A DNA stretch of 64,000 bases from contig JAUXUD010000035.1 in the NCBI GenBank assembly GCA_030680835.1, forward strand, positions 1 to 64,000, written 5' to 3'. This DNA comes from Bacteroidota bacterium (GTDB lineage Bacteria; Bacteroidota; Bacteroidia; UKL13-3). Made by a program: the position numbers and the translations under genes. Under the pieces are notes generated by a model. That model did no database searches and was not told the origin of the DNA. It saw only the letters and a list, made by a program, of their open reading frames with translations. Shown here in pieces: positions 1-64,000 of this stretch. Every line of letters starts with the position of its first letter. Position 1 is the first letter of the stretch.

Positions 1-2877
1 GCTAAGCCAGGTATAAACAAATGGACCACTGCCAACAGGGATACTGCCTGTGAGTGTTTGCGGAACATACCCGGTACAAATTCCCTGATTGCGTGATATA
101 TTGTTTCCCGTGGCCGAATTAATCGTGATGTTCAGATAAACCGTATCCCCATTACATCCGAGTGCTGTTGTTTCAACTACTTTTAAAACAGTGTTGCCAA
201 CGTTATTCCAGCTTATATTAATGCTGTTGCTAATACTGGCTCCTGTTCCATGGGTAAAGAACCACTGGTAAATTGAACCGGGGCTTGTTGTTACCGAGTA
301 TGCTTGAACACTTAAATTATTTACGGTTGTATTGCCGGTAATAGCACTGGTTATTGGTTTTGAACCTACGGTTATGGCAACCACATTGGAAGTATCAAAA
401 TAGGTTCCAGAGATTACGGCTCTTTTATACCAGGTATTTACATTTAATGATGGTGGTGAATAGTTAATCGCATTATTGGTTCCACCTGCCAAAGCAAAAC
501 CACTTGTTGAACTTGTTGTTGAACTGAGCCAGCTATAAACATAAGTGCCACTACCTCCAATTGGCGTGCCTCCAACAAGGGTTTGGGGAATGCTCCCCGT
601 GCATATTCCCTGGTTTGCCGAAATATTATTATTGCTGATACCCGGTGAAACCGCAACCGGAATACAAAATATAAACGCATCATAACCCCCCGCATTTATT
701 GTTTGCCAGGCCCCTGTGGTAGCCATATTATTGTTTGATACCGCTCCACCCGTAAAGGCTAAATTTCCTAAATCATCAACGCTTAATCCCCATCCATCAT
801 CCCAGGCGTATCCGCCAAAATATGTTGCCCATAGCGGGATTCCTGAGGTGTTTATTTTTAAAATAAATGCATCATACCCCCCGGCATTTGTATCCTGATA
901 TGAAGGTGCTATGGCAATATTGTTTTTCGATTGTGAGGAGCCAACTGCAAATATATTTCCGGCAAGATCAGAAATGATATCCTTCGCTTGCTCCTGATCA
1001 GAACCACCGTAATAAGTAGCCCATAAGCGCATGCCTGCCGGGCTAAATTTTGCAATAAAGTCATCTCTTATGCCCCCGAAAGTCACCTGATAGGCTCCTA
1101 TTGAAGCAATATTGGTTACTGAATTTGTTTCTCCTGTTATAAAAATATTTCCGCTTGTATCTGTGCATAGTCCAAAAATATTATCCACTAAATTACTTCC
1201 AAAATACGTAGCCCACAAAAGTGCAGTACCACTGGCATTGAACTTTGCAATATATCCGTCACCGGTACCACCAGAGAATGTGCTTTGAAATGCCCCGGAA
1301 GTGGCAATTCCTGTGTATGAATTTGTATTCCCTGCAATTACAATATTACCATTTCCGTCAACCGAAACATCTTCTGCCTTATCTCCCCCATTATCTCCAA
1401 AATAGGTGGCCCACACAGGGAAACCACCAGCAGAAAACTTTGCTACGAAAGCATCATTATTACCGCCACTATTCGTAGTTTTAAATGCGCCTGTGGTTGC
1501 TATTCCACTGGTTGAATTGGTGGAGCCCGTAAAGTAAATACTGCCACTTGCATCTAATGTCATACCATAAGCGGCATCTTCTCCATTTCCCCCATAATAA
1601 GTGCTCCATAATCTCATTCCTGATGGATTTAATTTTAGAATAATAACATCACATATTCCACTTAAAGTAGTTTGATATGCACCCGCTGATGCCAATCCAG
1701 TTGTATACGAACCCGCTAAAACAATAATGTTTGCAGCCCCATCGGCACATATATCAGTAGCCCCATCGTTATCGCTCCCTCCAAAATAAGTAGCCCATTG
1801 CAATGCACCTGCTAAATTAAATTTCGCAATAAATGCATCACCTAAACCTCCAAGAGTTGTTTGATAGGCTCCACTTGTTGCAATATTCGAAATTGACTGG
1901 GTTCCTCCACCCATGATGAGGTTTCCACTGGCATCATGAGTAATACAGGTGCCATCATCCCTTGAGCCACCACCAAAATAAGTTGCCCAGGGACTTGGGT
2001 CTATTACCAGGGTTTTGGTTGGGTCGTAATTTTTAGCTTCAATGCCGAAAAGATTTGCCTCTGGCTGCTGGCCGCCGGCTACTGGCTTTATTGCAGCGAA
2101 TTTTGATTGAACTGTTTTTTGCTGATATTGACTGTTTAATTGATAACTATATGGAATACTTTCATCAATATTGCCATAAGCAGTTTCTATTGTTATGTGT
2201 CCATCTTCTGTTAATGATGTGCTTTTTGCACCCAGAAATTTCAGTTTAATATCATTGAGATCTCCTCCGGGATGGATGATGAAATTGTATTTGAATCCGC
2301 CTGCGCTAAAGCTATGGGGGACAAGGCCATGGTTTGTGTTTTCTGGGTTCAACACAAACTCCACATCTATTTTCGGGTAAATATTATAATAAACTATTTT
2401 TTGATAATGGTGCACGTTTGTAATACCTGCTTCACCCGTGCCGGTTGTATAATAATTGATATAATCTGTTGAGGGTTCAAAGGCTTTTATCTGCGCATTT
2501 TTATTTCCCCCATCAAATAATACATCAATTCTGTGAATATAAATTGAATCAGCTAACGGTTGTTGTTTATAGGTGTCTGACCCTTGATTATTTTCGTCAG
2601 GGCTTTCGTGCTGGGAGCTAATAACCTGTTTAATTACTTCATAGCTAAACCCGTTTTGCCTGAGCTGAACATGTAAACCACTACCATTGTATAAAAACTT
2701 TACCTCTTTGTTGGGCTTGTTGTTTTGGTCTATTATCTGGCCTTTGTTTTCTACAAAACCCTGGGACTTATGGGACATTGAAGACAATTGGGACTTTGAA
2801 GGATTGGCTTTTTTATTTGCGGAAATTTGAAAGGAGGATAGCAATAAAAAAAGAAGCAGGGTAAGGTGTGTTTTCAT
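1..2877 (-). CDS. SBBP beta-propeller secreted protein, N-terminal part (cut by left edge)
   Basis: The reading frame is open from an ATG at 2877 to the window edge (959 codons, no stop), so the C-terminus lies outside. Residues 1-19 form a signal peptide (MKTH then a Leu-rich core). FVENKGQ at residues 41-47 is the hallmark of the DUF7948 domain that precedes SBBP propellers in Bacteroidota. From about residue 290 to 730 there are repeated blocks of WATYFGG...D..GNI...G.T.S...IA..GA.Q...G..DAFIAKF, that is SBBP repeats (beta-propeller blades). After these come Ig-like/PKD-like blocks rich in Ser and Thr. Proteins of this build are normally exported by T9SS and act at the cell surface, but the sorting domain is not visible here. 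Substrate or binding partner is unknown. Confidence 0.9.
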   Translation of the reverse strand, partial: MKTHLTLLLFLLLSSFQISANKKANPSKSQLSSMSHKSQGFVENKGQIIDQNNKPNKEVKFLYNGSGLHVQLRQNGFSYEVIKQVISSQHESPDENNQGSDTYKQQPLADSIYIHRIDVLFDGGNKNAQIKAFEPSTDYINYYTTGTGEAGITNVHHYQKIVYYNIYPKIDVEFVLNPENTNHGLVPHSFSAGGFKYNFIIHPGGDLNDIKLKFLGAKSTSLTEDGHITIETAYGNIDESIPYSYQLNSQYQQKTVQSKFAAIKPVAGGQQPEANLFGIEAKNYDPTKTLVIDPSPWATYFGGGSRDDGTCITHDASGNLIMGGGTQSISNIATSGAYQTTLGGLGDAFIAKFNLAGALQWATYFGGSDNDGATDICADGAANIIVLAGSYTTGLASAGAYQTTLSGICDVIILKLNPSGMRLWSTYYGGNGEDAAYGMTLDASGSIYFTGSTNSTSGIATTGAFKTTNSGGNNDAFVAKFSAGGFPVWATYFGDNGGDKAEDVSVDGNGNIVIAGNTNSYTGIATSGAFQSTFSGGTGDGYIAKFNASGTALLWATYFGSNLVDNIFGLCTDTSGNIFITGETNSVTNIASIGAYQVTFGGIRDDFIAKFSPAGMRLWATYYGGSDQEQAKDIISDLAGNIFAVGSSQSKNNIAIAPSYQDTNAGGYDAFILKINTSGIPLWATYFGGYAWDDGWGLSVDDLGNLAFTGGAVSNNNMATTGAWQTINAGGYDAFIFCIPVAVSPGISNNNISANQGICTGSIPQTLVGGTPIGGSGTYVYSWLSSTTSSTSGFALAGGTNNAINYSPPSLNVNTWYKRAVISGTYFDTSNVVAITVGSKPITSAITGNTTVNNLSVQAYSVTTSPGSIYQWFFTHGTGASISNSINISWNNVGNTVLKVVETTALGCNGDTVYLNITINSATGNNISRNQGICTGYVPQTLTGSIPVGSGPFVYTWLS

Positions 2878-2992
2878 AAATTTTTGAGATTATAGTTACT
2901 AATCCATCATTAAAAAACCCATTGTATAAACGAAGATACCAAAAGAATTCAATCGATTACTACCAAATTTCATAAATTGCACATCACATTTT

Positions 2993-3012
2993 ATCGTACA
3001 TCGTACATCGTA
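2993..3012 (-). repeat. Heptamer tandem repeat (TACGATG), 2.9 units
   Basis: Read on the minus strand, GG followed by TACGATG, TACGATG, TACGAT begins 5 nt after the TGA of the lutB-like gene. The same string opens the longer array at 40005, also just after a stop codon and in the same orientation relative to its gene. Confidence 0.8.
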
Positions 3013-3017
3013 CCTTC

Positions 3018-4412
3018 TCAACGATTCCCTTTCTTCTCACTGCTTAGCAATTGCTCCCGCCATAACTGGTTAAAAGATTTCTCAGCAATTTTTGGAAACT
3101 CTCTTTGTGTTCCCCATTCATCTTTATACAATTGTCGGAAGGTGAAATTTTTTATGCTTGCAGGGCGGTTCAGATTTTTACGATTCATCATAAATTTTTT
3201 CCAGGTATACCAGGCAAGTTTTTCTCCGGTTTTTTCAAAACCCTGCTGAACACTGTCGTGCCGGTTACGTAACAAATTGTTGTGTATATCAATTTTTACC
3301 GGACACACATCACTGCATTTGCCACAAATAGTTGATGCATAGCTTAGGTATTTATATTCTTCCAGCCCCTGTTGCATGGGCCCGTAAACCTGTCCGATGG
3401 GTCCGCTGCCATAACTTTGATAACTGGGTGCACCGCCAGAGTTTTTAAAAATCGGACACACATTGCTGCATGCACCACACTTAATGCAGGATAATGCCTG
3501 TCTTTGATCTTGTGTAGCAAGTATATTGGAACGGCCATTATCCAGTAAAATTACAATAAAGTCTGTCGGACTATCAACATCTTCTTTGTTGCGCGGACCT
3601 GTAATGGTATTATATGAAGTGAGTTGCTGACCGGTTGAATGACTGGCTAAAAGTGCAAAAAACAAATCCAGTTCATTAATGGTTGGTAAGAGTTTATCAA
3701 TAGATGCCAGAACAATATGTGTTTTTGCAAAAGCAAAACTCAAACGTGCATTTCCATCATTTTCGGTGATGGCCACCAGGCCTGCATCAGCAATTAAAAA
3801 ATTAGCTCCGGTAATTCCAATATCCGCCTCAAAAAATTTATTGCGTAATTCGGCTCTCACATCACTCACCAGTTCATTTTCATCTGCTTCAAGCGATGAT
3901 TTAATCTGGCGATTGAGTAGTTTATTGATTTCGGGTAAGGTTTTATGAATAGCAGGTAGTATAGGATGAAAAGCTTTTTCATTCAGCGAAGTCATAATAT
4001 AATCTCCCAAATCGGTTTCAACAATAGTCTGGCCTTTTGCTTTTAAGTGTGCATTTAATCCGATTTCATCACACAAAGAAGACCTGCTTTTCACAATTTT
4101 GAGTGCTTTGTTTTTTAAAATAATCTGGTCAATTTCGGCAAGTGCATTTGCTCCGTCAAAGGCCCAGATTACTTTACCACCTTTACGGATTATGGCTGCT
4201 TCAAAATCAACCAGATATTTGTCGAGGTTCTCGGTAACTTTCCATTTTATGTATGCTGCCCGTTGTCGTGCGAGTTCTATATTACTGAAATCGGAAAGTG
4301 CCTGTTGTCTCTTTTTTTCATTGCCATCCAGCAATACAGAAACCTTTTGCCTGAAATCTCTGTCAGCAATTTTATTTGTAGTTTCTTTTATGAAGGCTTC
4401 CTGTGGTCGCAT
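3018..4412 (-). CDS. lutB: Lactate utilization iron-sulfur protein LutB
   Basis: 464 residues, the normal LutB length. The N-terminal LUD domain is followed by a ferredoxin-like dicluster region: Cys309, Cys312, Cys315 and Cys319 (CIKCGACSNVCP), then Cys363, Cys366 and Cys370 (CGKCSDVCP). In characterised systems LutABC oxidises L-lactate to pyruvate, with LutB carrying the iron-sulfur clusters. Neither lutA nor lutC is adjacent here: panC lies 25 bp upstream on the same strand and the SBBP gene is downstream. The partners must be elsewhere or the protein serves a related oxidation. The C-terminal tail of about 90 residues beyond the second cluster is family-typical. Family assignment is firm; the exact substrate is inferred. 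Confidence 0.88.
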   Translation of the reverse strand: MRPQEAFIKETTNKIADRDFRQKVSVLLDGNEKKRQQALSDFSNIELARQRAAYIKWKVTENLDKYLVDFEAAIIRKGGKVIWAFDGANALAEIDQIILKNKALKIVKSRSSLCDEIGLNAHLKAKGQTIVETDLGDYIMTSLNEKAFHPILPAIHKTLPEINKLLNRQIKSSLEADENELVSDVRAELRNKFFEADIGITGANFLIADAGLVAITENDGNARLSFAFAKTHIVLASIDKLLPTINELDLFFALLASHSTGQQLTSYNTITGPRNKEDVDSPTDFIVILLDNGRSNILATQDQRQALSCIKCGACSNVCPIFKNSGGAPSYQSYGSGPIGQVYGPMQQGLEEYKYLSYASTICGKCSDVCPVKIDIHNNLLRNRHDSVQQGFEKTGEKLAWYTWKKFMMNRKNLNRPASIKNFTFRQLYKDEWGTQREFPKIAEKSFNQLWREQLLSSEKKGNR

Positions 4413-4437
4413 GGTTCAATCAGGCCAAATATAATAA

Positions 4438-5280
4438 TTAATTCAATAACAAATTATCTATCAAACGGGTTTGCCCGCAATAAGCGGCTATTAAAGCAAT
4501 TGCATTCATATTAAAGGCACTGAGTTCTGTTAAGTTATCGGGATCAGTAACACACAAATATTCAAGCTGCAAGTGCTTGTTGTGTGCAATCATTTTTTTT
4601 GCTTCAGCAATTGATGTTTCCCAGGTTTCTGCATTCCAATTTGCTTTAATATGATTCAAAGCCTGTATCAATAGTGATGCAGCAATTCTTTCTTCTTTAT
4701 TTAGCTTTACATTTCTGCTGCTCATGGCCAGGCCGTCTGTTTCTCTTTTAATAGCACAGCGGTTAAAAACTATATTTGTAAAATTGCGTTCAAGCAATGT
4801 TTTTATAACCAAACATTGCTGATAATCTTTTTGTCCAAAGAATACTTCATCCGGTTCAATAATTTCAAACAAACGTTTAACAATGGTTATTACTCCATCA
4901 AAATGCCCGGGTCTGTGTGCCCCTTCCAATAAATTGATGTAGGGTCCGTAAACTGCGGCACTGTCTTTATGGAAATCCGAACCATACATTTCTTCTATAG
5001 TTGGGTGAAACAAAATATAGCATCCTGACTGAACCAACAGTCGAATATCGTTTTCTATGTTACGTGGGTATAATTCTAAATCTAACAGGTTGTTAAATTG
5101 AGTAGGATTTACAAAAATACTGCATGCCACTATGTCGCATTTTTCTTTTGCAGCATCAATTAAAGAAAGATGTCCTGCATGCAAAGCACCCATGGTTGGA
5201 ACAAAGCCAATCCTTAAATTTTGCCTTCGTTTGGCTTGCAAATGGCTTTGCAGTGGTTTTATATCTTGATAAAGATTCAC
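4438..5280 (-). CDS. panC: Pantoate--beta-alanine ligase
   Basis: 280 residues, full length. Catalyses ATP-dependent condensation of pantoate with beta-alanine to pantothenate, the last step towards the coenzyme A precursor, in the cytosol. The nucleotidyl-transferase signature FVPTMGALHAGH places the HxGH-type motif at residues 34-37. FGQKDYQQ and the KMSKS-equivalent MSSRN follow. It starts 114 bp from the divergent glycogen-synthase-like gene. The panC / GT5 / DUF4270 / glmS neighbourhood is commonly conserved in Bacteroidota. No panD or panB is in the window. Confidence 0.96.
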   Translation of the reverse strand: MNLYQDIKPLQSHLQAKRRQNLRIGFVPTMGALHAGHLSLIDAAKEKCDIVACSIFVNPTQFNNLLDLELYPRNIENDIRLLVQSGCYILFHPTIEEMYGSDFHKDSAAVYGPYINLLEGAHRPGHFDGVITIVKRLFEIIEPDEVFFGQKDYQQCLVIKTLLERNFTNIVFNRCAIKRETDGLAMSSRNVKLNKEERIAASLLIQALNHIKANWNAETWETSIAEAKKMIAHNKHLQLEYLCVTDPDNLTELSAFNMNAIALIAAYCGQTRLIDNLLLN

Positions 5281-5361
5281 TTTAGTAATTGGTTATCAGT
5301 CTTCTAATATTTTTATCTCATTATCTGGGGCGGAATATTAAGAAAATTATTAACATTATCG

Positions 5362-5369
5362 TAATTTTG
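5362..5369 (+). promoter_or_regulatory. Possible -7 element upstream of the GT5 gene
   Basis: TAATTTTG fits the Bacteroidota -7 consensus TAnnTTTG and lies 25 bp before the ATG at 5395. No TTG is found 19-21 bp upstream, so support is weak. Confidence 0.25.
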
Positions 5370-5394
5370 CTTACTTTTTAACCTGAGTGTGTGT

Positions 5395-6213
5395 ATGACA
5401 AAAAAGAGAGTTCTATTCATCTCTTCCGAGATGACTCCTTTCCTAAAAGTAAGTAGTGTTGGTGAGTTGGCAAGAATGTTGCCCCAAGCAATACAGGAAA
5501 AAGACAACGAAATACGGGTATTAATGCCCCGCTTTGGTTGTATCAACGAAAGACGCAACAGGTTACATGAGGTTGTTCGTTTAAGTGGTATTAATATTAC
5601 CATTGATGACAACGACAACCCATTAACTATTAAGGTAGCGTCTCTGCCTGAAGCAAAAATGCAGGTGTATTTCCTTGACAACGAGGATTACTTTCATCGA
5701 AAATTTGTTTATACCGATGAAAACAACGCGTTTTACGGCGATAATGACGAAAGAACTATTTTCTTTTGTAAAGGTGCCATTGAAACGGTGAAAAAATTAG
5801 GATGGCAACCAGACATTATTCATTGCCAGGGTTGGATGACCAGCCTGATTCCACTTTACTTAAAAACGCTTTATAAAGACGAGCCTGTTTTTCGACTGGC
5901 AAAAGTTGTTTATTCTGTTTTCGAAAATCAGTTCGAAGAGAAAATGGGTAAAGAATTCAGCAGAAAAGCAAGCCTGAATGCAATTGATGGCAAGCAGGTT
6001 TCCTCGCTAGCAAATGCAACTTGTTCTGATTTATACATGTCGGGGATTACCCATGCCGATGCATTGGTAAGAGCCAGTAATGAGATAGATCCTGAAGTGA
6101 GCAAGTTTATGAAAAAGCAAAAAGGAAAACCAACTATTGAACATTCTGAAACCGGCGATAATGTAGATGCGTATATTGATTTGTATGATACCTTGCTTCA
6201 ACGCCAGAATTAA
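5395..6213 (+). CDS. Glycogen/starch synthase N-terminal (GT5) domain protein
   Basis: 272 residues from the ATG at 5395; a GTG two codons earlier is open, but the ATG gives the usual KKRVLFISSEMTPFLKV start. The sequence matches only the N-terminal Rossmann domain of GT5 glycogen synthases (ISSE..PFLK, GELARMLPQAI, DIIHCQGWMTSLIPLYL). The KTGGL-type ADP-glucose loop reads KVSSVGEL, and the C-terminal GT1 half is absent. Glycogen synthases are about 470-500 residues, so synthase activity is doubtful. Short homologues of this kind are widespread in Bacteroidota beside panC and DUF4270. The next gene starts inside its 3' end, suggesting translational coupling. Real function unknown. Confidence 0.85.
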   Translation: MTKKRVLFISSEMTPFLKVSSVGELARMLPQAIQEKDNEIRVLMPRFGCINERRNRLHEVVRLSGINITIDDNDNPLTIKVASLPEAKMQVYFLDNEDYFHRKFVYTDENNAFYGDNDERTIFFCKGAIETVKKLGWQPDIIHCQGWMTSLIPLYLKTLYKDEPVFRLAKVVYSVFENQFEEKMGKEFSRKASLNAIDGKQVSSLANATCSDLYMSGITHADALVRASNEIDPEVSKFMKKQKGKPTIEHSETGDNVDAYIDLYDTLLQRQN

Positions 6214-7567
6214 AAATTTAACGTATATATGTATCCTTATTCTGGGTCTTTTTTCCTGTAAAAAAGACCTGGAATCGGTGGATGCAAATTTTGTAGGTGC
6301 CAGAAATGGTTTTGAAACAAAATATGATACCCTCATTGATTTAAAGGCATATACCGTTCAACTGGATTCTTCAGTTACCTCAAACCTTTCTGCTTTCGCC
6401 ATTGGAGCCATTTATGATCCTGTATTCGGCATTACACAGGCTTCTCTTATTACCCAAATCGGACTTCCGGGTGTAAGCAATTTTCATTGGGGCGACACTA
6501 GTATTAAGCAATTGGATTCTGTTGTTTTGCAATTGCGTTTCAGAAATCAGCAAATGTTTGATGGTACTTACCTGAATGATTATTACGGGGACAAAAATGC
6601 AGTTCATACTTTAAACGTATACAAAATCACCGAAGACCTTAGCTGGGATTCATCTTATTTCTCTCGACGAAATTTTGTAAAAGAAAATACCCCAGTGGGC
6701 TCCTGGACTGGTAAATTTAATTTTACCGATTCAACAAAAATTAGTCTGGATTCTCCGGTTTTTGTATTGCCACCGCATATTCGAATTACCATGAACAACA
6801 GCTTCAGGGATGAATTGTACAATGCAGAAAAAGATGGTTTTTTTGTGGATGCAAAAGCATTTAAAAACAAGTTTAAAGGTTTCGCCATTATTGATGAAAC
6901 CAACCTGATGGCTAATAGCGGAGCCATCGTTTTTGTTAAACTAAATTCCGATGTAACTTCATTAACCGCATATCACGGCTCTACCTATCACGATTTTACA
7001 ATCAATCCCGGGTATGAAGCCTCATACAATCATTATGCACATAAATTGGTACCGGCAGATTTGCTGCAAAATTTAAATTTCCCTTTATCCGATTGTAAGG
7101 GACAGCACCATGATACCGGATATGTACAATCATTGGGCGGTTCAAAACTAAGAATTGAATTCCCCAATTTGTTTACCTATTTCAGCAATCCGAAATTGGT
7201 ACTTAATGGTGCCGAAATTGTTTTTACTGTTTTGGCAGGTAGCAGTAACACGATGTTTACCATCCCAAAAAGCATGTTGTTATTTGGTTCAGATTCTTTA
7301 GGCAGATATACCCCCACACTCGATGCTTATGAAAGTGCCACTTATTATGGTGGCTTGTTTAATACCAATTACAACCAATACCGTTTTAAAATTGCCCGAC
7401 ATTTGCAGTTCCTGTTGGATCAGTATAAAAAAGGCAATAACTTTAATTATGGAATGAACCTGATTTTATCCCCGGCTAGCCCTGTTTCTGCTGATCGTGT
7501 ACTGATTGATACACGCAAAAACTCGGGCACTTTTAAACTTAAACTTACTTATACTGTTATTAAATAA
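6185..7567 (+). CDS. DUF4270 family lipoprotein
   Basis: 460 residues from the ATG at 6185, which overlaps the previous gene by 29 bp; an in-frame ATG at 6167 would overlap more. The N-terminus is a lipoprotein signal: basic NARIKN, hydrophobic YICILILGLF, then S-C with Cys25 as the lipidated residue, followed by KKD. The body is the beta-rich DUF4270 sequence found in Bacteroidota, with typical blocks such as YTVQLDSSVTSNLSAFAIGAIYDPVFG near the N-terminus and LILSPASP with VLIDTRKNSG at the C-terminus. Role unknown; probably an outer-membrane or surface lipoprotein. Its steady linkage to the GT5 gene and glmS suggests a link with envelope or amino-sugar supply, which is inference. Confidence 0.88.
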   Translation: MIPCFNARIKNLTYICILILGLFSCKKDLESVDANFVGARNGFETKYDTLIDLKAYTVQLDSSVTSNLSAFAIGAIYDPVFGITQASLITQIGLPGVSNFHWGDTSIKQLDSVVLQLRFRNQQMFDGTYLNDYYGDKNAVHTLNVYKITEDLSWDSSYFSRRNFVKENTPVGSWTGKFNFTDSTKISLDSPVFVLPPHIRITMNNSFRDELYNAEKDGFFVDAKAFKNKFKGFAIIDETNLMANSGAIVFVKLNSDVTSLTAYHGSTYHDFTINPGYEASYNHYAHKLVPADLLQNLNFPLSDCKGQHHDTGYVQSLGGSKLRIEFPNLFTYFSNPKLVLNGAEIVFTVLAGSSNTMFTIPKSMLLFGSDSLGRYTPTLDAYESATYYGGLFNTNYNQYRFKIARHLQFLLDQYKKGNNFNYGMNLILSPASPVSADRVLIDTRKNSGTFKLKLTYTVIK

Positions 7568-7579
7568 AGCATCTACCGC

Positions 7580-8596
7580 GTGATTATTTTTTTTGAAACT
7601 GATATAAACCCGTTAAACCTTGCTCAATTGCAACTGCATTTGAAGCAACAAGGTTATGAAAGCAATTATATTTCTTCTGAGAATTGTTGCATTGTTCCCG
7701 GGCTCATTAAAACCGAAAGTTTGAAGCAATTCGACTGCATTTCTTATTTTCAAACTATAGATACTCCCTTTCAACTTGCATCCAAAAACTTTAAATCTGA
7801 AACACAATTTGAAGTAAACGGAATTTTGATGGGAACGCAATATGCAAATATTATTGCAGGGCCATGCAGTGTAGAATCTGAAGAACAGATTTTTGAAACT
7901 GCTGCCTTTTTAAATAAAAACGGGATACGTTTCCTGCGCGGTGGTGCCTATAAACCTCGTACCTCACCTTATTCTTTCAGAGGTTTGGGTAAAGAGGGTT
8001 TGCGCTTGCTGAGCCAGGCTGCCAAACAAAATAATTTAAATGTGGTAACCGAATTAATGGACCTGAGTCTGTTGGACGAGGTAATGCAATATGCAGATAT
8101 TATTCAGATTGGAAGCAGGAATATGGCTAACTTTTTTATGCTGGCCGAGTTGGGTAAAATTAACAAACCGGTAATGCTGAAAAGAGGCATGCAGGCAAGA
8201 GTTAATGAATGGCTGTTGGCTGCCGATTATATTTTAAGCGGTGGCAACCAAAAGGTAATTTTATGCGAACGGGGTATCAGAAGTTTTGATCCATTGAGCC
8301 GTAATGTGATGGATGTAGCTGTAATACCTCTGGTTCAGAGTCTCAGCCACCTGCCCGTTATTGCCGACCCGAGTCACGGAACCGGAAGCGCCGCATTGGT
8401 AGCTCCATTGGCAAAAGCCAGTATGGTTGCCGGAGCAAATGGCTTAATGATTGAAATACATCCAAATCCTGCAAAAGCACTTTCTGATGCACATCAGGCA
8501 ATGAGTTTTGAGAATTTTGAATTGTTGCTGAAAGAATTAAATGTACTTCAGCCTGCTATTGACAAGCCCATTGACGCCACTTACTCAATCGCCTGA
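7580..8596 (+). CDS. aroF: DAHP synthase, AroF-I type with N-terminal regulatory domain
   Basis: 338 residues, the length of the Thermotoga-type enzyme. Condenses phosphoenolpyruvate and erythrose 4-phosphate to DAHP, the first step of the shikimate pathway. Residues 1-85 look like the ferredoxin-like feedback domain; the TIM barrel follows with GPCSVES (metal-ligand Cys96), KPRTSPYSFRG (Lys125-Arg127), and the late motifs IADPSHGTG and IEIHPNP. It starts with GTG 12 bp after the DUF4270 stop and lies 33 bp before glmS, so all four genes probably form one transcript. KDO-8-P synthase is related, but the N-terminal domain and the KPRTS motif favour DAHP synthase. In many relatives DUF4270 is followed directly by glmS, so this gene looks inserted. 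Confidence 0.9.
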   Translation: MIIFFETDINPLNLAQLQLHLKQQGYESNYISSENCCIVPGLIKTESLKQFDCISYFQTIDTPFQLASKNFKSETQFEVNGILMGTQYANIIAGPCSVESEEQIFETAAFLNKNGIRFLRGGAYKPRTSPYSFRGLGKEGLRLLSQAAKQNNLNVVTELMDLSLLDEVMQYADIIQIGSRNMANFFMLAELGKINKPVMLKRGMQARVNEWLLAADYILSGGNQKVILCERGIRSFDPLSRNVMDVAVIPLVQSLSHLPVIADPSHGTGSAALVAPLAKASMVAGANGLMIEIHPNPAKALSDAHQAMSFENFELLLKELNVLQPAIDKPIDATYSIA

Positions 8597-8629
8597 AAAT
8601 TTAAATAAATAACTTAACTTCGCAGAACT

Positions 8630-10471
8630 ATGTGTGGAATTGTTGCTTACATCGGGCATCGCGATGCTTGTCCGATTATTTTAAAAGGATTAAAACGCTT
8701 GGAATACCGCGGTTACGACAGTGCCGGTGTTGCCCTGTTAAGCGGTGAAAAACAAATGCTCGTTTATAAAAAATCAGGCAAAGTTTCTGATTTGGAAAGC
8801 GAGATTGGAAACCGCGATACCTCATCACATACAGGTATGGGACATACCCGTTGGGCAACCCATGGTGTACCCAATGATTTAAATGCACACCCGCATTTAT
8901 CGGGTGATGGCGAGTTTGCTATTATCCATAACGGAATCATCGAAAACTATGCGGCCTTAAAGGCAATGTTACAAATTCGTGGCCACGAATTTGTGAGCGA
9001 AACCGATACCGAAGTGTTAATACATCTGATTGAGGAAGTTTATAAAAACAATTCCGTAAAGTTTGAAGAAGCAGTACGTATGTCACTCACCCAGGTTGTG
9101 GGAGCTTATGCCATTGTTATTCTTTCAAAAAAGGAGCCCCGGTATTTAATCGGTGCCAAAAAAGGAAGTCCCATGGTAATTGGAGTGGGCGAAAACGAAT
9201 TTTTTATTGCCAGTGATGCCACCCCGATTGTAGAATATACACGTAATGTAATTTACATGCAGGATAGCGAAATAGCGATCATTGAAGGCAATGACATTAC
9301 AATAAAAACCATTGACAATACCGTTAAAACACCTTATATACAAGCGATCGAGTTCAACCTCGAAAATATTGAAAAAGGGGGATATGAGCATTTTATGCTT
9401 AAAGAAATTTTTGAACAGCCCCGCAGTATTTTAGATTCATTCAGAGGGCGGATTCACTTACCCGACGCACGTATAACCATGGCTGGTATCGATAAATTTG
9501 AAGATAAAATAAAAAATCTGGAACGGATTATAATCGTGGGTTGCGGAACTTCATGGCATGCCGGTTTGGTAGGAGAATATTTGTTTGAAGATTTTGCCCG
9601 CATTCCCTGCGAGGTTGAATATGCCTCAGAATTCAGGTACAGAAATCCGGTAATTAATGAAAACGATTTTGTAATTGCCATTTCGCAATCAGGTGAAACG
9701 GCTGATACACTCGCTGCAATCGAATTGGCCAAGAAAAGGGGAGCAACTATTTTTGGCGTTTGTAATGTTGTAGGTTCAAGCATACCGCGCGCAAGCGATG
9801 CCGGTGCCTATACACATGCCGGACCCGAAATTGGTGTGGCTTCAACCAAAGCCTTTACCGCGCAGGTTACCGCATTAACATTAATGGCATTGTCAATAGC
9901 ACAAAAGCGGGGAACCATTACCACAAACCGTTTGCGCGAAATGCTGAATGAAATTGAAACCATTCCGGCTAAAATTGAAAAAGTATTGTTAAACGATGCA
10001 AAATTAAAATTGCTGGCTGAAGAATTTAAAGATGTGCGCAATGCACTATACCTCGGTCGGGGTTATGGTTTCCCAATTGCTTTGGAAGGAGCATTAAAAC
10101 TTAAAGAAATATCCTATATCCATGCCGAAGGATACCCTGCTGCAGAAATGAAACACGGTCCGATTGCTTTAATTGACGAAGAAATGCCGGTTTTTGTAAT
10201 TGCAACTCAGCATAGCAATTACGAGAAGGTAGTAAGCAATATTCAGGAAGTGAAAGCCAGAAAAGGCAAGGTGATTGCAATTGCAACCGAAGGCGACAAA
10301 CATCTGGAGGAAATGGCTGATTATATTATTTATATTCCGCATTGCGAAGAAGCCTTATTGCCTCTAATAGCAACCGTTCCCCTGCAATTGCTTTCTTATC
10401 ACATTGCCGTTTTAAGAGGCTGTAACGTAGATCAACCCCGTAACCTGGCCAAATCTGTAACCGTAGAATAA
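8630..10471 (+). CDS. glmS: Glutamine--fructose-6-phosphate aminotransferase (isomerizing)
   Basis: 613 residues, full length. Makes glucosamine 6-phosphate from fructose 6-phosphate and glutamine, the entry to peptidoglycan and LPS amino sugars. The N-terminal glutaminase begins with the nucleophile Cys2 (MCGIVAYIG), with HTRWATHG and the GlnH/NGII motifs. Two SIS domains follow: GCGTSWHAG with SQSGETADT, then GRGYGFPIALEGALKLKEISYIHAEGYPAAEMKHGPIALI. It ends DQPRNLAKSVTVE, the canonical C-terminus that gates ammonia transfer. Last gene of the forward run that starts at 5395. No glmS ribozyme-like leader can fit in the 33-bp gap. Confidence 0.98.
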   Translation: MCGIVAYIGHRDACPIILKGLKRLEYRGYDSAGVALLSGEKQMLVYKKSGKVSDLESEIGNRDTSSHTGMGHTRWATHGVPNDLNAHPHLSGDGEFAIIHNGIIENYAALKAMLQIRGHEFVSETDTEVLIHLIEEVYKNNSVKFEEAVRMSLTQVVGAYAIVILSKKEPRYLIGAKKGSPMVIGVGENEFFIASDATPIVEYTRNVIYMQDSEIAIIEGNDITIKTIDNTVKTPYIQAIEFNLENIEKGGYEHFMLKEIFEQPRSILDSFRGRIHLPDARITMAGIDKFEDKIKNLERIIIVGCGTSWHAGLVGEYLFEDFARIPCEVEYASEFRYRNPVINENDFVIAISQSGETADTLAAIELAKKRGATIFGVCNVVGSSIPRASDAGAYTHAGPEIGVASTKAFTAQVTALTLMALSIAQKRGTITTNRLREMLNEIETIPAKIEKVLLNDAKLKLLAEEFKDVRNALYLGRGYGFPIALEGALKLKEISYIHAEGYPAAEMKHGPIALIDEEMPVFVIATQHSNYEKVVSNIQEVKARKGKVIAIATEGDKHLEEMADYIIYIPHCEEALLPLIATVPLQLLSYHIAVLRGCNVDQPRNLAKSVTVE

Positions 10472-10495
10472 TCGGAATCTGGTATGTACTGATTA

Positions 10496-10804
10496 TTAGT
10501 AGAAGTCAACACTATAGATACATTTTATCGGAATTTTCAGCTTGTTGCCGGTATAAACATATTCGGCATCATGAGACAAAATATTGGTTTCAATTTTTGC
10601 TAATCCGGTAGTTGTTTTAACAATAATGGCTGTTTTATAGGTTTTACTGTTCCCAAGCGCAATCGCTTTATCAAAATTGGTAAAACGAACACGTATATCA
10701 TCATCAAGCGTTAAAACATCTTTTTCATCAAAAACCAATTTTGTAAAATCCTGTAAACTGCTGGCTGGAATGGATCTGAAGTTACTTAAAGTGTAAGTGC
10801 TCAT
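10496..10804 (-). CDS. Small conserved hypothetical protein
   Basis: 102 residues, no signal peptide, membrane segment or cysteine motif apart from one Cys near the C-terminus (IPIKCIYSVDFY). The ORF is closed by a start preceded by an AT-rich spacer and lies convergent to glmS, 24 bp apart, with no competing frame. Composition (Lys, Asp, Thr, beta-prone stretches such as YKTAIIVKTTTGLAKIETNIL) is consistent with a small cytosolic beta protein. Family not recognised. It could be an adaptor or stress protein; nothing in the sequence decides this. Confidence 0.6.
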   Translation of the reverse strand: MSTYTLSNFRSIPASSLQDFTKLVFDEKDVLTLDDDIRVRFTNFDKAIALGNSKTYKTAIIVKTTTGLAKIETNILSHDAEYVYTGNKLKIPIKCIYSVDFY

Positions 10805-11064
10805 GGTATTTAAGTTATAAGTGTTTAATATAGCGCAATATTAACACATAATTAAAAAAAGAAAAGTGATTTAAATTAAATAAAATCCTGAAATTGCTTA
10901 AAAATGTAAGCCTCTGGCTCATTTTAAACAATTCATAAGATAATTTCTCATTTTGAACCGACCAATAAAAATGCCTGTCAACATAAATAGTTGAAATTGT
11001 GTGTTTTAATTTTTTGGCCTTTTAATTGACATTTGCATAGGTTTAAAAGCCAGTAGAACAAAAT

Positions 11065-12762
11065 ATGTTTCAGCCCATCATCGACCGCTTATACAGAATG
11101 AAAATAGGCACGCGAACAGCTATTAGCTTTTTTGCGGTGGTGATGGTTGTGCTTATGTTTACTACTGCTTCGGTGCTTTTGCTCCAGTACGGAAAAAACA
11201 TTGACAAACGAATTGAAAGCAGTTTTAACCCTGTTATCAGTGCGATAAAAGATTATCATATCCTCATTGGTGAAACCGGGCATTTAAGCGCCGATTTATC
11301 TCTTCAGCCGAGTGAAATAAAAAAAATAAGACTCGAAAAAATTCTTGAACGCGGATATACAAGGCAAAAGCTGAGAGTGATAGGCCTTTGTCAGGAACCC
11401 GGTTTAGCAGATATAAAAAAGAGGATCATCGGGGTAGATAAACAATTTGAGTCGGTGGCCCGGATGGAAAGAGACTTAATAAAACTGATGGATACCGCAG
11501 GTGCTTATCAGGATGCCAATAAGCTGGAAAAAGCAAAGGAAATACGGATTAAACTGGAAGAAAAAATTTCAAAACAATTATATTCACTGAGCGAAACCAG
11601 CTTACTGGCCATCAGTGTATTTAACAAGCTAAATACTCAAAAATTTGCCAGTTACCGTACGCTTACCTATTTATTGTTAATCATGATTGTGGTAATCATA
11701 TTGGTAAGCATCTTGTCCATTTATATTACCAATGTTACCATTATCAGACCCATAAAAGAATTAAGTGCCATACTGGATGAAGTAGGTGAAGGTAAAATTA
11801 TTTCATTTCAATCGGATATTAACCGAGAAGATGAGATTGGAACCATGATTGCTTCTGCGCAAAAAGTGGTAAGCGGATTTAAAACAAAAGAACAGGTAGC
11901 CAATGCAATTGGTAAAGGTGAATACAATATTAATGTTCCCTTGCTGAGCCGCAAAGACAGATTAGGTAAAGCATTAATAGAAATGAGGGACAATTTGCTG
12001 CGTTCCAAAATTAAGGAAGCCGAAAATCTTAAATCGCTGGAAGCGTATACTCTGAAACTGGAAAAGAAAAACAAGGAACTGGATCAGTTTGCCTATATCA
12101 CTTCACACGATTTAAAAAGTCCTTTAAGGGGAATCAACAACCTTACCGAATGGATTGAAGAAGATATGGGCGACCAGCTATCGGCCGATTCAAAGGGATA
12201 CTTTAAAATGATGCGGGGTAGGGTTCACCGTTTGGAAGCATTAATTAATTCGATATTAAAATTTTCGAGAGCAGGCAGAAGCATTGACGACCAGGAAACC
12301 ATAAAATCAAAGGACGTGGTACTGGAAGTTTTAGGCCAGTTGAACCCAAAGCCCGAATGTTCGGTATTATTTGATGAAACTTTACCCGAAGTGATTGGGA
12401 ATAAAAGAGATCTTAAAGAAGTGTTTCTGAATTTTATAAGCAATGCGATTATTCACAATAACAACCCGCATCCTGTGGTAAATATTACCTATAAAAGTAA
12501 CGACAACTTTTACGATTTTTGTATTGCTGATAATGGCCCTGGAATTCCAAAAGAATTTCAGCAAAAAATATTTACCATCTTTCAAACACTGGAGCGGCGC
12601 GATGATGTTGAAACGGTAGGGGCAGGATTGGCTATTGTAAAGAAAATAGTTGAAGAATATGGAGGTCTGACCTGGGTAGATTCAGATGAAGAACTGGGCT
12701 CAAAATTCTACTTTAGCTGGCCTAAATATCCAATTCCTCCCGAACACCAGCATCCGGTTTAA
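11065..12762 (+). CDS. Membrane sensor histidine kinase (HAMP-HisKA-HATPase)
   Basis: 565 residues. Membrane helices at about 18-39 and 203-227 enclose a periplasmic helical sensor region. A HAMP linker follows (PIKELSAILDEVGEGK), then HisKA with phospho-acceptor His348 (YITSHDLKSPLRG) and the ATPase domain: NFISNAIIHNNNP (N box), DNGPGIPKEF (G1) and GAGLAIVKKIVEEYGG (G2, in place of GTGLGL). The H-box FAYITSHDLKSPL and the G2 form GAGLAIVKKIVE are typical of phytochrome-like kinases that pair with Rcp1-type single-domain regulators, and such a regulator is the next gene (151 bp on). The signal sensed is unknown. A 260-bp AT-rich spacer separates it from the divergent gene at 10804. Confidence 0.92.
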   Translation: MFQPIIDRLYRMKIGTRTAISFFAVVMVVLMFTTASVLLLQYGKNIDKRIESSFNPVISAIKDYHILIGETGHLSADLSLQPSEIKKIRLEKILERGYTRQKLRVIGLCQEPGLADIKKRIIGVDKQFESVARMERDLIKLMDTAGAYQDANKLEKAKEIRIKLEEKISKQLYSLSETSLLAISVFNKLNTQKFASYRTLTYLLLIMIVVIILVSILSIYITNVTIIRPIKELSAILDEVGEGKIISFQSDINREDEIGTMIASAQKVVSGFKTKEQVANAIGKGEYNINVPLLSRKDRLGKALIEMRDNLLRSKIKEAENLKSLEAYTLKLEKKNKELDQFAYITSHDLKSPLRGINNLTEWIEEDMGDQLSADSKGYFKMMRGRVHRLEALINSILKFSRAGRSIDDQETIKSKDVVLEVLGQLNPKPECSVLFDETLPEVIGNKRDLKEVFLNFISNAIIHNNNPHPVVNITYKSNDNFYDFCIADNGPGIPKEFQQKIFTIFQTLERRDDVETVGAGLAIVKKIVEEYGGLTWVDSDEELGSKFYFSWPKYPIPPEHQHPV

Positions 12763-12913
12763 AACGGATTAATTATTTATCAGAGCCGGTATCTGTTAGG
12801 ATTCAAAAAATTTTACGTTTTTTTGAACCTTAAATTTAACCGGTTAAAAGAATTACTTGATGCTTTGAGCTGCATTTCGTAAACTTGTTAAAATATTTTT
12901 TTTAATATTAACC

Positions 12914-13345
12914 ATGGGGGAGAAAATAGTGAATATATTACTGGTAGAAGATGATGAAGTGGATGTAATGAACATAAAACGTGCATTCAAAAAAAACAAT
13001 GTAACCAATCCGCTTTTTGTTTGCAATAATGGTTTGGAAGCGCTTGATTTTTTACACGGAAAGCGGGATCCGTCGATTGTGGATTTACCTAAGATTATAT
13101 TACTTGATTTAAACATGCCCAAAATGGGCGGGATTGAGTTCCTGCGGGAATTGCGTAAAGATGAATCCCTTAAGAACCTGAGTGTTTTTGTAATGACAAC
13201 CTCAAATGAGGATAAGGACAAAGTGGATGCCTACAATCTGAATGTAGCCGGATATATACTGAAACCCCTGAGCATGGAACGCTTTATTGAGGCTGTTTCT
13301 GCATTGAATAATTACTGGAAGCTGTGTGAATTTCCTGATAAATAG
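12914..13345 (+). CDS. Single-domain response regulator, Rcp1 type
   Basis: 143 residues, only a receiver domain. Acidic pocket VEDDEVD near residues 11-17, phospho-acceptor Asp65 (IILLDLNMPKMGG), TTS near residue 96 and KP in YILKPLSM. The sequence between strands 2 and 3 (NGLEALDFLHGKRD) is characteristic of the Rcp1 family, which takes phosphate from phytochrome-like kinases such as the one just upstream. It has no output domain, so it probably relays phosphate or acts by protein binding. The next gene begins 10 bp later with another receiver domain, suggesting a phosphorelay in one operon. Confidence 0.93.
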   Translation: MGEKIVNILLVEDDEVDVMNIKRAFKKNNVTNPLFVCNNGLEALDFLHGKRDPSIVDLPKIILLDLNMPKMGGIEFLRELRKDESLKNLSVFVMTTSNEDKDKVDAYNLNVAGYILKPLSMERFIEAVSALNNYWKLCEFPDK

Positions 13346-13355
13346 GGAATAAAAT

Positions 13356-15362
13356 ATGACTGATAAAGATGCTGCAACAATTTCATATCGACTCCTATTA
13401 ATTGATGATGATGAAGTTGATATAATGACCTTTGAAAGGGCATTAAAAAAAACAGACCTTAAATATTCTTTGGATATCTGCAATGATGCTGCTGAAACAC
13501 TTTCAGCAATTGAAAGAAATACATACGATTGCATTTTCCTTGATTACCAGTTACCCGGAGTTGACGGACTTCAGTTGCTGATGAAAATGCGGGTGTTAAA
13601 TGTGAATACCCCGGTTGCGGTAATGACTTCTCAGGGGGATGAAAAAATTGCCGTTGAAATGATTAAAAACGGAGCGTTCGATTATTTTAATAAATATGAT
13701 ATCAACCCCGACAAAATATCCAAAGTAGTAATTACAGCCATCAGACTCTGGGACAGTGAAAGACAAAGAGCATTAGCAGAGAAAAAAATTGTTGAAAACA
13801 ACAATCGTTTGAATGCGATCCTGGAAAGTACCCGAAATCTGATATACGCTTTTGATAAAAAACTAAATCTCATTTCGTTTAACAGCTCCTTTAAAGAAAA
13901 TATTGAACATTTACTTAAAATAAATGAGCTGGTAAAAATTGATGTCAACCTGGAAGATTTGCCCCTGGGTGAAGTACGAAAGAAAAGCCTCATCTCAAAT
14001 ATTGAACATTGTTTGAAAGGGGAACAATTTACGGTTCTCGAACAGGTAAGTTTTAGCAATACAGATACCGAACTCCCCTGGTATGAAACCACTTTCAATC
14101 CCATTTTTAATTCTGTGGGTGAAGTAACCGGAGTTGCTATTTATTCGCAGGACGTAACAGAAAACAAAAAATTTGAACACGAGCTGTTACAGGCAAAAAA
14201 CGATGCCATTGCCGCCGCTCAAACCAAATCAGAGTTTCTTTCCAATATGAGTCATGAAATCAGAACCCCGATGAATGCAATTATTGGGCTCACCGGACTT
14301 TTACTGGAAGAAAAATTTGAAGGTACAACCCTCGAAAATATTAAATCTATTAAGTATTCAGCCGATAATCTTCTGGTAATTATCAACGATATTTTAGACT
14401 TCAGTAAAATTGAAGCCGGTAAGGTTACTTTCGAAAAAATTGATTTCGACCTGCGTTTGCGTATGACCGAATTACGCAAAACATTTGAACACCGGACTCA
14501 GGAAAAAGGACTGGCTTTTGTTATTGAAATTGAAGACAGAATACCGGCGGTTATTAAAGGAGATCCATATCGCTTAAACCAGATACTGTTTAACCTGGTT
14601 GGCAATGCCATTAAATTTACTTCAGAAGGTTTTATTAAAGTGAGTGTTAAAATTGTTGATAATACCAACGGAAACATCTCTTTGGAATTTGATGTAAGAG
14701 ACAGCGGAATCGGAATTCCGGAAAGTCAGCAATCCAAAATATTTGAAAGTTTTACTCAGGCAAATACCGATACAACCCGCAAATACGGAGGGACCGGATT
14801 GGGGCTTGCCATTACCAAAAACCTGATTCAGCTTCAGGGTGGTGATATTAAAATTAAAAGTAAAGTGGGCGAAGGCACTTCATTTATTGCCACAATTCCT
14901 TTTAACACCAGCAATGTAACCTCACTGGATAACACCAAGGATCAGGAAAGTGAACTGGCCGATTTATCTTCTCTGGTTATTTTGCTGGTAGAAGACAATA
15001 TCATGAATCAATTTGTAGCAAAACAGTTTTTCAAGAAATGGAATAATGAATTGGTAATCGCCAATCATGGAGCCGAGGCAATTACTATTTTAAGGGAGCG
15101 TGATGATATAGATTTGGTATTAATGGACTTGCAAATGCCCGAAATGAGTGGTTTTCAGGCAGCTGAAATCATACGTGCCGAAAATTCTGTTGTTAAAAAC
15201 TCAGATGTGCCCATCATTGCGCTTTCTGCAGATGCATTTTTAGAAACCCGAAGGCGTGTATTAGATGCCGGAATGAACGATTACGTTACAAAGCCATTTA
15301 AACCCGAAGAACTCTACCAGAAAATTGTGAAATACACACAAAAAGAAAGCCAGCTAAGCTAA
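13356..15362 (+). CDS. Hybrid histidine kinase, REC-PAS-HisKA-HATPase-REC
   Basis: 668 residues, no membrane segment, so cytosolic. Domains in order: receiver 12-130 with Asp63 (IFLDYQLPG); a PAS-like region about 150-275 (LIYAFDKKLNLISFNSSF...GVAIYSQDVTENK); HisKA with His300 (MSHEIRTPMNAIIG); ATPase with NQILFNLVGNAIKFT, DSGIGIP and GGTGLGLAI; second receiver 545-660 with Asp591 (LVLMDLQMPEM) and KPFKPEEL. The N-terminal receiver resembles the preceding stand-alone regulator (IDDDEVDIMTFERALKK against VEDDEVDVMNIKRAFKK), suggesting local duplication. The stop codon overlaps the start of the thioesterase gene by one base, coupling this kinase to menaquinone genes. Confidence 0.94.
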   Translation: MTDKDAATISYRLLLIDDDEVDIMTFERALKKTDLKYSLDICNDAAETLSAIERNTYDCIFLDYQLPGVDGLQLLMKMRVLNVNTPVAVMTSQGDEKIAVEMIKNGAFDYFNKYDINPDKISKVVITAIRLWDSERQRALAEKKIVENNNRLNAILESTRNLIYAFDKKLNLISFNSSFKENIEHLLKINELVKIDVNLEDLPLGEVRKKSLISNIEHCLKGEQFTVLEQVSFSNTDTELPWYETTFNPIFNSVGEVTGVAIYSQDVTENKKFEHELLQAKNDAIAAAQTKSEFLSNMSHEIRTPMNAIIGLTGLLLEEKFEGTTLENIKSIKYSADNLLVIINDILDFSKIEAGKVTFEKIDFDLRLRMTELRKTFEHRTQEKGLAFVIEIEDRIPAVIKGDPYRLNQILFNLVGNAIKFTSEGFIKVSVKIVDNTNGNISLEFDVRDSGIGIPESQQSKIFESFTQANTDTTRKYGGTGLGLAITKNLIQLQGGDIKIKSKVGEGTSFIATIPFNTSNVTSLDNTKDQESELADLSSLVILLVEDNIMNQFVAKQFFKKWNNELVIANHGAEAITILRERDDIDLVLMDLQMPEMSGFQAAEIIRAENSVVKNSDVPIIALSADAFLETRRRVLDAGMNDYVTKPFKPEELYQKIVKYTQKESQLS

Positions 15363-15805
15363 TGAGCATATTTTTTGATTCAGAAAACATTTCTATAGAA
15401 GCCCTGAACAAACATTGTGAAAACACAATGAGCCACTGGATAGGTATAGAATTATGGGAATTCGGTGCCGATTTCCTAACGGCGCGCATGCCCATTGACC
15501 ATAGAACCATTCAGCCCATGGGCGTTGTAAATGGCGGTGCATTTTGTACCCTGGCTGAATTTGTGGGTAGCGTAGCCGCTACCCTGTGCATCAACCGCGA
15601 AAAATATATTGTCCTGGGATTGGATATTAACGCGAATTATATAAGGAATGCCAAAGAGGGCTATGTTTATGCTATAGCAAAACCCTTTCATATAGGAAAA
15701 ACTACCCATGTTTGGGAAATAAAAATTAACGACGAAAACGGAAGTTTATGTTGTATAAGCCGCCTTACTTTGACTGTAATTCCAGTACCTGCAGATGTCA
15801 CCTGA
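15362..15805 (+). CDS. menI: Hotdog-fold thioesterase, probable DHNA-CoA thioesterase
   Basis: 147 residues, PaaI/YdiI-like hotdog fold. The motif QPMGVVNGGAFCTLAEFVGS (residues 51-70) matches the YdiI active site with catalytic Glu66, but the usual His of HGG is Asn57. YdiI-type enzymes hydrolyse 1,4-dihydroxy-2-naphthoyl-CoA in menaquinone synthesis. The gene overlaps isochorismate synthase by 11 bp, which supports that role. A broader acyl-CoA thioesterase role remains possible. It starts within the stop codon of the hybrid kinase (TAATG arrangement), so translation is probably coupled. Confidence 0.75.
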   Translation: MSIFFDSENISIEALNKHCENTMSHWIGIELWEFGADFLTARMPIDHRTIQPMGVVNGGAFCTLAEFVGSVAATLCINREKYIVLGLDINANYIRNAKEGYVYAIAKPFHIGKTTHVWEIKINDENGSLCCISRLTLTVIPVPADVT

Positions 15806-16820
15806 AACAATTGACGCATTTGCAATTTTTCGTCTTCCCCATAACGAAAAAACACAAATAATTTCCGGCAGCACATGTTCCGGACTTATCAGCCTTTCGG
15901 CACTAACAGGTGAAACTGCATTCATCGTTTCTCCGTTTAACAAAAAAGACCAGGTTTTTGCAATCCGTTCAGGTACAATACTGGATTTTAATCCCCTGTT
16001 ATTTCCTGATTTAGCCTTTCATTGTTCAAAAAACGTATACACTGATTTTCCAAAGCAACATTATCTCAGCATTGTTGAAAAAGCAATTTCTCAGATTCGT
16101 TACACAAAGCATTTTGATAAGGTAGTGTTAAGCCGGACAAAATCAGTTGAGTTAAACATGTTTAATCCTTTAAAATTATTTTCCTCCTTAAGCAGTGCGT
16201 ATCCAAATGCATTTGTTTACCTGGTTTCAAGTCCCGAAACAGGAACCTGGATGGGTGCTACGCCCGAACTACTATTATCATCCAACGCGGTTCATTCAGA
16301 AACTGTTGCATTGGCAGGAACTTTGCCAAATAATAAACAGGACCAATGGGGTGAAAAAGAAATTGAAGAACAACAAATGGTTGAGATTTATATTGAATCC
16401 GTGCTTAATCAGGAATCCTTAAAATATGTAAAAACCGGACCAGCCGATTTAATAACCGGAAATATTAAACATTTGCAAACCCGGTATCAAATTGAAAATT
16501 CCAATTCCCGGTTTAACAATTCTGCCGCTAATTTAATTTCCAAATTAAACCCAACTCCGGCAGTAGCAGGAATGCCAAAAGAATATGCAATCCGGTTTAT
16601 CGCAGAAAATGAGGGTTATAACCGGGGCTTTTACAGCGGCTTTGTGGGAATTACACGGGCCTCGGACCAGCAACTTTTTGTAAACCTGCGATGCCTGGAA
16701 TTACAGGAAAATAAAGCCACCCTTTTCGCAGGTGCCGGAATTACCCGGAACTCAAATCCCGAAAGCGAATTTTACGAAACGGAACGGAAAATGGATGCAA
16801 TTCTGAACTATTTAGTATAG
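15795..16820 (+). CDS. menF: Isochorismate synthase
   Basis: 341 residues, chorismate-binding family, on the short side (MenF is often 370-450) because the N-terminal part is reduced. Converts chorismate to isochorismate, the committed step to menaquinone. Seen: KVVLSRTK, TWMGATPELLL, TVALAGTLP, KLNPTPAVAGMPKEYA, ENEGYNRGFYSGFVG and the terminal LFAGAGITRNSNPESEFYETERKMDAIL, all typical of the EntC/MenF catalytic core. The absence of siderophore genes and the overlap with a DHNA-CoA-type thioesterase favour MenF over EntC. The remaining men genes are not in the window. Confidence 0.9.
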   Translation: MSPETIDAFAIFRLPHNEKTQIISGSTCSGLISLSALTGETAFIVSPFNKKDQVFAIRSGTILDFNPLLFPDLAFHCSKNVYTDFPKQHYLSIVEKAISQIRYTKHFDKVVLSRTKSVELNMFNPLKLFSSLSSAYPNAFVYLVSSPETGTWMGATPELLLSSNAVHSETVALAGTLPNNKQDQWGEKEIEEQQMVEIYIESVLNQESLKYVKTGPADLITGNIKHLQTRYQIENSNSRFNNSAANLISKLNPTPAVAGMPKEYAIRFIAENEGYNRGFYSGFVGITRASDQQLFVNLRCLELQENKATLFAGAGITRNSNPESEFYETERKMDAILNYLV

Positions 16821-16931
16821 ATTAAGCCAAATAATTGTCAATTTCTGCACGCTCATTTCATCTATTTGTTTACTTTCGCCGCGTATATTCAGTATATTTT
16901 TAAAATTTTACAAAAGCCAAAACCATTTATA

Positions 16932-17705
16932 ATGTTCGACAGAGAAAGACCCAGTTTTGAAGAAAGCAACAATGTAACCGTTAAACGTTGTTTTTTTGCT
17001 TACGAATTTGCCCGCGAATTTGTTAAAAACAAACAAACCGCTGATATTGGCTGTGCAGATGGTTATGGAACACAATACCTGGCCGCATATACTAAAAGCA
17101 CTATTGGCGTTGATTATAGTGAAGTTACCATTGCCGAAGCCCGTATAAAACATGCAGATAAAAAGAACTTAAGCTTTATCTCCGGCAGTGTCCCTCCCAT
17201 TCCTTTAGCTGATGAAAGTGTAGATGTGGTAACTGCTTTTCAGTTTATTGAACATATTCAGGAACGAACCGCATTTATGCGCGATGTAAAGCGCGTTCTA
17301 AAGCCCGGGGGCATATTCATATGCACAACACCGAATAATAAAATGAGCATTGCCAGAAACCCTTTTCATGTGCATGAATTTACTTTTGAGGAAATGGAAA
17401 AAGAAGCCAGGGCAATTTTTGATAAATTTGAATTGCAAGGTGTTCAGGGAAATGAAAAAGTAAATAAATACTATGCCGACAATGCCGCCTGGGCTAAAAA
17501 AATTCTTAAGTGGGATCCGCTGGGCATTCATAAAATCATACCCGCTTCATTATTGGTTGGTCCCTACAACTTCCTAACCACAATCATGCGTAAAACGCTT
17601 AAAGACCAAAACCAGGACACTCTGGAAATTTCCACCTCTGATTTCTTCCTTACCAAAGACAACCTGGATACAACCTGGGATATTTTCCTGATAGCATATA
17701 AATAA
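16932..17705 (+). CDS. Class I SAM-dependent methyltransferase
   Basis: 257 residues from the ATG at 16932 (MFDRERPSFEES). An in-frame ATG at 16866 would add 22 residues that look like untranslated AT-rich leader. Motif I is TADIGCADGYGTQYLA, motif II VDVVTAFQFIEHI, and RVLKPGGIFICTTPN is the post-II block of the Methyltransf_11 group. The C-terminal third has Trp-rich and hydrophobic stretches and resembles Bacteroidota methyltransferases near glycan or lipid genes, but the substrate cannot be read from the sequence. It is followed directly by a strong terminator shared with the convergent giant gene. Confidence 0.85.
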   Translation: MFDRERPSFEESNNVTVKRCFFAYEFAREFVKNKQTADIGCADGYGTQYLAAYTKSTIGVDYSEVTIAEARIKHADKKNLSFISGSVPPIPLADESVDVVTAFQFIEHIQERTAFMRDVKRVLKPGGIFICTTPNNKMSIARNPFHVHEFTFEEMEKEARAIFDKFELQGVQGNEKVNKYYADNAAWAKKILKWDPLGIHKIIPASLLVGPYNFLTTIMRKTLKDQNQDTLEISTSDFFLTKDNLDTTWDIFLIAYK

Positions 17706-17708
17706 CAA

Positions 17709-17738
17709 AAAAAGGGGCGGCCGAAGCCACCCCTTTTT
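17709..17738. terminator. Bidirectional rho-independent terminator
   Basis: A-run plus GGGGCGGC, loop CGAA, GCCACCCC plus T-run: a 13-bp stem with one C/A mismatch between the convergent methyltransferase (+) and giant T9SS gene (-). Confidence 0.9.
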
Positions 17739-17758
17739 CAAAATTCCAGGAATATGTA

Positions 17759-20700
17759 CTAGTTAGTCTTTGTAACCTTAGTGGTTTTGCTTGAACCATT
17801 CATGTTTACTTTTACAAAGTATACACCATTGGCTAAGCTACTCAGGTTTTTCAACTCATGGTATGTTGTACCTACTTTAGTGGTTAACTGATCTGTTGAG
17901 ATTACTCTTCCTTGCATATCAATTAATTGAACACTAACCGGTGTAACTGAACCTGATTCGATGCTTACACCCATATTGCTTACAAATGGATTCGGGAATA
18001 CTTTAACGTCATCACCCAATACATCATTTTCGTTAACAACTGCAATTGCAGAATAGGTAAATACACCGTCAAAATCAACTTGTCTCAAACGGTAGTATAA
18101 GGTTGGTACACCTGCTTTAGCAAATGCCGCAACATCCAGTTTTCCGTATTGTGTGGTTGATTTGCTGTTTCCTTTTCCTTCAACAAAAACTACATCTGTA
18201 AAGTCAACGCCATTAATTGAACGTTCAACCATAAAGCCTTTGTTGTTGGTTTCGGTTGCAGTAGCCCAGTTCAGGTTTACATCACCGTTTACATTTCTTG
18301 CATTAAAATACAGCATGTTTACAGGCAATGGATTCACCAGTGTATCACCACCGATTCCATACTGACCATAATTTAACATGCCGGTTCTGCTTAATACAGG
18401 AGCTGCGTTTGAACCCGTTGTGGTAACATGCGTACCATCAAACATCCATGATGAAACTGCTGATGCCCTGTTTAACAACAGAAGTCCTGCATAACTGTTA
18501 ACTCCATAGAAACCGGTACCATTAAAGGTTCCTGTGTATACACCACCTGCTGTAGTAGTAGCCAGTGTCCAGAATCCATTGATACCTGCTCTCTTAGCTG
18601 TAATACCAGCATCGGTTATTGGTAAGCCTGCATTTCCAGGAGCTGTTCCAACAAAAGCGGCAGTTACAGAACCTGTTGTGGTAGGAGCTGTTGTATAAGT
18701 TAAACCTACTGTTCTGGTAGTACCTGCATTGTCAGATAATGGGAAGCTAAGTGCTGTTGTTGTTGCACCAACCCATAATCTCATACTTCCATGAACTTTA
18801 CCGGTTCCGGTTTGAACACCAATTGAACTTACACCTGTACCCACTGCAACTATTAAACTATTTGTGTTAATCCGGGTATTTGCACCCAAAATCAAACTGT
18901 CTTTTGCAGAAATAACATTGCCTGCAGTTCCAGTGATATTGACAACCGATGAATTTGCCACTTCAATGGCTCGAACGGTATTGGTTGAAACATTGGTAAC
19001 GTTTATAGTTCCACCCAAATTAAACATCAGCTTATCATTCAGGTTTGGCGCAGTGCGTGAAGGCGACCAGTTGGTAGCAACGGTAGCATTTGTAGATGTA
19101 GTTCCAGTCCATACATAAGTAACCAGAGGAGCAACATCCACATTGATGGTATAGTCTTCAGTTTCGCCATAAGTAGAGTTACTTACACCGCACGATTGTG
19201 TAATAGAAGGTTGTACATCGTCACCACCTCTTATTCTCAAACGCAGAGAACCCAATTGTGAACCTGAACCGGTTGGAAGTGTAAAGGTAATAATGGCTTG
19301 ACCATTTGAACCCGCATTGGCACAGCTACATGCTGAATTAAATTGAATTGGTAAATCTTCACCTAAATCAGAAAAGTCGCCGTCATTGTTATAATCAATC
19401 CACGCCATTGCATATTGAGTTCCATCGGAACCGTAATCCAATGTTAGGGTATAAGTTCCACCTTGATATAAAGTAGGAACCGTTACGCTGGTATAGTTAT
19501 TATACACGCCTGTGCAACCTGAAGAATTATCAAGATTGCCTAATCTTACACGTGCAATATAATCGGTACCGCAACCACTGGTATAGATTGGAATACAATA
19601 AGGAGCTCTGATTTTACGATTACCTACCGGTGCTGTAACTGTAGGTGTTTGAGGAACACCATCAACGGTTACGCCGGCAATAGTAATATCCACAGAGTCA
19701 CCTATTACGGCAGTTGAAGGAATGTCATAAGTAACCCAGAAATAGTTTACCCCATTGGTTACCGGCTGAGATCCTGAGATACTGAATGCACCATTTGGTG
19801 ATGTAGAAGTTAAACCAAACTGAGTGGTAGTTGCAAAAGTTGAACTTGTGCCGGTATACCAGATTTTGGCATTTGAAATGTTAGAAGATGGAGATGCTGA
19901 ACCCGCTGTGTTTAAACTAAAATTAGTCACATTCACAGGAGCACCAGATGCACTCATGGTAACAGGTACCAATAATATCTTATTGTTTACCGAATTCTGT
20001 TCAACCTGGCCTAATTCAGGATGACTTGAAGTTGAACTTACATAAGACATCGGTATGGATACAACCCGGTTACCGGTTGGATTATTTGGATTTGGTATAT
20101 AGTAATTGCCAAATGCATATATACTATCAGCCCTTGCATCCAGAGTGGCACCGTTGGCAGCAGAAGATGATACATCATAAGCCAGCCAGTAGTAATTACT
20201 GTCGTTGTTTACGGTATCTGTAATGCTGAACATCATCTGACCGCTTGGCGAGAATAAAGTTGCAAGCAGGTTGCTGGTACTAAATACCGGCGAGGTTCCT
20301 GTTTTGTATAGTTTCGCAGAAACAATATTGGAAACCAGACTTGTGCCTGCAGTATTTAATCTCACTTCAGTAACAGTACCCGGATTACATGGCGAAGCCA
20401 ATACTTTTACAGGTACTCTTATAATAGGTACATCAGTTGCACCGGCAGAAGTAAACCCTGTAATCTGGTCAACTTTTGAAGCCAAATATTGTGGTGCAGC
20501 AGATACTACATTTATCAGATAGTCTTCTGTTTCACCATAGCCATAAGTTCCGCATGGTGAAATTGGACTTGAACCTGTTTCAATTAATGCAACACGCATT
20601 CTCAATTCTCCGGCATTGGCAGTACATGGAATAGTAATAGTACCTGTTCTGTATACTCCATTTCCATAGGTAAATGTACTTGACATATGCAAAGTCTCAC

Positions 20701-23700
20701 CTGCATCGGTGAAGTCTCCGTCATCATTCAAATCTGCCCAGATTCCCAATACACCTGTATATTGACCACCACAGGTTGCTGTGTGAACCGAGAAGTTTAA
20801 AGGAAGTCCGGCAACCATCGTAGTTGGAGTTAAATTGGTGTAATTCGAATACATACTCATAGATGAACCTGGTCCACCAGTGGATGAGCAGGTTGAAGTA
20901 TTGTTTAAATTACCAATGGTAACATTCAGTATTTCTCCATCAGCAGTGGTAGTTGCAGCAGAAATACAATAAGGAGCACGAATTCTGCGGCTTCCGGCCG
21001 GAGCACCATTTGAAGGATATTGGGTTACTGTGCTAATAATTACATCAACCAAAGCAGCATCTACCGAATCACCTAAAACAGCACCTGATTTTAAATCATA
21101 AGTGAGCCAGAAATAATTGTTGTTGTTTGCTAATGGCTGCAGGCCTGTAATTGAGTATGCTGGCCAGGTTATTGAAGTTAAACCGGTTGGTGCATACGTT
21201 CCAAATAAAGTAGCGGTTGAGAACGTTGAACTACTGCCGGTATAATAAATCTTAGCATTTAACAGGTTCAAAGTATCCTGTGATCCGCCATTTGTGTTCA
21301 GATCAAACTGGGTTAAATTAATTGGAGCACCTGTTGATGAACCAATCACGTTAATACGCAGTATTTGATTTTGGGTCGAGCCCGGCTGAACGGTACTGAT
21401 TGACGGATGTATAACATCTGTGCTTACATAGGTCATTGGAGCTACTACCACAAGATTTCCTGAAGGATTGTTGTTTGATGGTATTCTGTATACTCCCAGA
21501 ATATTGATACTGTCAACCCGTGCATCCAGTAAATTGTTTACTGAAGCTGAAGTGCTTACATCATAAGCCAGCCAATAGTTGGTGGTGTCACCAAAATTTC
21601 TGTTAATGGTATCAGAAATTACAAAAGTAAACTGACCTGATGGTGCAAACACGGTTCCCAATAAATTGGTATTGGTGAAATTAGCCGAAACCCCTGTTTT
21701 GTATAATTTGGCACTTACAATATTAGCAGCAGCAGTAGTACCTATAGTATTAAACCGCATCTCAGTTACCAAACCGTTTCCGCAACCCGACATGGTAACA
21801 GGTATTCTCAATACAGCTGCATCGGTAGTTCCGGGAGCAACCGAACCTGTAACCTGAATGGCACTGCTGGAAACATAAGAAATAGGAATTGAGTTTTCAT
21901 ATGCACCTACTTTAGGTGGTACATTTCTTACGGTATTGTTAATATCTACAGGAACTGTTGCAGTTAAATCAACTCCGCTATAGCAGGTGGTTACCGCATA
22001 ATTATAAGTAGTAGGATCAACAAATAATGGATTTGCATTATAAGATGAGTCACCACCACCTGTTGGAGATAAATAATTTGCAGCGGTTAAATTGGTACCT
22101 CTGTATAACAAGGTTGCCCCAACTGCATTATAATATAGATTATAGTTAACCAGGTTACCTGTTGGACTGGTTGCACAATACAAAGGTGTATATAAACCAC
22201 CGGTTACAGCAAAAATATTGTTTTTAATAATAGTACTTGATGAACCTGTATTATAGAGTCCGGTATAAGTGGCAGAAGTACCGGCTGTGTTACGCATTAC
22301 AAAGGTATTGTGGTATACTTCTGCAACATAAGCCGAACTTGCCTGATATAAGTAAATTCCATAATAACCAAGGTAAGATGAGCCGTTTCCACCTACTATT
22401 AAATTGTTGTGTATATTGGTTTTTAACGCTGCAGAAGAGGCTTGCGGGTAATATAGATAAATACCATACCCTCCAAAGTTTAAAACTCTGTTACCAATAA
22501 TATTGTGTGATGCTGTTGTACTAGAATTTTGATTATAGTAAAAATACACACCATAATAGCCATAAACCTGAGATAGCATGTTAAAGGTGTTGTTCAACAA
22601 ATCAATTGCATTGTAGTTATAGGGCATATAGGCACCAAAATAACTGGTATTGTTGGTAACGTTATTACGTATCTTTAATCCTCTGTTGTAATTCGCGTTT
22701 TGTGTGCCATAATGCACAATAGCGTAAGCACCGCCATTAATTACGTTGCTATCAATTACTGATGAGTCGCATCCCATTGTTGATACCCCGGTTCCTGAAG
22801 CAGAAGATGTGAAAGCTATACCATAACCATAAAATGTTGTACTTGTTTCAACCGGTAAATTAATAACACATTTTGTAATTGAATTATTACTTGACTGGTA
22901 ACTGTTGGCTGCTCCGATATTGGCAAAAGCACCGCAGTTACCACTTGCATATGTATTTTCAATGGTAAGATTTCTTACTTTCACATAACTGGCGTTTACA
23001 ATTTTAAAAGTTGCCTGACCACCCATGCTGCTGGTAATAATACGTGTAGTTGCGTTGTTTCCTTCAAAAGTTATTGTATTGGTTGGGGAAGTTCCCAAAA
23101 CAGGTCCTTGAACAATCACCTGGCCGGTATAAGTACCCGGACGAATATCAAACACAACCGGACCAGCTACTCCATAAGTTAATGCTGCTGCTGCCAAAGC
23201 AGGAGTTGCAAAATCAGGAGTTGTTCCACCTACTGTATAGGTTCCGCTTAATGGAGCATAAAGAACCGTTGCAATGGTATCGTTATTTTTGTCAGCATCC
23301 GAGTTTCCGTTAGGAGCTGCAGTATAAACTTTCAGGTTATTGGTTGATACCACGGTAATTTGATTGGCACCTGTAAAGGTCATGGTATCCTGCGCGCATG
23401 ATGCCATTGAACCCGACCATGCCTGAGTTACTGCCGAACTTGCATTGTGCTTATAGCTTGCATTTAAACTGGTAACGGTATTGCTTCCAATATTCTTAAC
23501 GATAAATTTAAGATCCTGTGCACCCAATGAAACCGGTATGGCAGGAGTTAAAATGGAATACGCCATAATATTATCGGCAACCCCACCTGTAAATTCATCA
23601 CTTCCCGGATTTGGAGTAATGGCTCTTACATCTCCATCCTGATCGGTTGGTACATCCAGGGTAAGATCAACACCATAACCATTGCAACCATCTGTTAAAT

Positions 23701-26700
23701 GATAGTTGCCCGGTACCGGACTGATGGACACAAATGAAGGACGTGAATTGTAAGACGAGTCTCCTCCCGCTGTAGCTGAAAGGTAATTGGATGGATTGTA
23801 AAAGCCACCTCTGTAAAGTAAATTACCGGAAACAGGGTTCACGTAATTATAGTAGATATTATAATTAACCCGGTTACCTGTTGGATTGGTTGCTAAATAC
23901 ATTGGAGTATATGAACCTGCCGTAACAGCAAAAATATTGTTTTTGATTATTGTTGATGATGAACCGTTATTATACAATCCGGTATATGTTGTTGAAGTAC
24001 CTGAACCATTCATAACAATGGTATTGTGATAAATCTCGGCAATATATGCTGATGAAGCCTGGTATAAATAAACTCCATAGTAACCTGGATAAGAACTTCC
24101 CGTTCCTCCTATGACCGTATTATTATATATTTTAACTTTAGCAGAAGAAGTTGAATTAATCGGATAATAACAATATAACCCATATCCCCCAAAATTCTGA
24201 ATTTTATTCCCAATAATATTATGTGAATTTACGGGATCACTTGATTGGTTATAGTAAAAATAAAGACCATAATAACCATAATTCTGGCCAACCATGTTAA
24301 GGGTATTATACATAAAATCAATGGCATTATAGTTATAATAAAGATAAGCACCCATGTAATTTGTATTGGTAGTTACATTATTACGTATTTTAACTGCACG
24401 GTTGTACGATGCATTTGAAGAACCATAATGTACAATGGCATAAGCGCCCCCATTAATTATATTACTGTCAATTACCGATGAATCACAACCCTGAGAAGAT
24501 GCACCCACACCCGATATGGTACCTGTAAATGCAATGCCATAACCATAAGATGAGGTTCCCACCTCTACAGGCAGGTTAATAATACATTTGGTAATTGAGT
24601 TATTACTTCCATTATAACTAGAAGCAGAACCCACCACGGCAAAGCCTCCGCAAGGGCCCCCAACATAAGTATTGGCAATGGTAAGGTTTCTTACTTTAAT
24701 ATATTTGGCATCTTTTATTCTGAAAGTTACACCACCCGGGGTACTGCTGGTAAGTATACGGGTTGGGGCACTATCACCCTCAAAAGTAACTGTATTGGTA
24801 GCGGAAGTACCCAAAACGGCAGCCGGAATATCAACCTGGCCTGTATAGGTACCCGGACGAATAATAAATTTAACCGGACCTCCTACACCATATTGAAGTG
24901 CCGATGCAGCAAGTGCAGGAGTTGCAAAATCGGGTGTAGTACCCCCTACTGTATAGGTACCGTTTAACGGTGCCATTAGTAAAACATTTATTGTGTCATT
25001 GCTTTTGTCGGCATCCGGATTACCATTAGGTGCCGCTGTATAAATTTTTAATGTATTAGTTAAACCTAAAGTTACCTGATTGGCACCTGTAAATACCATA
25101 GTATCCTGGGCACAAACTGCTAAAGTACCGCTCCATGCTTGAGTAACCGGAGTACTCGCATTTAATTTATAACTCGCGTTTAAACTGGTTACACTATTAT
25201 TACCAATATTTTTCACAATAAATTTAAGGTCCTGTGCACCCAAAGTAATTGGAGGGGCAGGAGTAAGCAAGCTAGATACCATTAAATTATTGGCCACACT
25301 GCCTGCAAATTCATCACTTCCCGGATTAGGAGTTGTGGATCTCAGGTCATTGTCAATATCATTCGGTACATCAGCGGTAAGATCAAATCCATAACCATTG
25401 CAACCGTCAGTTAAATGATAGTTGCCGGGTACCGGTGAAATTGAAACAAAAGATGGAAGACTATTGTAAGATGAGTCCCCTCCGGCTGTGGCAGTATGAT
25501 ATGTTGCAGGGTTATAGTATCCACCTCTGTATAACAAATTGCCGGTAGCTGGGTTTGTATAATTATAATAAATGTTATAATTAACCCTGTTTCCAGCTGG
25601 GCTTGTTTGGCAGTATAGCGGAGTATATGAACCTGCTGTAACCGCAAAAATATTGTTTTTAATAATGGTATTAGAAGATCCCGTATTATAAAAACCGGTA
25701 TATGTAGTTGATGTTCCGCTTCCGTTCATTACAACAGTATTGTGATAAAACTCCGCATTATATGTAGAGCCTGCCTGATACATGTATACACCGTAATATC
25801 CCACATATGTACTACCCGTTCCACTAACAACTGTATTATTATAAATTTTTACTTTAGCCGCTGTAGCCGAAGATAATGGATAATACAGATAAATACCGTA
25901 CCCTCCAAAATTCAATATCCTGTTACCAATAATCTGATGCGATTGAGTAGTGTTACCTGATTGGTTATAATAAAAATACAAACCATAATAACCATAATTC
26001 TGACCCACCATATTAAAGGTATTGCCAATTATGTCCAATGGATTATAGTTATATGCTATATAACCCCCCATATAATTGGTACTTACTGTGGTATTGTAAC
26101 GGATTCTGATACCACGGTTAGAAGATGCATTTTGCATACCATAGCATACAATTCCATAACCTCCTCCGGTAAGTGTATTACTATCAATTGTAATTGAATC
26201 ACCAGCCATAGAAGATGCACCATTTCCATTTGCCGCACCGGTAAAATTAACACAGTAGCCTGATGATGATGTACCCGTTTGAATCGGTACATTTACCAAA
26301 CACTTGGTAATGGATATCATATTGGTTGCACCTACACCTGCAAAGCCAATACCATTTGTGGCTGTATTGGTTATGGTAAGGTTTCGCCAACTGATATATT
26401 TGGCTGCATTATTTACAATAATGGCAGATCCTCCTAAATTACCGGTAATGATACGCGTTGTAGCATCCACACCTTCAAAGGTGATGAGGTTTGCTGCACT
26501 CGCTCCGGTAATTAACGGAACTGTAATAGCTGTGGTGACCGTATAGGTACCTGCGGCTACGTTAAAAGTTACCGGACCACTTACCCCGTTAAGGACAAGA
26601 TCGGCAACTGCCGCCGCAAACGTAGTGTACGTTCCGGTAGCACCAATGGTATAAATACCACTCATAGGAACTGCTAACGCCTTTCCAAACGAAAAGACAG

Positions 26701-26770
26701 AAAGCACGATTGCTAACAACCAGGCTTGCCTGAAGTTTCGCATTTTACTTTTTGTAGATGTTTTGTTCAT
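17759..26770 (-). CDS. Giant T9SS-secreted protein with three beta-helix modules, BNR_assoc_N and GEVED domains
   Basis: 3003 residues with a signal peptide at about 1-34 (RNFRQAWLLAIVLSVFSFGKALA). Three tandem modules of about 573 residues start near 38, 603 and 1178. Each opens with GTYTVGGTTPDFATPALAA or a variant and continues as a right-handed parallel beta-helix (N-rich, with YGYYGLYFYYNQ turns). The first two close with a CARDB-like linker (LGAQDLKFIVKNIG). Next come two BNR_assoc_N-like domains (about 1629-1920), a GEVED domain (1929-2084; DLNDDGDF and GETEDY), two more BNR_assoc_N (2094-2383) and a second GEVED (2389-2548). The C-terminus has VFPNPF near residue 2922 and ends in a T9SS type A sorting domain (LANGVYFVKVNMNGSSK). 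Likely a surface adhesin or polysaccharide-binding protein; no catalytic motif was recognised. Confidence 0.93.
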   Translation of the reverse strand: MNKTSTKSKMRNFRQAWLLAIVLSVFSFGKALAVPMSGIYTIGATGTYTTFAAAVADLVLNGVSGPVTFNVAAGTYTVTTAITVPLITGASAANLITFEGVDATTRIITGNLGGSAIIVNNAAKYISWRNLTITNTATNGIGFAGVGATNMISITKCLVNVPIQTGTSSSGYCVNFTGAANGNGASSMAGDSITIDSNTLTGGGYGIVCYGMQNASSNRGIRIRYNTTVSTNYMGGYIAYNYNPLDIIGNTFNMVGQNYGYYGLYFYYNQSGNTTQSHQIIGNRILNFGGYGIYLYYPLSSATAAKVKIYNNTVVSGTGSTYVGYYGVYMYQAGSTYNAEFYHNTVVMNGSGTSTTYTGFYNTGSSNTIIKNNIFAVTAGSYTPLYCQTSPAGNRVNYNIYYNYTNPATGNLLYRGGYYNPATYHTATAGGDSSYNSLPSFVSISPVPGNYHLTDGCNGYGFDLTADVPNDIDNDLRSTTPNPGSDEFAGSVANNLMVSSLLTPAPPITLGAQDLKFIVKNIGNNSVTSLNASYKLNASTPVTQAWSGTLAVCAQDTMVFTGANQVTLGLTNTLKIYTAAPNGNPDADKSNDTINVLLMAPLNGTYTVGGTTPDFATPALAASALQYGVGGPVKFIIRPGTYTGQVDIPAAVLGTSATNTVTFEGDSAPTRILTSSTPGGVTFRIKDAKYIKVRNLTIANTYVGGPCGGFAVVGSASSYNGSNNSITKCIINLPVEVGTSSYGYGIAFTGTISGVGASSQGCDSSVIDSNIINGGAYAIVHYGSSNASYNRAVKIRNNVTTNTNYMGAYLYYNYNAIDFMYNTLNMVGQNYGYYGLYFYYNQSSDPVNSHNIIGNKIQNFGGYGLYCYYPINSTSSAKVKIYNNTVIGGTGSSYPGYYGVYLYQASSAYIAEIYHNTIVMNGSGTSTTYTGLYNNGSSSTIIKNNIFAVTAGSYTPMYLATNPTGNRVNYNIYYNYVNPVSGNLLYRGGFYNPSNYLSATAGGDSSYNSRPSFVSISPVPGNYHLTDGCNGYGVDLTLDVPTDQDGDVRAITPNPGSDEFTGGVADNIMAYSILTPAIPVSLGAQDLKFIVKNIGSNTVTSLNASYKHNASSAVTQAWSGSMASCAQDTMTFTGANQITVVSTNNLKVYTAAPNGNSDADKNNDTIATVLYAPLSGTYTVGGTTPDFATPALAAAALTYGVAGPVVFDIRPGTYTGQVIVQGPVLGTSPTNTITFEGNNATTRIITSSMGGQATFKIVNASYVKVRNLTIENTYASGNCGAFANIGAANSYQSSNNSITKCVINLPVETSTTFYGYGIAFTSSASGTGVSTMGCDSSVIDSNVINGGAYAIVHYGTQNANYNRGLKIRNNVTNNTSYFGAYMPYNYNAIDLLNNTFNMLSQVYGYYGVYFYYNQNSSTTASHNIIGNRVLNFGGYGIYLYYPQASSAALKTNIHNNLIVGGNGSSYLGYYGIYLYQASSAYVAEVYHNTFVMRNTAGTSATYTGLYNTGSSSTIIKNNIFAVTGGLYTPLYCATSPTGNLVNYNLYYNAVGATLLYRGTNLTAANYLSPTGGGDSSYNANPLFVDPTTYNYAVTTCYSGVDLTATVPVDINNTVRNVPPKVGAYENSIPISYVSSSAIQVTGSVAPGTTDAAVLRIPVTMSGCGNGLVTEMRFNTIGTTAAANIVSAKLYKTGVSANFTNTNLLGTVFAPSGQFTFVISDTINRNFGDTTNYWLAYDVSTSASVNNLLDARVDSINILGVYRIPSNNNPSGNLVVVAPMTYVSTDVIHPSISTVQPGSTQNQILRINVIGSSTGAPINLTQFDLNTNGGSQDTLNLLNAKIYYTGSSSTFSTATLFGTYAPTGLTSITWPAYSITGLQPLANNNNYFWLTYDLKSGAVLGDSVDAALVDVIISTVTQYPSNGAPAGSRRIRAPYCISAATTTADGEILNVTIGNLNNTSTCSSTGGPGSSMSMYSNYTNLTPTTMVAGLPLNFSVHTATCGGQYTGVLGIWADLNDDGDFTDAGETLHMSSTFTYGNGVYRTGTITIPCTANAGELRMRVALIETGSSPISPCGTYGYGETEDYLINVVSAAPQYLASKVDQITGFTSAGATDVPIIRVPVKVLASPCNPGTVTEVRLNTAGTSLVSNIVSAKLYKTGTSPVFSTSNLLATLFSPSGQMMFSITDTVNNDSNYYWLAYDVSSSAANGATLDARADSIYAFGNYYIPNPNNPTGNRVVSIPMSYVSSTSSHPELGQVEQNSVNNKILLVPVTMSASGAPVNVTNFSLNTAGSASPSSNISNAKIWYTGTSSTFATTTQFGLTSTSPNGAFSISGSQPVTNGVNYFWVTYDIPSTAVIGDSVDITIAGVTVDGVPQTPTVTAPVGNRKIRAPYCIPIYTSGCGTDYIARVRLGNLDNSSGCTGVYNNYTSVTVPTLYQGGTYTLTLDYGSDGTQYAMAWIDYNNDGDFSDLGEDLPIQFNSACSCANAGSNGQAIITFTLPTGSGSQLGSLRLRIRGGDDVQPSITQSCGVSNSTYGETEDYTINVDVAPLVTYVWTGTTSTNATVATNWSPSRTAPNLNDKLMFNLGGTINVTNVSTNTVRAIEVANSSVVNITGTAGNVISAKDSLILGANTRINTNSLIVAVGTGVSSIGVQTGTGKVHGSMRLWVGATTTALSFPLSDNAGTTRTVGLTYTTAPTTTGSVTAAFVGTAPGNAGLPITDAGITAKRAGINGFWTLATTTAGGVYTGTFNGTGFYGVNSYAGLLLLNRASAVSSWMFDGTHVTTTGSNAAPVLSRTGMLNYGQYGIGGDTLVNPLPVNMLYFNARNVNGDVNLNWATATETNNKGFMVERSINGVDFTDVVFVEGKGNSKSTTQYGKLDVAAFAKAGVPTLYYRLRQVDFDGVFTYSAIAVVNENDVLGDDVKVFPNPFVSNMGVSIESGSVTPVSVQLIDMQGRVISTDQLTTKVGTTYHELKNLSSLANGVYFVKVNMNGSSKTTKVTKTN
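21890..26660 (-). repeat. Three in-frame tandem modules, period about 1720 bp
   Basis: Matching landmarks recur at 1720-1721-bp spacing inside the giant gene. For example, GCAAAAATATTGTTTTT lies at about 22208, 23928 and 25649, and the CCTACTGTATAGGT block at about 23229 and 24949. The third module lacks the final CARDB-like linker. By eye the DNA copies are clearly similar but diverged, so the duplication is not recent. Confidence 0.85.
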
Positions 26771-27368
26771 ATATTATAATTTAGGTGTTTTTTTTTCTGT
26801 ATAAATTTTCTGTTTCAAATGTTTGTTTAAACATTTATGTTTTTGCTTAATTTTCTTTATGCGTTTAGTGTTTTTGCGTTTTCAATTGAGGGCTTAAGTT
26901 ATTAAAAGTCTTATTTTTTACAAATAGCATCCAATTTATTAATATATAGCCATTGATTTTCAATGATTAAAAATTGATAATTAAGTTTTTTTTTACATTT
27001 AAATGGCCTTATTATCATTAAATTAAGATTAAATTAACATAATTTTTAGTTTTCAAATCAAATAATTATTGTTAAAAAACCGAACTTTTATGGAACCTGT
27101 GCATGCTTGTTTATTACCAACTTTTTCCTGTCTGATAAAATACAATCAACTCAAAATAATTATAGTAATGCGGATGTATCCGGACTTTATTTAATTGCAC
27201 GAATACCCATTATTCAAGTATAAATTATTTTTTAAAGTTTCCAAAAAACGGAACGTAAAGGTATATTATAATTGAAAATTCTATTCATAATTTTTAGTAA
27301 ATATTAAGTTTTTACATAAATATGATAAACCGATTAATTAAACAAAAAATTAGAAAACAATAACCCGT
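26771..27368. other. AT-rich intergenic region upstream of the giant gene
   Basis: A 598-bp spacer between two minus-strand genes, very AT-rich, without a convincing ORF, strong hairpin or repeat. It must hold the promoter of the giant gene. I found no exact TAnnTTTG on the minus strand; the nearest is TTATTTTG at 27152-27159. It may carry a long 5' leader. Confidence 0.5.
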
Positions 27369-29906
27369 TTACTCTTTAACCAATTTAAAAGTTTTATTAT
27401 CTGAGTTATTCTCAATCCGCAAATAATATACTCCCGCCGAAAGCGAACTTAAATCAAGCGTGGTTTCACCCCTGAATTTTACTTCAATTAATTTAAATCC
27501 CCATAAGTTCAACAAACTACACTGACTCTCTCCCATCAGCTGATTTGCCACAATGTTCACCTTTCCTGAAGTTATGGGGTTGGGGTATACATTTATACTG
27601 GCGCTTGTTCCGGCCTCATCCAATGCGCTGCTTCCATTAATGGTAAAGTATTCAGATGTATCCCCCTTGCCTGATATGGGATCCATAATAATAATGACTC
27701 CTTTTGATGATTTTATCGACTGACTGTAAATAAAACTAAAAGAGTCATTTCGGGCAGCAATGGCTGAACCAATATTTTCCTTGGTTTTTAGTGAGTCGGA
27801 ACTGAAAAATATAAACACACTGTCTACATCCACAGAGGTCCATTTTACCTTTACGGTTTTGGTTTTTTCCCAAACCGAACCTGCATGGGGTTCAAGCAAA
27901 ATAATAGATGGATACTTTATTGGCGTAGTATCTCCGTTTATATAGGTAAGATTGTTAAAGTTTATATAATTAACCCAGTCAGGATGATCTATGAATGGAT
28001 TCCGATTGTGTTGTATCGAGTTCACGTATTCATGACGGGCAATCTCAAAAGCATCAGGTGGATCCTGTGCATGCCATTTCTTTAATACAGAATCTTTCTG
28101 AATCGCAGCAGAAATTGCGCCTAATGACCAGTTGTTGCCAGCTACCCCATTATAAGCAATGCACATATAAAACAGTGCACGGGCCAGATCTCCTTTTTGT
28201 TCATTTCGGGGTTCATATACAGTACTCCCTTTTGCATTTAATCCTAATTTACCTGACCCATTTTGTGAGGTAATGCTTACTACTTCACCAAAGGGATAAT
28301 TAGACCTTACATTATTTCCCTGTATTTGATTTGCCGGAAAAATGTGGTGCTGATCGTTATATTCCGGAAGTTCTTTAGTTCCACCGGGAGCATTGGGCCA
28401 GTTTGGATTTCCCTGGTTGCTGGGCATCCAGCTTTGTGCAAATGTATGCTCCCGGGTGAGTGTACCCCCACTGGTATTACCCCACCATAAAAAGGGTTCA
28501 TTATAAATATACGGAATCGAGGTATATACACAATTAACAACCCTTTTACCTGCGGTAGTGTCGCGGGCTATAAATTCATTGATTAAAGTAGCTGTATAAT
28601 TTCCATAAAAAATGGTATCGTGTATGTTTATTTTTTGATGAAGTAAGGGAATTAAATTACTTACAGTTGGACTGATTCCATTATAATAGTTTCCCGGATT
28701 TACTCCGCCCGAAGTTATGTTCCCACTTAAAGGATTTATTGTTAAATAATTCTCAAATCCGGGAGGTCCGTTAAAAGAAAAAATAGCAAAATGATAAGAA
28801 GTGTTTGCTAAAATATAAGCAGGTTTAAAACTGTTGGCTGAACCTATATAAGCAACTACCGATCCGCCTATATTATCTCCTTTTAGGTAAGTATTCCCAT
28901 CAACAGGAAACTCTGAAACTGCGAAACCTTTTTTTCTTAAAACAATATAATATTCGGGTTTTGTTGCAGGGTCTGTATAATTTACATTAAAAGTATATGC
29001 TTTTAAATTGGTAAAACTTAATGATAAAGGTTGACCCGAAGGTTGTGTGGCGAAACTGCCACCAATTCCATAAAAATTAATTTCAAACGCCTGATTATCC
29101 GTATCATTATTATTGATTGTAATTTTCGCAATTCTTGACCCCTGATTTGCAGGACTAAAATTCACGGTAAAATTAGCCGAATCATTTGCGGCGATGCTGT
29201 CTGGGGCATTTGAAATGGAATAATCAGATGCGTTTACACCCGATATGGCGATTGATCCGATAGTAAGTGCCTGAGACGTTCCGCCATTTTTAATGTTAAA
29301 AATTGTAGCGGCGTTTGTTCCTATTATGTAGGTAGTACCGTTAGCAAGTGAATTCCCGTTTTGTCTTACATTAATCGTTGCTGTAGAACTGGCAATAGGT
29401 TTCATTAAGTAAACGCTATCCAAAGCCACATTAGAACCCGATTGTTTATCTGAATAAAAAAATCTGATATATCTGCTTATGGAAGCAGGATTATCAGAAA
29501 ATTTTGTGAAACCGGAAGCCATCGAAGAAAATGACCGCAAATCTGTCCATGTATTTCCATTAATTGATTCCTGAACTTTAAAAGTGCCGGTAAAATAAGG
29601 AGCAGAAATCCCTGTACCCCTTATATAATAACTTAAGGTTCCCGGTTTTTCTGCAAATGCTATCTGAACATATTCTCCGCTTCCATCCAACCTGCAGGCA
29701 GCATTCCCATCACTTCCGCTCGCATAGCTATATGGAGTAGTTCCATTTATTGATATATTCAATCTTGTTTTCCAGCCATTGGGTGCAAGGGTAGAATCTT
29801 CAGATGGACTTGGATTTACGAAACTCCAGAAAGTAGGTAAAGTAGTTTGAGCCGATAACTTCAATAAAAGGCCGAGTATCATTAGAAATGTGAAAAACTT
29901 TTTCAT
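27369..29906 (-). CDS. Secreted endonuclease I family protein with T9SS sorting domain
   Basis: 845 residues from the ATG at 29906, which places MKKFFTFLMILGLLLKLSAQ as the signal peptide; an upstream ATG at 29927 adds seven residues before it. The N-terminal 170 residues resemble a carbohydrate-binding or discoidin-like jelly roll, followed by a choice-of-anchor-D-like Ig domain (NGGTSQALTIGSIAISG). The endonuclease I domain is at about 430-640, with REHTFAQSW, EYNDQHHIFPANQIQGNNVRSNYPFGE and KGDLARALFYM. The tail (VYPNPITSGKVNIVA...AGVYYLRIENNSDNKTFKLVKE) is a T9SS type A sorting domain. Probable role: extracellular DNA degradation for nutrients or biofilm turnover. Divergent from DUF2851. 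Confidence 0.9.
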   Translation of the reverse strand: MKKFFTFLMILGLLLKLSAQTTLPTFWSFVNPSPSEDSTLAPNGWKTRLNISINGTTPYSYASGSDGNAACRLDGSGEYVQIAFAEKPGTLSYYIRGTGISAPYFTGTFKVQESINGNTWTDLRSFSSMASGFTKFSDNPASISRYIRFFYSDKQSGSNVALDSVYLMKPIASSTATINVRQNGNSLANGTTYIIGTNAATIFNIKNGGTSQALTIGSIAISGVNASDYSISNAPDSIAANDSANFTVNFSPANQGSRIAKITINNNDTDNQAFEINFYGIGGSFATQPSGQPLSLSFTNLKAYTFNVNYTDPATKPEYYIVLRKKGFAVSEFPVDGNTYLKGDNIGGSVVAYIGSANSFKPAYILANTSYHFAIFSFNGPPGFENYLTINPLSGNITSGGVNPGNYYNGISPTVSNLIPLLHQKINIHDTIFYGNYTATLINEFIARDTTAGKRVVNCVYTSIPYIYNEPFLWWGNTSGGTLTREHTFAQSWMPSNQGNPNWPNAPGGTKELPEYNDQHHIFPANQIQGNNVRSNYPFGEVVSITSQNGSGKLGLNAKGSTVYEPRNEQKGDLARALFYMCIAYNGVAGNNWSLGAISAAIQKDSVLKKWHAQDPPDAFEIARHEYVNSIQHNRNPFIDHPDWVNYINFNNLTYINGDTTPIKYPSIILLEPHAGSVWEKTKTVKVKWTSVDVDSVFIFFSSDSLKTKENIGSAIAARNDSFSFIYSQSIKSSKGVIIIMDPISGKGDTSEYFTINGSSALDEAGTSASINVYPNPITSGKVNIVANQLMGESQCSLLNLWGFKLIEVKFRGETTLDLSSLSAGVYYLRIENNSDNKTFKLVKE

Positions 29907-30001
29907 ATAAATGGGATTAAATCGCAACGCAATTTAACCATTATCTGCTTCTCTTGTATTAAATCTGTAGGTAGTTTAACAATGTATAAAAATCGGCAAT
30001 C

Positions 30002-31288
30002 ATGAATGAAGAACTTTTACAATACATCTGGCAATACAAATACCTTTTAAACCAAAAGCTGTTTACAACCCATGGCGAAAATATCCAGGTTATTTTACCC
30101 GGGCAGTTGAACAATGATTCGGGGCCCGATTTTTTTAATGCCCGCATACAACTGGGCGAGACATTATGGGCGGGGAATATCGAAATACATATAAAAGGCA
30201 GTGATTGGAAAAAACACCAGCATCAAAGTGATCCTGCATATGACAATGTTATTTTGCATGTGGTACTGGAACATGATGAACCCGTTTTTAACAAACACAA
30301 TCAGGAAATTCCTACCCTTGAATTAAAAAACCTATTGCCCGAAAAACTGATATCAAAATACCTGTTTTTAAAACGCTCACGAAGTGAAATACCTTGTGAA
30401 AAAATATTTGAATTGCCCCAGTCTTTTGCCATTGAAAACTGGATGGAACGACTGAGTATTGAAAGGCTTGAAAACAAGTGCGTTTTTATTAATGAATTGC
30501 TAAAGGAAACAAACCATCACTGGGAGCAGGTGTTTTACAGAACGCTTGCACGGTATTTCGGTCAAAAAATAAATGAGTTGCCCTTTGAATTGCTGGCCCG
30601 TGAATTGCCCCTTTTGGTACTTGAAAGAAACAAAGATAATTTACTACAAACCCAGGCATTGATATTGGGGATTTCAGGCCTTTTGGAAGAACCCCTTAAT
30701 GATGATTATTTATCGGTATTAAAAAGTGAATTTAAAGTCCTTAAAAATAAATACAAACTTCGTTCGCTCGACAAAAGTCTTTGGAAATTTGGGAAAACAA
30801 GGCCTGCAAATTTTCCTCCCATACGGCTCTTGCAATTTGCCCAATTGGTTCACCAGTCTGACCACTTGTTATCAAAATTACTGGATGCACCCACTCTTGA
30901 AGAAGCAGAACAATTGTTCTCTGTTCAAAGCAATCAACTCATCAATACATTTGCCCTGCATTCAAAAAATAAAGGTTTTAAACTAAGCGGATTTCAAACC
31001 GGGAAATATTTCATAAATTTAATTCTTATAAATGTAGCGGTTCCTGTATTGTTTGCATATGGCAAATGGAAACAGGAAGAGACGTATTGTGTGAAGGCGC
31101 TTGGCTGGCTGAACCGGTTAAAACCAGAAAAAAACAATATTACAAAAAGATGGGAAAAACTAGGCATAAAAACTACCGGGGCAAAACAAACTCAGGCGTT
31201 AATCGCTTTAAACAATTATTATTGCAAAAAACAACAATGCTTAAGATGTGCTTTTGGCAATCATATTTTAATTAAAAACAATGGTTAA
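30002..31288 (+). CDS. DUF2851 family protein
   Basis: 428 residues with the DUF2851 signature: MNEELLQYIWQYKYL, TTHGENIQVILPGQLNNDSGPDFFNARI, WAGNIEIHIKGSDWKKHQHQSDPAYDNVILHVVLEHD. The repeated acidic and His residues in that block (NDSGPDF, EIHIKGSDW) look like a nuclease-type metal site, but function is uncharacterised. The C-terminus has CKKQQCLRCAFGNHIL, a possible small metal-binding knot. No signal peptide or membrane segment. The following gene overlaps its 3' end by 8 bp, so the two are co-translated. Found almost only in Bacteroidota. Confidence 0.9.
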   Translation: MNEELLQYIWQYKYLLNQKLFTTHGENIQVILPGQLNNDSGPDFFNARIQLGETLWAGNIEIHIKGSDWKKHQHQSDPAYDNVILHVVLEHDEPVFNKHNQEIPTLELKNLLPEKLISKYLFLKRSRSEIPCEKIFELPQSFAIENWMERLSIERLENKCVFINELLKETNHHWEQVFYRTLARYFGQKINELPFELLARELPLLVLERNKDNLLQTQALILGISGLLEEPLNDDYLSVLKSEFKVLKNKYKLRSLDKSLWKFGKTRPANFPPIRLLQFAQLVHQSDHLLSKLLDAPTLEEAEQLFSVQSNQLINTFALHSKNKGFKLSGFQTGKYFINLILINVAVPVLFAYGKWKQEETYCVKALGWLNRLKPEKNNITKRWEKLGIKTTGAKQTQALIALNNYYCKKQQCLRCAFGNHILIKNNG

Positions 31289-31826
31289 AAATCTTTTATT
31301 CGTTATATGTATTTTAATGGGTTCAGTGAGTTTATATGGCCAGAATTCTTTGTTGTTTATAAACCCGGTTCAAAATAAACTGATTAAAGCAAAAATAGGA
31401 GATCAGTTATCATTGCAGTATTATGGTTACCTGGGTCAAACAGAATATTTTAAACAAAGCATCAGTTTAATAACCGACAGCTCGGTAATTCTGGGTGTAT
31501 ACTTTCCCCAATTAAGTGATGAACAAAGCCGTAAAATTGGAAGTATCGGTTTTACCCATAAAGAAATACTTTTAAAAGATATTACCATGTTCAGAAAAAT
31601 GGGAGTGGGCAGAACTTTAATAAAAGCTACGCTGGGCTTGGGCACAGCTTTTACATCAATATATTTGTTGAACCGATTTTATGAACAAAACAGATATTCA
31701 ACCCCTGCAAAATTTGGAATCTCTATCGGAGTTGCCATCGGAACCACCGCTTTAATAAATTTTTGCTTCCCCGACAGGCCAAAATATAAAATAAAAGATG
31801 GGTGGAAAGTTGAATCTTTAAAATAA
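31281..31826 (+). CDS. Hypothetical membrane protein with signal peptide
   Basis: 181 residues. Signal peptide MVKNLLFVICILMGSVSLYGQ, then a soluble beta-rich stretch (about 22-105) containing QNKLIKAKIGDQLSLQYYGYLGQ and a run typical of periplasmic domains. Two hydrophobic helices follow (about 112-130, TLIKATLGLGTAFTSIYLLNRF; about 144-161, FGISIGVAIGTTALINFCF) and a short basic tail. Family not recognised. It overlaps DUF2851 by 8 bp and precedes pspC by 36 bp, so it probably belongs to the same operon. Confidence 0.75.
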   Translation: MVKNLLFVICILMGSVSLYGQNSLLFINPVQNKLIKAKIGDQLSLQYYGYLGQTEYFKQSISLITDSSVILGVYFPQLSDEQSRKIGSIGFTHKEILLKDITMFRKMGVGRTLIKATLGLGTAFTSIYLLNRFYEQNRYSTPAKFGISIGVAIGTTALINFCFPDRPKYKIKDGWKVESLK

Positions 31827-31862
31827 TTTTGTTATTATTGTTAGCTAAAATCAAAAATCAGG

Positions 31863-32081
31863 TTGGAAAAGCTAAAATATTTTGTTGAGAAACATGCCTT
31901 TGGGGTATGCAGCTATCTTGGCGATCGCTTTGGCATTTCAAGCGGCCGCATCCGGCTGTACTTTATTTATATGTCGTTTATAGCAATGGGATCACCCATT
32001 ATCATTTACCTGATGATTGCCTTTTGGCTCAACATAAAAAAGTACACGAAACAAAATAAACATACCCTCTGGGATTTGTAA
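31863..32081 (+). CDS. PspC domain protein
   Basis: 72 residues, a compact PspC domain: KHAFGVCSYLGDRFGISSGRIRLYFIYMSF (cytosolic helix into membrane) and a hydrophobic segment GSPIIIYLMIAFWLNI. PspC proteins sense envelope stress at the inner membrane. The start codon is TTG at 31863; no ATG fits. It lies 11 bp before a histidine kinase that also starts with TTG, suggesting that PspC acts with this two-component system, perhaps as a sensor partner. The kinase pairing is inferred from position only. Confidence 0.85.
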   Translation: MEKLKYFVEKHAFGVCSYLGDRFGISSGRIRLYFIYMSFIAMGSPIIIYLMIAFWLNIKKYTKQNKHTLWDL

Positions 32082-32092
32082 TTTACCGGCTT

Positions 32093-33202
32093 TTGAGTAA
32101 AGAAAGGTTAATTTTCATTGTTTTAAGCGTTTACATTTTTTCCGCCTTCGGATGGTGGACCTATGCACATTACCTGAGCAACAAATCGCTTTATGAACAG
32201 CAAAAAGAATTATTGGAAATTACATGCTATAAGGCTACCTATGATGTTGAAGAAGCGCGCGATGAAGAACTGTTTTACGATAGTATCTATATGAAACGTT
32301 ACTTTATCGCTAATTTTCCAAAACACGAAATCATTTTTCTTTCAAAAGAAGACCCGATGCATAATTTTATGATCCGACCCAGTTTTGACAGTTACCAAAA
32401 TCTCGAAAAATCATATCACCGCAAATTAATTATGTACATTACCGAAGGTCTTGTAATGATTGCCCTGTTATTTTGGGGAATGATATGGATCTACAGAAGT
32501 TTTAAGCGTGAGCTGCTGTTAAAAAAACAACAAAGTAATTTCCTGCTGTCTGTTACACACGAATTAAAAACGCCCATTACTGCAATTAAACTTTACCTCG
32601 AAACCCTTTTAAAAAGAAAGGTTTCCGGCGAACAGTCCGATATTATCATTCACAACTCACTCAATGATACAAACCGGCTTCAGGATTTGGTTGAGAATTT
32701 ATTGTTATCGGCTCAATTAGACAGTAAAAAATATGAATTGCAGTTTTTTGAAACCAATTTAACCGAATTGCTGAATGAAATTATACAAAACTTTGCAAAT
32801 CCTAGAAACCTGTTCGACCGGATCGTTATTAATTTGGATGAACAGGTAATCGCACGGGTTGATCCAACTGCAATAGAAATGATTGTGAACAATTTGCTCA
32901 CCAATGCTTTTAAATACGGTGGAGCAGCAGGCAAAATATTTGTTGAACTCAAACAAAATAAGGGAGAAACCTGTTTAAAAATAGCCGATCAGGGACCGGG
33001 TATTAAAGATGCAGACAAAAAAGATCTTTTTACCAAGTTTTTTAGAATAGGAGATGAAAATACGCGCAAAACAAAAGGTACCGGTTTGGGGTTATTCATT
33101 GTTAAAAACCTGGTTGATTTACACAAAGCAGACATTTCTGTTATTGATAACCAACCAAATGGTACTATTTTTGAAATAATATTTAAATCCTATGAAAAGT
33201 AG
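32093..33202 (+). CDS. Membrane sensor histidine kinase
   Basis: 369 residues starting with TTG at 32093. Membrane helices at about 6-26 and 112-135 enclose a small periplasmic domain of about 85 residues (EEARDEELFYDSIYMKRYF). HisKA follows with His156 (SVTHELKTPITAIKLYLETLL), then the N box NNLLTNAFKYGG, G1 DQGPGIKDADKKDLF and G2 KGTGLGLFIVKNLVDLHKA. It overlaps the OmpR-type regulator gene by 11 bp, so the two are a cognate pair. The ligand is unknown; the adjacent pspC suggests an envelope-stress input. Confidence 0.93.
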   Translation: MSKERLIFIVLSVYIFSAFGWWTYAHYLSNKSLYEQQKELLEITCYKATYDVEEARDEELFYDSIYMKRYFIANFPKHEIIFLSKEDPMHNFMIRPSFDSYQNLEKSYHRKLIMYITEGLVMIALLFWGMIWIYRSFKRELLLKKQQSNFLLSVTHELKTPITAIKLYLETLLKRKVSGEQSDIIIHNSLNDTNRLQDLVENLLLSAQLDSKKYELQFFETNLTELLNEIIQNFANPRNLFDRIVINLDEQVIARVDPTAIEMIVNNLLTNAFKYGGAAGKIFVELKQNKGETCLKIADQGPGIKDADKKDLFTKFFRIGDENTRKTKGTGLGLFIVKNLVDLHKADISVIDNQPNGTIFEIIFKSYEK

Positions 33203-33920
33203 AATATTATTGGTTGAAGATGAAATTCATCTCCAGCACGCAATTAAATTAAACCTCGAACTCGAAGGTCTTTTTGTAAATATCTCTGCTACCGGAACCG
33301 ATGCAATAAAGACTTTCAGGGAACAGAAATTTGATCTGGTGATACTGGACATCATGCTGCCTGAAATGGATGGACTCATGGTTTGTGAAAATATCCGTAT
33401 GTATGATTCAAATATTCCTATTTTATTTCTATCGGCAAAAAATACGGCAACCGACCGGATTAATGGATTGAAAAAAGGAGCAGACGATTACTTAACAAAG
33501 CCTTTTGAACTTGAAGAATTGATTTTGAGAGTGAATATTTTATTGGAAAGAAACAAACAAATTAAAAATACAAGTGAAAATAAAATCCCCAAAATATTTA
33601 CTTTCGGTAATAATTGGATCAACTTCGAAAGCCATGAAGCAAAAGGACTTACAGGTACTTTTGAACTCACCAAAAAAGAACTGATGCTGATGCGCCTGCT
33701 GATTGAAAACCGGAATCAGGTAGTTAGCCGCGAACACATTTTAAAAGTAGTATGGGATTATACGGTTATTCCAAATACGCGCACCATTGATAACTTTATT
33801 TTGGCACTCCGGAAGTACTTTGAAGAGGATCCGAAATTTCCGGTTTACATTCAATCTGCCAGAGGTATAGGTTACAAATTTGTTACTGCAGAAACACGCG
33901 AAAATGAGAGCAGTGAATAG
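33192..33920 (+). CDS. OmpR/PhoB-family response regulator
   Basis: 242 residues. Receiver domain 1-120 with Asp53 (LVILDIMLPEMDG), acidic VEDE at 8-11, LSAKN near 87 and KPF in DDYLTKPFELEEL. A winged-helix DNA-binding domain spans about 140-235 (LTKKELMLMRLLIENRNQVVSREHILKVVW...RTIDNFILALRKYFE...IQSARGIGYKFV). It is the output partner of the preceding kinase, with which it overlaps. It ends 42 bp from the convergent purK gene with no clear hairpin between them. Target genes are not evident. Confidence 0.95.
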   Translation: MKSRILLVEDEIHLQHAIKLNLELEGLFVNISATGTDAIKTFREQKFDLVILDIMLPEMDGLMVCENIRMYDSNIPILFLSAKNTATDRINGLKKGADDYLTKPFELEELILRVNILLERNKQIKNTSENKIPKIFTFGNNWINFESHEAKGLTGTFELTKKELMLMRLLIENRNQVVSREHILKVVWDYTVIPNTRTIDNFILALRKYFEEDPKFPVYIQSARGIGYKFVTAETRENESSE

Positions 33921-33962
33921 GTTTTCATATCTTAGTTCCCTGCAGCTGATTTAACATACGTA

Positions 33963-35123
33963 TTAATTGCCTCTTACAATTCTTAGGTGCTGTCTTATAT
34001 AATTTGCTTTCTCAACAACCTCATCAATAGTTGGCGCCAGAATACTTACATGGCCCATTTTACGCATAGGCCTGCTTTCTGCTTTGGCATACAAGTGAAT
34101 AAATACGCCCGGTATTTTACTTATCCGGTCTAAATTTTCAAATTGATAGCTTCCTGAAAATCCCTCAGGTCCCAATAAGTTTACCATTCCTGCAGCCTGC
34201 ACCTGTTCAGTGCTTCCCAAGGGCAATCCCAGTAAAATGCGGGCCAGTTGCTCATATTGCGAGGTATAACAGGCTTCAATGGTATGATGGCCGCTATTAT
34301 GGGGCCTGGGAGCTACTTCATTTACAAAAACAGAACCCGTTTCATCCAAAAATAATTCTACCGCAAACAATCCGATTCCATTAAATGCATCTACAACATT
34401 TCGTGCTGTTTCTTCGGCCTGTTCTTCTATAATTGATCCCACACGAGCCGGGCTGAGCAACACAGTAACCAGGTTTGCTTCCGGATCAAACTCCATCTCG
34501 ATTGCCGGATAAGAAACCGTATTCCCTTTGTCATCTCGCGCAACAATTACTGCGAGTTCCTTGCTGCATACAATAAATTCTTCCAATACACAGGGAACAT
34601 CAAAAGGAATTTTTACCGTGCCATTTATTATCGCCTCGCTGTTTAATATAGCAACTCCTTTTCCATCATACCCTCCTATACGGGTTTTGGCCACAACCTG
34701 TTTTGAACCCAAATTTTTTATTGCGGTTTTCCATTCCCCTGCATGTTCAACCAAAATAAATTTACTACCGGGTATTTTATTTTCTTTAAAAAACTGTTTT
34801 TGTAATCCTTTATCCTGTATCAATTGCAGAATTCGGGGCGAAGGAATAATTTGCATTCCTTCCTTTTCAAGTAATAAGAGCGCCTCTGTATTCACATGCT
34901 CAATTTCATACGTTAATACATCACTAATAGCCGCCAGTTCACGTATTTTTGCTTCATCCGTTAATTTTCCATGGATAAAATGATTGGCAAGAGTACTGCA
35001 TGAACAGTTTAAATCCGCATCCAGTATATTGAAATGTAAATTCAATCGCATGCTTTCTTCAATGAGCATGCGTCCCAACTGTCCGCCACCTAAAACTCCA
35101 ATTCTTTTGCGTAATACATTCAT
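33963..35123 (-). CDS. purK: 5-(carboxyamino)imidazole ribonucleotide synthase
   Basis: 386 residues, full-length ATP-grasp enzyme of purine synthesis that carboxylates AIR to N5-CAIR. Seen: GVLGGGQLGRML at the N-terminus, VAKTRIGGYDGKGVAI (ATP loop), VLEEFI, and FAVELFLDE...VNEVAPRPHNSGHHTIEAC (Mg and substrate site). Genes for purE and the rest of the pathway are not adjacent; purQ lies about 8 kb away. The ATG at 35123 falls at the predicted transcription start, so the mRNA may be leaderless. Confidence 0.96.
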   Translation of the reverse strand: MNVLRKRIGVLGGGQLGRMLIEESMRLNLHFNILDADLNCSCSTLANHFIHGKLTDEAKIRELAAISDVLTYEIEHVNTEALLLLEKEGMQIIPSPRILQLIQDKGLQKQFFKENKIPGSKFILVEHAGEWKTAIKNLGSKQVVAKTRIGGYDGKGVAILNSEAIINGTVKIPFDVPCVLEEFIVCSKELAVIVARDDKGNTVSYPAIEMEFDPEANLVTVLLSPARVGSIIEEQAEETARNVVDAFNGIGLFAVELFLDETGSVFVNEVAPRPHNSGHHTIEACYTSQYEQLARILLGLPLGSTEQVQAAGMVNLLGPEGFSGSYQFENLDRISKIPGVFIHLYAKAESRPMRKMGHVSILAPTIDEVVEKANYIRQHLRIVRGN

Positions 35124-35128
35124 TGCGG

Positions 35129-35159
35129 CAAAGGTGCATCATGTTCCGTGCGTTTACAA
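35129..35159 (-). promoter_or_regulatory. Probable purK promoter
   Basis: Minus strand: TTG (35159-35157), 20-bp spacer, CACCTTTG (35136-35129), one base off TAnnTTTG. The initiator would fall on or next to the purK ATG. Confidence 0.45.
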
Positions 35160-35381
35160 GTTAAAAAGACAATCATTTGAAAAAGCTGAACCCCATTTAA
35201 TAATACGGTTTTCTCAAAAATAATCTTGTTTTAACCAAAATGGAATTTAGCATTAAAATTGTCAATTATCTCCTAATTACCTGTTCACTAATTATTTAAT
35301 AATATACAAGTAAAAAATATTATTTCCGGAACTTCCAAAAAATACCCATATTTAGGTATGGTATGCACAAAACCAATCGCC

Positions 35382-35389
35382 TACATTTG
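35382..35389 (+). promoter_or_regulatory. Possible -7 element of the lipoprotein-kinase operon
   Basis: TACATTTG matches TAnnTTTG exactly, 17 bp before the lipoprotein ATG. No TTG is seen at the right distance upstream. Confidence 0.35.
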
Positions 35390-35406
35390 ACTTCTAATTT
35401 ATTAGC

Positions 35407-35871
35407 ATGAAAACAAAAAACAATTTATTCTCAAGTCTTTTAACAGGCTTGGTGATTTTAGGTTTGGGCAGCTGTGGCAATCCCCAACCATCCAAAACCA
35501 GCGAACCAACAGCTGCTACTGCAGAAATGATGATGGCAACAGACTCCCCGAACTGTTTTGCCGAAGCGGGCGATTTTACTTTTGAAATTTATTATGGGGC
35601 CGACAACTCGCATATCCAGGTTTATATTACTGCATATTTCCCTGATAAGAAAACTGTTGTTAAAACCACGCCCTTGTCGGTTAGTAAAACAGGTACCCAA
35701 TATGAAATAGACCTCGATACAGAAACGGATACTGCAGCAGTTTGGGATACAGAATTGCTTATTCAGAATATTCCCATAACTTTAACTGACCCTATAGCAG
35801 AAGGGGATACGTATCTGGTAAAACTAAAAGGAAGAGATGCGCAAAAACCGGTAAGAACCAGACCACATTAA
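35407..35871 (+). CDS. Small lipoprotein of unknown function
   Basis: 154 residues. Lipoprotein signal MKTKNNLFSSLLTGLVILGLGSC with Cys23 as the lipidated residue, then a low-complexity linker rich in Ser, Thr, Pro and Ala with a run of Met. The remaining 100 residues look beta-rich (FTFEIYYGADNSHIQVYITAYF...YEIDLDTETDTAAVWDTELLIQ). Family not recognised. It lies 23 bp before a TPR histidine kinase, probably in the same transcript, so it may be an envelope component or cue for that system. That link is inferred from position only. Confidence 0.75.
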   Translation: MKTKNNLFSSLLTGLVILGLGSCGNPQPSKTSEPTAATAEMMMATDSPNCFAEAGDFTFEIYYGADNSHIQVYITAYFPDKKTVVKTTPLSVSKTGTQYEIDLDTETDTAAVWDTELLIQNIPITLTDPIAEGDTYLVKLKGRDAQKPVRTRPH

Positions 35872-35894
35872 TTTAATAAAGTTTAGAAACAACT

Positions 35895-37823
35895 GTGAAC
35901 CTGAAACCTATTTTTATTAGTCTGTTATTATGTATTCCCATGTGGATTATGGCGCAGCAAACAGCGCCAAAATCTACTATGGGAGATTTTAGTGATGTGT
36001 ATTTGCCATTAATATTTAAAAATCATGCAGAAGCAAACCGGGTAATGAGGTATGCTTTTGAACAGGAAGATAACAACTATTTAAAAATATCAGCAGCCTT
36101 TGCCGGTTTATGTTTAAACACCAAATCGGGAGCTATATACCCGTTTCTGTTTGATCTTATTCAAGCCTATGGCTCAAATATTCCGGATTCATTTCCCGAA
36201 AAACAAGGATATTTAAATTATGGCCGTTTTCATTATTCAAGTAAAAATCAGGCTTATGATAGTGCCTATAATTATTTACTGAATGCCAAAAGCTGGTTCG
36301 AAAGTACATCTAACATCGAAATGCAAATTGAATGTTCCATTGAACTGATTCAAACAGAAATAATATTAAGTTCGGTTTTTAACCCACACTGGAATACCCG
36401 GATTGAAAAGTTAAAAGCTTTGCTGAACGCAAAAAACGATATTCAGTTTGTTCGAATTCTCAGGCTTGAAGGAGATTTGCTTTTTTTTCAGAACAAAATC
36501 GCCCCGGCAATTTCTAAATATTCAGAGGCGGTTAAAGCTACACCCCCTCAACAATTCCTGTTGTTAAGCAATCTCTTTAACGATTTGGCTGTTGTTTCTT
36601 TTCCGTTGGGTAATAAAGAAGAATATAAAAACTACCTGGAACAATCAATAAAAAACGCATTTTTAGCAGATGATAGTCTGGATGCTGCCCCTGCTTTAAT
36701 CAATCTGGCAAAGTTTTATTTCGATTTTGGAAACCGGACAAAAGCTTTGGAAATTGCGCATTTGGCAGAAAAAATTGTAGATGAAAACACAGATTTGTTT
36801 TTACGACGTGATGTGTATATAAAGTTATTTTACTTTCATCAGCAAATGGGCAATTATAAGCTGGCACTGGATTATTCGGAAGCAGCCAGAATATATACCG
36901 ACAGTATTACCGAACTCAGGGATCAAAATTATATTTCAAAACTCAACGCCCAGTACAACTTTGAGCAGATGCTTAAAGAAAACAGGTGGCTCAATGAAGA
37001 GTCGAACCTGAAATCGAAACAACGAAATCTATTTATGGCCATCAGTATCATTCTTTTTGTTGTAGTAAGTATGATCGTTTATATTTTTTACCAGCGCGAT
37101 AAAAACCAGGAAGCGCTTCAGGCGGAAAAAGAAAAAATATACCGACAAAATGTTACCGAGATTTTAAAAGCACAGGAAATAAAATCAATGAACGCATTAT
37201 TTGAAGGTCAGCAAACCGAAAGAAAAAGAATAGCAGAAGAATTACACGACCGTTTATGCGGAATGCTGGCCACTATTAAATTGCATGTTTCCGCTCTCGA
37301 AAGCAAATTATCGGATAAGAAGGTAAAAAAATTACAGCAAATTCTCCAATACGAACATGCCATTCAACTGATTGATCATGCTTATGACGAGGTTCGTAAA
37401 ATATCGCATAACCTTTCGTCCGGAACGCTCATAAATTTCGGTCTCCTGCCTGCGTTGAAAGATTTGAAAGAAAACCTGAATGAAGGGGCCAATTTCTCTA
37501 TCACATTCCGCTCATTTGGATTGGAAGGATTCAGGCTTGATTCGCTCATAGAAATTCATGTTTTCAGAGCCATTCAGGAACTCATTACCAATGTAATTAA
37601 GCATGCCGGTGCCACCGCCATTCAAATAGATTTAAACCTGATAGAAAACAATTTGAATATTATCTTCAGCGATAATGGCCGCGGGTTTGATCCCGCATTA
37701 AAAAGCAGCGGCCGGGGTCTTAAAAATGTAAACTCGCGAATTGAACGTTTAAATGGTGATTTAACCATTGATAGCAATAAGGGCAATGGTACTACATTCA
37801 TCATTAATATCCCCGTAACATGA
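35895..37823 (+). CDS. TPR-containing sensor histidine kinase (NarL-type system)
   Basis: 642 residues from a GTG start at 35895. Signal peptide MNLKPIFISLLLCIPMWIMAQQ, periplasmic TPR-like helical repeats at about 30-360 (for example APALINLAKFYFDFGNRTKALEIAHLAEKI), one membrane helix (about 378-398, LFMAISIILFVVVSMIVYIFY) and a coiled coil. HisKA_3 follows with His451 (AEELHDRLCGMLATIKLHV), and an ATPase domain with ELITNVIKHAGA, DNGRGFDP and GRGLKNVNSRIERLNG. This is the common Bacteroidota architecture paired with a LuxR-type regulator, here overlapping by 4 bp. The signal probably comes through TPR contacts with an envelope protein. Confidence 0.93.
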   Translation: MNLKPIFISLLLCIPMWIMAQQTAPKSTMGDFSDVYLPLIFKNHAEANRVMRYAFEQEDNNYLKISAAFAGLCLNTKSGAIYPFLFDLIQAYGSNIPDSFPEKQGYLNYGRFHYSSKNQAYDSAYNYLLNAKSWFESTSNIEMQIECSIELIQTEIILSSVFNPHWNTRIEKLKALLNAKNDIQFVRILRLEGDLLFFQNKIAPAISKYSEAVKATPPQQFLLLSNLFNDLAVVSFPLGNKEEYKNYLEQSIKNAFLADDSLDAAPALINLAKFYFDFGNRTKALEIAHLAEKIVDENTDLFLRRDVYIKLFYFHQQMGNYKLALDYSEAARIYTDSITELRDQNYISKLNAQYNFEQMLKENRWLNEESNLKSKQRNLFMAISIILFVVVSMIVYIFYQRDKNQEALQAEKEKIYRQNVTEILKAQEIKSMNALFEGQQTERKRIAEELHDRLCGMLATIKLHVSALESKLSDKKVKKLQQILQYEHAIQLIDHAYDEVRKISHNLSSGTLINFGLLPALKDLKENLNEGANFSITFRSFGLEGFRLDSLIEIHVFRAIQELITNVIKHAGATAIQIDLNLIENNLNIIFSDNGRGFDPALKSSGRGLKNVNSRIERLNGDLTIDSNKGNGTTFIINIPVT

Positions 37824-38452
37824 TAAAAGTAATAATTGCCGATGATCAGGATATGTTTGTGGAAGGCTTAACATCAATTTTAAATGCCTACGAACACATT
37901 ATTATTTTAAAGTATGCAAAAAACGGTTTGGAACTGTTGCAGTTGCTTAAAAAAAACAAGCCTGATATTGTTTTACTCGATATTAATATGCCGGAGCTTA
38001 ATGGAATTCATACCCTCTTTTACATGCGCAAAAAATATCCTGATTTAAAGGTGATCATCTTAAGTACACACAGTTCATCTGAATTTGTTAACAACCTTAC
38101 AAATCTTGGTATTGACGGCTATATTCTTAAAAATACCAGTGGTAAAGAACTGGTGCATGCCATTGAACAGGTGGTAAATGGTACCCGGTATTTTTCTCCC
38201 AAAATTCAGGAAATTATGGAAAATAATCCGGCAATGAATATAAATAAAACAGATTTTATTCTCTCCGATCAGGAAATTAAAATTATTAAACTGCTTGCAA
38301 CAGGAAACACAACACAATACATCGCCGACAAATTATTTATCAGCATATATACTGTAGATACCCATCGCAAAAATGTGCTGGCCAAATTGCAGCTTAAAAA
38401 TACTCCTGAATTAATTAAATATGCAGTAAATGCAGGTTTGGTAGAAGATTAA
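37820..38452 (+). CDS. NarL/LuxR-family response regulator
   Basis: 210 residues. Receiver with ADDQDMF at residues 7-13, Asp54 (IVLLDINMPELNG), STHSS near 82 and LKNTSGKEL (Lys). A LuxR-type helix-turn-helix at about 140-205 (LSDQEIKIIKLLATGNTTQYIADKLFISIYTVDTHRKNVLAKLQLKN) binds DNA. The ATG overlaps the stop of the TPR kinase (ATGA), a standard cognate pair. It ends 10 bp from the convergent HTH gene. Confidence 0.96.
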   Translation: MIKVIIADDQDMFVEGLTSILNAYEHIIILKYAKNGLELLQLLKKNKPDIVLLDINMPELNGIHTLFYMRKKYPDLKVIILSTHSSSEFVNNLTNLGIDGYILKNTSGKELVHAIEQVVNGTRYFSPKIQEIMENNPAMNINKTDFILSDQEIKIIKLLATGNTTQYIADKLFISIYTVDTHRKNVLAKLQLKNTPELIKYAVNAGLVED

Positions 38453-38462
38453 AAGGATTGTG

Positions 38463-39467
38463 TTAACTCAAATTTATTTTCTGTTTCACCAGGTCTACCT
38501 TATCCCTTAGTATCCTAAAAAATTGGTTTCTTTGTTTTTCGGCAAAACCACTGATCAAGGTTGATTTACGCAGCAGGTTATTGATCCATAATTCATTTTC
38601 ATGTACAAAATCGGCACTTGTAGTGCTCATCATATTAAAGGTATTATTGCTAACATAAGCCAATTTGGTTGAACCAATATTGGCTAAAATACTGTTGTTG
38701 CCAATCATCACTTCGCTTTTATACAATTTAAAATTTTCTTTCCCGCTTTGACCGGGGCCAATTAATTTGCTGCTTTTTGATGCTTTCTTAAATATGGTAT
38801 TTAACTCTTCTGTTAATAAATCACAAATAGCCAATGCATCGGCTTTATTATTAAAATACCCAGATTCCCAGAAATATTCAACCTGCTTGAGTGTACTGTT
38901 AATGGTATCTTCGGTCCATATTTCAGTTGAATTTATCTGGTCATAATTCTTAAGAATATCCGCCGCACTGTTAATCATTCCACTATCTATGTGTTTGGGA
39001 TCAAATGATAAATCGGTGTATTCCGGCGCATTTAAAATGGATTTAAGCCAGTAAAACAATTTAAATGCAATGAGCATGTCATTATTAAAATGATGCCACA
39101 CAGGAATATCATCTGCGGCAAAAACAATTTGATTGTTGGGTGATGAACCGATCTTTTTAACATCGCCGGCTAAAAACATCAGCCACAATTTAAAGTTCTC
39201 CTTTTTGTCATCAAGTTTCAGGTAATCAAATGTTACCTTATTGCTCATATGTTGTACTTCCGGATCAAAAGAAACCCTGAAATGCTTACATATCAATGTA
39301 ATTTCTTCAATATTAAATAAGGTTTCACACCGTATTCTTCTGTATGCACTATCCGTGCTCAACTTCAGTAAATCTGCCAGCTCATCAACAAAAGACACAT
39401 TTGGAGGAACGGCAGTTTTTATTCGCTGTAAAAATTGTTCCTGAATGAATTTTGATTTTTGTTCCAT
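38463..39467 (-). CDS. HTH transcriptional regulator (BetR-like)
   Basis: 334 residues from the ATG at 39467 (MEQKSKFIQEQFLQRIK); an in-frame upstream start at 39494 lies in the probable operator region. Residues about 22-70 (PPNVSFVDELADLLKLSTDSAYRRIRCETLFNIEEITLICKHFRVSFD) form an HTH of the kind seen in BetR-type regulators, common in Bacteroidota. The remaining 260 residues are helical with no recognised effector domain (WLMFLAGDVKKIG... and a C-terminal LINNLLRKSTLISGFAEKQRN-like block). Two small palindromes upstream could be its own operator. Regulated function unknown. Confidence 0.7.
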   Translation of the reverse strand: MEQKSKFIQEQFLQRIKTAVPPNVSFVDELADLLKLSTDSAYRRIRCETLFNIEEITLICKHFRVSFDPEVQHMSNKVTFDYLKLDDKKENFKLWLMFLAGDVKKIGSSPNNQIVFAADDIPVWHHFNNDMLIAFKLFYWLKSILNAPEYTDLSFDPKHIDSGMINSAADILKNYDQINSTEIWTEDTINSTLKQVEYFWESGYFNNKADALAICDLLTEELNTIFKKASKSSKLIGPGQSGKENFKLYKSEVMIGNNSILANIGSTKLAYVSNNTFNMMSTTSADFVHENELWINNLLRKSTLISGFAEKQRNQFFRILRDKVDLVKQKINLS

Positions 39468-39497
39468 GGATACTTTTTGTAAGCTTATTTGCAATAA

Positions 39498-39533
39498 TTG
39501 TACAAATCTTATGCAATTTATACAAATATTGTA
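39498..39533. promoter_or_regulatory. Candidate operator, two TTGTA/TACAA palindromes
   Basis: TTGTACAA at 39498-39505 and TACAA-ATA-TTGTA at 39521-39533 share the half-site TTGTA and lie 31-66 bp upstream of the HTH regulator's ATG, between divergent genes. A TACCTTTG -7-like box for the + strand gene lies nearby at 39569-39576. Confidence 0.45.
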
Positions 39534-39609
39534 CTTTTTGATAATTATTTATAGCCATTCCTGATCGTTACCTTTGAATCGTTTTTTAACAGTCTATCTT
39601 TAAATAATT

Positions 39610-40002
39610 ATGGAAGAAGTAACAAAAAGTAGTGGAGCAGCCGAAAAAATTATTTTAGATGATGTTACCAAAGGCAAATGGTATAAAGTGGTGTTTAGCC
39701 TCAAAAAACAATTTGGTAAAAAGCCCAATATGGATGCCATTATCTATTTAATAGGGGTAAACGAATTCGGGCACATGCGCGAATTTGCCAAAGATGAAAA
39801 AATGGACCTGATGCATATTGCCACCTGCAAATTACTGAGCTATGAAGGTTATTTTGTTTATGACGGAAAGGATGAAGAAGGCTGGCCCCATTATACAATG
39901 CTTAAAAAACCGCCCTATACCGATTTGCTGAGTCAGGAAAATTTATTGCGAAAACTTGTGGTACAATATTACGAAGAAAATAATTTGTTTGAAGAAAACT
40001 AA
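39610..40002 (+). CDS. Conserved hypothetical protein
   Basis: 130 residues, soluble, no signal peptide. Seen: MDAIIYLIGVNEFGHMREFAKDEKMDLMHIATCKLLSYEGYF near the centre and GWPHYTMLKKPPYTDLLSQENLLRKLVVQYYEENNLF at the C-terminus. I recognise the sequence as a conserved Bacteroidota hypothetical family but know no function. Divergent from the HTH regulator, with a -7-like box 34 bp upstream. The TAA is followed after 2 nt by the TACGATG heptamer array. Confidence 0.75.
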   Translation: MEEVTKSSGAAEKIILDDVTKGKWYKVVFSLKKQFGKKPNMDAIIYLIGVNEFGHMREFAKDEKMDLMHIATCKLLSYEGYFVYDGKDEEGWPHYTMLKKPPYTDLLSQENLLRKLVVQYYEENNLFEEN

Positions 40003-40004
40003 GG

Positions 40005-40053
40005 TACGATGTACGATGTACGATGTACGATGTACAATGTATAATGTACGATG
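40005..40053 (+). repeat. Heptamer tandem repeat (TACGATG), seven units
   Basis: Units 1-4 and 7 are exact TACGATG; unit 5 is TACAATG and unit 6 TATAATG. The array begins 2 nt after the stop of the preceding gene, after GG, exactly as at 2993-3012. Confidence 0.9.
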
Positions 40054-40110
40054 TAATGTAGGAGTTAGTATATTTTAGAAAATTACACTTTTTTGACTAA
40101 ATAATTAATT

Positions 40111-40293
40111 ATGAAAAAGGAATTTCAACAACATGCACCCACCAATGCCATTTACGGTTTGGGACTGATCGGAGCAATGATTTATTTTATTTCTAAAGCA
40201 ACGGGTTTCTGGATGGGGGCACTGGGGTTTTTAAAAGCCCTGGTATGGCCTGCAATTCTGGTTTATGAAGCGCTAAAATCACTTGGTGTTTAA
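40111..40293 (+). CDS. Small membrane protein
   Basis: 60 residues: a short polar N-terminus (KKEFQQHAPTN) then two hydrophobic segments (IYGLGLIGAMIYFISKAT and WMGALGFLKALVWPAILVYEAL). It carries no signal-peptide cleavage site. The combination of helical membrane segments, an ATG at a suitable distance from the array and no competing frame supports a real gene. Similar small proteins occur in many bacteria, but no function is assigned with certainty. Confidence 0.6.
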   Translation: MKKEFQQHAPTNAIYGLGLIGAMIYFISKATGFWMGALGFLKALVWPAILVYEALKSLGV

Positions 40294-40319
40294 TGCAGAT
40301 CAAAGTATCACTACCAATG

Positions 40320-41513
40320 TTATATATACACTTTGTTAAGGTTCTCTATGAGAATTCTGCAGGCCATTTCAATTTCTTCATGAGTAATGGTTAGCGGGGG
40401 TGCAATCCGGATTCGGTTATTGGCAAATAAAAACCAGTCGGTAATAACTCCATCCTGCAAACAACCCTGAATTACCTTTAAATTATTATCAAAATGATCG
40501 AGTAACAGAGCAAGCATCAAACCTTTGCCACTTATGTTTTTTATCCCCGGGTGAACCAAAAGTTTTCTGAACAATTGTTCTTTAGCATCAACCTCGCTGA
40601 GCAGATTGCCGTGAAGCAAAACTTCAATACCCGCCAGTGCAGCGGCTGCAGTTACCGGATGACCCCCAAAAGTGGTTATATGCCCCAGAATTGGGTTTTC
40701 GGTAAACGCCTCCATAAGTTTGCCGGAAGTAATAACCGCACCCATGGGCATCCCGGCTCCAAGCGCTTTTCCCAGCAATAATATATCGGGAACAATTCCA
40801 TAATGTTCAAAGGCAAATAACTTACCCGTTTTTCCCATTCCACTTTGAATTTCATCAAAAATCAACAGGGTATTGGTTTCATTGCATCGCCTTCGTAAAG
40901 CCAGCAAAAAATCCGGTTCCGCTGCAATATATCCCGCCTCTCCCTGAACTACTTCCGTTATTACACAGGCTGCCTTCCCATTTATTTTCTCAAGCGATTG
41001 CAAATCATTGAAATTAATAAAGTCAATGCCCGGCAATAAAGGCCTGAATGCCTGTTTAAAATACTCCTCACTGTTTAAACTCAAAGCAGCATGGGTGCTG
41101 CCATGGTATGCGTTTTTACAGGCAATCATTTCGGCCCTGCCTGTTATTCTTTTTGCGAGTTTCAGTGCTACATCCGTAGCTTCAGCTCCCGAATTGAGCA
41201 GGTAAACACAATCAAGGTTCTGGGGCAATAACGAAGTAAGCAATGCTGCCAGTCTGGTTTGAACACTTTGAACAAATTCACCGTAAATCATTACATGCTG
41301 GTGCAGGTTTAATTGTTCAACAATCGCGTTTTTTACCTGAGTATTACCGTGCCCCAAATGACTTACACTAATTCCTGAAATTAAATCGAGATATTTTTTC
41401 CCGGTAACATCAAATAAGTAGTTTCCTTCGGCTCTGGCAATTTCAAGCAATACAGGAAACCTGCTCGTTTGGGCCTGGTGTGCCAAAAATAACTGCCGGT
41501 TTGTAAATAACAT
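40320..41513 (-). CDS. Class III aminotransferase (acetylornithine/ornithine type)
   Basis: 397 residues, PLP enzyme of fold type I. Seen: LDLISGISVSHLGHGN near 43-57, NSGAEATDVALKLAK at 107-121, IFDEIQSGMGKTGKLFA (Asp220, Glu221) and the PLP Lys249 (LLLGKALGAGMPMGAV). The PLP phosphate-binding region HITTFGGHPVTAAAAL is present. Close families are ArgD (N-acetylornithine) and RocD (ornithine); the gene is solitary, so substrate is unresolved. It lies convergent to the small membrane gene and 27 bp from it. Confidence 0.85.
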   Translation of the reverse strand: MLFTNRQLFLAHQAQTSRFPVLLEIARAEGNYLFDVTGKKYLDLISGISVSHLGHGNTQVKNAIVEQLNLHQHVMIYGEFVQSVQTRLAALLTSLLPQNLDCVYLLNSGAEATDVALKLAKRITGRAEMIACKNAYHGSTHAALSLNSEEYFKQAFRPLLPGIDFINFNDLQSLEKINGKAACVITEVVQGEAGYIAAEPDFLLALRRRCNETNTLLIFDEIQSGMGKTGKLFAFEHYGIVPDILLLGKALGAGMPMGAVITSGKLMEAFTENPILGHITTFGGHPVTAAAALAGIEVLLHGNLLSEVDAKEQLFRKLLVHPGIKNISGKGLMLALLLDHFDNNLKVIQGCLQDGVITDWFLFANNRIRIAPPLTITHEEIEMACRILIENLNKVYI

Positions 41514-41615
41514 ATTCCTGCGAAGATAGTTTCTGTTTTAAATTAAACAAAAAGTGCAGATATATTCTGTATAAAATTATTCATTCAAAAATTTTATGGT
41601 CCCAATATGTATTTT

Positions 41616-41660
41616 ATATTTGGCGGAATCTATGCATATTTAATAGATTCCGCCAATTAT
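41616..41660. repeat. Palindrome P1 downstream of the DUF234 ATPase gene
   Basis: Arms TTGGCGGAATCTAT (41620-41633) and ATAGATTCCGCCAA (41643-41656) pair over 14 bp with a 9-nt loop; 3 more bp pair outside one mismatch. Ends 15 bp from the ATPase stop codon. No T-run follows, so it is not an ordinary terminator. Confidence 0.95.
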
Positions 41661-41675
41661 ATTTTTCTCAAAATA

Positions 41676-43106
41676 TTATTCAAACAACGAATCTATGGTA
41701 ATATTATTTTGAACCAAATCCAGTGAATGCTTGTTTTCATTAATGCCGAAGGAGCTTATGATTGTCAGAAACAGGCTTTTCTTTACTTTGCTTATTTCTT
41801 TAAATGTTGCTAATTTCTGTCTGAGTTTTTTCGCATAATCACTGGTAATGGTAAAGCGGGCATTATGAAATTTCATTTCGCAAACATTAATAATCCCATC
41901 AGCCCGGTCTATTACCATATCAATTTGTATACCGGGGTAATCTTCACTCCCCTTAAAAATATAACTTGAAAAAGTAGTATAAACACCGGCAATACCCATT
42001 GATTTTTTAATTTCGTGCTGATGCAAAAAGCAAACATTTTCGAAGGCATAGCCGCTCCAGCTTTTGAAAATGCTGCTTTGGGAGATGCTTGAAAATGTTC
42101 CTTTCCCGCTCCTTTTATTTCCGCTTATAAATTTCAGATAAAAAAGGGAATAGGCATCTGTGAGTCTGTAAAGAGTATCTTTTTTCTTGTTTAAAAGGGG
42201 CAAATTGGTGCTTATAAAATCCGATTGTTCCAGTTCATCAAGTACTCTTGTAATCCTTCCGCCATCAACCAAACCGGTATGTTTTACAATTTCTCTGCGG
42301 GTTAGCCCCTTCCATTTTGAACTCAAGGCATGAATCACTGCAAAATGATTCCCGGGGTTATCGTATAACGACCTGTAAAGTTTATCAAACTCATCTCTTA
42401 AAAATCCCTGTTTTGCAAAACATATTCTATCAATATTTTGTGCTACACTTTCTCCCTTTTTTACTTCATTTAAATAAAGGGGAATACCTCCCAGCATCAT
42501 ATAAATCTGCACAATCTGATAGTGATCAAAAAGAATTCTCCGCGACTTAAAATAGGCTTTTGTTTCTTTTAAGTTAAAAGGTTTTAGATGAATCCTGCAG
42601 GTAATTCTGTTATGCAGTCCGCCCTTGTTATGCACTACCTTCTGAATCATCCAGGTTGCAGCCGACCCGCATACAATCAGCATTACATTATTTCTTACGG
42701 CCCAATCGTTCCAGAAATGCGCCAGCATGGTTAAAAAATTAGATTTGGGCGTGGCTAACCAGGGCAGTTCATCAAAAAAAATAATTTTTTTCTTTTTGCC
42801 TTTTTTACGGGCGAGCAGTTTTTTGAGTTGTTCAAAGGCATCCTGCCAGTTACCCGGTGCAGAGTCAGATTCAACAACTTTGAAATGTGTTGAAATTTTA
42901 TTCGAAAAATTAATCAGTTGTTCACGGGTTCCAACACCCTGAATTCCGGTAATCCTGAAATCCAGCTTTTGTTTTAACACATTGTCAATTAAAAACGTTT
43001 TACCTACTCTTCTTCTGCCATAAATAGCAATAAACGAAGAACCGGGCGCTCTTACTGAAGCTTCGAGCAGGGCAATTTCCTCTTCTCTTCCTTGTAAATG
43101 TTCCAT
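41676..43106 (-). CDS. ATP-binding protein, archaeal ATPase/DUF234 family with PD-(D/E)xK-like motif
   Basis: 476 residues, no membrane segment. P-loop ATPase domain 1-245: Walker A IAIYGRRRVGKT (residues 30-37), Walker B KIIFFDELPWLAT (Asp112, Glu113) and CGSAATWM sensor-like block. A winged helix at about 262-310 (WKGLTRREIVKHTGLVDGGRITRVLDELEQ). C-terminal DUF234-like domain with FE at 355-356, QID (Asp396), then 13 residues, and ExK (Glu410, Lys412), which fits a PD-(D/E)xK nuclease core. Function of the family is not established; mobile and toxin-like roles have been suspected because copies are scattered. Palindromes with a common core bound the gene on both sides. Confidence 0.88.
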   Translation of the reverse strand: MEHLQGREEEIALLEASVRAPGSSFIAIYGRRRVGKTFLIDNVLKQKLDFRITGIQGVGTREQLINFSNKISTHFKVVESDSAPGNWQDAFEQLKKLLARKKGKKKKIIFFDELPWLATPKSNFLTMLAHFWNDWAVRNNVMLIVCGSAATWMIQKVVHNKGGLHNRITCRIHLKPFNLKETKAYFKSRRILFDHYQIVQIYMMLGGIPLYLNEVKKGESVAQNIDRICFAKQGFLRDEFDKLYRSLYDNPGNHFAVIHALSSKWKGLTRREIVKHTGLVDGGRITRVLDELEQSDFISTNLPLLNKKKDTLYRLTDAYSLFYLKFISGNKRSGKGTFSSISQSSIFKSWSGYAFENVCFLHQHEIKKSMGIAGVYTTFSSYIFKGSEDYPGIQIDMVIDRADGIINVCEMKFHNARFTITSDYAKKLRQKLATFKEISKVKKSLFLTIISSFGINENKHSLDLVQNNITIDSLFE

Positions 43107-43116
43107 AAATTAAAAC

Positions 43117-43166
43117 TTATAATTGGCGGAATCTTACACAAATATATAAGATTCCGCCAATTATAA
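43117..43166. repeat. Palindrome P2 upstream of the DUF234 ATPase gene
   Basis: Perfect 20-bp arms (43117-43136 and 43147-43166), loop of 10 nt, core TTGGCGGAATCTTA. Begins 10 bp before the ATPase start codon, so it covers the ribosome-binding region on the mRNA. Confidence 0.97.
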
Positions 43167-43183
43167 AAATTAATAAAATAACT

Positions 43184-43230
43184 TATAATTGGCGGAATCT
43201 ATCCATTTTTATCTTATTCCGCCAAATATA
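43184..43230. repeat. Palindrome P3, second upstream copy
   Basis: TTGGCGGAAT (43189-43198) pairs with ATTCCGCCAA (43216-43225); four outer pairs follow one mismatch. The left flank ACTTATAATTGGCGGAATCT equals that of P2, so P2 and P3 are duplicated sites 68 bp apart. Confidence 0.9.
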
Positions 43231-43351
43231 ATAATCATATACCGCATTACGCTGATGCCATTATTTTGATGTTTAATGAAGTAAATTTGAAAAATGCTGC
43301 AAGAAGAAATGCCTGCATTCCCTTGCCGCCTGCACGGATACTACAGGCTAT

Positions 43352-44047
43352 TTATAATACAACGGAGGAACTTAAAATACTTTCAAATATCAGGCGTCCA
43401 TCTGTATTATACAGCTCACTGTCAACCGCCCGCTCGGGGTGTGGCATCATGCCAAATACATTGCGACCCAAATTGCAAATACCGGCTATATTTTCCAGCG
43501 AACCATTGGGGTTTGACTCTTCACTTGCATTTCCTTGTTCGTTGCAATAGGTAAACAGTATTTGATTGTTTTCTTTAAGTGCAGCCAAAACCGGCTCATC
43601 ACAATAAAACCGACCTTCGCCATGCGCAACCGGAATCTTGTATGCTTTATTTAAGTCGAGCAAACCGGTAATAAGCGATTTTTGAGTTACCGGTTTTATA
43701 TAAACATTTTTGCAGTTAAATTTCTGGTTTTCGTTGTGCAGCAGCGCGCCAGGCAGCAGATGGCTTTCACATAGTATCTGAAATCCGTTACAAACACCCC
43801 ATACCAGGCCACCGGCAGATGCAAATTCAATAACATTTTGCATAATGGGAGAAAAGCGGGCAATGGCACCGCTTCTCAAATAATCGCCGTAGCTAAATCC
43901 TCCGGGCAAAAATATCAGGTCACAACCCTGTAAATCATGGTCCTTATGCCATAATTTTACCGTTTCACATCCAAACTGTCGTGTAAAGGCATCCATTGCG
44001 TCCTGATCGCAATTTGAACCCGGGAAAATAACAACTCCTACCTTCAT
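43352..44047 (-). CDS. purQ: Phosphoribosylformylglycinamidine synthase, glutaminase subunit
   Basis: 231 residues, stand-alone class I glutamine amidotransferase that supplies ammonia to PurL in purine synthesis. Seen: [16 protein letters not shown] start, nucleophile Cys86 in [13 protein letters not shown], and [11 protein letters not shown] with [12 protein letters not shown] carrying the catalytic His and Glu. The existence of a separate PurQ implies a small-type PurL plus PurS elsewhere. Upstream genes lie 48 bp away on the same strand; a TACTTTTG -7-like box (minus strand) at 44075-44068 suggests its own promoter. Confidence 0.96.
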
Positions 44048-44095
44048 GTAACTGTATTAATTTCCGGCAAAAGTAAGGAATCCCATTTAAAACCA

Positions 44096-44596
44096 CTATT
44101 TTATATAAAGGAAAAAAGCGATTGGCAATACTCCGGGGCCTAACCCGTATTTTGAACCCGGTGCCTGTGGATTGGTAACGGGCAGTGTTACATTTAACTT
44201 AACTTCACTGAAAGTAATTTTTGATTGCGTTTTTAAGGCCGTTACATATTGCTTGCAACCACTTGTAAAAGATGGTGAGGGATTGCTGAAAACCTTGTTT
44301 TGCATGGTTGGATCAGAGGGTTCTACGATTAAAGTAAACGAATTGAGCAAATTCTTTTTCCTGGGGTCATTTTTATCACAAATTATCAATTGGGCATTCC
44401 CCAGATTAAAAAAAGATTTGTCAATATCAGGCACTTTCATTAAATCTATTTTTTCAAATCCATTATCCAAAATATAGGTAAAACGCTGAGCCAGCTCAAT
44501 ATTTTTAGGATTTGGGTTTGGGGTTTGAGCACATAATTTTTGACTTGTACCCATATATAACACAGCCATTAACAGAATCAACACAAGATTTTTCAT
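44096..44596 (-). CDS. Secreted protein of unknown function
   Basis: 166 residues from the ATG at 44596; an in-frame TTG at 44602 adds two residues. Signal peptide MKNLVLILLMAVLYMGTSQKLCAQ. Mature part of about 140 residues with mixed beta strands (NSFTLIVEPSDPTMQNKVFSNPSPSFTSGCKQYVTALKTQSKITFSEVKLNVTLP) and one Cys. It ends in hydrophobic GPGVLPIAFFLYIK. Family not recognised; located between purQ and the AlbA_2 gene on the same strand. Confidence 0.65.
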   Translation of the reverse strand: MKNLVLILLMAVLYMGTSQKLCAQTPNPNPKNIELAQRFTYILDNGFEKIDLMKVPDIDKSFFNLGNAQLIICDKNDPRKKNLLNSFTLIVEPSDPTMQNKVFSNPSPSFTSGCKQYVTALKTQSKITFSEVKLNVTLPVTNPQAPGSKYGLGPGVLPIAFFLYIK

Positions 44597-44663
44597 ACAC
44601 AAGAATTTGAATACAAAGTAATAAAAAAGGTTTCTAAATAATTCCTTTATTCAATAAACGTGC

Positions 44664-45293
44664 CTAACTTAACGTAAAATATTCCGTTTTTTCGGTAGTA
44701 TGCGACCTGATAATTCCTCCGCTTACCAATGAAACCATCATTTTTTGAGCCCTCCACCTCGAAATATTGAGTAATTTACACACTTCTTTTAAGGTGATCC
44801 GGGGCGTTTTTTCTAAATATTTTAAAAGTCCGGCTTCCATATGTGTGTACTTAATAATATTCTGGCCCACTCCATTATTTCGTTTAAGCACATCCAATAC
44901 AATTTTACTGGCTAATAACGACTGGTCTTTAACGCGAATGTGAGCCCACCATTTTTTATTTTCATCCAGGGCGTAATAGGGTTTGTTATCCCCTTCCGGA
45001 ATGATGGCTTCAAGAATGGTTTTATCTCCAAACTCATACTCATTTATCATGAGGTTAATTTCGGGTTTTACATAAAAGTGTGCGGCCAGATCCAGCATAT
45101 ACTTTTCATCTTCACTTCTTACCCCCGAAATTGTTTTGTTATCATTTACCCCAACCAATAAAACGCCTCCTTTATGGTTGGCAAATGCACTGATGGTTTT
45201 GGCAATTTTACCGGCCGATGAAATTGTTTTTTTAAAATCAACCTTTTCATTTTCACCCGCAGCAATTTTTAATAAAATGGGATGTATTGACAT
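44664..45293 (-). CDS. AlbA_2 (Schlafen-type) putative DNA-binding protein
   Basis: 209 residues. The N-terminal 125 residues carry the AlbA_2 pattern: GENEKVDFKKTISSAGKIAKTISAFANHKGGVLLVGVNDNKTISGV, with the conserved Glu, Lys and GGVLLVGV...D turn. A winged helix follows at about 160-205 (LKYLEKTPRITLKEVCKLLNISRWRAQKMMVSLVSGGII). Family members bind ATP or nucleic acids and act as regulators; exact role unknown. Six bp separate it from the upstream symporter gene, so it is probably the second gene of that transcript and might regulate it. Confidence 0.85.
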   Translation of the reverse strand: MSIHPILLKIAAGENEKVDFKKTISSAGKIAKTISAFANHKGGVLLVGVNDNKTISGVRSEDEKYMLDLAAHFYVKPEINLMINEYEFGDKTILEAIIPEGDNKPYYALDENKKWWAHIRVKDQSLLASKIVLDVLKRNNGVGQNIIKYTHMEAGLLKYLEKTPRITLKEVCKLLNISRWRAQKMMVSLVSGGIIRSHTTEKTEYFTLS

Positions 45294-45299
45294 GAGAGA

Positions 45300-46739
45300 T
45301 TACCTTCTTATTAACCACAAACCGGCAAATGTTAAACTGCCATTAATTAACAGCATTTCAATTCCAACCTGATAGTGCAATTGTAAATACGCAGGTGCAT
45401 AAAACTGGTAGAAATAACAAATTGCCGGAGCTATTATACATATCATGGGAGCCCATTTATCTTTTATTTTATGTTTGGTTAAAATACCGAAAGCAAACAA
45501 ACCTAAAAGTGGCCCATACGTGTAACCTGCAATGTCCAGTAAAATTCCAATAATAGATTTGTTGTTGATGTATTTAAAATAATATACAAATATTAAAAAT
45601 ACAATTGCAATAATCAGATGCACCGTCATCCGGATATTTGATTTTTTCTTTTCAGCCCATACCTTGTTTCGCTGCAAACCTATAATATCAATACAAAAAG
45701 ATGAAGTGAGTGCTGTTATTGCGCCATCGGCCGAAGGGAACAGTGCCGATATCAATCCGATTATAAAAATAATGGAAACAAAACCCGGTAAATAATTTAA
45801 AGCAATGGTCGGAAATAAATCATCACCCTTTACTTCAATCCCCTTATTGAGGGCGTATAAATAAAGCAAACCTCCCAGTAATAAAAAAAGGAAATTAACA
45901 AGCACCATTACGGTACTAAAAAGCACCATATTTTTTTGTGCTCCGCCCAGTGTTTTTACACTAATATTTTTCTGCATCATTTCCTGATCCATCCCTGTCA
46001 TGGTAATGGTTATAAAAGCGCCTCCGATAATTTGTTTCAGAAAAAACCGCTTGTCCCATCCATCGGTATTAAAAATTTCTGTATGTCCGCTTTCGGTAAG
46101 CTTGCTTAATACCGTGCCCAGATTAAATCCCAGATCACCCATTATATAAACCACACAAACTACCAGGGCAAGCAACATAAAAAATGTTTGCAGGGTATCT
46201 GTCCACACGATGGTTTTTACACCTCCTTTAAAAGTATACAGCAATATCATTAATAAAATAATAATGGCAGTTACGTGAAAAGAGATTCCCAATCCATCAA
46301 GAATAAACAGTTGTAAAACATTAATTACAAGATAGAGTCGTAATGTAGCACCCAGGGTACGCGAAACAATAAAATACAGGGCTCCTGTTTTATATGCATA
46401 CATGCCAAACCGCTGATCCAGATAATTATAAATAGAAGTAAGATTGAGTTTGTAATAGAGGGGCAATAACACATAGGCAACAACAAAATAACCTATAAAA
46501 TAACCCAGTACCACCTGAAAGTATGAAAAGTTTGCAAACTCTACTGTACCGGGAACAGAAATAAAAGTAACGCCCGAAAGCGAAGTGCCTATCATGCCAA
46601 ATGCTACTAAAAGCCAATGACTGCTTTTATTCCCGTTAAAAAAAGATTCGTTGTTTGAATTGCGTGACGTATAGAATGCCACTCCTAAAAGCAACAGGAA
46701 ATATGTGATAACAAATACAAATAAAATTACTGGCGACAT
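45300..46739 (-). CDS. Sodium:solute symporter family protein
   Basis: 479 residues from the ATG at 46739, giving MSPVILFVFVITYFLLLLGV as the usual N-terminus of the SSS family; a TTG 36 bp upstream is part of the -33 promoter box instead. About 13 hydrophobic segments. Seen: LVAFGMIGTSLSGVTFISVPGTV (helix 2, sodium region), WTDTLQTFFML, GMDQEMMQKNISVKTL, and SALFPSADGAITALTSSFCIDI (helix 8-9). It is a secondary transporter in the inner membrane; the solute cannot be assigned. Followed by the AlbA_2 gene. Confidence 0.9.
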   Translation of the reverse strand: MSPVILFVFVITYFLLLLGVAFYTSRNSNNESFFNGNKSSHWLLVAFGMIGTSLSGVTFISVPGTVEFANFSYFQVVLGYFIGYFVVAYVLLPLYYKLNLTSIYNYLDQRFGMYAYKTGALYFIVSRTLGATLRLYLVINVLQLFILDGLGISFHVTAIIILLMILLYTFKGGVKTIVWTDTLQTFFMLLALVVCVVYIMGDLGFNLGTVLSKLTESGHTEIFNTDGWDKRFFLKQIIGGAFITITMTGMDQEMMQKNISVKTLGGAQKNMVLFSTVMVLVNFLFLLLGGLLYLYALNKGIEVKGDDLFPTIALNYLPGFVSIIFIIGLISALFPSADGAITALTSSFCIDIIGLQRNKVWAEKKKSNIRMTVHLIIAIVFLIFVYYFKYINNKSIIGILLDIAGYTYGPLLGLFAFGILTKHKIKDKWAPMICIIAPAICYFYQFYAPAYLQLHYQVGIEMLLINGSLTFAGLWLIRR

Positions 46740-46744
46740 AAACA

Positions 46745-46775
46745 CAAAACTATTGTTTGCCGAACCTATAGCCAA
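46745..46775 (-). promoter_or_regulatory. Symporter promoter, apparently leaderless
   Basis: Minus strand: TTG (46775-46773), 20-bp spacer, TAGTTTTG (46752-46745), an exact Bacteroidota consensus. The predicted start of transcription falls next to the ATG at 46739. Confidence 0.6.
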
Positions 46776-46838
46776 TTAAACTTAACCACATGTTTTGTTA
46801 AACGTCCTGTTGAATTAACAGGTAAACCCGCAAAATTT

Positions 46839-47243
46839 TTATTTGGGAAGCTGAACTCCAAAAACAATGAGCATTAATGCCACAACAATGGCAAGAAGCA
46901 AAGCAATCCGTAGGGGTTTCATAATTGATTTCTTTTCGTGCTTTTTTTCATCCGGAAAATACTTCCGGTAATAATATTCAACAATAACAGCTCCACCTAT
47001 TAAGTTGCTTGCAAAAATTATTGCAAACCCTGCCATAAACTTTGTGCTGATCAATGCCGTAATCATAAACAGGGAAATAGAAAATAGCAAGGCTTGAAAG
47101 CCAGCTTTCCGCTCATTGATATCCAGTAAGTTTTGCCTGAGCATCACCCCGCCAAATATTGGGTTCACAAAAATACAAAATCCCAAAACCACCATTTTTG
47201 AATATATCGGAGTTACATTATTTGTTTTTTGAGATTCTTCCAT
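46839..47243 (-). CDS. Hypothetical membrane protein
   Basis: 134 residues with about four hydrophobic helices: MVVLGFCIFVNPIFGGVML, GFQALLFSISLFMITALI, FMAGFAIIFASNLIGGAVIVEYYY and, after a Lys-rich loop (FPDEKKHEKKSIMKP), IALLLAIVVALMLIVFGV. No family recognised. It is in the same direction as the symporter, 99 bp upstream, and is preceded by the 125-bp palindrome. It may be a small transporter partner, which is only positional inference. Confidence 0.7.
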   Translation of the reverse strand: MEESQKTNNVTPIYSKMVVLGFCIFVNPIFGGVMLRQNLLDINERKAGFQALLFSISLFMITALISTKFMAGFAIIFASNLIGGAVIVEYYYRKYFPDEKKHEKKSIMKPLRIALLLAIVVALMLIVFGVQLPK

Positions 47244-47275
47244 TTCTATTTTAATTAGTGTTTGTCATGTGGTCC

Positions 47276-47400
47276 AGAGTCTGAGCTAGAATGTTCACTG
47301 GCAAGGCATGCGAAGTTCGTAAAAAGCGCAGTTTACTAGTGTAAATGAGCATTTTTACGAATAAGCATAACGCAGCCAGAGGACATTATAGACAGACTCT
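47276..47400. repeat. 125-bp imperfect palindrome (MITE-like)
   Basis: Ends AGAGTCTG (47276-47283) and CAGACTCT (47393-47400) are perfect inverted copies. Moving inward the arms keep matching in order: ATGT, CTGGC, ATGC, TTCGTAAAAA and TTTAC, each with its inverted partner, around the central loop TAGT (47337-47340). Small substitutions and single-base indels separate the matched blocks. It starts 2 bp after the stop codon of the M28 peptidase gene. Confidence 0.85.
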
Positions 47401-47402
47401 AA

Positions 47403-48782
47403 TTATAACCCGTATTGACTCAAAAGCCATACCAAAACCGCAATATTCGCTGCACCCAGTTCCAATTCGCGCTTACTTACTTTATCAAACGTATCAGTTT
47501 CACTATGGTGTAAATCAAAATACCGTTGCGAATCGGGACCAAAACCAATGAGTACTATATTTTGTTTTTTAAGCGGACCAATATCAGCGCCCCCACCGCC
47601 CTCGGCAAATTCCTGAATACCATAAGGTTTAAAAAGCATTTCCCAACTTTTTAGTTTTAACATTTGAATGCTGTCACAACTTACACCAAAACTCCTGGGG
47701 GTAAATCCTCCTGCATCAGATTCTATTGCTGCCACATGCTTTTCTTTGTTTTGTCCGGCCAATTCGGCATATTTTTCTCCGCCCCGCAAACCATTTTCTT
47801 CATTTATAAACAACACACAACGGATACTTCGCCTGGGTTTTATGCCAAGTGTTTTAAACAAATGCAGCACCTCCATGCTTTGCACACAACCCGCCCCATC
47901 ATCATGCGCTCCGTCACCATTGTCCCATGAATCCAGATGTCCGCCTACCAAAATAATTTCATCGGGTTTTTCTGAACCGTTTATTTGTGCGATTACATTA
48001 TACGACAAAACTTCCGGCAGCATTTCGCAGCTTTGTTTAAAATAAAAACTCAGGTTTGGATTTTGTTTTAATTCTCTGCTCAGTACTTCGGCGTCATAGG
48101 TGCTGATGGCACAGGCCGGAATTTTTACCACACTATCCAGAAAACGCATGGCACCCGTATGCGGGTATATATCTATATTGCTGGCCATAGAGCGAACTAC
48201 TACGCCCAGGGCACCCAGATTTGCCGCCTCTATTGCCCCGCTGCTGCGTTGGTTTACAGCATCCCGGTATGCCTCAAAAGTTCGTATATATAAAGGATTC
48301 ATCGGGCGGTTGAAAAACACTATTTTCCCGTTTATTTTATCTCTTCCCAATTTGTGTAACTCGGCAAAATCTTTAACCTCTATGATATTGGCCATCAACC
48401 CGTTTTTTGAAGTAGCGATGGCATTTCCCAAAGCACAAATATGCACGGCCGTTTTGCCTGAACCGTTCATAAACCAGGCTTCTTCCTTCTCACCCCGCAC
48501 CCAATGCGGCACCATTACGGGTTGCAACCATACGCTGTCGAAACCTTCATTTTTTAATGTTTGGACTGCCCATTCAACTGCCCTGGCTGCCTGTGGTGAA
48601 CCGCTTAAACGACCTCCGATTTTATTGCTCAGGTAATCGAGTCGTTCGTAGCATTTCCCATTTAAAAGTTCTTCGTTAACAATCATTCTTATCTTTAGTG
48701 AATCGGTTTGTGCATTGACATTGTATACACAAAACCAAGCAAACAGGCATAAGATAAAAAGAAAGTATTTTATTGAAGGCAT
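47403..48782 (-). CDS. M28 family metallopeptidase with PA domain
   Basis: 459 residues. Signal peptide ending NVNAQ near residue 24. The PA domain at about 130-220 and the peptidase from about 240: zinc ligands in VGGHLDSWDNGDGAHDDGAG (His, Asp) and NEENGLRGG (Glu), then SDAGG and the C-terminal HHSETDTFDKV His. M28 enzymes of this group are exopeptidases (aminopeptidase or carboxypeptidase Q type) that act outside the cytosol. Lies divergent from the gene at 48894. No T9SS domain is present. Confidence 0.92.
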   Translation of the reverse strand: MPSIKYFLFILCLFAWFCVYNVNAQTDSLKIRMIVNEELLNGKCYERLDYLSNKIGGRLSGSPQAARAVEWAVQTLKNEGFDSVWLQPVMVPHWVRGEKEEAWFMNGSGKTAVHICALGNAIATSKNGLMANIIEVKDFAELHKLGRDKINGKIVFFNRPMNPLYIRTFEAYRDAVNQRSSGAIEAANLGALGVVVRSMASNIDIYPHTGAMRFLDSVVKIPACAISTYDAEVLSRELKQNPNLSFYFKQSCEMLPEVLSYNVIAQINGSEKPDEIILVGGHLDSWDNGDGAHDDGAGCVQSMEVLHLFKTLGIKPRRSIRCVLFINEENGLRGGEKYAELAGQNKEKHVAAIESDAGGFTPRSFGVSCDSIQMLKLKSWEMLFKPYGIQEFAEGGGGADIGPLKKQNIVLIGFGPDSQRYFDLHHSETDTFDKVSKRELELGAANIAVLVWLLSQYGL

Positions 48783-48893
48783 GTAATATATATTTTAAGA
48801 TGCAATGTAAGCGGTTTATTGAAAAAGTTTGGTATTGGGCATTAATTATTATTTATTTGAATTTAAACCCTCAAAGTTTTATCTCTAAAATTC

Positions 48894-49946
48894 ATGAAAA
48901 ACCTTCGCTTCAAAATTTATCTATTGCCTGTATCTTTATTGATTCTGCTAAACGGAATTTGTTTGGGACAAAATAATTATTTCCCCTATACGAACGAAAA
49001 ACATGGAACGAATTTTAACTTTCCGGTTTTTTCGCATGCAACGAATTTAAAAGCAGTAACAAAAATAAATCAGCTATTACAGTTGAGTGAACTGCAGTTA
49101 CTCAAAGGGTTTGAAAAAGAACATATTTTTGAACTGGCCATGATGGATAATGGCGGGATGTTTAATAAAAAAGTTGAATTGAAATGTACGGTTCAAAACA
49201 ATTCAGACAAATTACTTTCTATCCAGATAAAAGACATGAGTTGTGGTGCTGATTGCGTGGGTGGAACGCGGTATTACAATTTCAATTCGGGGAACGGAGA
49301 CCTGATTCAATTGAAAGACCTGTTTACAACCGATGGGTATCAAACATTTTACAAATACGTGACAACCAAACGCGTGAAAGCCCTCGATCAGCAATTGGTA
49401 AAACTGGATGAACAGGAAAAGATGTTATGGCAAGGGGTAAAAATTTGTTATGAAGAGAGCACCCTCATTGATTTTTATATAAAGGACAATACGCTTTTTA
49501 TTGATGGAGAAAACTGTTTTTACAATACCCAAAAAGTTGAGTTGATAAAAAGACTGGATCAATTTACCTTACCTGAGTTTAAAAATTATTTAAATGATTA
49601 CGGTAAATCATTGTTTTCAATCTCTTCTGCAGATATTTCCGGCTTTCAATCCAAACAACTGCCACAATTATTTGAAGGTTCCGGGGCAAACGACTCCGCG
49701 CTTATTTTTATTTTAAATATTACCTATCAGGAAGATATGAGAGGCATATATGCATATACCCAAAGAGGTATTGGAGTAAACATGGAGGGAACTTTAAAGG
49801 GAACAAATTTATATCTGGCCGAAATTGCAACCAAGCCCGGCATTACACCCTATATATATGCTGTATATAATGAAAACCAGATTATTGGAACTTTATCTGA
49901 CAGAAAAAAAACAATAAATGTTCCCATTCATCTGAAAAGGAAATAA
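48894..49946 (+). CDS. Secreted protein, possibly DUF3298/RsiV-like
   Basis: 350 residues. Signal peptide MKNLRFKIYLLPVSLLILLNGICLGQ. The central part holds the LIQLKDLFTTDGYQTFYKYVTTK block with a preceding SCGADCVGGTRYYNF, resembling DUF3298/DUF4163 proteins in which the strand pattern N..G.....L.DLF recurs. The C-terminus is beta-rich and has no sorting domain. Family match is tentative and role unknown. Confidence 0.6.
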   Translation: MKNLRFKIYLLPVSLLILLNGICLGQNNYFPYTNEKHGTNFNFPVFSHATNLKAVTKINQLLQLSELQLLKGFEKEHIFELAMMDNGGMFNKKVELKCTVQNNSDKLLSIQIKDMSCGADCVGGTRYYNFNSGNGDLIQLKDLFTTDGYQTFYKYVTTKRVKALDQQLVKLDEQEKMLWQGVKICYEESTLIDFYIKDNTLFIDGENCFYNTQKVELIKRLDQFTLPEFKNYLNDYGKSLFSISSADISGFQSKQLPQLFEGSGANDSALIFILNITYQEDMRGIYAYTQRGIGVNMEGTLKGTNLYLAEIATKPGITPYIYAVYNENQIIGTLSDRKKTINVPIHLKRK

Positions 49947-49981
49947 TCTATCGAAAAACAAAATAATAATTCGTTTAAAAT

Positions 49982-49993
49982 TTCGTTAACGAA
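49982..49993. promoter_or_regulatory. Perfect 12-bp palindrome before the MBL gene
   Basis: TTCGTTAACGAA lies 15 bp upstream of the ATG at 50009; a further half-site TTCGTT starts at 49971. A candidate regulator-binding site. Confidence 0.4.
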
Positions 49994-50008
49994 TCATATG
50001 TTTAGTTT

Positions 50009-51568
50009 ATGAAGATTTCATACATTGCACATGCCTCATTATTGCTGGAAACAGAAGATGCCACTGTGGTAACAGATCCCTGGTATAAAGGACCTGCATT
50101 TCATAACCAATGGCATGTTTTTCCAAAGCCGGTTAATATCGATTTTACCAACAGGGTAACTCATGTGGTTTTAACCCATGGCCATGAGGATCATTTCCAT
50201 TTGCCTACTTTAGAGTTAATAAATAAAGAGGCTCAGGTTTATTACCCATATATTTGGAAGAGCGGGGCTGTAAAAAAACTTAAAAAAACAGGTTTTAAAG
50301 ACATTACCGAAGTATCGGGTTTTAATACGGTAGTGCTGGGTGAAAATTTTACAGCAACCTATATTATCAGTGGTTTGGATGCCATAACCGTATATGAATA
50401 TGGGGGTACGGTAATTGTAAATTTAAATGATGCCCTGAACTCGTTAAATAAAAATTTCATACAATTATTTTCAGAAATCATCAGAAAAAAATGGCCATCC
50501 ATCGATTATCTGGTTTGTGGAATGGGCGGTGCGGGTTATTTCCCCAATACCATTCATACACCTTATAAAAACGACCGGGAAACCGCCATATTAAGAGAGC
50601 GGTTTCTGGCGCATAAATTCTGTGAGTTGGTTCAGGCATTTGAACCCAGAAATGTAATACCGTTTGTACCCGGGTTTGCATTGCTTGAAGAATCGAAACA
50701 ATGGATCAATGAAATTAAATTTTCGCGAAATCGCCTTGACCAGTATTACCGTGAAAATTTTAATTCGAAATCGAAAATAAAATTCCTGAACCTGTTGCCC
50801 GGCGATTATATTGAAAAAGGAAACTGGGTAAAAGCATCCCCATACCATCTGGAAATAAAGAATGATAATTTAAGTCATTTGGTAAGAGAACAATACGCTG
50901 AAGAAATTGAGTTTTGCAAGCAGTTTGAAATGAAGCCTGCCAGTATTGTAAATGAATTAAGCATTGGTTTAAACAGTATTTTATCAGTTAGTACTGCCGA
51001 TATAAGTAATGAATTGCTGCGAAAATTAAATTTTGCAATCGCCTTTAAAGATGTAAAACTGGAGCGCTATATTCATGTGTACTGCGATACCGGAAAAATG
51101 ATTGCTGAACCGGTTGAAAAATTGCCTGCAGCAGCCATTCTAAAAATTACCACACATACCTGGAAACTTGATTATGCAATAAAAAATGAATGGGGCGGTG
51201 ATATATTTTTTATCGGATATGGAGCTGATATTGATATTATAGATCAGTCCTGTTTGAATGATAATTTAGATATTATCAGCATTCGTTTACTTTCACGTTT
51301 TCCATCGGCAACATATCATATGCTCCGTGAACCTTTCAGGGCAATTCAATATTTAGCCTCCAATTTTGAATTCGTATATTTAACCCTTGCTCAAAAATTA
51401 GCAACTAAAGGAAATCCCAATAAAATTGAATACAATGAGCGAAGTATTTGGATTAACAAAACCAAAGCAGATGTATGCAGGCTATGCAAAATACCATTAT
51501 TATCAGAAGAGTCTGCTAAAAAACTGGTTCCGGTTAAACCCGTTCCACTGCAATTAATCAATCACTAA
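50009..51568 (+). CDS. MBL-fold metal-dependent hydrolase
   Basis: 519 residues, no signal peptide. The N-terminal beta-lactamase fold has MKISYIAHASLLLET and the metal motif HVVLTHGHEDHFH (His57, His59, Asp61, His62), which places it with UlaG-like hydrolases. The C-terminal 230 residues (after about 285) form an additional domain (LSIGLNSILSVSTADISNELLRKL... YIHVYCDTGKMI) of unknown fold. Substrate not predictable. The 3' end overlaps the convergent M1 peptidase gene by 15 bp. Confidence 0.85.
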   Translation: MKISYIAHASLLLETEDATVVTDPWYKGPAFHNQWHVFPKPVNIDFTNRVTHVVLTHGHEDHFHLPTLELINKEAQVYYPYIWKSGAVKKLKKTGFKDITEVSGFNTVVLGENFTATYIISGLDAITVYEYGGTVIVNLNDALNSLNKNFIQLFSEIIRKKWPSIDYLVCGMGGAGYFPNTIHTPYKNDRETAILRERFLAHKFCELVQAFEPRNVIPFVPGFALLEESKQWINEIKFSRNRLDQYYRENFNSKSKIKFLNLLPGDYIEKGNWVKASPYHLEIKNDNLSHLVREQYAEEIEFCKQFEMKPASIVNELSIGLNSILSVSTADISNELLRKLNFAIAFKDVKLERYIHVYCDTGKMIAEPVEKLPAAAILKITTHTWKLDYAIKNEWGGDIFFIGYGADIDIIDQSCLNDNLDIISIRLLSRFPSATYHMLREPFRAIQYLASNFEFVYLTLAQKLATKGNPNKIEYNERSIWINKTKADVCRLCKIPLLSEESAKKLVPVKPVPLQLINH

Positions 51569-53512
51569 TTTTTCAATCTTTCTGTTTCCCGATTCATCGG
51601 TTAATTCAACAAAATAAATTCCTGTTTTTAAGAGGGAAATATCGAATTCTGTAGTTGCAATATTCATGTCCCGACTCAGGCACAACTCACCTTGTAAATT
51701 AAAAATAACAAGCTTAAACTTGATTTGATTTGGATTGAAAAATTTTAAAATATGATGAGCCGGATTGGGAAACATTTTTATGGATAGGTGCTCTGTATCT
51801 TCTTTTAATCCCACTAATAAGGGGTCTTTTGACATATATTTTTCGCATAAAATCCAATTGTCAGGATCAATGCTTTTTAAACCTGTTACCGTTTGGTTCA
51901 AAGCAATTTCATAATACTCGGTGGCTTTATTTTGTTGAAGGTAAATGATCGTATCTTTTCCCGAAAGTGTGAATTCGTAAGGAACCGGAATTGAAAATAA
52001 ATTACCTGTATCCTGTGCATTGGTTTGGGTGGTTTTGATGTATAATTTACCGTTAGCGTAATTCCACCGAACATTATAAAAAGGGAAGCCCCGATTGTAA
52101 ATCCACTGGTTAAAAAAGAATCTATAATCTTTAACGGTTATATCATTTACAACTTTTATAAAATCTTCGGTTGTGGCAGTACTTTTTGCAAAACGCGCCT
52201 GATATGTTTTGCACACATTATAAAACATGGAATCGCCTAATAGGTAATGTAAAACATGTATTACAGATGCTCCTTTATTATACGTTAAACGGCTGCTAAA
52301 AATGCGGCCTACATCGGTTGTATCATAAACATACACGGAACCTATTCCACCTTTTGCAGAGGTTTGAATATTTGCAATGGTAGCAGCAGCCGAAGCGGGG
52401 AATAAGTAATATTCGGCGAGGTATTCGAGATAAGTTGCAAATCCTTCGTTGAGCCAGATATCTTTCCAGGTAGCGCAGGTAACATGATCGCCAAACCATT
52501 GGTGCGCAAGCTCATGACCCACCAGTTCGAAATTAAAATAACCCAGGCTGGTCATGGTTTGATGTTCCATACCTCCACTAAAAGGTGCCATTACATGTCC
52601 GTATTTTTCTTTATAGAACGGGTACAGGCCAAACAAATCCGAAAACAATTCGATTTGCGTAGCAGTAACCTTCATGTCTTTTATTCCGTCGGTATATGCC
52701 TGTGTTTTATTGTAGTAGTAATGCTGAATTAAAATACTGTCGCTGATTTGTTTGGGTTTGGCATAATTAATATATTCATTATACTGGCCAACCGTGGCAG
52801 CAATTAAATAATAATCTATCAGATAATTTGTTTTCCATTCATACCTGTGTTTACCATTTCCTGCAGGTATTATTGCTTTTAACAATCCGTTGGAAGCTGC
52901 CTTGTTTGAGGTATCTGTGGTAATATAAATATATGCCGAATCTATTTTATCCTGCAGGGATTGTTTGCAGGGCCACCATTCATAAGCGCTGTAGGGCTGA
53001 CTTAAACTCCAGGTTATCTGGTTACCGTATTTTGGCGAGCTTTTGTTGCTGAACCCACTTCCAATGGCAGCACTGCCTCCATCCGGCGGTGTGCCGTGAT
53101 AATATATTTTTACATCAATTAAATTGCCTTTGGTAATTGGCTGGTTTAAGATTACATATGCCACATCATCTATCCTGTAAAAAGTAAGGTTCTGTTGGCC
53201 TGAACCTAAAATAGAATCTATATTCAGACTGCGGTATAATTGAAAAACGAATGTATCGAGCAGCAAAGCCCTTGAGATGGCCATGGTACGCACTGAACCG
53301 GAGATATATGTACTTGTTCTTTCAACTTTTAAATCGAGGTGATGAAAAAATACATCATATTTTTCCATTTGTTCCATTTGAAAATTGCTGGCATTATTTT
53401 TTTTCAGTGCCTGGCTATAATTTTTAATTTTGGCCTGGCTGCAAACGTTTAATACCTGTGAAAAGCTTTGAAATACAAGCAGGTTAAGTATGATAATAAA
53501 TATTTTCTTCAT
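51554..53512 (-). CDS. M1 family aminopeptidase with T9SS sorting domain
   Basis: 652 residues. Signal peptide MKKIFIIILNLLVFQSFSQ. Substrate motif GGMEH at 313-317, zinc site HELAH at 333-337 and Glu356 in WLNEGFATYLEYL, all typical of M1 enzymes. Domain with beta strands at 60-230 precedes it. The C-terminal about 75 residues (MFPNPAHHILKFFNPNQIK...TGIYFVELTDESGNRKIEKLVID) are a T9SS type A sorting domain, so the enzyme is secreted across the outer membrane and probably surface bound. Convergent overlap with the MBL gene; 6 bp from the next minus-strand gene upstream. Confidence 0.94.
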   Translation of the reverse strand: MKKIFIIILNLLVFQSFSQVLNVCSQAKIKNYSQALKKNNASNFQMEQMEKYDVFFHHLDLKVERTSTYISGSVRTMAISRALLLDTFVFQLYRSLNIDSILGSGQQNLTFYRIDDVAYVILNQPITKGNLIDVKIYYHGTPPDGGSAAIGSGFSNKSSPKYGNQITWSLSQPYSAYEWWPCKQSLQDKIDSAYIYITTDTSNKAASNGLLKAIIPAGNGKHRYEWKTNYLIDYYLIAATVGQYNEYINYAKPKQISDSILIQHYYYNKTQAYTDGIKDMKVTATQIELFSDLFGLYPFYKEKYGHVMAPFSGGMEHQTMTSLGYFNFELVGHELAHQWFGDHVTCATWKDIWLNEGFATYLEYLAEYYLFPASAAATIANIQTSAKGGIGSVYVYDTTDVGRIFSSRLTYNKGASVIHVLHYLLGDSMFYNVCKTYQARFAKSTATTEDFIKVVNDITVKDYRFFFNQWIYNRGFPFYNVRWNYANGKLYIKTTQTNAQDTGNLFSIPVPYEFTLSGKDTIIYLQQNKATEYYEIALNQTVTGLKSIDPDNWILCEKYMSKDPLLVGLKEDTEHLSIKMFPNPAHHILKFFNPNQIKFKLVIFNLQGELCLSRDMNIATTEFDISLLKTGIYFVELTDESGNRKIEKLVID

Positions 53513-53518
53513 GTTTAA

Positions 53519-54199
53519 TTAATAAAACGTTTCCCCTTTTAAGTATTTTGTTTTTAATAAAGGGCAAACTTTATAACGTTCTTCGTGGGTATCTTCATAT
53601 ATGGCTTCGAGGGTTAAATATACATGATTGATGCCTATTTTATCGGCCCACTCAAAAGGGCCATAGGGATAATTGGTGCCCAATTTCATACTGATATCAA
53701 TGTCTGTCATACTTGCCGTATTTTCCTGAAGGGTATAACAAGCCTCATTAATAATCATAAACAATACTCTGGGGGTAACCATCCCCACCCGATCATTAAC
53801 TACTTTGTAATCCCAGTTAAAAACAGTCATCCAATGTTGCAGTTTGGCTGCATCTTCCTTGTTTAAGAGTGAAATTTCGGTTAGGGATCTGTTTAAAAAT
53901 GTTGGGAGCGAATTAATACCTAATAAAGTACATTCAACCTTACGGCCGTAGTCGAAAGCTGCCTTAGCCAACTGCTGTTTTACCGCACAAACAAAAACCG
54001 GAATTCCCTTTAATCCGGCAAAATATTTGAGTTGTTCTTTTTTTTCATCAAATTTGAGATCAAAAATTACATCATAATCATGCACATTTGCACTCAGCAA
54101 GTCACTTTCATCAATGCAAGTTAACTCACATGAAACAGCGTTCAATTTTACTTTTAGTTCTTCTAAGCGGGTTTTTGAACCTCTTGCCAAAATTTTCAT
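53519..54199 (-). CDS. 3-hydroxyacyl-CoA dehydrogenase family protein, degenerate N-terminus
   Basis: 226 residues from the ATG at 54199. The C-terminal 100 residues match the 3-hydroxyacyl-CoA dehydrogenase helical domain (VNDRVGMVTPRVLFMIINEACYTLQENTASMTDIDISMKLGTNYPYGPFEWADKIG). The N-terminal part lacks the GxGxxG NAD loop (it reads MKILARGSKTRLEELK) and is about 60-80 residues short of the usual Rossmann domain. It may bind NAD differently or be catalytically inert. Divergent from RidA, with the acyl-CoA hydratase gene 1.1 kb away. Confidence 0.78.
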   Translation of the reverse strand: MKILARGSKTRLEELKVKLNAVSCELTCIDESDLLSANVHDYDVIFDLKFDEKKEQLKYFAGLKGIPVFVCAVKQQLAKAAFDYGRKVECTLLGINSLPTFLNRSLTEISLLNKEDAAKLQHWMTVFNWDYKVVNDRVGMVTPRVLFMIINEACYTLQENTASMTDIDISMKLGTNYPYGPFEWADKIGINHVYLTLEAIYEDTHEERYKVCPLLKTKYLKGETFY

Positions 54200-54243
54200 A
54201 TTCACAACAACATTACTTAAACAAAAATAAAAACACTAAAAAA

Positions 54244-54624
54244 ATGGAAAAGAAAATCATTAACAGCAAAAATGCGCCTGAACCCATTGGTCCATACAGT
54301 CATGCTGTACTTATCAATAACACTTTGTATATAAGTGGGCAGGTTGCAAAAGATGCACTCAGCGGACTTATGGTTCAAGATGATATTAAAAAAGAGACCC
54401 GCAAAGTAATGGAAAATCTGGAAGCAATTTTAAAAGAAGCCGGCATGGATTTTACAAATGTTGTGAAAACCACTATCTACTGTGTAGATTTGGCAAATTT
54501 TGCAGCAATCAACGAGATTTATGGCAGTTTTTTCAGCGGGAATTTCCCGGCAAGGGAAACCGTTCAGGTGGTTAAGCTTCCTTTAAATGCAAACGTTGAA
54601 ATTAGCGTTATAGCTGTTAAATAA
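54244..54624 (+). CDS. RidA family enamine/imine deaminase
   Basis: 126 residues, the typical RidA length, from the ATG at 54244. Seen: APEPIGPYSHAVLINNTLYISGQV near the N-terminus, TIYCVDLANFAAINEIYGSFF, and FPARETVQVVKLPLNANVEISVIAV with the catalytic Arg104. RidA proteins hydrolyse reactive 2-aminoacrylate-type enamines. An upstream in-frame extension from 54088 is rejected because it runs over the divergent gene's start. Followed 6 bp later by the membrane gene. Confidence 0.94.
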   Translation: MEKKIINSKNAPEPIGPYSHAVLINNTLYISGQVAKDALSGLMVQDDIKKETRKVMENLEAILKEAGMDFTNVVKTTIYCVDLANFAAINEIYGSFFSGNFPARETVQVVKLPLNANVEISVIAVK

Positions 54625-54630
54625 GCCGTC

Positions 54631-55233
54631 ATGAGCCGAAAATTATCAAACCTCATATCCATTATATTTCATCCGATTTTTGTTAATTTTCTTAATTTGT
54701 GGTTATTATTTACCTTATTTCCGGCTTTACATTATGGAATACCGCAACGGATGCAGTATTTTTATATTTCGTTTATTTTTCTGGCTACCAGTATCATTCC
54801 TTTAATAATGGTTATAATGATGCGGTTTACGGGGAAAGTTAAATCGGTATTGCTCACCGACAAAGAGGACCGTAAACTACCCTATCTGGTTACCCTTATT
54901 GTCTATTTCTTTTGCTATTACTATTTTACAAAACTCCATACGCATCCGCTGATATTATCATATTTGGTTTCATGCGCAGCAATTGTTGGATTGGTGCTCT
55001 CTATTAATTTTTTTGATAAAATCAGTATTCATACAGCCACCCTGGGTGCAATGGCCGGACTACTGGCAGTTGCAGGTAAATATACCAGTCTGGACATCCG
55101 GTATTTTTTGATTCTTACTTTTTTAGTTTCAGGTTTGGTTGCAAGTGCAAGAATTATTTCCAATTCACATCAAAACATACAGGTATATAGTGGTTTTTTA
55201 CTCGGCTTTTTGCTGATGTTTTTTATACTATAG
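54631..55233 (+). CDS. PAP2-like membrane protein, degenerate
   Basis: 200 residues with about six hydrophobic helices and a layout like PAP2 phosphatases: LTDKEDRKLPYL for motif 1, KISIHTATLGAMAG for the second (PSGH reads SIHT), and SARIISNSHQNIQVYSGFLLGF for the third (SRxxxxxHxxxD-like). The key acid residues are partly altered, so phosphatase activity is uncertain. No signal peptide. Located between ridA and the enoyl-CoA hydratase gene with 6-bp and 31-bp gaps, suggesting one transcript. Confidence 0.75.
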   Translation: MSRKLSNLISIIFHPIFVNFLNLWLLFTLFPALHYGIPQRMQYFYISFIFLATSIIPLIMVIMMRFTGKVKSVLLTDKEDRKLPYLVTLIVYFFCYYYFTKLHTHPLILSYLVSCAAIVGLVLSINFFDKISIHTATLGAMAGLLAVAGKYTSLDIRYFLILTFLVSGLVASARIISNSHQNIQVYSGFLLGFLLMFFIL

Positions 55234-55264
55234 GTTTCAATTTTAAAAATAACAATACGATTAT

Positions 55265-56047
55265 ATGAGTTACGAAACAATTTTATATACATCTGACCAG
55301 GGCGTTATCACAATTACCCTGAACCGGCCTGAAGTATTTAATGCATTTAACGAACAGTTAAGTGCTGATGTAAATGATGCCCTTAAAAAAACATCAAAAG
55401 ACAAATCGGCAAGGGTATTAATTATTACAGGTGCCGGAAAAGCATTTTGCAGCGGACAGGATTTAAAGGCCATTGCAGGCAGCCAAAACAGGAGCTTAAG
55501 CGAGAGTTTGGTAAAACGTTATAATCCCATGATCCGGGCAATAAGAAACTTACCCATTCCGGTAATATGCAGGTTAAATGGAGTTGCTGCCGGAGCGGGT
55601 TGTTCGCTGGCACTTGCCTGCGATATGATTGTTGCGGCTGAAAATGCCAGTTTAATTGAGGTTTTTGTAAATGTGGGATTGGTTCTGGATTCGGGTTCTT
55701 CTTATTTTTTACCCCGATTAATTGGTTCAGCCCGCGCATTTGAACTTTCAACCATGGGATCAAAAGTAAGTGCACAGCAAGCATACGAATGGGGTATGGT
55801 AAACCGCCTGGTTAAACCCGAAGATTTGGATGCAGAGGTAAACAAGCTTGCCGAATATTATGCAAAAGCGCCTACAAAAGCGATTGCTTTAATGAAAAAA
55901 ATGCTGAATAAGTCGTTTCACAGCGATTTGGATACTCTGCTCGACTATGAAGTGTATTGTCAGGAAATAGCAGGCAGAAGCAGCGATTATAAAGAAGGTG
56001 TAAATGCTTTTAATGAAAAGCGAAAACCTGATTTTACAGGAAATTGA
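55265..56047 (+). CDS. Enoyl-CoA hydratase/isomerase (PaaG-like)
   Basis: 260 residues, crotonase fold. The oxyanion-hole segments FCSGQDLKAIAG (residues about 61-72) and RLNGVAAGAGCSLALACD (about 102-119) are present, and the VNVGLVLDSGSSYFLPRLIGSARAFELSTMGSKVSA block fits PaaG, the 2-(1,2-epoxy-1,2-dihydrophenyl)acetyl-CoA isomerase. The adjacent dehydrogenase-like gene supports an acyl-CoA or phenylacetate route, but other paa genes are absent. A general enoyl-CoA hydratase role cannot be excluded. Confidence 0.88.
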   Translation: MSYETILYTSDQGVITITLNRPEVFNAFNEQLSADVNDALKKTSKDKSARVLIITGAGKAFCSGQDLKAIAGSQNRSLSESLVKRYNPMIRAIRNLPIPVICRLNGVAAGAGCSLALACDMIVAAENASLIEVFVNVGLVLDSGSSYFLPRLIGSARAFELSTMGSKVSAQQAYEWGMVNRLVKPEDLDAEVNKLAEYYAKAPTKAIALMKKMLNKSFHSDLDTLLDYEVYCQEIAGRSSDYKEGVNAFNEKRKPDFTGN

Positions 56048-56234
56048 GTTGCTGGTTATTTCAAAAAAATGCTAAACTTCTCAAAATTAAGGTTGTAAGA
56101 TAAATTTTATTATAAAATTTATTATTTATAAAATTTTAAGAATCAGGCTAATAAATTTGTAAAAAATCAGATAATAATATTTATTTTGTTTATTGAGTTT
56201 TATTTTATATAACTTGTCGAACAAATAAAATGTT

Positions 56235-57023
56235 ATGGCTATATCGATACCTCATTTAATGCTGGCATTAAAAGATGCAGAAAAAAGTAAGCATTCTTTA
56301 GAAATTGCTGCTTCTATTTCTAATTATTTTAGCTCACAGATTAGTTGTTTAACTTTTAATGAAAGTACTCAGGTACTAAATACAAAATTCGGAGCCGGTA
56401 AATATGCTGTAGAAAGAGGAAATGGAACTCCGTCGCCCAAAGAAATTTCAAAAATTATTAAACAAAAAAACCCTGATTTAATTATTTTACCCATTAGCCT
56501 GGGCACAACAGACCCGGGTGTTGTTACCGTTTCGGAGGCAAACAAGTTAATTGATTCTTTTGAGAGAATGGTGTTAACCGTTCCTGAATCAAATGAAGTT
56601 TTTGATTATTCGCATATTCTGGTTCCCATAGATACTTCATTTGAAACCCGGCAAAAGGTACCTTATGCCGTTGCACTTGCCCGGGTTTTTAAGGCAACCC
56701 TGCATGTAATTGGCGTTTCAAACGACAAGGGAAAAGATGCCGAGTTTGTTATAAAGAACTATACCCGTCAGGTTTTTAATAATATAGAAGAAAAAGGGAT
56801 AAAGTGTACGCTGGACGTAAGATTGGGTGGTAACCCAACCAACCAGATACTTGAATATGCCAAGGAGAAAAACGCGGGAATGATTATGATTATGACAGAA
56901 CAGGAAACCAATTTAACCTCCTTTTTCTCCGGTAAATATTCCGAGCAAATGATTAAGAACTCTCCCATTCCGGTGCTTTCCATTCATCCAAAAGACTTAA
57001 TCATCAGCGATGCCCGCTTGTAA
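56235..57023 (+). CDS. Universal stress protein, tandem UspA
   Basis: 262 residues, two Usp-like halves. The first (about 1-125) is degenerate; the second (about 130-255) has HILVPIDTSFETRQKVPYAVALARVFKATLHVIGVS and the GxxGxx-type end LEYAKEKNAGMIMIMTEQETNLTSFFSGKYSEQMIKNSPIPVLSIHP. Usp proteins bind ATP or act as stress chaperones in the cytosol. Preceded by a 187-bp AT-rich spacer holding a TAAATTTG -7-like box at 56152-56159. Lies alone between hydratase and dxs. Confidence 0.9.
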   Translation: MAISIPHLMLALKDAEKSKHSLEIAASISNYFSSQISCLTFNESTQVLNTKFGAGKYAVERGNGTPSPKEISKIIKQKNPDLIILPISLGTTDPGVVTVSEANKLIDSFERMVLTVPESNEVFDYSHILVPIDTSFETRQKVPYAVALARVFKATLHVIGVSNDKGKDAEFVIKNYTRQVFNNIEEKGIKCTLDVRLGGNPTNQILEYAKEKNAGMIMIMTEQETNLTSFFSGKYSEQMIKNSPIPVLSIHPKDLIISDARL

Positions 57024-57181
57024 AGAATTTATGCGGTACTTTCTCCGGGATTGAAGTGTTGACAAAATTTCAGGAAAATAATTCCATTCACTTTTTCCTT
57101 TTAGATACACTTTTAAGTCATTGCAAAACGTTTACCTTCATAATTGCTTCCAAAGTCATATTTTTGCAACCAATATGGTAT

Positions 57182-57189
57182 TACATTTG
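57182..57189 (+). promoter_or_regulatory. Possible -7 element of dxs
   Basis: TACATTTG, exact TAnnTTTG match, 32 bp before the ATG; the nearest TTG is 15 bp upstream, shorter than usual. Confidence 0.35.
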
Positions 57190-57221
57190 AAACCCAATTG
57201 TTTTATTAATGTTGTTTTTTC

Positions 57222-59147
57222 ATGATTAAAATTAACACAGGTCCGTATCTTGAACAAATCCAATTTCCATCCGACTTAAGAAAAGTTGCGGAAGCGGATT
57301 TGGTTAAAGTGAGTGCTGAACTCAGGCAATACATAATTGATGTGGTATCTGTTTATGGTGGCCATTTTGGTGCAAGTTTGGGTGTTGTTGAGCTTACCGT
57401 TGCCCTGCATTACGCTTTTAATACCCCGGTTGACCAATTGGTTTTTGATGTGGGTCATCAGGCATACGGACATAAAATTTTAACCGGACGAAGGGAACAG
57501 TTTCATACCAACCGGCTTTACAAAGGACTTTCGGGCTTTCCCAAACGGAGCGAAAGCATTTATGATACTTTTGGCGTAGGACATTCTTCTACATCCATCT
57601 CGGCTGCACTTGGAATGGCCGTTGCTTCCAAATTAAAAGGTGAGCACGATAAACAACATATTGCCGTAATCGGTGATGGTGCTTTAACCGGTGGTATGGC
57701 ATTTGAAGGCCTGAACCACGCAGGTGTTGCCAATGCAAACATTATTGTGGTATTAAACGATAATTGCATGAGTATTGACCCGAATGTGGGTGCCTTAAAA
57801 GAGTACTTAACAGATATTACTACTTCCCCTACCTATAATAAATTTAAAGATGATGTTTGGAAAACTCTGGACCGCCTGCACAAGCTCGGACAGGTTTCGC
57901 AGGAAATCATATCAAAAGTTCATGATACTTTAAAAGGGGGATTGCTTCGTCATAGTAATTTATTTGAAGCATTAGGGTTCCGTTATTTTGGTCCGGTTGA
58001 CGGACATGATGTAAACCACCTGGTAAAAATATTCAATGACTTAAAGAAAATTCCCGGACCAAAATTGCTGCACTGCATCACTGTGAAAGGTAAAGGTTTT
58101 GCCCATGCCGAAAAAGATCAGACCAAGTGGCATGCCCCCGGATTGTTTGATAAAGTTACCGGTGAAATTTATAAATCGGCATCCGTTGCACCCAAACCCC
58201 CCAAATACCAGGATGTATTTGGGCATACACTGGTTGAACTGGCCGAAATGAATTCCAAAATTGTTGGGGTTACACCTGCAATGCCTTCGGGAAGCAGCAT
58301 GAATATTATGATGAAAGCCATGCCCGACAGAGCTTTTGATGTGGGCATTGCTGAGCAACATGCTGTAACATTTAGTGCAGGCATGGCTACTCAGGGCTAT
58401 ATACCTTTCTGTAATATATACTCCACCTTTATGCAAAGGGCATACGACCAGGTGGTACATGATGTGGCGCTGCAAAAATTGCATGTGGTTTTTTGCATGG
58501 ATCGGGCAGGTTTAGCCGGAGCTGACGGACCCACACATCATGGCATGCTGGATATTCCGTATATGCGTTGCGTTCCCAATATGGTGGTTTCGGCACCCAT
58601 GGATGAAGAAGAGTTGCGCAACCTGATGTATACCGCCAGCCTGATTAAAAATGCAGGTCCGTTTTCTATTCGCTATCCAAGAGGAAATGGCGTAATGGTT
58701 GACTGGAAAAAACCTTTTACCGAACTAACAATTGGCAAAGGAAGAAAGCTTAAAGAGGGAAATGATATTGCAATCTTAACTTTTGGTACAGCAGGTAATT
58801 TAGCAGCTATTGCGCTGAACCAACTCGAAGAAGAAGGCATACATGCCGCACATTATGATATGCGTTTTGTAAAACCCATTGATGAAGAATTGTTACATGA
58901 AGTTTTTGTAAAATTCAGACATATTATTACCATTGAAGATGGCACTATTGTTGGCGGGTTTGGAAGTGCTGTTTTAGAATTTATGGCTGATCACCACTAC
59001 CATTCAAATGTAGTAAGAATGGGAATGCCTGATAAAATTATTGAACATGGCGAACAAGCCGAACTTTATATGGAGTGCGGATTTGATGCGCGGGCCATAC
59101 AGATGAAAGTTAAATCGGTGTTGGGAATTAGGGCTACTGTTAAATAG
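57222..59147 (+). CDS. dxs: 1-deoxy-D-xylulose-5-phosphate synthase
   Basis: 641 residues, full length. Condenses pyruvate and glyceraldehyde 3-phosphate, the first step of the MEP isoprenoid pathway, using thiamine diphosphate. Seen: FDVGHQAYGHKILTGRR near 75-91, the ThDP motif GDGALTGG...NDN at about 151-183, DVGIAEQHAVTFSAGMA (catalytic Glu) and DRAGLAGADGPTHHG. Isoprenoid chains also feed the menaquinone made by the genes at 15.4-16.8 kb, but the genes are not adjacent. Ends before a 243-bp spacer. Confidence 0.97.
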   Translation: MIKINTGPYLEQIQFPSDLRKVAEADLVKVSAELRQYIIDVVSVYGGHFGASLGVVELTVALHYAFNTPVDQLVFDVGHQAYGHKILTGRREQFHTNRLYKGLSGFPKRSESIYDTFGVGHSSTSISAALGMAVASKLKGEHDKQHIAVIGDGALTGGMAFEGLNHAGVANANIIVVLNDNCMSIDPNVGALKEYLTDITTSPTYNKFKDDVWKTLDRLHKLGQVSQEIISKVHDTLKGGLLRHSNLFEALGFRYFGPVDGHDVNHLVKIFNDLKKIPGPKLLHCITVKGKGFAHAEKDQTKWHAPGLFDKVTGEIYKSASVAPKPPKYQDVFGHTLVELAEMNSKIVGVTPAMPSGSSMNIMMKAMPDRAFDVGIAEQHAVTFSAGMATQGYIPFCNIYSTFMQRAYDQVVHDVALQKLHVVFCMDRAGLAGADGPTHHGMLDIPYMRCVPNMVVSAPMDEEELRNLMYTASLIKNAGPFSIRYPRGNGVMVDWKKPFTELTIGKGRKLKEGNDIAILTFGTAGNLAAIALNQLEEEGIHAAHYDMRFVKPIDEELLHEVFVKFRHIITIEDGTIVGGFGSAVLEFMADHHYHSNVVRMGMPDKIIEHGEQAELYMECGFDARAIQMKVKSVLGIRATVK

Positions 59148-59261
59148 TGGCTAGGAATTGCGCTAATTAGGAAAGTTTCAATTTATTTGTCACCTTAAAA
59201 TGGTTAAACTTTTTCTAACTCTCTGGTTGTTAACAACTAATTATATTGCTACTGATTTTTC

Positions 59262-59291
59262 TTGTATACTGAGTCACTTCGATTACTTTTG
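59262..59291 (+). promoter_or_regulatory. Promoter of the lipocalin-like lipoprotein gene
   Basis: TTG (59262-59264), 19-bp spacer, TACTTTTG (59284-59291): exact Bacteroidota consensus. It leaves an AT-rich 5' leader of about 90 nt before the ATG. Confidence 0.5.
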
Positions 59292-59390
59292 ATTATAAAT
59301 CCAGGGATATAAAGTTTACTATTTCAGTTTTCTTAAACTTGCAGTTTGAAACATCATTTAACAGTATAAAAAACCCTTAAAAAAAACAAT

Positions 59391-59870
59391 ATGAAAAAAA
59401 GCACATTAGTTATTACACTACTTGCCCTGTTTGCCATTTCCTCTTGTAGCAAGAAAGACGACAGCAGTACAACACCCACCAAAACAAAGGCCGAATATTT
59501 AACTTCAGGCACTTGGAATATAAAAGCCGCATCTATAAATCCAGGCCTTGATATGGGTGGAATAACAATTACAGATTTGTATGCAGTTATGCAAAGTTGT
59601 GATAAAGATAATACCAGAAAATTTAATACAAATGGAACCGGTAAAGATGATGAAGGAGCGACCAAGTGCAATGCAAGTGAACCTCAGACCACCGATTTTA
59701 CCTGGGTTTTTGACTCGTCTCAAACTAAATTAACCGAAAATGGCACAGATGTTTATAATGTATTACAATTAGATGCTTCAACCTGTAAAGTTTCTATGGT
59801 GGTGGATGGAGCAGACTGTGGCGGAACACCCGGAGTTAAATATACCTTTACTTTTACCTCTGGGCATTGA
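59391..59870 (+). CDS. Lipocalin-like lipoprotein
   Basis: 159 residues. Lipoprotein signal MKKSTLVITLLALFAISSC with Cys19 lipidated, then a Ser/Thr linker (SKKDDSSTTPTKTK). The rest is a beta-barrel-like sequence: LTSGTWNIKAASINPG, RKFNTNGTGKDDEG, TDFTWVFDSSQTKLTENG and VLQLDASTCKVSMVVDG, as in lipocalin-like domains of Bacteroidota. Four Cys may form disulfides. Function unknown, likely a surface lipoprotein. Confidence 0.8.
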   Translation: MKKSTLVITLLALFAISSCSKKDDSSTTPTKTKAEYLTSGTWNIKAASINPGLDMGGITITDLYAVMQSCDKDNTRKFNTNGTGKDDEGATKCNASEPQTTDFTWVFDSSQTKLTENGTDVYNVLQLDASTCKVSMVVDGADCGGTPGVKYTFTFTSGH

Positions 59871-59924
59871 TGCACCGTCATAAGAATAAACTGTAGAAAG
59901 CTACCACGTTACATAACCGATTAA

Positions 59925-59968
59925 AAAAAATTAGCCCTCATAAAGTTCTTTATGAGGGCTAATTTTTT
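59925..59968. terminator. Strong bidirectional terminator
   Basis: 21-bp perfectly complementary arms (59925-59945 and 59948-59968, GC core TAGCCCTCAT) with an A-run on one side and T-run on the other, between the convergent lipocalin-like gene (+) and pyrH (-). Confidence 0.95.
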
Positions 59969-60007
59969 GATTAAAATATTCAAAGTATTCTTTAACAATT
60001 TAAGATT

Positions 60008-60715
60008 TTAACTTACTGTAGTTCCTACATCTTCACCATTACAAACTTTTAAAAAATTGCCGGTTTTGTTCATGTCAAATACTACGATTGGCATTTTGTT
60101 TTCCTGGCAAAGGGTTATGGCCGTCATATCCATCACGTTTAAGCCGCGTGCATAAACCTCATCAAAACTTATTTTATCGAAACGTGTTGCAGCAGGGTCT
60201 TTCTCGGGATCGGCTGAATAAATGCCATCTACGCGGGTTCCTTTTAACAGCAAGCTGGCTTCTATTTCAACTGAGCGCAATGCCGCAGCTGAGTCGGTTG
60301 TGAAATAGGGATTTCCAGTTCCGGCTCCAAAAATTACAACTCTCCCTTTTTCCAGGTGGCGAACTGCTCTTCGGCGAATAAACGGTTCAGCAATTTGCTC
60401 CATATGAATTGCAGTAAGTAAACGAGTTTTCAATCCCAATTTTTCCAATGCTCCCTGCAAGGCCATCGAATTAATAACTGTTGCCAGCATTCCCATATAA
60501 TCTCCTTGTGCGCGTTCAACCAACCCTCCGGCAACTCCCTGAATTCCCCTGAAAATATTTCCCCCGCCAATTACAATGGCTACTTCAACGCCTGCATCAA
60601 CAACTGATTTTACGTCAAGGGCATAATGTTCGAGAATTTTTGGGTCAATACCATACTGCATCGAGCCCATTAAGGACTCACCGCTAAGTTTTAAGAGAAC
60701 GCGTTTGTATTTCAT
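60008..60715 (-). CDS. pyrH: UMP kinase
   Basis: 235 residues, amino-acid-kinase fold. Phosphorylates UMP to UDP, hexameric and cytosolic. Seen: [14 protein letters not shown] start, [10 protein letters not shown] (nucleotide loop), [33 protein letters not shown] and [17 protein letters not shown], all canonical. frr, its usual downstream partner, is not present here. The tsf terminator lies upstream, so pyrH has its own promoter. Confidence 0.97.
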
Positions 60716-60751
60716 AATTAGGTTTTGGTGTAACTTTTATGACTATTTTGA

Positions 60752-60759
60752 CAAATATA
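60752..60759 (-). promoter_or_regulatory. Possible pyrH -7 element
   Basis: Minus strand TATATTTG, exact TAnnTTTG, 36 bp before the ATG; no -33 TTG recognised. Confidence 0.35.
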
Positions 60760-60835
60760 ATAAATATTGGTTGGGTAGCTTAATTTTTGACATAACTACG
60801 TTATGCCTGTAATTAAACAAGTTTCGTTAAATTAT

Positions 60836-60872
60836 AAAAAAAATCCCCTCCGTTGATGGAGAGGATTTTTTT
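60836..60872 (-). terminator. Terminator of the rplM-rpsI-rpsB-tsf operon
   Basis: Stem of 10 bp with one C/A mismatch (60842-60851 with 60858-60867), loop of 6, and a run of 8 A on the plus strand (T on the transcript), just after the tsf stop. Confidence 0.85.
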
Positions 60873-60874
60873 GA

Positions 60875-61702
60875 TTATAAAGAAATTCGTTTAAAGCTTT
60901 TTACTGTGAGTCCTTTTTCAACTCCATCGAGCATCTGGCTGATGGATTTGCTGCTGTCTTTAACAAACTCCTGGTTTAATAAAGTTGAGTCTTTGTAGAA
61001 TTTACCCAATTTACCCTGGGCAATTTTTTCAAGCATGGCTTCGGGTTTACCTTCGGCACGGGCCTGATCCATTCCAATGGCAATTTCGCGTTCGATAACG
61101 GTTGGGTCAACCTGGTCTTTATCAACCGCAATCGGATTTAAAGCTGCAATTTGCATGGCCACATCCTTGCCGGCAATAAAATTGGCTTCGCTAGCCGGGT
61201 GGTTCAAAGAAACCAGTACACTTAAGCGATTACCGGCATGTATATAAGGTACAATGTTTTCGCCTTCTAAAATTTCGTAACGAACCACATCAATTTTTTC
61301 GCCAATTTTACCCACCTGTTCGGTAATTTTATCGGCAACGGTTAAACCATCCATACTCATAGCCCTTAAGGCATCGGCGTTTGGTGCTTTACCGGCCAGG
61401 GCGGTTTCAGCCAATTTATGGGTAAAGGCTACAAAATCGCTGTTTTTAGCAACGAAATCGGTTTCGCAGCTTAACTGAACAATTACACCCAGTTTGTGAT
61501 CAGGCGAAACTTTTGCAATTATGGCTCCTTCTTTCGCATCGCGATCGGCACGGCTTGCGGCAATTTTGGTTCCTTTTTTACGTAAAAAATCTACGGCACC
61601 ATCAAAGTCGCCATTTGTTTCCTGTAATGCTTTTTTGCAGTCCATCATTCCTGCGCCCGTCATTTGGCGAAGTTTGTTTACATCTGCTGCAGTTATACTC
61701 AT
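60875..61702 (-). CDS. tsf: Elongation factor Ts
   Basis: 275 residues from the ATG at 61702 (MSITAADVNKLRQMTGAGMMDCKKAL); an earlier in-frame ATG at 61768 falls inside the intercistronic hairpin region. Nucleotide-exchange factor for EF-Tu. Seen: TGAGMMDCKKALQETNGD, GAIIAKVSPDHKLGVIVQLSCETDFVAKN (TDFV contact) and the C-terminal coiled stretch. Follows rpsB, as in nearly all bacteria. Confidence 0.96.
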   Translation of the reverse strand: MSITAADVNKLRQMTGAGMMDCKKALQETNGDFDGAVDFLRKKGTKIAASRADRDAKEGAIIAKVSPDHKLGVIVQLSCETDFVAKNSDFVAFTHKLAETALAGKAPNADALRAMSMDGLTVADKITEQVGKIGEKIDVVRYEILEGENIVPYIHAGNRLSVLVSLNHPASEANFIAGKDVAMQIAALNPIAVDKDQVDPTVIEREIAIGMDQARAEGKPEAMLEKIAQGKLGKFYKDSTLLNQEFVKDSSKSISQMLDGVEKGLTVKSFKRISL

Positions 61703-61717
61703 TGTTATAATAATTTC

Positions 61718-61783
61718 ACCCCTTTGGGGTTTTAATATGTTTTGGAAATTGTCTTTATGCGTTGGCAATTACCAAAGCATAAA
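61718..61783 (-). promoter_or_regulatory. Paired hairpins between rpsB and tsf
   Basis: ACCCC-TTT-GGGGT at 61718-61730 sits 15 bp before the tsf ATG. A larger stem at 61754-61783 joins TTTATGC/GCATAAA and TTGG/CCAA round a 6-nt loop with one G/A mismatch. No T-run follows, so it is a structured leader rather than a terminator. Confidence 0.5.
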
Positions 61784-61808
61784 AAGTTTAATTGTTATAA
61801 GCCTTTGT

Positions 61809-62570
61809 TTAAGCCTCTGCTTTGTCAACCACTGCATCTTTAGCGGCAGCTTCTTCTTTCTCGGCAGATTCTTCTTTTTCACGTTTGCGTTCCGACAAGC
61901 CTTCAATAATTGCATCGGTGATATAACGGGTAATCAAGGCGATTGATTTGGCTGCATCGTCATTTGCGGGGATTGGGAAATCAACCACAGTTGGATCTGA
62001 GTTGGTATCTACAATACCGAAAGTAGGAATGTTTAATTTGGTAGCTTCGGCTACTGCAATGTGTTCGCGTTTAATATCCACGATTAACAATGCGGCAGGT
62101 AAGCGGTTCAAATCAGAAATGCCACCCAGTACTTTTCTCAACTTTACTTTTTCGCGTTCAATCATCAAACGCTCTTTTTTGTTGATATTTACATAGGTAC
62201 CATCCGTAGAAAGCTTTTCCAGCGTCTGCATTTTTTTGATGCTTTTTCTAACGGTTCCGAAATTGGTAAGCATTCCGCCTAACCAACGATCGCAAACGTA
62301 AGGCATGTTAACGCGCTTGGCTTCGTTTTCCATAATTTCTTTTGCCTGCTTTTTGGTAGCAACATAAAGAACTTTACGGCCTGATTTAACAATGTTTTTA
62401 ATGGCTTGGGCGGCCTCATCCAGCTTTACAGCTGTTTTGTGTAGATCGATGAGGTGGATTCCGTTTTTTTCCATAAAGATATATGGGGCCATTTTCGGAT
62501 TCCATTTGCGGGTTAAGTGACCAAAGTGCACTCCCGCTTCCAGCAACTCTTCGTGCGTGATTTTTGACAT
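61809..62570 (-). CDS. rpsB: Ribosomal protein S2
   Basis: 253 residues. Seen: ELLEAGVHFGHLTRKWNPKMAPYIFMEKNGIHLIDL, YVATKKQAKEIMENEAKR, RWLGGMLTNFGTVRKSIKK and FGIVDTNSDPTVVDFPIPANDDAAKSI, all standard for S2. Acidic and Lys-rich C-terminal extension (KREKEESAEKEEAAAKDAV). Eighteen bp downstream of rpsI. Confidence 0.98.
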   Translation of the reverse strand: MSKITHEELLEAGVHFGHLTRKWNPKMAPYIFMEKNGIHLIDLHKTAVKLDEAAQAIKNIVKSGRKVLYVATKKQAKEIMENEAKRVNMPYVCDRWLGGMLTNFGTVRKSIKKMQTLEKLSTDGTYVNINKKERLMIEREKVKLRKVLGGISDLNRLPAALLIVDIKREHIAVAEATKLNIPTFGIVDTNSDPTVVDFPIPANDDAAKSIALITRYITDAIIEGLSERKREKEESAEKEEAAAKDAVVDKAEA

Positions 62571-62587
62571 AGAAATATATATTCTGA

Positions 62588-62974
62588 TTAACGTTTTACG
62601 AATTGGAAACGTTTACGAGCCTTTTTCTGTCCAGGCTTTTTACGTTCAACCATACGTGGGTCGCGGGTTAGCAGGCCTTCCACCTTTAATAAAGGTTTTA
62701 GCTCGGCGTTGTATTTAACCAATGCGCGCGAAATAGCCAGTTTAATGGCGTCGGCCTGACCGGTTTGACCGCCACCATCCACATGAACGGTAACATCGAA
62801 CTGGCCCACGGTATTGGTTATCTCAAAAGCCTTATTTGCAGCTATTTGCAAATTCAGCGTTGGGAAATAGTTTTTGTAATCTCTCTTGTTAACAGTCATG
62901 TTACCGGTACCGGCAGTCATATAAATGCGGGCAACAGCTGTTTTTCTTCTTCCTAAAGCGTTATTAATTTCCAT
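62588..62974 (-). CDS. rpsI: Ribosomal protein S9
   Basis: 128 residues. NALGRRKTAVARIYMTAGTGNMTVNKRDYKNYFP start and RDPRMVERKKPGQKKARKRFQFVKR end are diagnostic; the C-terminal KR contacts P-site tRNA. Three bp after rplM. Confidence 0.98.
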   Translation of the reverse strand: MEINNALGRRKTAVARIYMTAGTGNMTVNKRDYKNYFPTLNLQIAANKAFEITNTVGQFDVTVHVDGGGQTGQADAIKLAISRALVKYNAELKPLLKVEGLLTRDPRMVERKKPGQKKARKRFQFVKR

Positions 62975-62977
62975 TTC

Positions 62978-63421
62978 TTAGAACTTTAATTCTTTTGGTT
63001 GTTGTGCTCCGTGCGGATGCTCGCTACCTGCATAAACATGCATATTACGAAACAAATCGGAACCTAATTTATTTTTTGGCAACATACCCTGGATGGCGTG
63101 TTCTACAATATATGTAGGGCGGCGCACCAATATGTTTTTGGCAACTTCGTAACGCAAACCACCCGGATAACCCGAGAAGAATTTGTATTCTTTATCATTT
63201 AGTTTATTGCCGGTAAAACGAATTTTCTCGGCATTGATGATAATTACGTAGTCTCCGCAATCAGCATGCGGAGTGAATGATGGCTTATGCTTGCCACGTA
63301 AGATATTGGCGACTTTGCTGGCAAAGCGGCCTAATGTTTGTCCTTCAGCATCAATAATTAACCAGTTTTTGGTTATGCTTGCTTTATTGGCTGAAATTGT
63401 TTTGTAACTTAATGCGTCCAC
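62978..63421 (-). CDS. rplM: Ribosomal protein L13
   Basis: 147 residues. Seen: [48 protein letters not shown], then [21 protein letters not shown] and [17 protein letters not shown]. First gene of the operon rplM-rpsI-rpsB-tsf. The start codon is GTG, unusual for such a highly expressed gene, but no ATG fits. Confidence 0.97.
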
Positions 63422-63449
63422 GCTTGTACAGTTTTTATTAAAGGGGTTG

Positions 63450-63480
63450 CAAAAATAGGGGTTCGGGTTCTAATTCACAA
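63450..63480 (-). promoter_or_regulatory. Promoter of the rplM operon
   Basis: Minus strand TTG (63480-63478), 20-bp spacer, TATTTTTG (63457-63450): exact Bacteroidota consensus, placing transcription start about 22 nt before the GTG of rplM. Confidence 0.65.
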
Positions 63481-63529
63481 CAAAATGTTTAAAAATCTTG
63501 TTTTGCCCTAAATGGACTGCAATAATACG

Positions 63530-64000
63530 TTAAAACCTGACAAACTTTTTATACCTGTAGGTTCCTTTTGCGTTATAAATCATCACAATATAGGTGCCTT
63601 GTCTTAAATCAATGATTTCGGGCAGGTCAAAAACAAAAGGGTCATTAAACTGGTCTCTGGCCGGCAGGGTCCTTTGCATAACTAGTTTTCCAAATGAATC
63701 GATAATGAAAAAGTTGGCCGGCATGCCTGTATTTTGCACAAAAGTTACCCTTAACACATCGTTTTGGGATACAAAAGAGGGAAATAAATCAAATTCAAAT
63801 CCGCTGCAGGGGCCTTCTATAAATGTGAGAACCCCGTTACGGTATTGAGCCACACATTGATTGCGGTAGGTAACCTGATCGCAACCGCAAACGGGAACAT
63901 AGTCGGTTGGGCATGACGCTGAGGGGTTGACTCCCAGTGGATCAATGCATTGGGCCAAAGCTTGTTTTTGAACGCCCAGCAGGTTCAAACCGAAAAAAAC
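63530..64000 (-). CDS. Secreted Kazal-domain protein with C-terminal sorting-like domain (cut by right edge)
   Basis: At least 156 residues; the frame continues past the edge, so the start and the front of the signal peptide are missing (visible: GLNLLGVQKQALAQ). The Kazal-type domain follows: C..ASCPTDYVPVCGCDQVTYRNQCVAQYRNGV...GPC with six Cys, the arrangement of a serine-protease inhibitor. The remaining about 90 residues (FDLFPSFVSQNDVLRVTF...GTYIVMIYNAKGTYRYKKFVRF) look like a T9SS sorting domain. Kazal inhibitors attached to T9SS tails are unusual. Possible role: protection against host or competitor proteases, inferred. Confidence 0.85.
   Translation of the reverse strand, partial: VFFGLNLLGVQKQALAQCIDPLGVNPSASCPTDYVPVCGCDQVTYRNQCVAQYRNGVLTFIEGPCSGFEFDLFPSFVSQNDVLRVTFVQNTGMPANFFIIDSFGKLVMQRTLPARDQFNDPFVFDLPEIIDLRQGTYIVMIYNAKGTYRYKKFVRF

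Follow-up and report, generated by a model that had tools for sequence, protein, structure and literature searches.

The imperfect palindrome that follows an M28 family peptidase gene in the window (the whole 64,000-nucleotide stretch of Bacteroidota DNA analyzed here) belongs, very probably, to a non-coding, non-autonomous, MITE-like small palindrome whose nearest known kin is YPAL/RU-2 and which would move by the mechanism proposed below. An earlier note had described 125 bp of it and offered a MITE or its remnant, a regulatory RNA, or a large terminator as readings; the first is the one supported, by 29 full copies in the source genome, by empty sites, and by copy-specific 6-bp duplications in relatives.

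Palindrome and element at the M28 locus

The features of the locus, in window coordinates, are the following:

46839-47243, minus strand: downstream gene of the same operon as M28, the adjacency to M28 being kept in congeners
47252-47257, no strand: left direct repeat TAATTA, target-site duplication, by the TANNTA rule from relatives
47258-47399, minus strand (sense of the preceding M28 gene): complete mobile element, 142 bp, from the alignment of the 29 source-genome copies with their flanks
47258-47275, plus strand: outer end GTGTTTGTCATGTGGTCC, left of the palindrome, from the copy alignment
47276-47400, no strand: imperfect palindrome of the earlier note, 125 bp, from folding against shuffles
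47294-47385, minus strand: conserved hairpin core, covariance model R1, 112.8 bits (a self-included score, the window copy being among the 19 sequences from which the model was built)
47391-47399, minus strand: GAGTCTGTC, terminal inverted repeat partner of the outer end GTGTTTGTCATGTGGTCC
47400-47405, no strand: right direct repeat TAATTA, target-site duplication, by the TANNTA rule from relatives
47403-48782, minus strand: M28 family peptidase gene (Pfam PF04389), upstream of the element

Folding bears out the palindrome. As RNA it reaches about -55 to -58 kcal/mol on each strand (z = -7.5), a stability equalled in 0 of 200 shuffles, and as DNA it gives z values of -7.0 and -8.6. It does end 2 bp from the M28 stop, as had been noticed, but its limits are not those of the mobile unit: alignment of the copies in one orientation disclosed a second, more variable end to the left of the palindrome, previously missed, so that the unit runs from 47258 to 47399. 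Terminal inverted repeats (GTGTCTGTC.. versus GAGTCTGTC..) are present in the source-genome copies and in relatives, where the ends read GTGTCTGTCCATAAAGTC and GAGTCTGTCTATAAAGTC and the length from end to end is mostly 142-151 bp. With 43% GC and stops in all six frames, the 142-bp element is non-coding. The target-site duplications for which the earlier note had proposed a check were found as the two TAATTA repeats, the right one including the M28 stop codon TAA (47403-47405, minus strand). The downstream gene has a weak DUF1129-like match, under the curated cut-off. By eye, no transposase-like ORF of at least 60 aa was seen at 43-52 kb, in agreement with the earlier statement that no transposase lies nearby.

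Copies, empty sites and target duplications

This short, non-coding element is multicopy. Sequence searches of the source genome (4.3 Mb, 104 contigs) collected 29 full copies and two to three partial ones, and a covariance model of the core picks up 30 loci there; together with the search of relatives, this makes the element repeated and conserved rather than a single unconserved sequence.

In six congeners, which lack the element, the M28 stop and the start of the next ORF either overlap or are 3 bp apart (the junction in G018 reads TTATAA-CAC-ATG). The congener M28 proteins are 66-76% identical across most of the protein, with the same C-terminus. Since M28 and the next gene directly adjoin in these six genomes, the window copy has inserted at a junction between genes of one operon. 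Another empty site was found in a different family (G055), where a copy has inserted into one of two avd (bAvd) paralogues beside a reverse-transcriptase gene; the intact paralogue displays the sequence without a break, and TAAATA stands on both sides of the insert. The diversity-generating retroelement at this locus (G055:C82, L040:820-4119, with VR at 820-1000, TR at 1801-1981, avd and RT) holds two members of the palindrome family, one of them being the copy that splits the avd paralogue.

The rule is that insertion duplicates a 6-bp target of the form TANNTA. In the younger families, the flanking 6 bp agree on both sides of a copy and vary between copies, the duplicated 6-mers seen being TATTTA, TAACTA, TAAATA, TACCTA, TAAGTA, TAGATA, and TAATTA. 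Exact duplications number 11 of 25 in G088, G417, and G229 against 3.1 expected by random pairing (p < 1e-4), and 11 of 12 copies in Fulvivirga imtechensis, as counted by a script that selects TANNTA sites and is therefore biased toward the rule. For the source genome the figure is 6 of 29 (2.7 expected, p 0.018); these copies are older than those of the younger families, and their duplications have mostly decayed. A 6-bp duplication of TANNTA is what a DDE-type transposase would leave.

Stop codons and orientation

Most copies in the source genome (19 of 29) begin between -2 and +5 bp from the stop of the upstream gene, and in 16 of the 29 the target TA is the TA of the stop codon, against a background of 17 of 338 non-coding TANNTA sites at such stop positions (p = 6e-7, with the expectation set at a generous 15%). 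Similarly, 18 of 39 copies in two high-copy genomes lie at stops, against 4-17% of the non-coding TANNTA sites; all these shares are approximate, since the ORF calls were mechanical. In genus g5, the core starts 13-17 nt past the stop in most copies, and some copies occupy loci common to several species (L055/L056, L057/L065/L066, and L063/L074). When the insertion falls after the TA of a stop, the first G of the element, as read from the sequence, restores TAG and so leaves the upstream protein unchanged. The orientation at stops is 16:0 in the source genome and 10:8 in the two high-copy genomes, and we infer that insertion occurs close to stops in both orientations, with selection acting afterwards.

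Distribution

The core pattern was found in at least 108 stretches, including Alistipes and other Rikenellaceae, other Bacteroidales, Cryomorphaceae, Chitinophagales, and Fulvivirga, as well as one 'Chlorobiota' MAG and one Desulfobacterales MAG. By the covariance model, there are at least 125 copies in Fulvivirga imtechensis AK7, 109 in DOLZORAL124_46_22, and 1-50 in other genomes. The distribution is patchy, with model matches in 15 of the 64 family genomes and, at reduced sensitivity, in 18 of 296 genomes of the phylum. A phage or plasmid origin was rejected, given that the Bacteroidota core pattern is absent among the viral contigs searched and that the plasmid and phage searches returned no match.

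In Alistipes (L080 and other loci), a second hairpin, GGGGATGAC..GTCATCCCC, follows the palindrome at a constant distance, the two forming a composite repeat unit.

Relationship to known elements

The likeness to YPAL/RU-2 lies in a small non-coding palindrome (140-170 bp), dispersed, with empty and filled sites and a target duplication, positioned after genes and transcribed with them (PMC2229807). YPAL itself is a palindrome of about 168 bp. YPAL has no terminal TA, is not A+T-rich, and shows duplications of 3-26 bp (PMC2229807); neither such termini nor such variable duplications are found in the Bacteroidota element, whose TANNTA duplication is fixed at 6 bp and which has terminal inverted repeats and 43% GC. 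Because of these differences, it is a variant of the YPAL kind with a fixed 6-bp target duplication. De Gregorio et al. reportedly observed in 2006 that YPAL is placed closely downstream of stop codons, a habit the Bacteroidota element has as well, and transcripts carrying YPAL are said to be present at higher levels.

The connection to the enterobacterial repeat passes through the copies in family f84, which match an intergenic sequence present in 5375 of 5426 E. coli genomes, at 1-5 places per genome and at about 88% across 59 bp; direct model matches to enterobacterial copies are marginal, at 13-15 bits. The apical core is common to the f84 members and the E. coli/Yersinia repeat, while the outer arms are unrelated between that repeat and the Bacteroidota element. 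A copy in Y. frederiksenii lies between xylA and xylB, and one in Comamonas directly past the stop of an operon gene. By size, count (three YPAL/RU-2 are known in E. coli; PMC2847712), and habit, the E. coli/Yersinia repeat fits YPAL/RU-2, as matched to the published description.

The apical AUGUAC..GUACACUCCGGUU of Rfam RF02228 sX9, a Xanthomonas sRNA, is also common to the f84 members. Copies of f84 score at most 35.6 bits against sX9, below the gathering cut-off of 44, and the window copy has no match. The sX9 model spans about half a palindrome, and sX9 itself (RF02228; L309-L316), by annotation a Xanthomonas sRNA that counts among the most widely distributed sRNAs (PMC9029176), looks like one half of such a palindrome, which suggests that it is part of an element of this type.

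Two other non-autonomous repeats of Bacteroidota are set apart by their descriptions: BrickBuilt of Porphyromonas gingivalis carries a minisatellite (PMC4596501), and MITECca01 of Cardinium is a 240-bp IS982 derivative (PMC9769881). No paper in the open-access library that was searched describes the Bacteroidota element.

Hairpin core: regulatory RNA or terminator?

The alignment of the core comprises 43 sequences from across the phylum. It has four near-invariant blocks, CGTTATGCT, TCATTTAC, GTAAACTCC, and CTTCGCAAGCCT, which are internal-loop motifs, set between stems that vary on both sides, with double changes in 12 of the 15 scored pairs and 94.5% of cells paired. Covariation in the core is 0.554, against 0.154 in shuffled alignments and at most 0.145 in slid ones. 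Changes in the stems were 143 double and 6 one-sided, counts that do not represent independent events, as the sequences are related. The rarity of one-sided changes suggests pairing at the DNA level, as a hairpin, a cruciform, or arm-to-arm correction. The hairpin is strand-asymmetric, with an A-tract, a hairpin, and a T-tract at its apex. Between families the core is conserved and the ends are alike only in their first few bases, the opposite of the usual MITE.

Covarying stems with invariant internal-loop motifs would also be expected of a structured regulatory RNA, an sRNA or 3'-UTR family related to sX9 that is conserved by function and only incidentally mobile; the sub-threshold match of the f84 copies to sX9 and the retention of copies at orthologous positions in genus g5 agree with this. 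Nevertheless, we consider it unlikely: the changes are nearly all from one Watson-Crick pair to another, unlike those of most RNA families, the distribution is patchy with a very variable copy number, and sX9 itself resembles half of such a palindrome. An Rfam search of the focal region gave no match.

Slightly less probable still is an intrinsic terminator working in both directions, which arose or came under selection at the ends of genes, its copies persisting because they end transcription. Copies do sit directly past stop codons, the apex has the tracts just described, and eight source-genome copies have a further CCCCCGATAGCTATCGGGGG stem within the loop. Nonetheless, the sequence common to the copies extends well past a terminator, there are target duplications and empty sites, the window copy interrupts an operon in which congeners have the two genes directly adjoining, and a simple sigma-70/terminator scan found nothing at this copy. 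Both functions, which the earlier note had offered as readings in their own right, may persist as secondary roles, in the 3' UTR and at the apex, but they fail to explain the dispersed copies and the empty sites, for which a MITE-like element accounts.

The CCCCCGATAGCTATCGGGGG palindrome within the hairpin loop was seen in L012, L013, L022, L024, L025, L027, L028, and L039, some eight copies of the source genome.

Search for a helper transposase

No parent transposon bearing the ends of the element was found among the genomes searched; draft genomes often lack transposons. Searches for an autonomous copy by end patterns, made in the source genome and in seven named genomes and then across 395 genomes of the class, returned only short elements or solo ends. 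A 1.59-kb end pair in G088 proved to be two separate elements flanking an ordinary gene, and three stray end-like sites in the source genome have no transposon inside.

A REP-type element moved by an HUH (Y1, RAYT) transposase would share the hairpin with bulges and the intergenic location, REP ends are able to supply TAG stops (PMC3733652, PMC6006769), and the family has many Y1 genes. We judge this improbable, considering that REPs are 20-40 bp long and that HUH enzymes leave no target duplication, in contrast to the 6 bp found here, and that 30 Y1 genes had no core within 1.5 kb, save for one marginal match. A RAYT helper gained no support, none of the Y1 genes examined being flanked by the palindrome repeat; the three Y1_Tnp genes of the source genome (L217, L218, and L219) each sit amid their own unrelated REP family. 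Finally, an integron attC-like recombination site, also an imperfect palindrome past a stop codon and of fixed orientation in the source genome, is very improbable and was rejected, since the copies are dispersed singly and not in cassette arrays, the adjoining genes are ordinary operon genes present without the element in congeners, other genomes have both orientations at stops, and there are target duplications.

Proposed mechanism and implications

For the MITE-like palindrome, we propose that a transposase acting in trans would recognize the ends, the hairpin, or both, make a 6-bp staggered cut, and paste the element in. Where it inserts at the TA of a stop, its first G would remake TAG with no change to the protein. 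The insert would then become the 3' UTR of the upstream gene and, in the M28 operon, set two cistrons apart by a hairpin. As part of the upstream gene's transcript, this long hairpin probably changes how stable the message is or separates the operon's cistrons; by analogy, it is likely to affect message stability or to cause partial termination. The single orientation in the source genome would reflect later selection. We put forward only tentatively, as a rather doubtful extension, that the insertion machinery itself prefers the stops of real genes in both orientations, that the DNA hairpin, which is conserved between Bacteroidota and enterobacteria, is the recombination substrate, and that the element, YPAL, and sX9 form one ancient superfamily with a shared enzyme.

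Small mobile palindromes, known from enterobacteria, are hereby extended to a second phylum, where copy numbers exceed 100 in the richest genomes, and the Bacteroidota element gains a clear target rule (TANNTA, often over a stop codon) and a defined hairpin core. Its movement and choice of stop codons can now be tested in Fulvivirga imtechensis AK7, which is a cultured isolate. Annotation of these genomes should take into account that numerous TAG stops and 3' UTRs derive from insertions.

Four congeners (L031, L032, L034, and L035) carry a single copy with the same core and different arms, located in all four species directly past the terminator of an rplS-looking gene.
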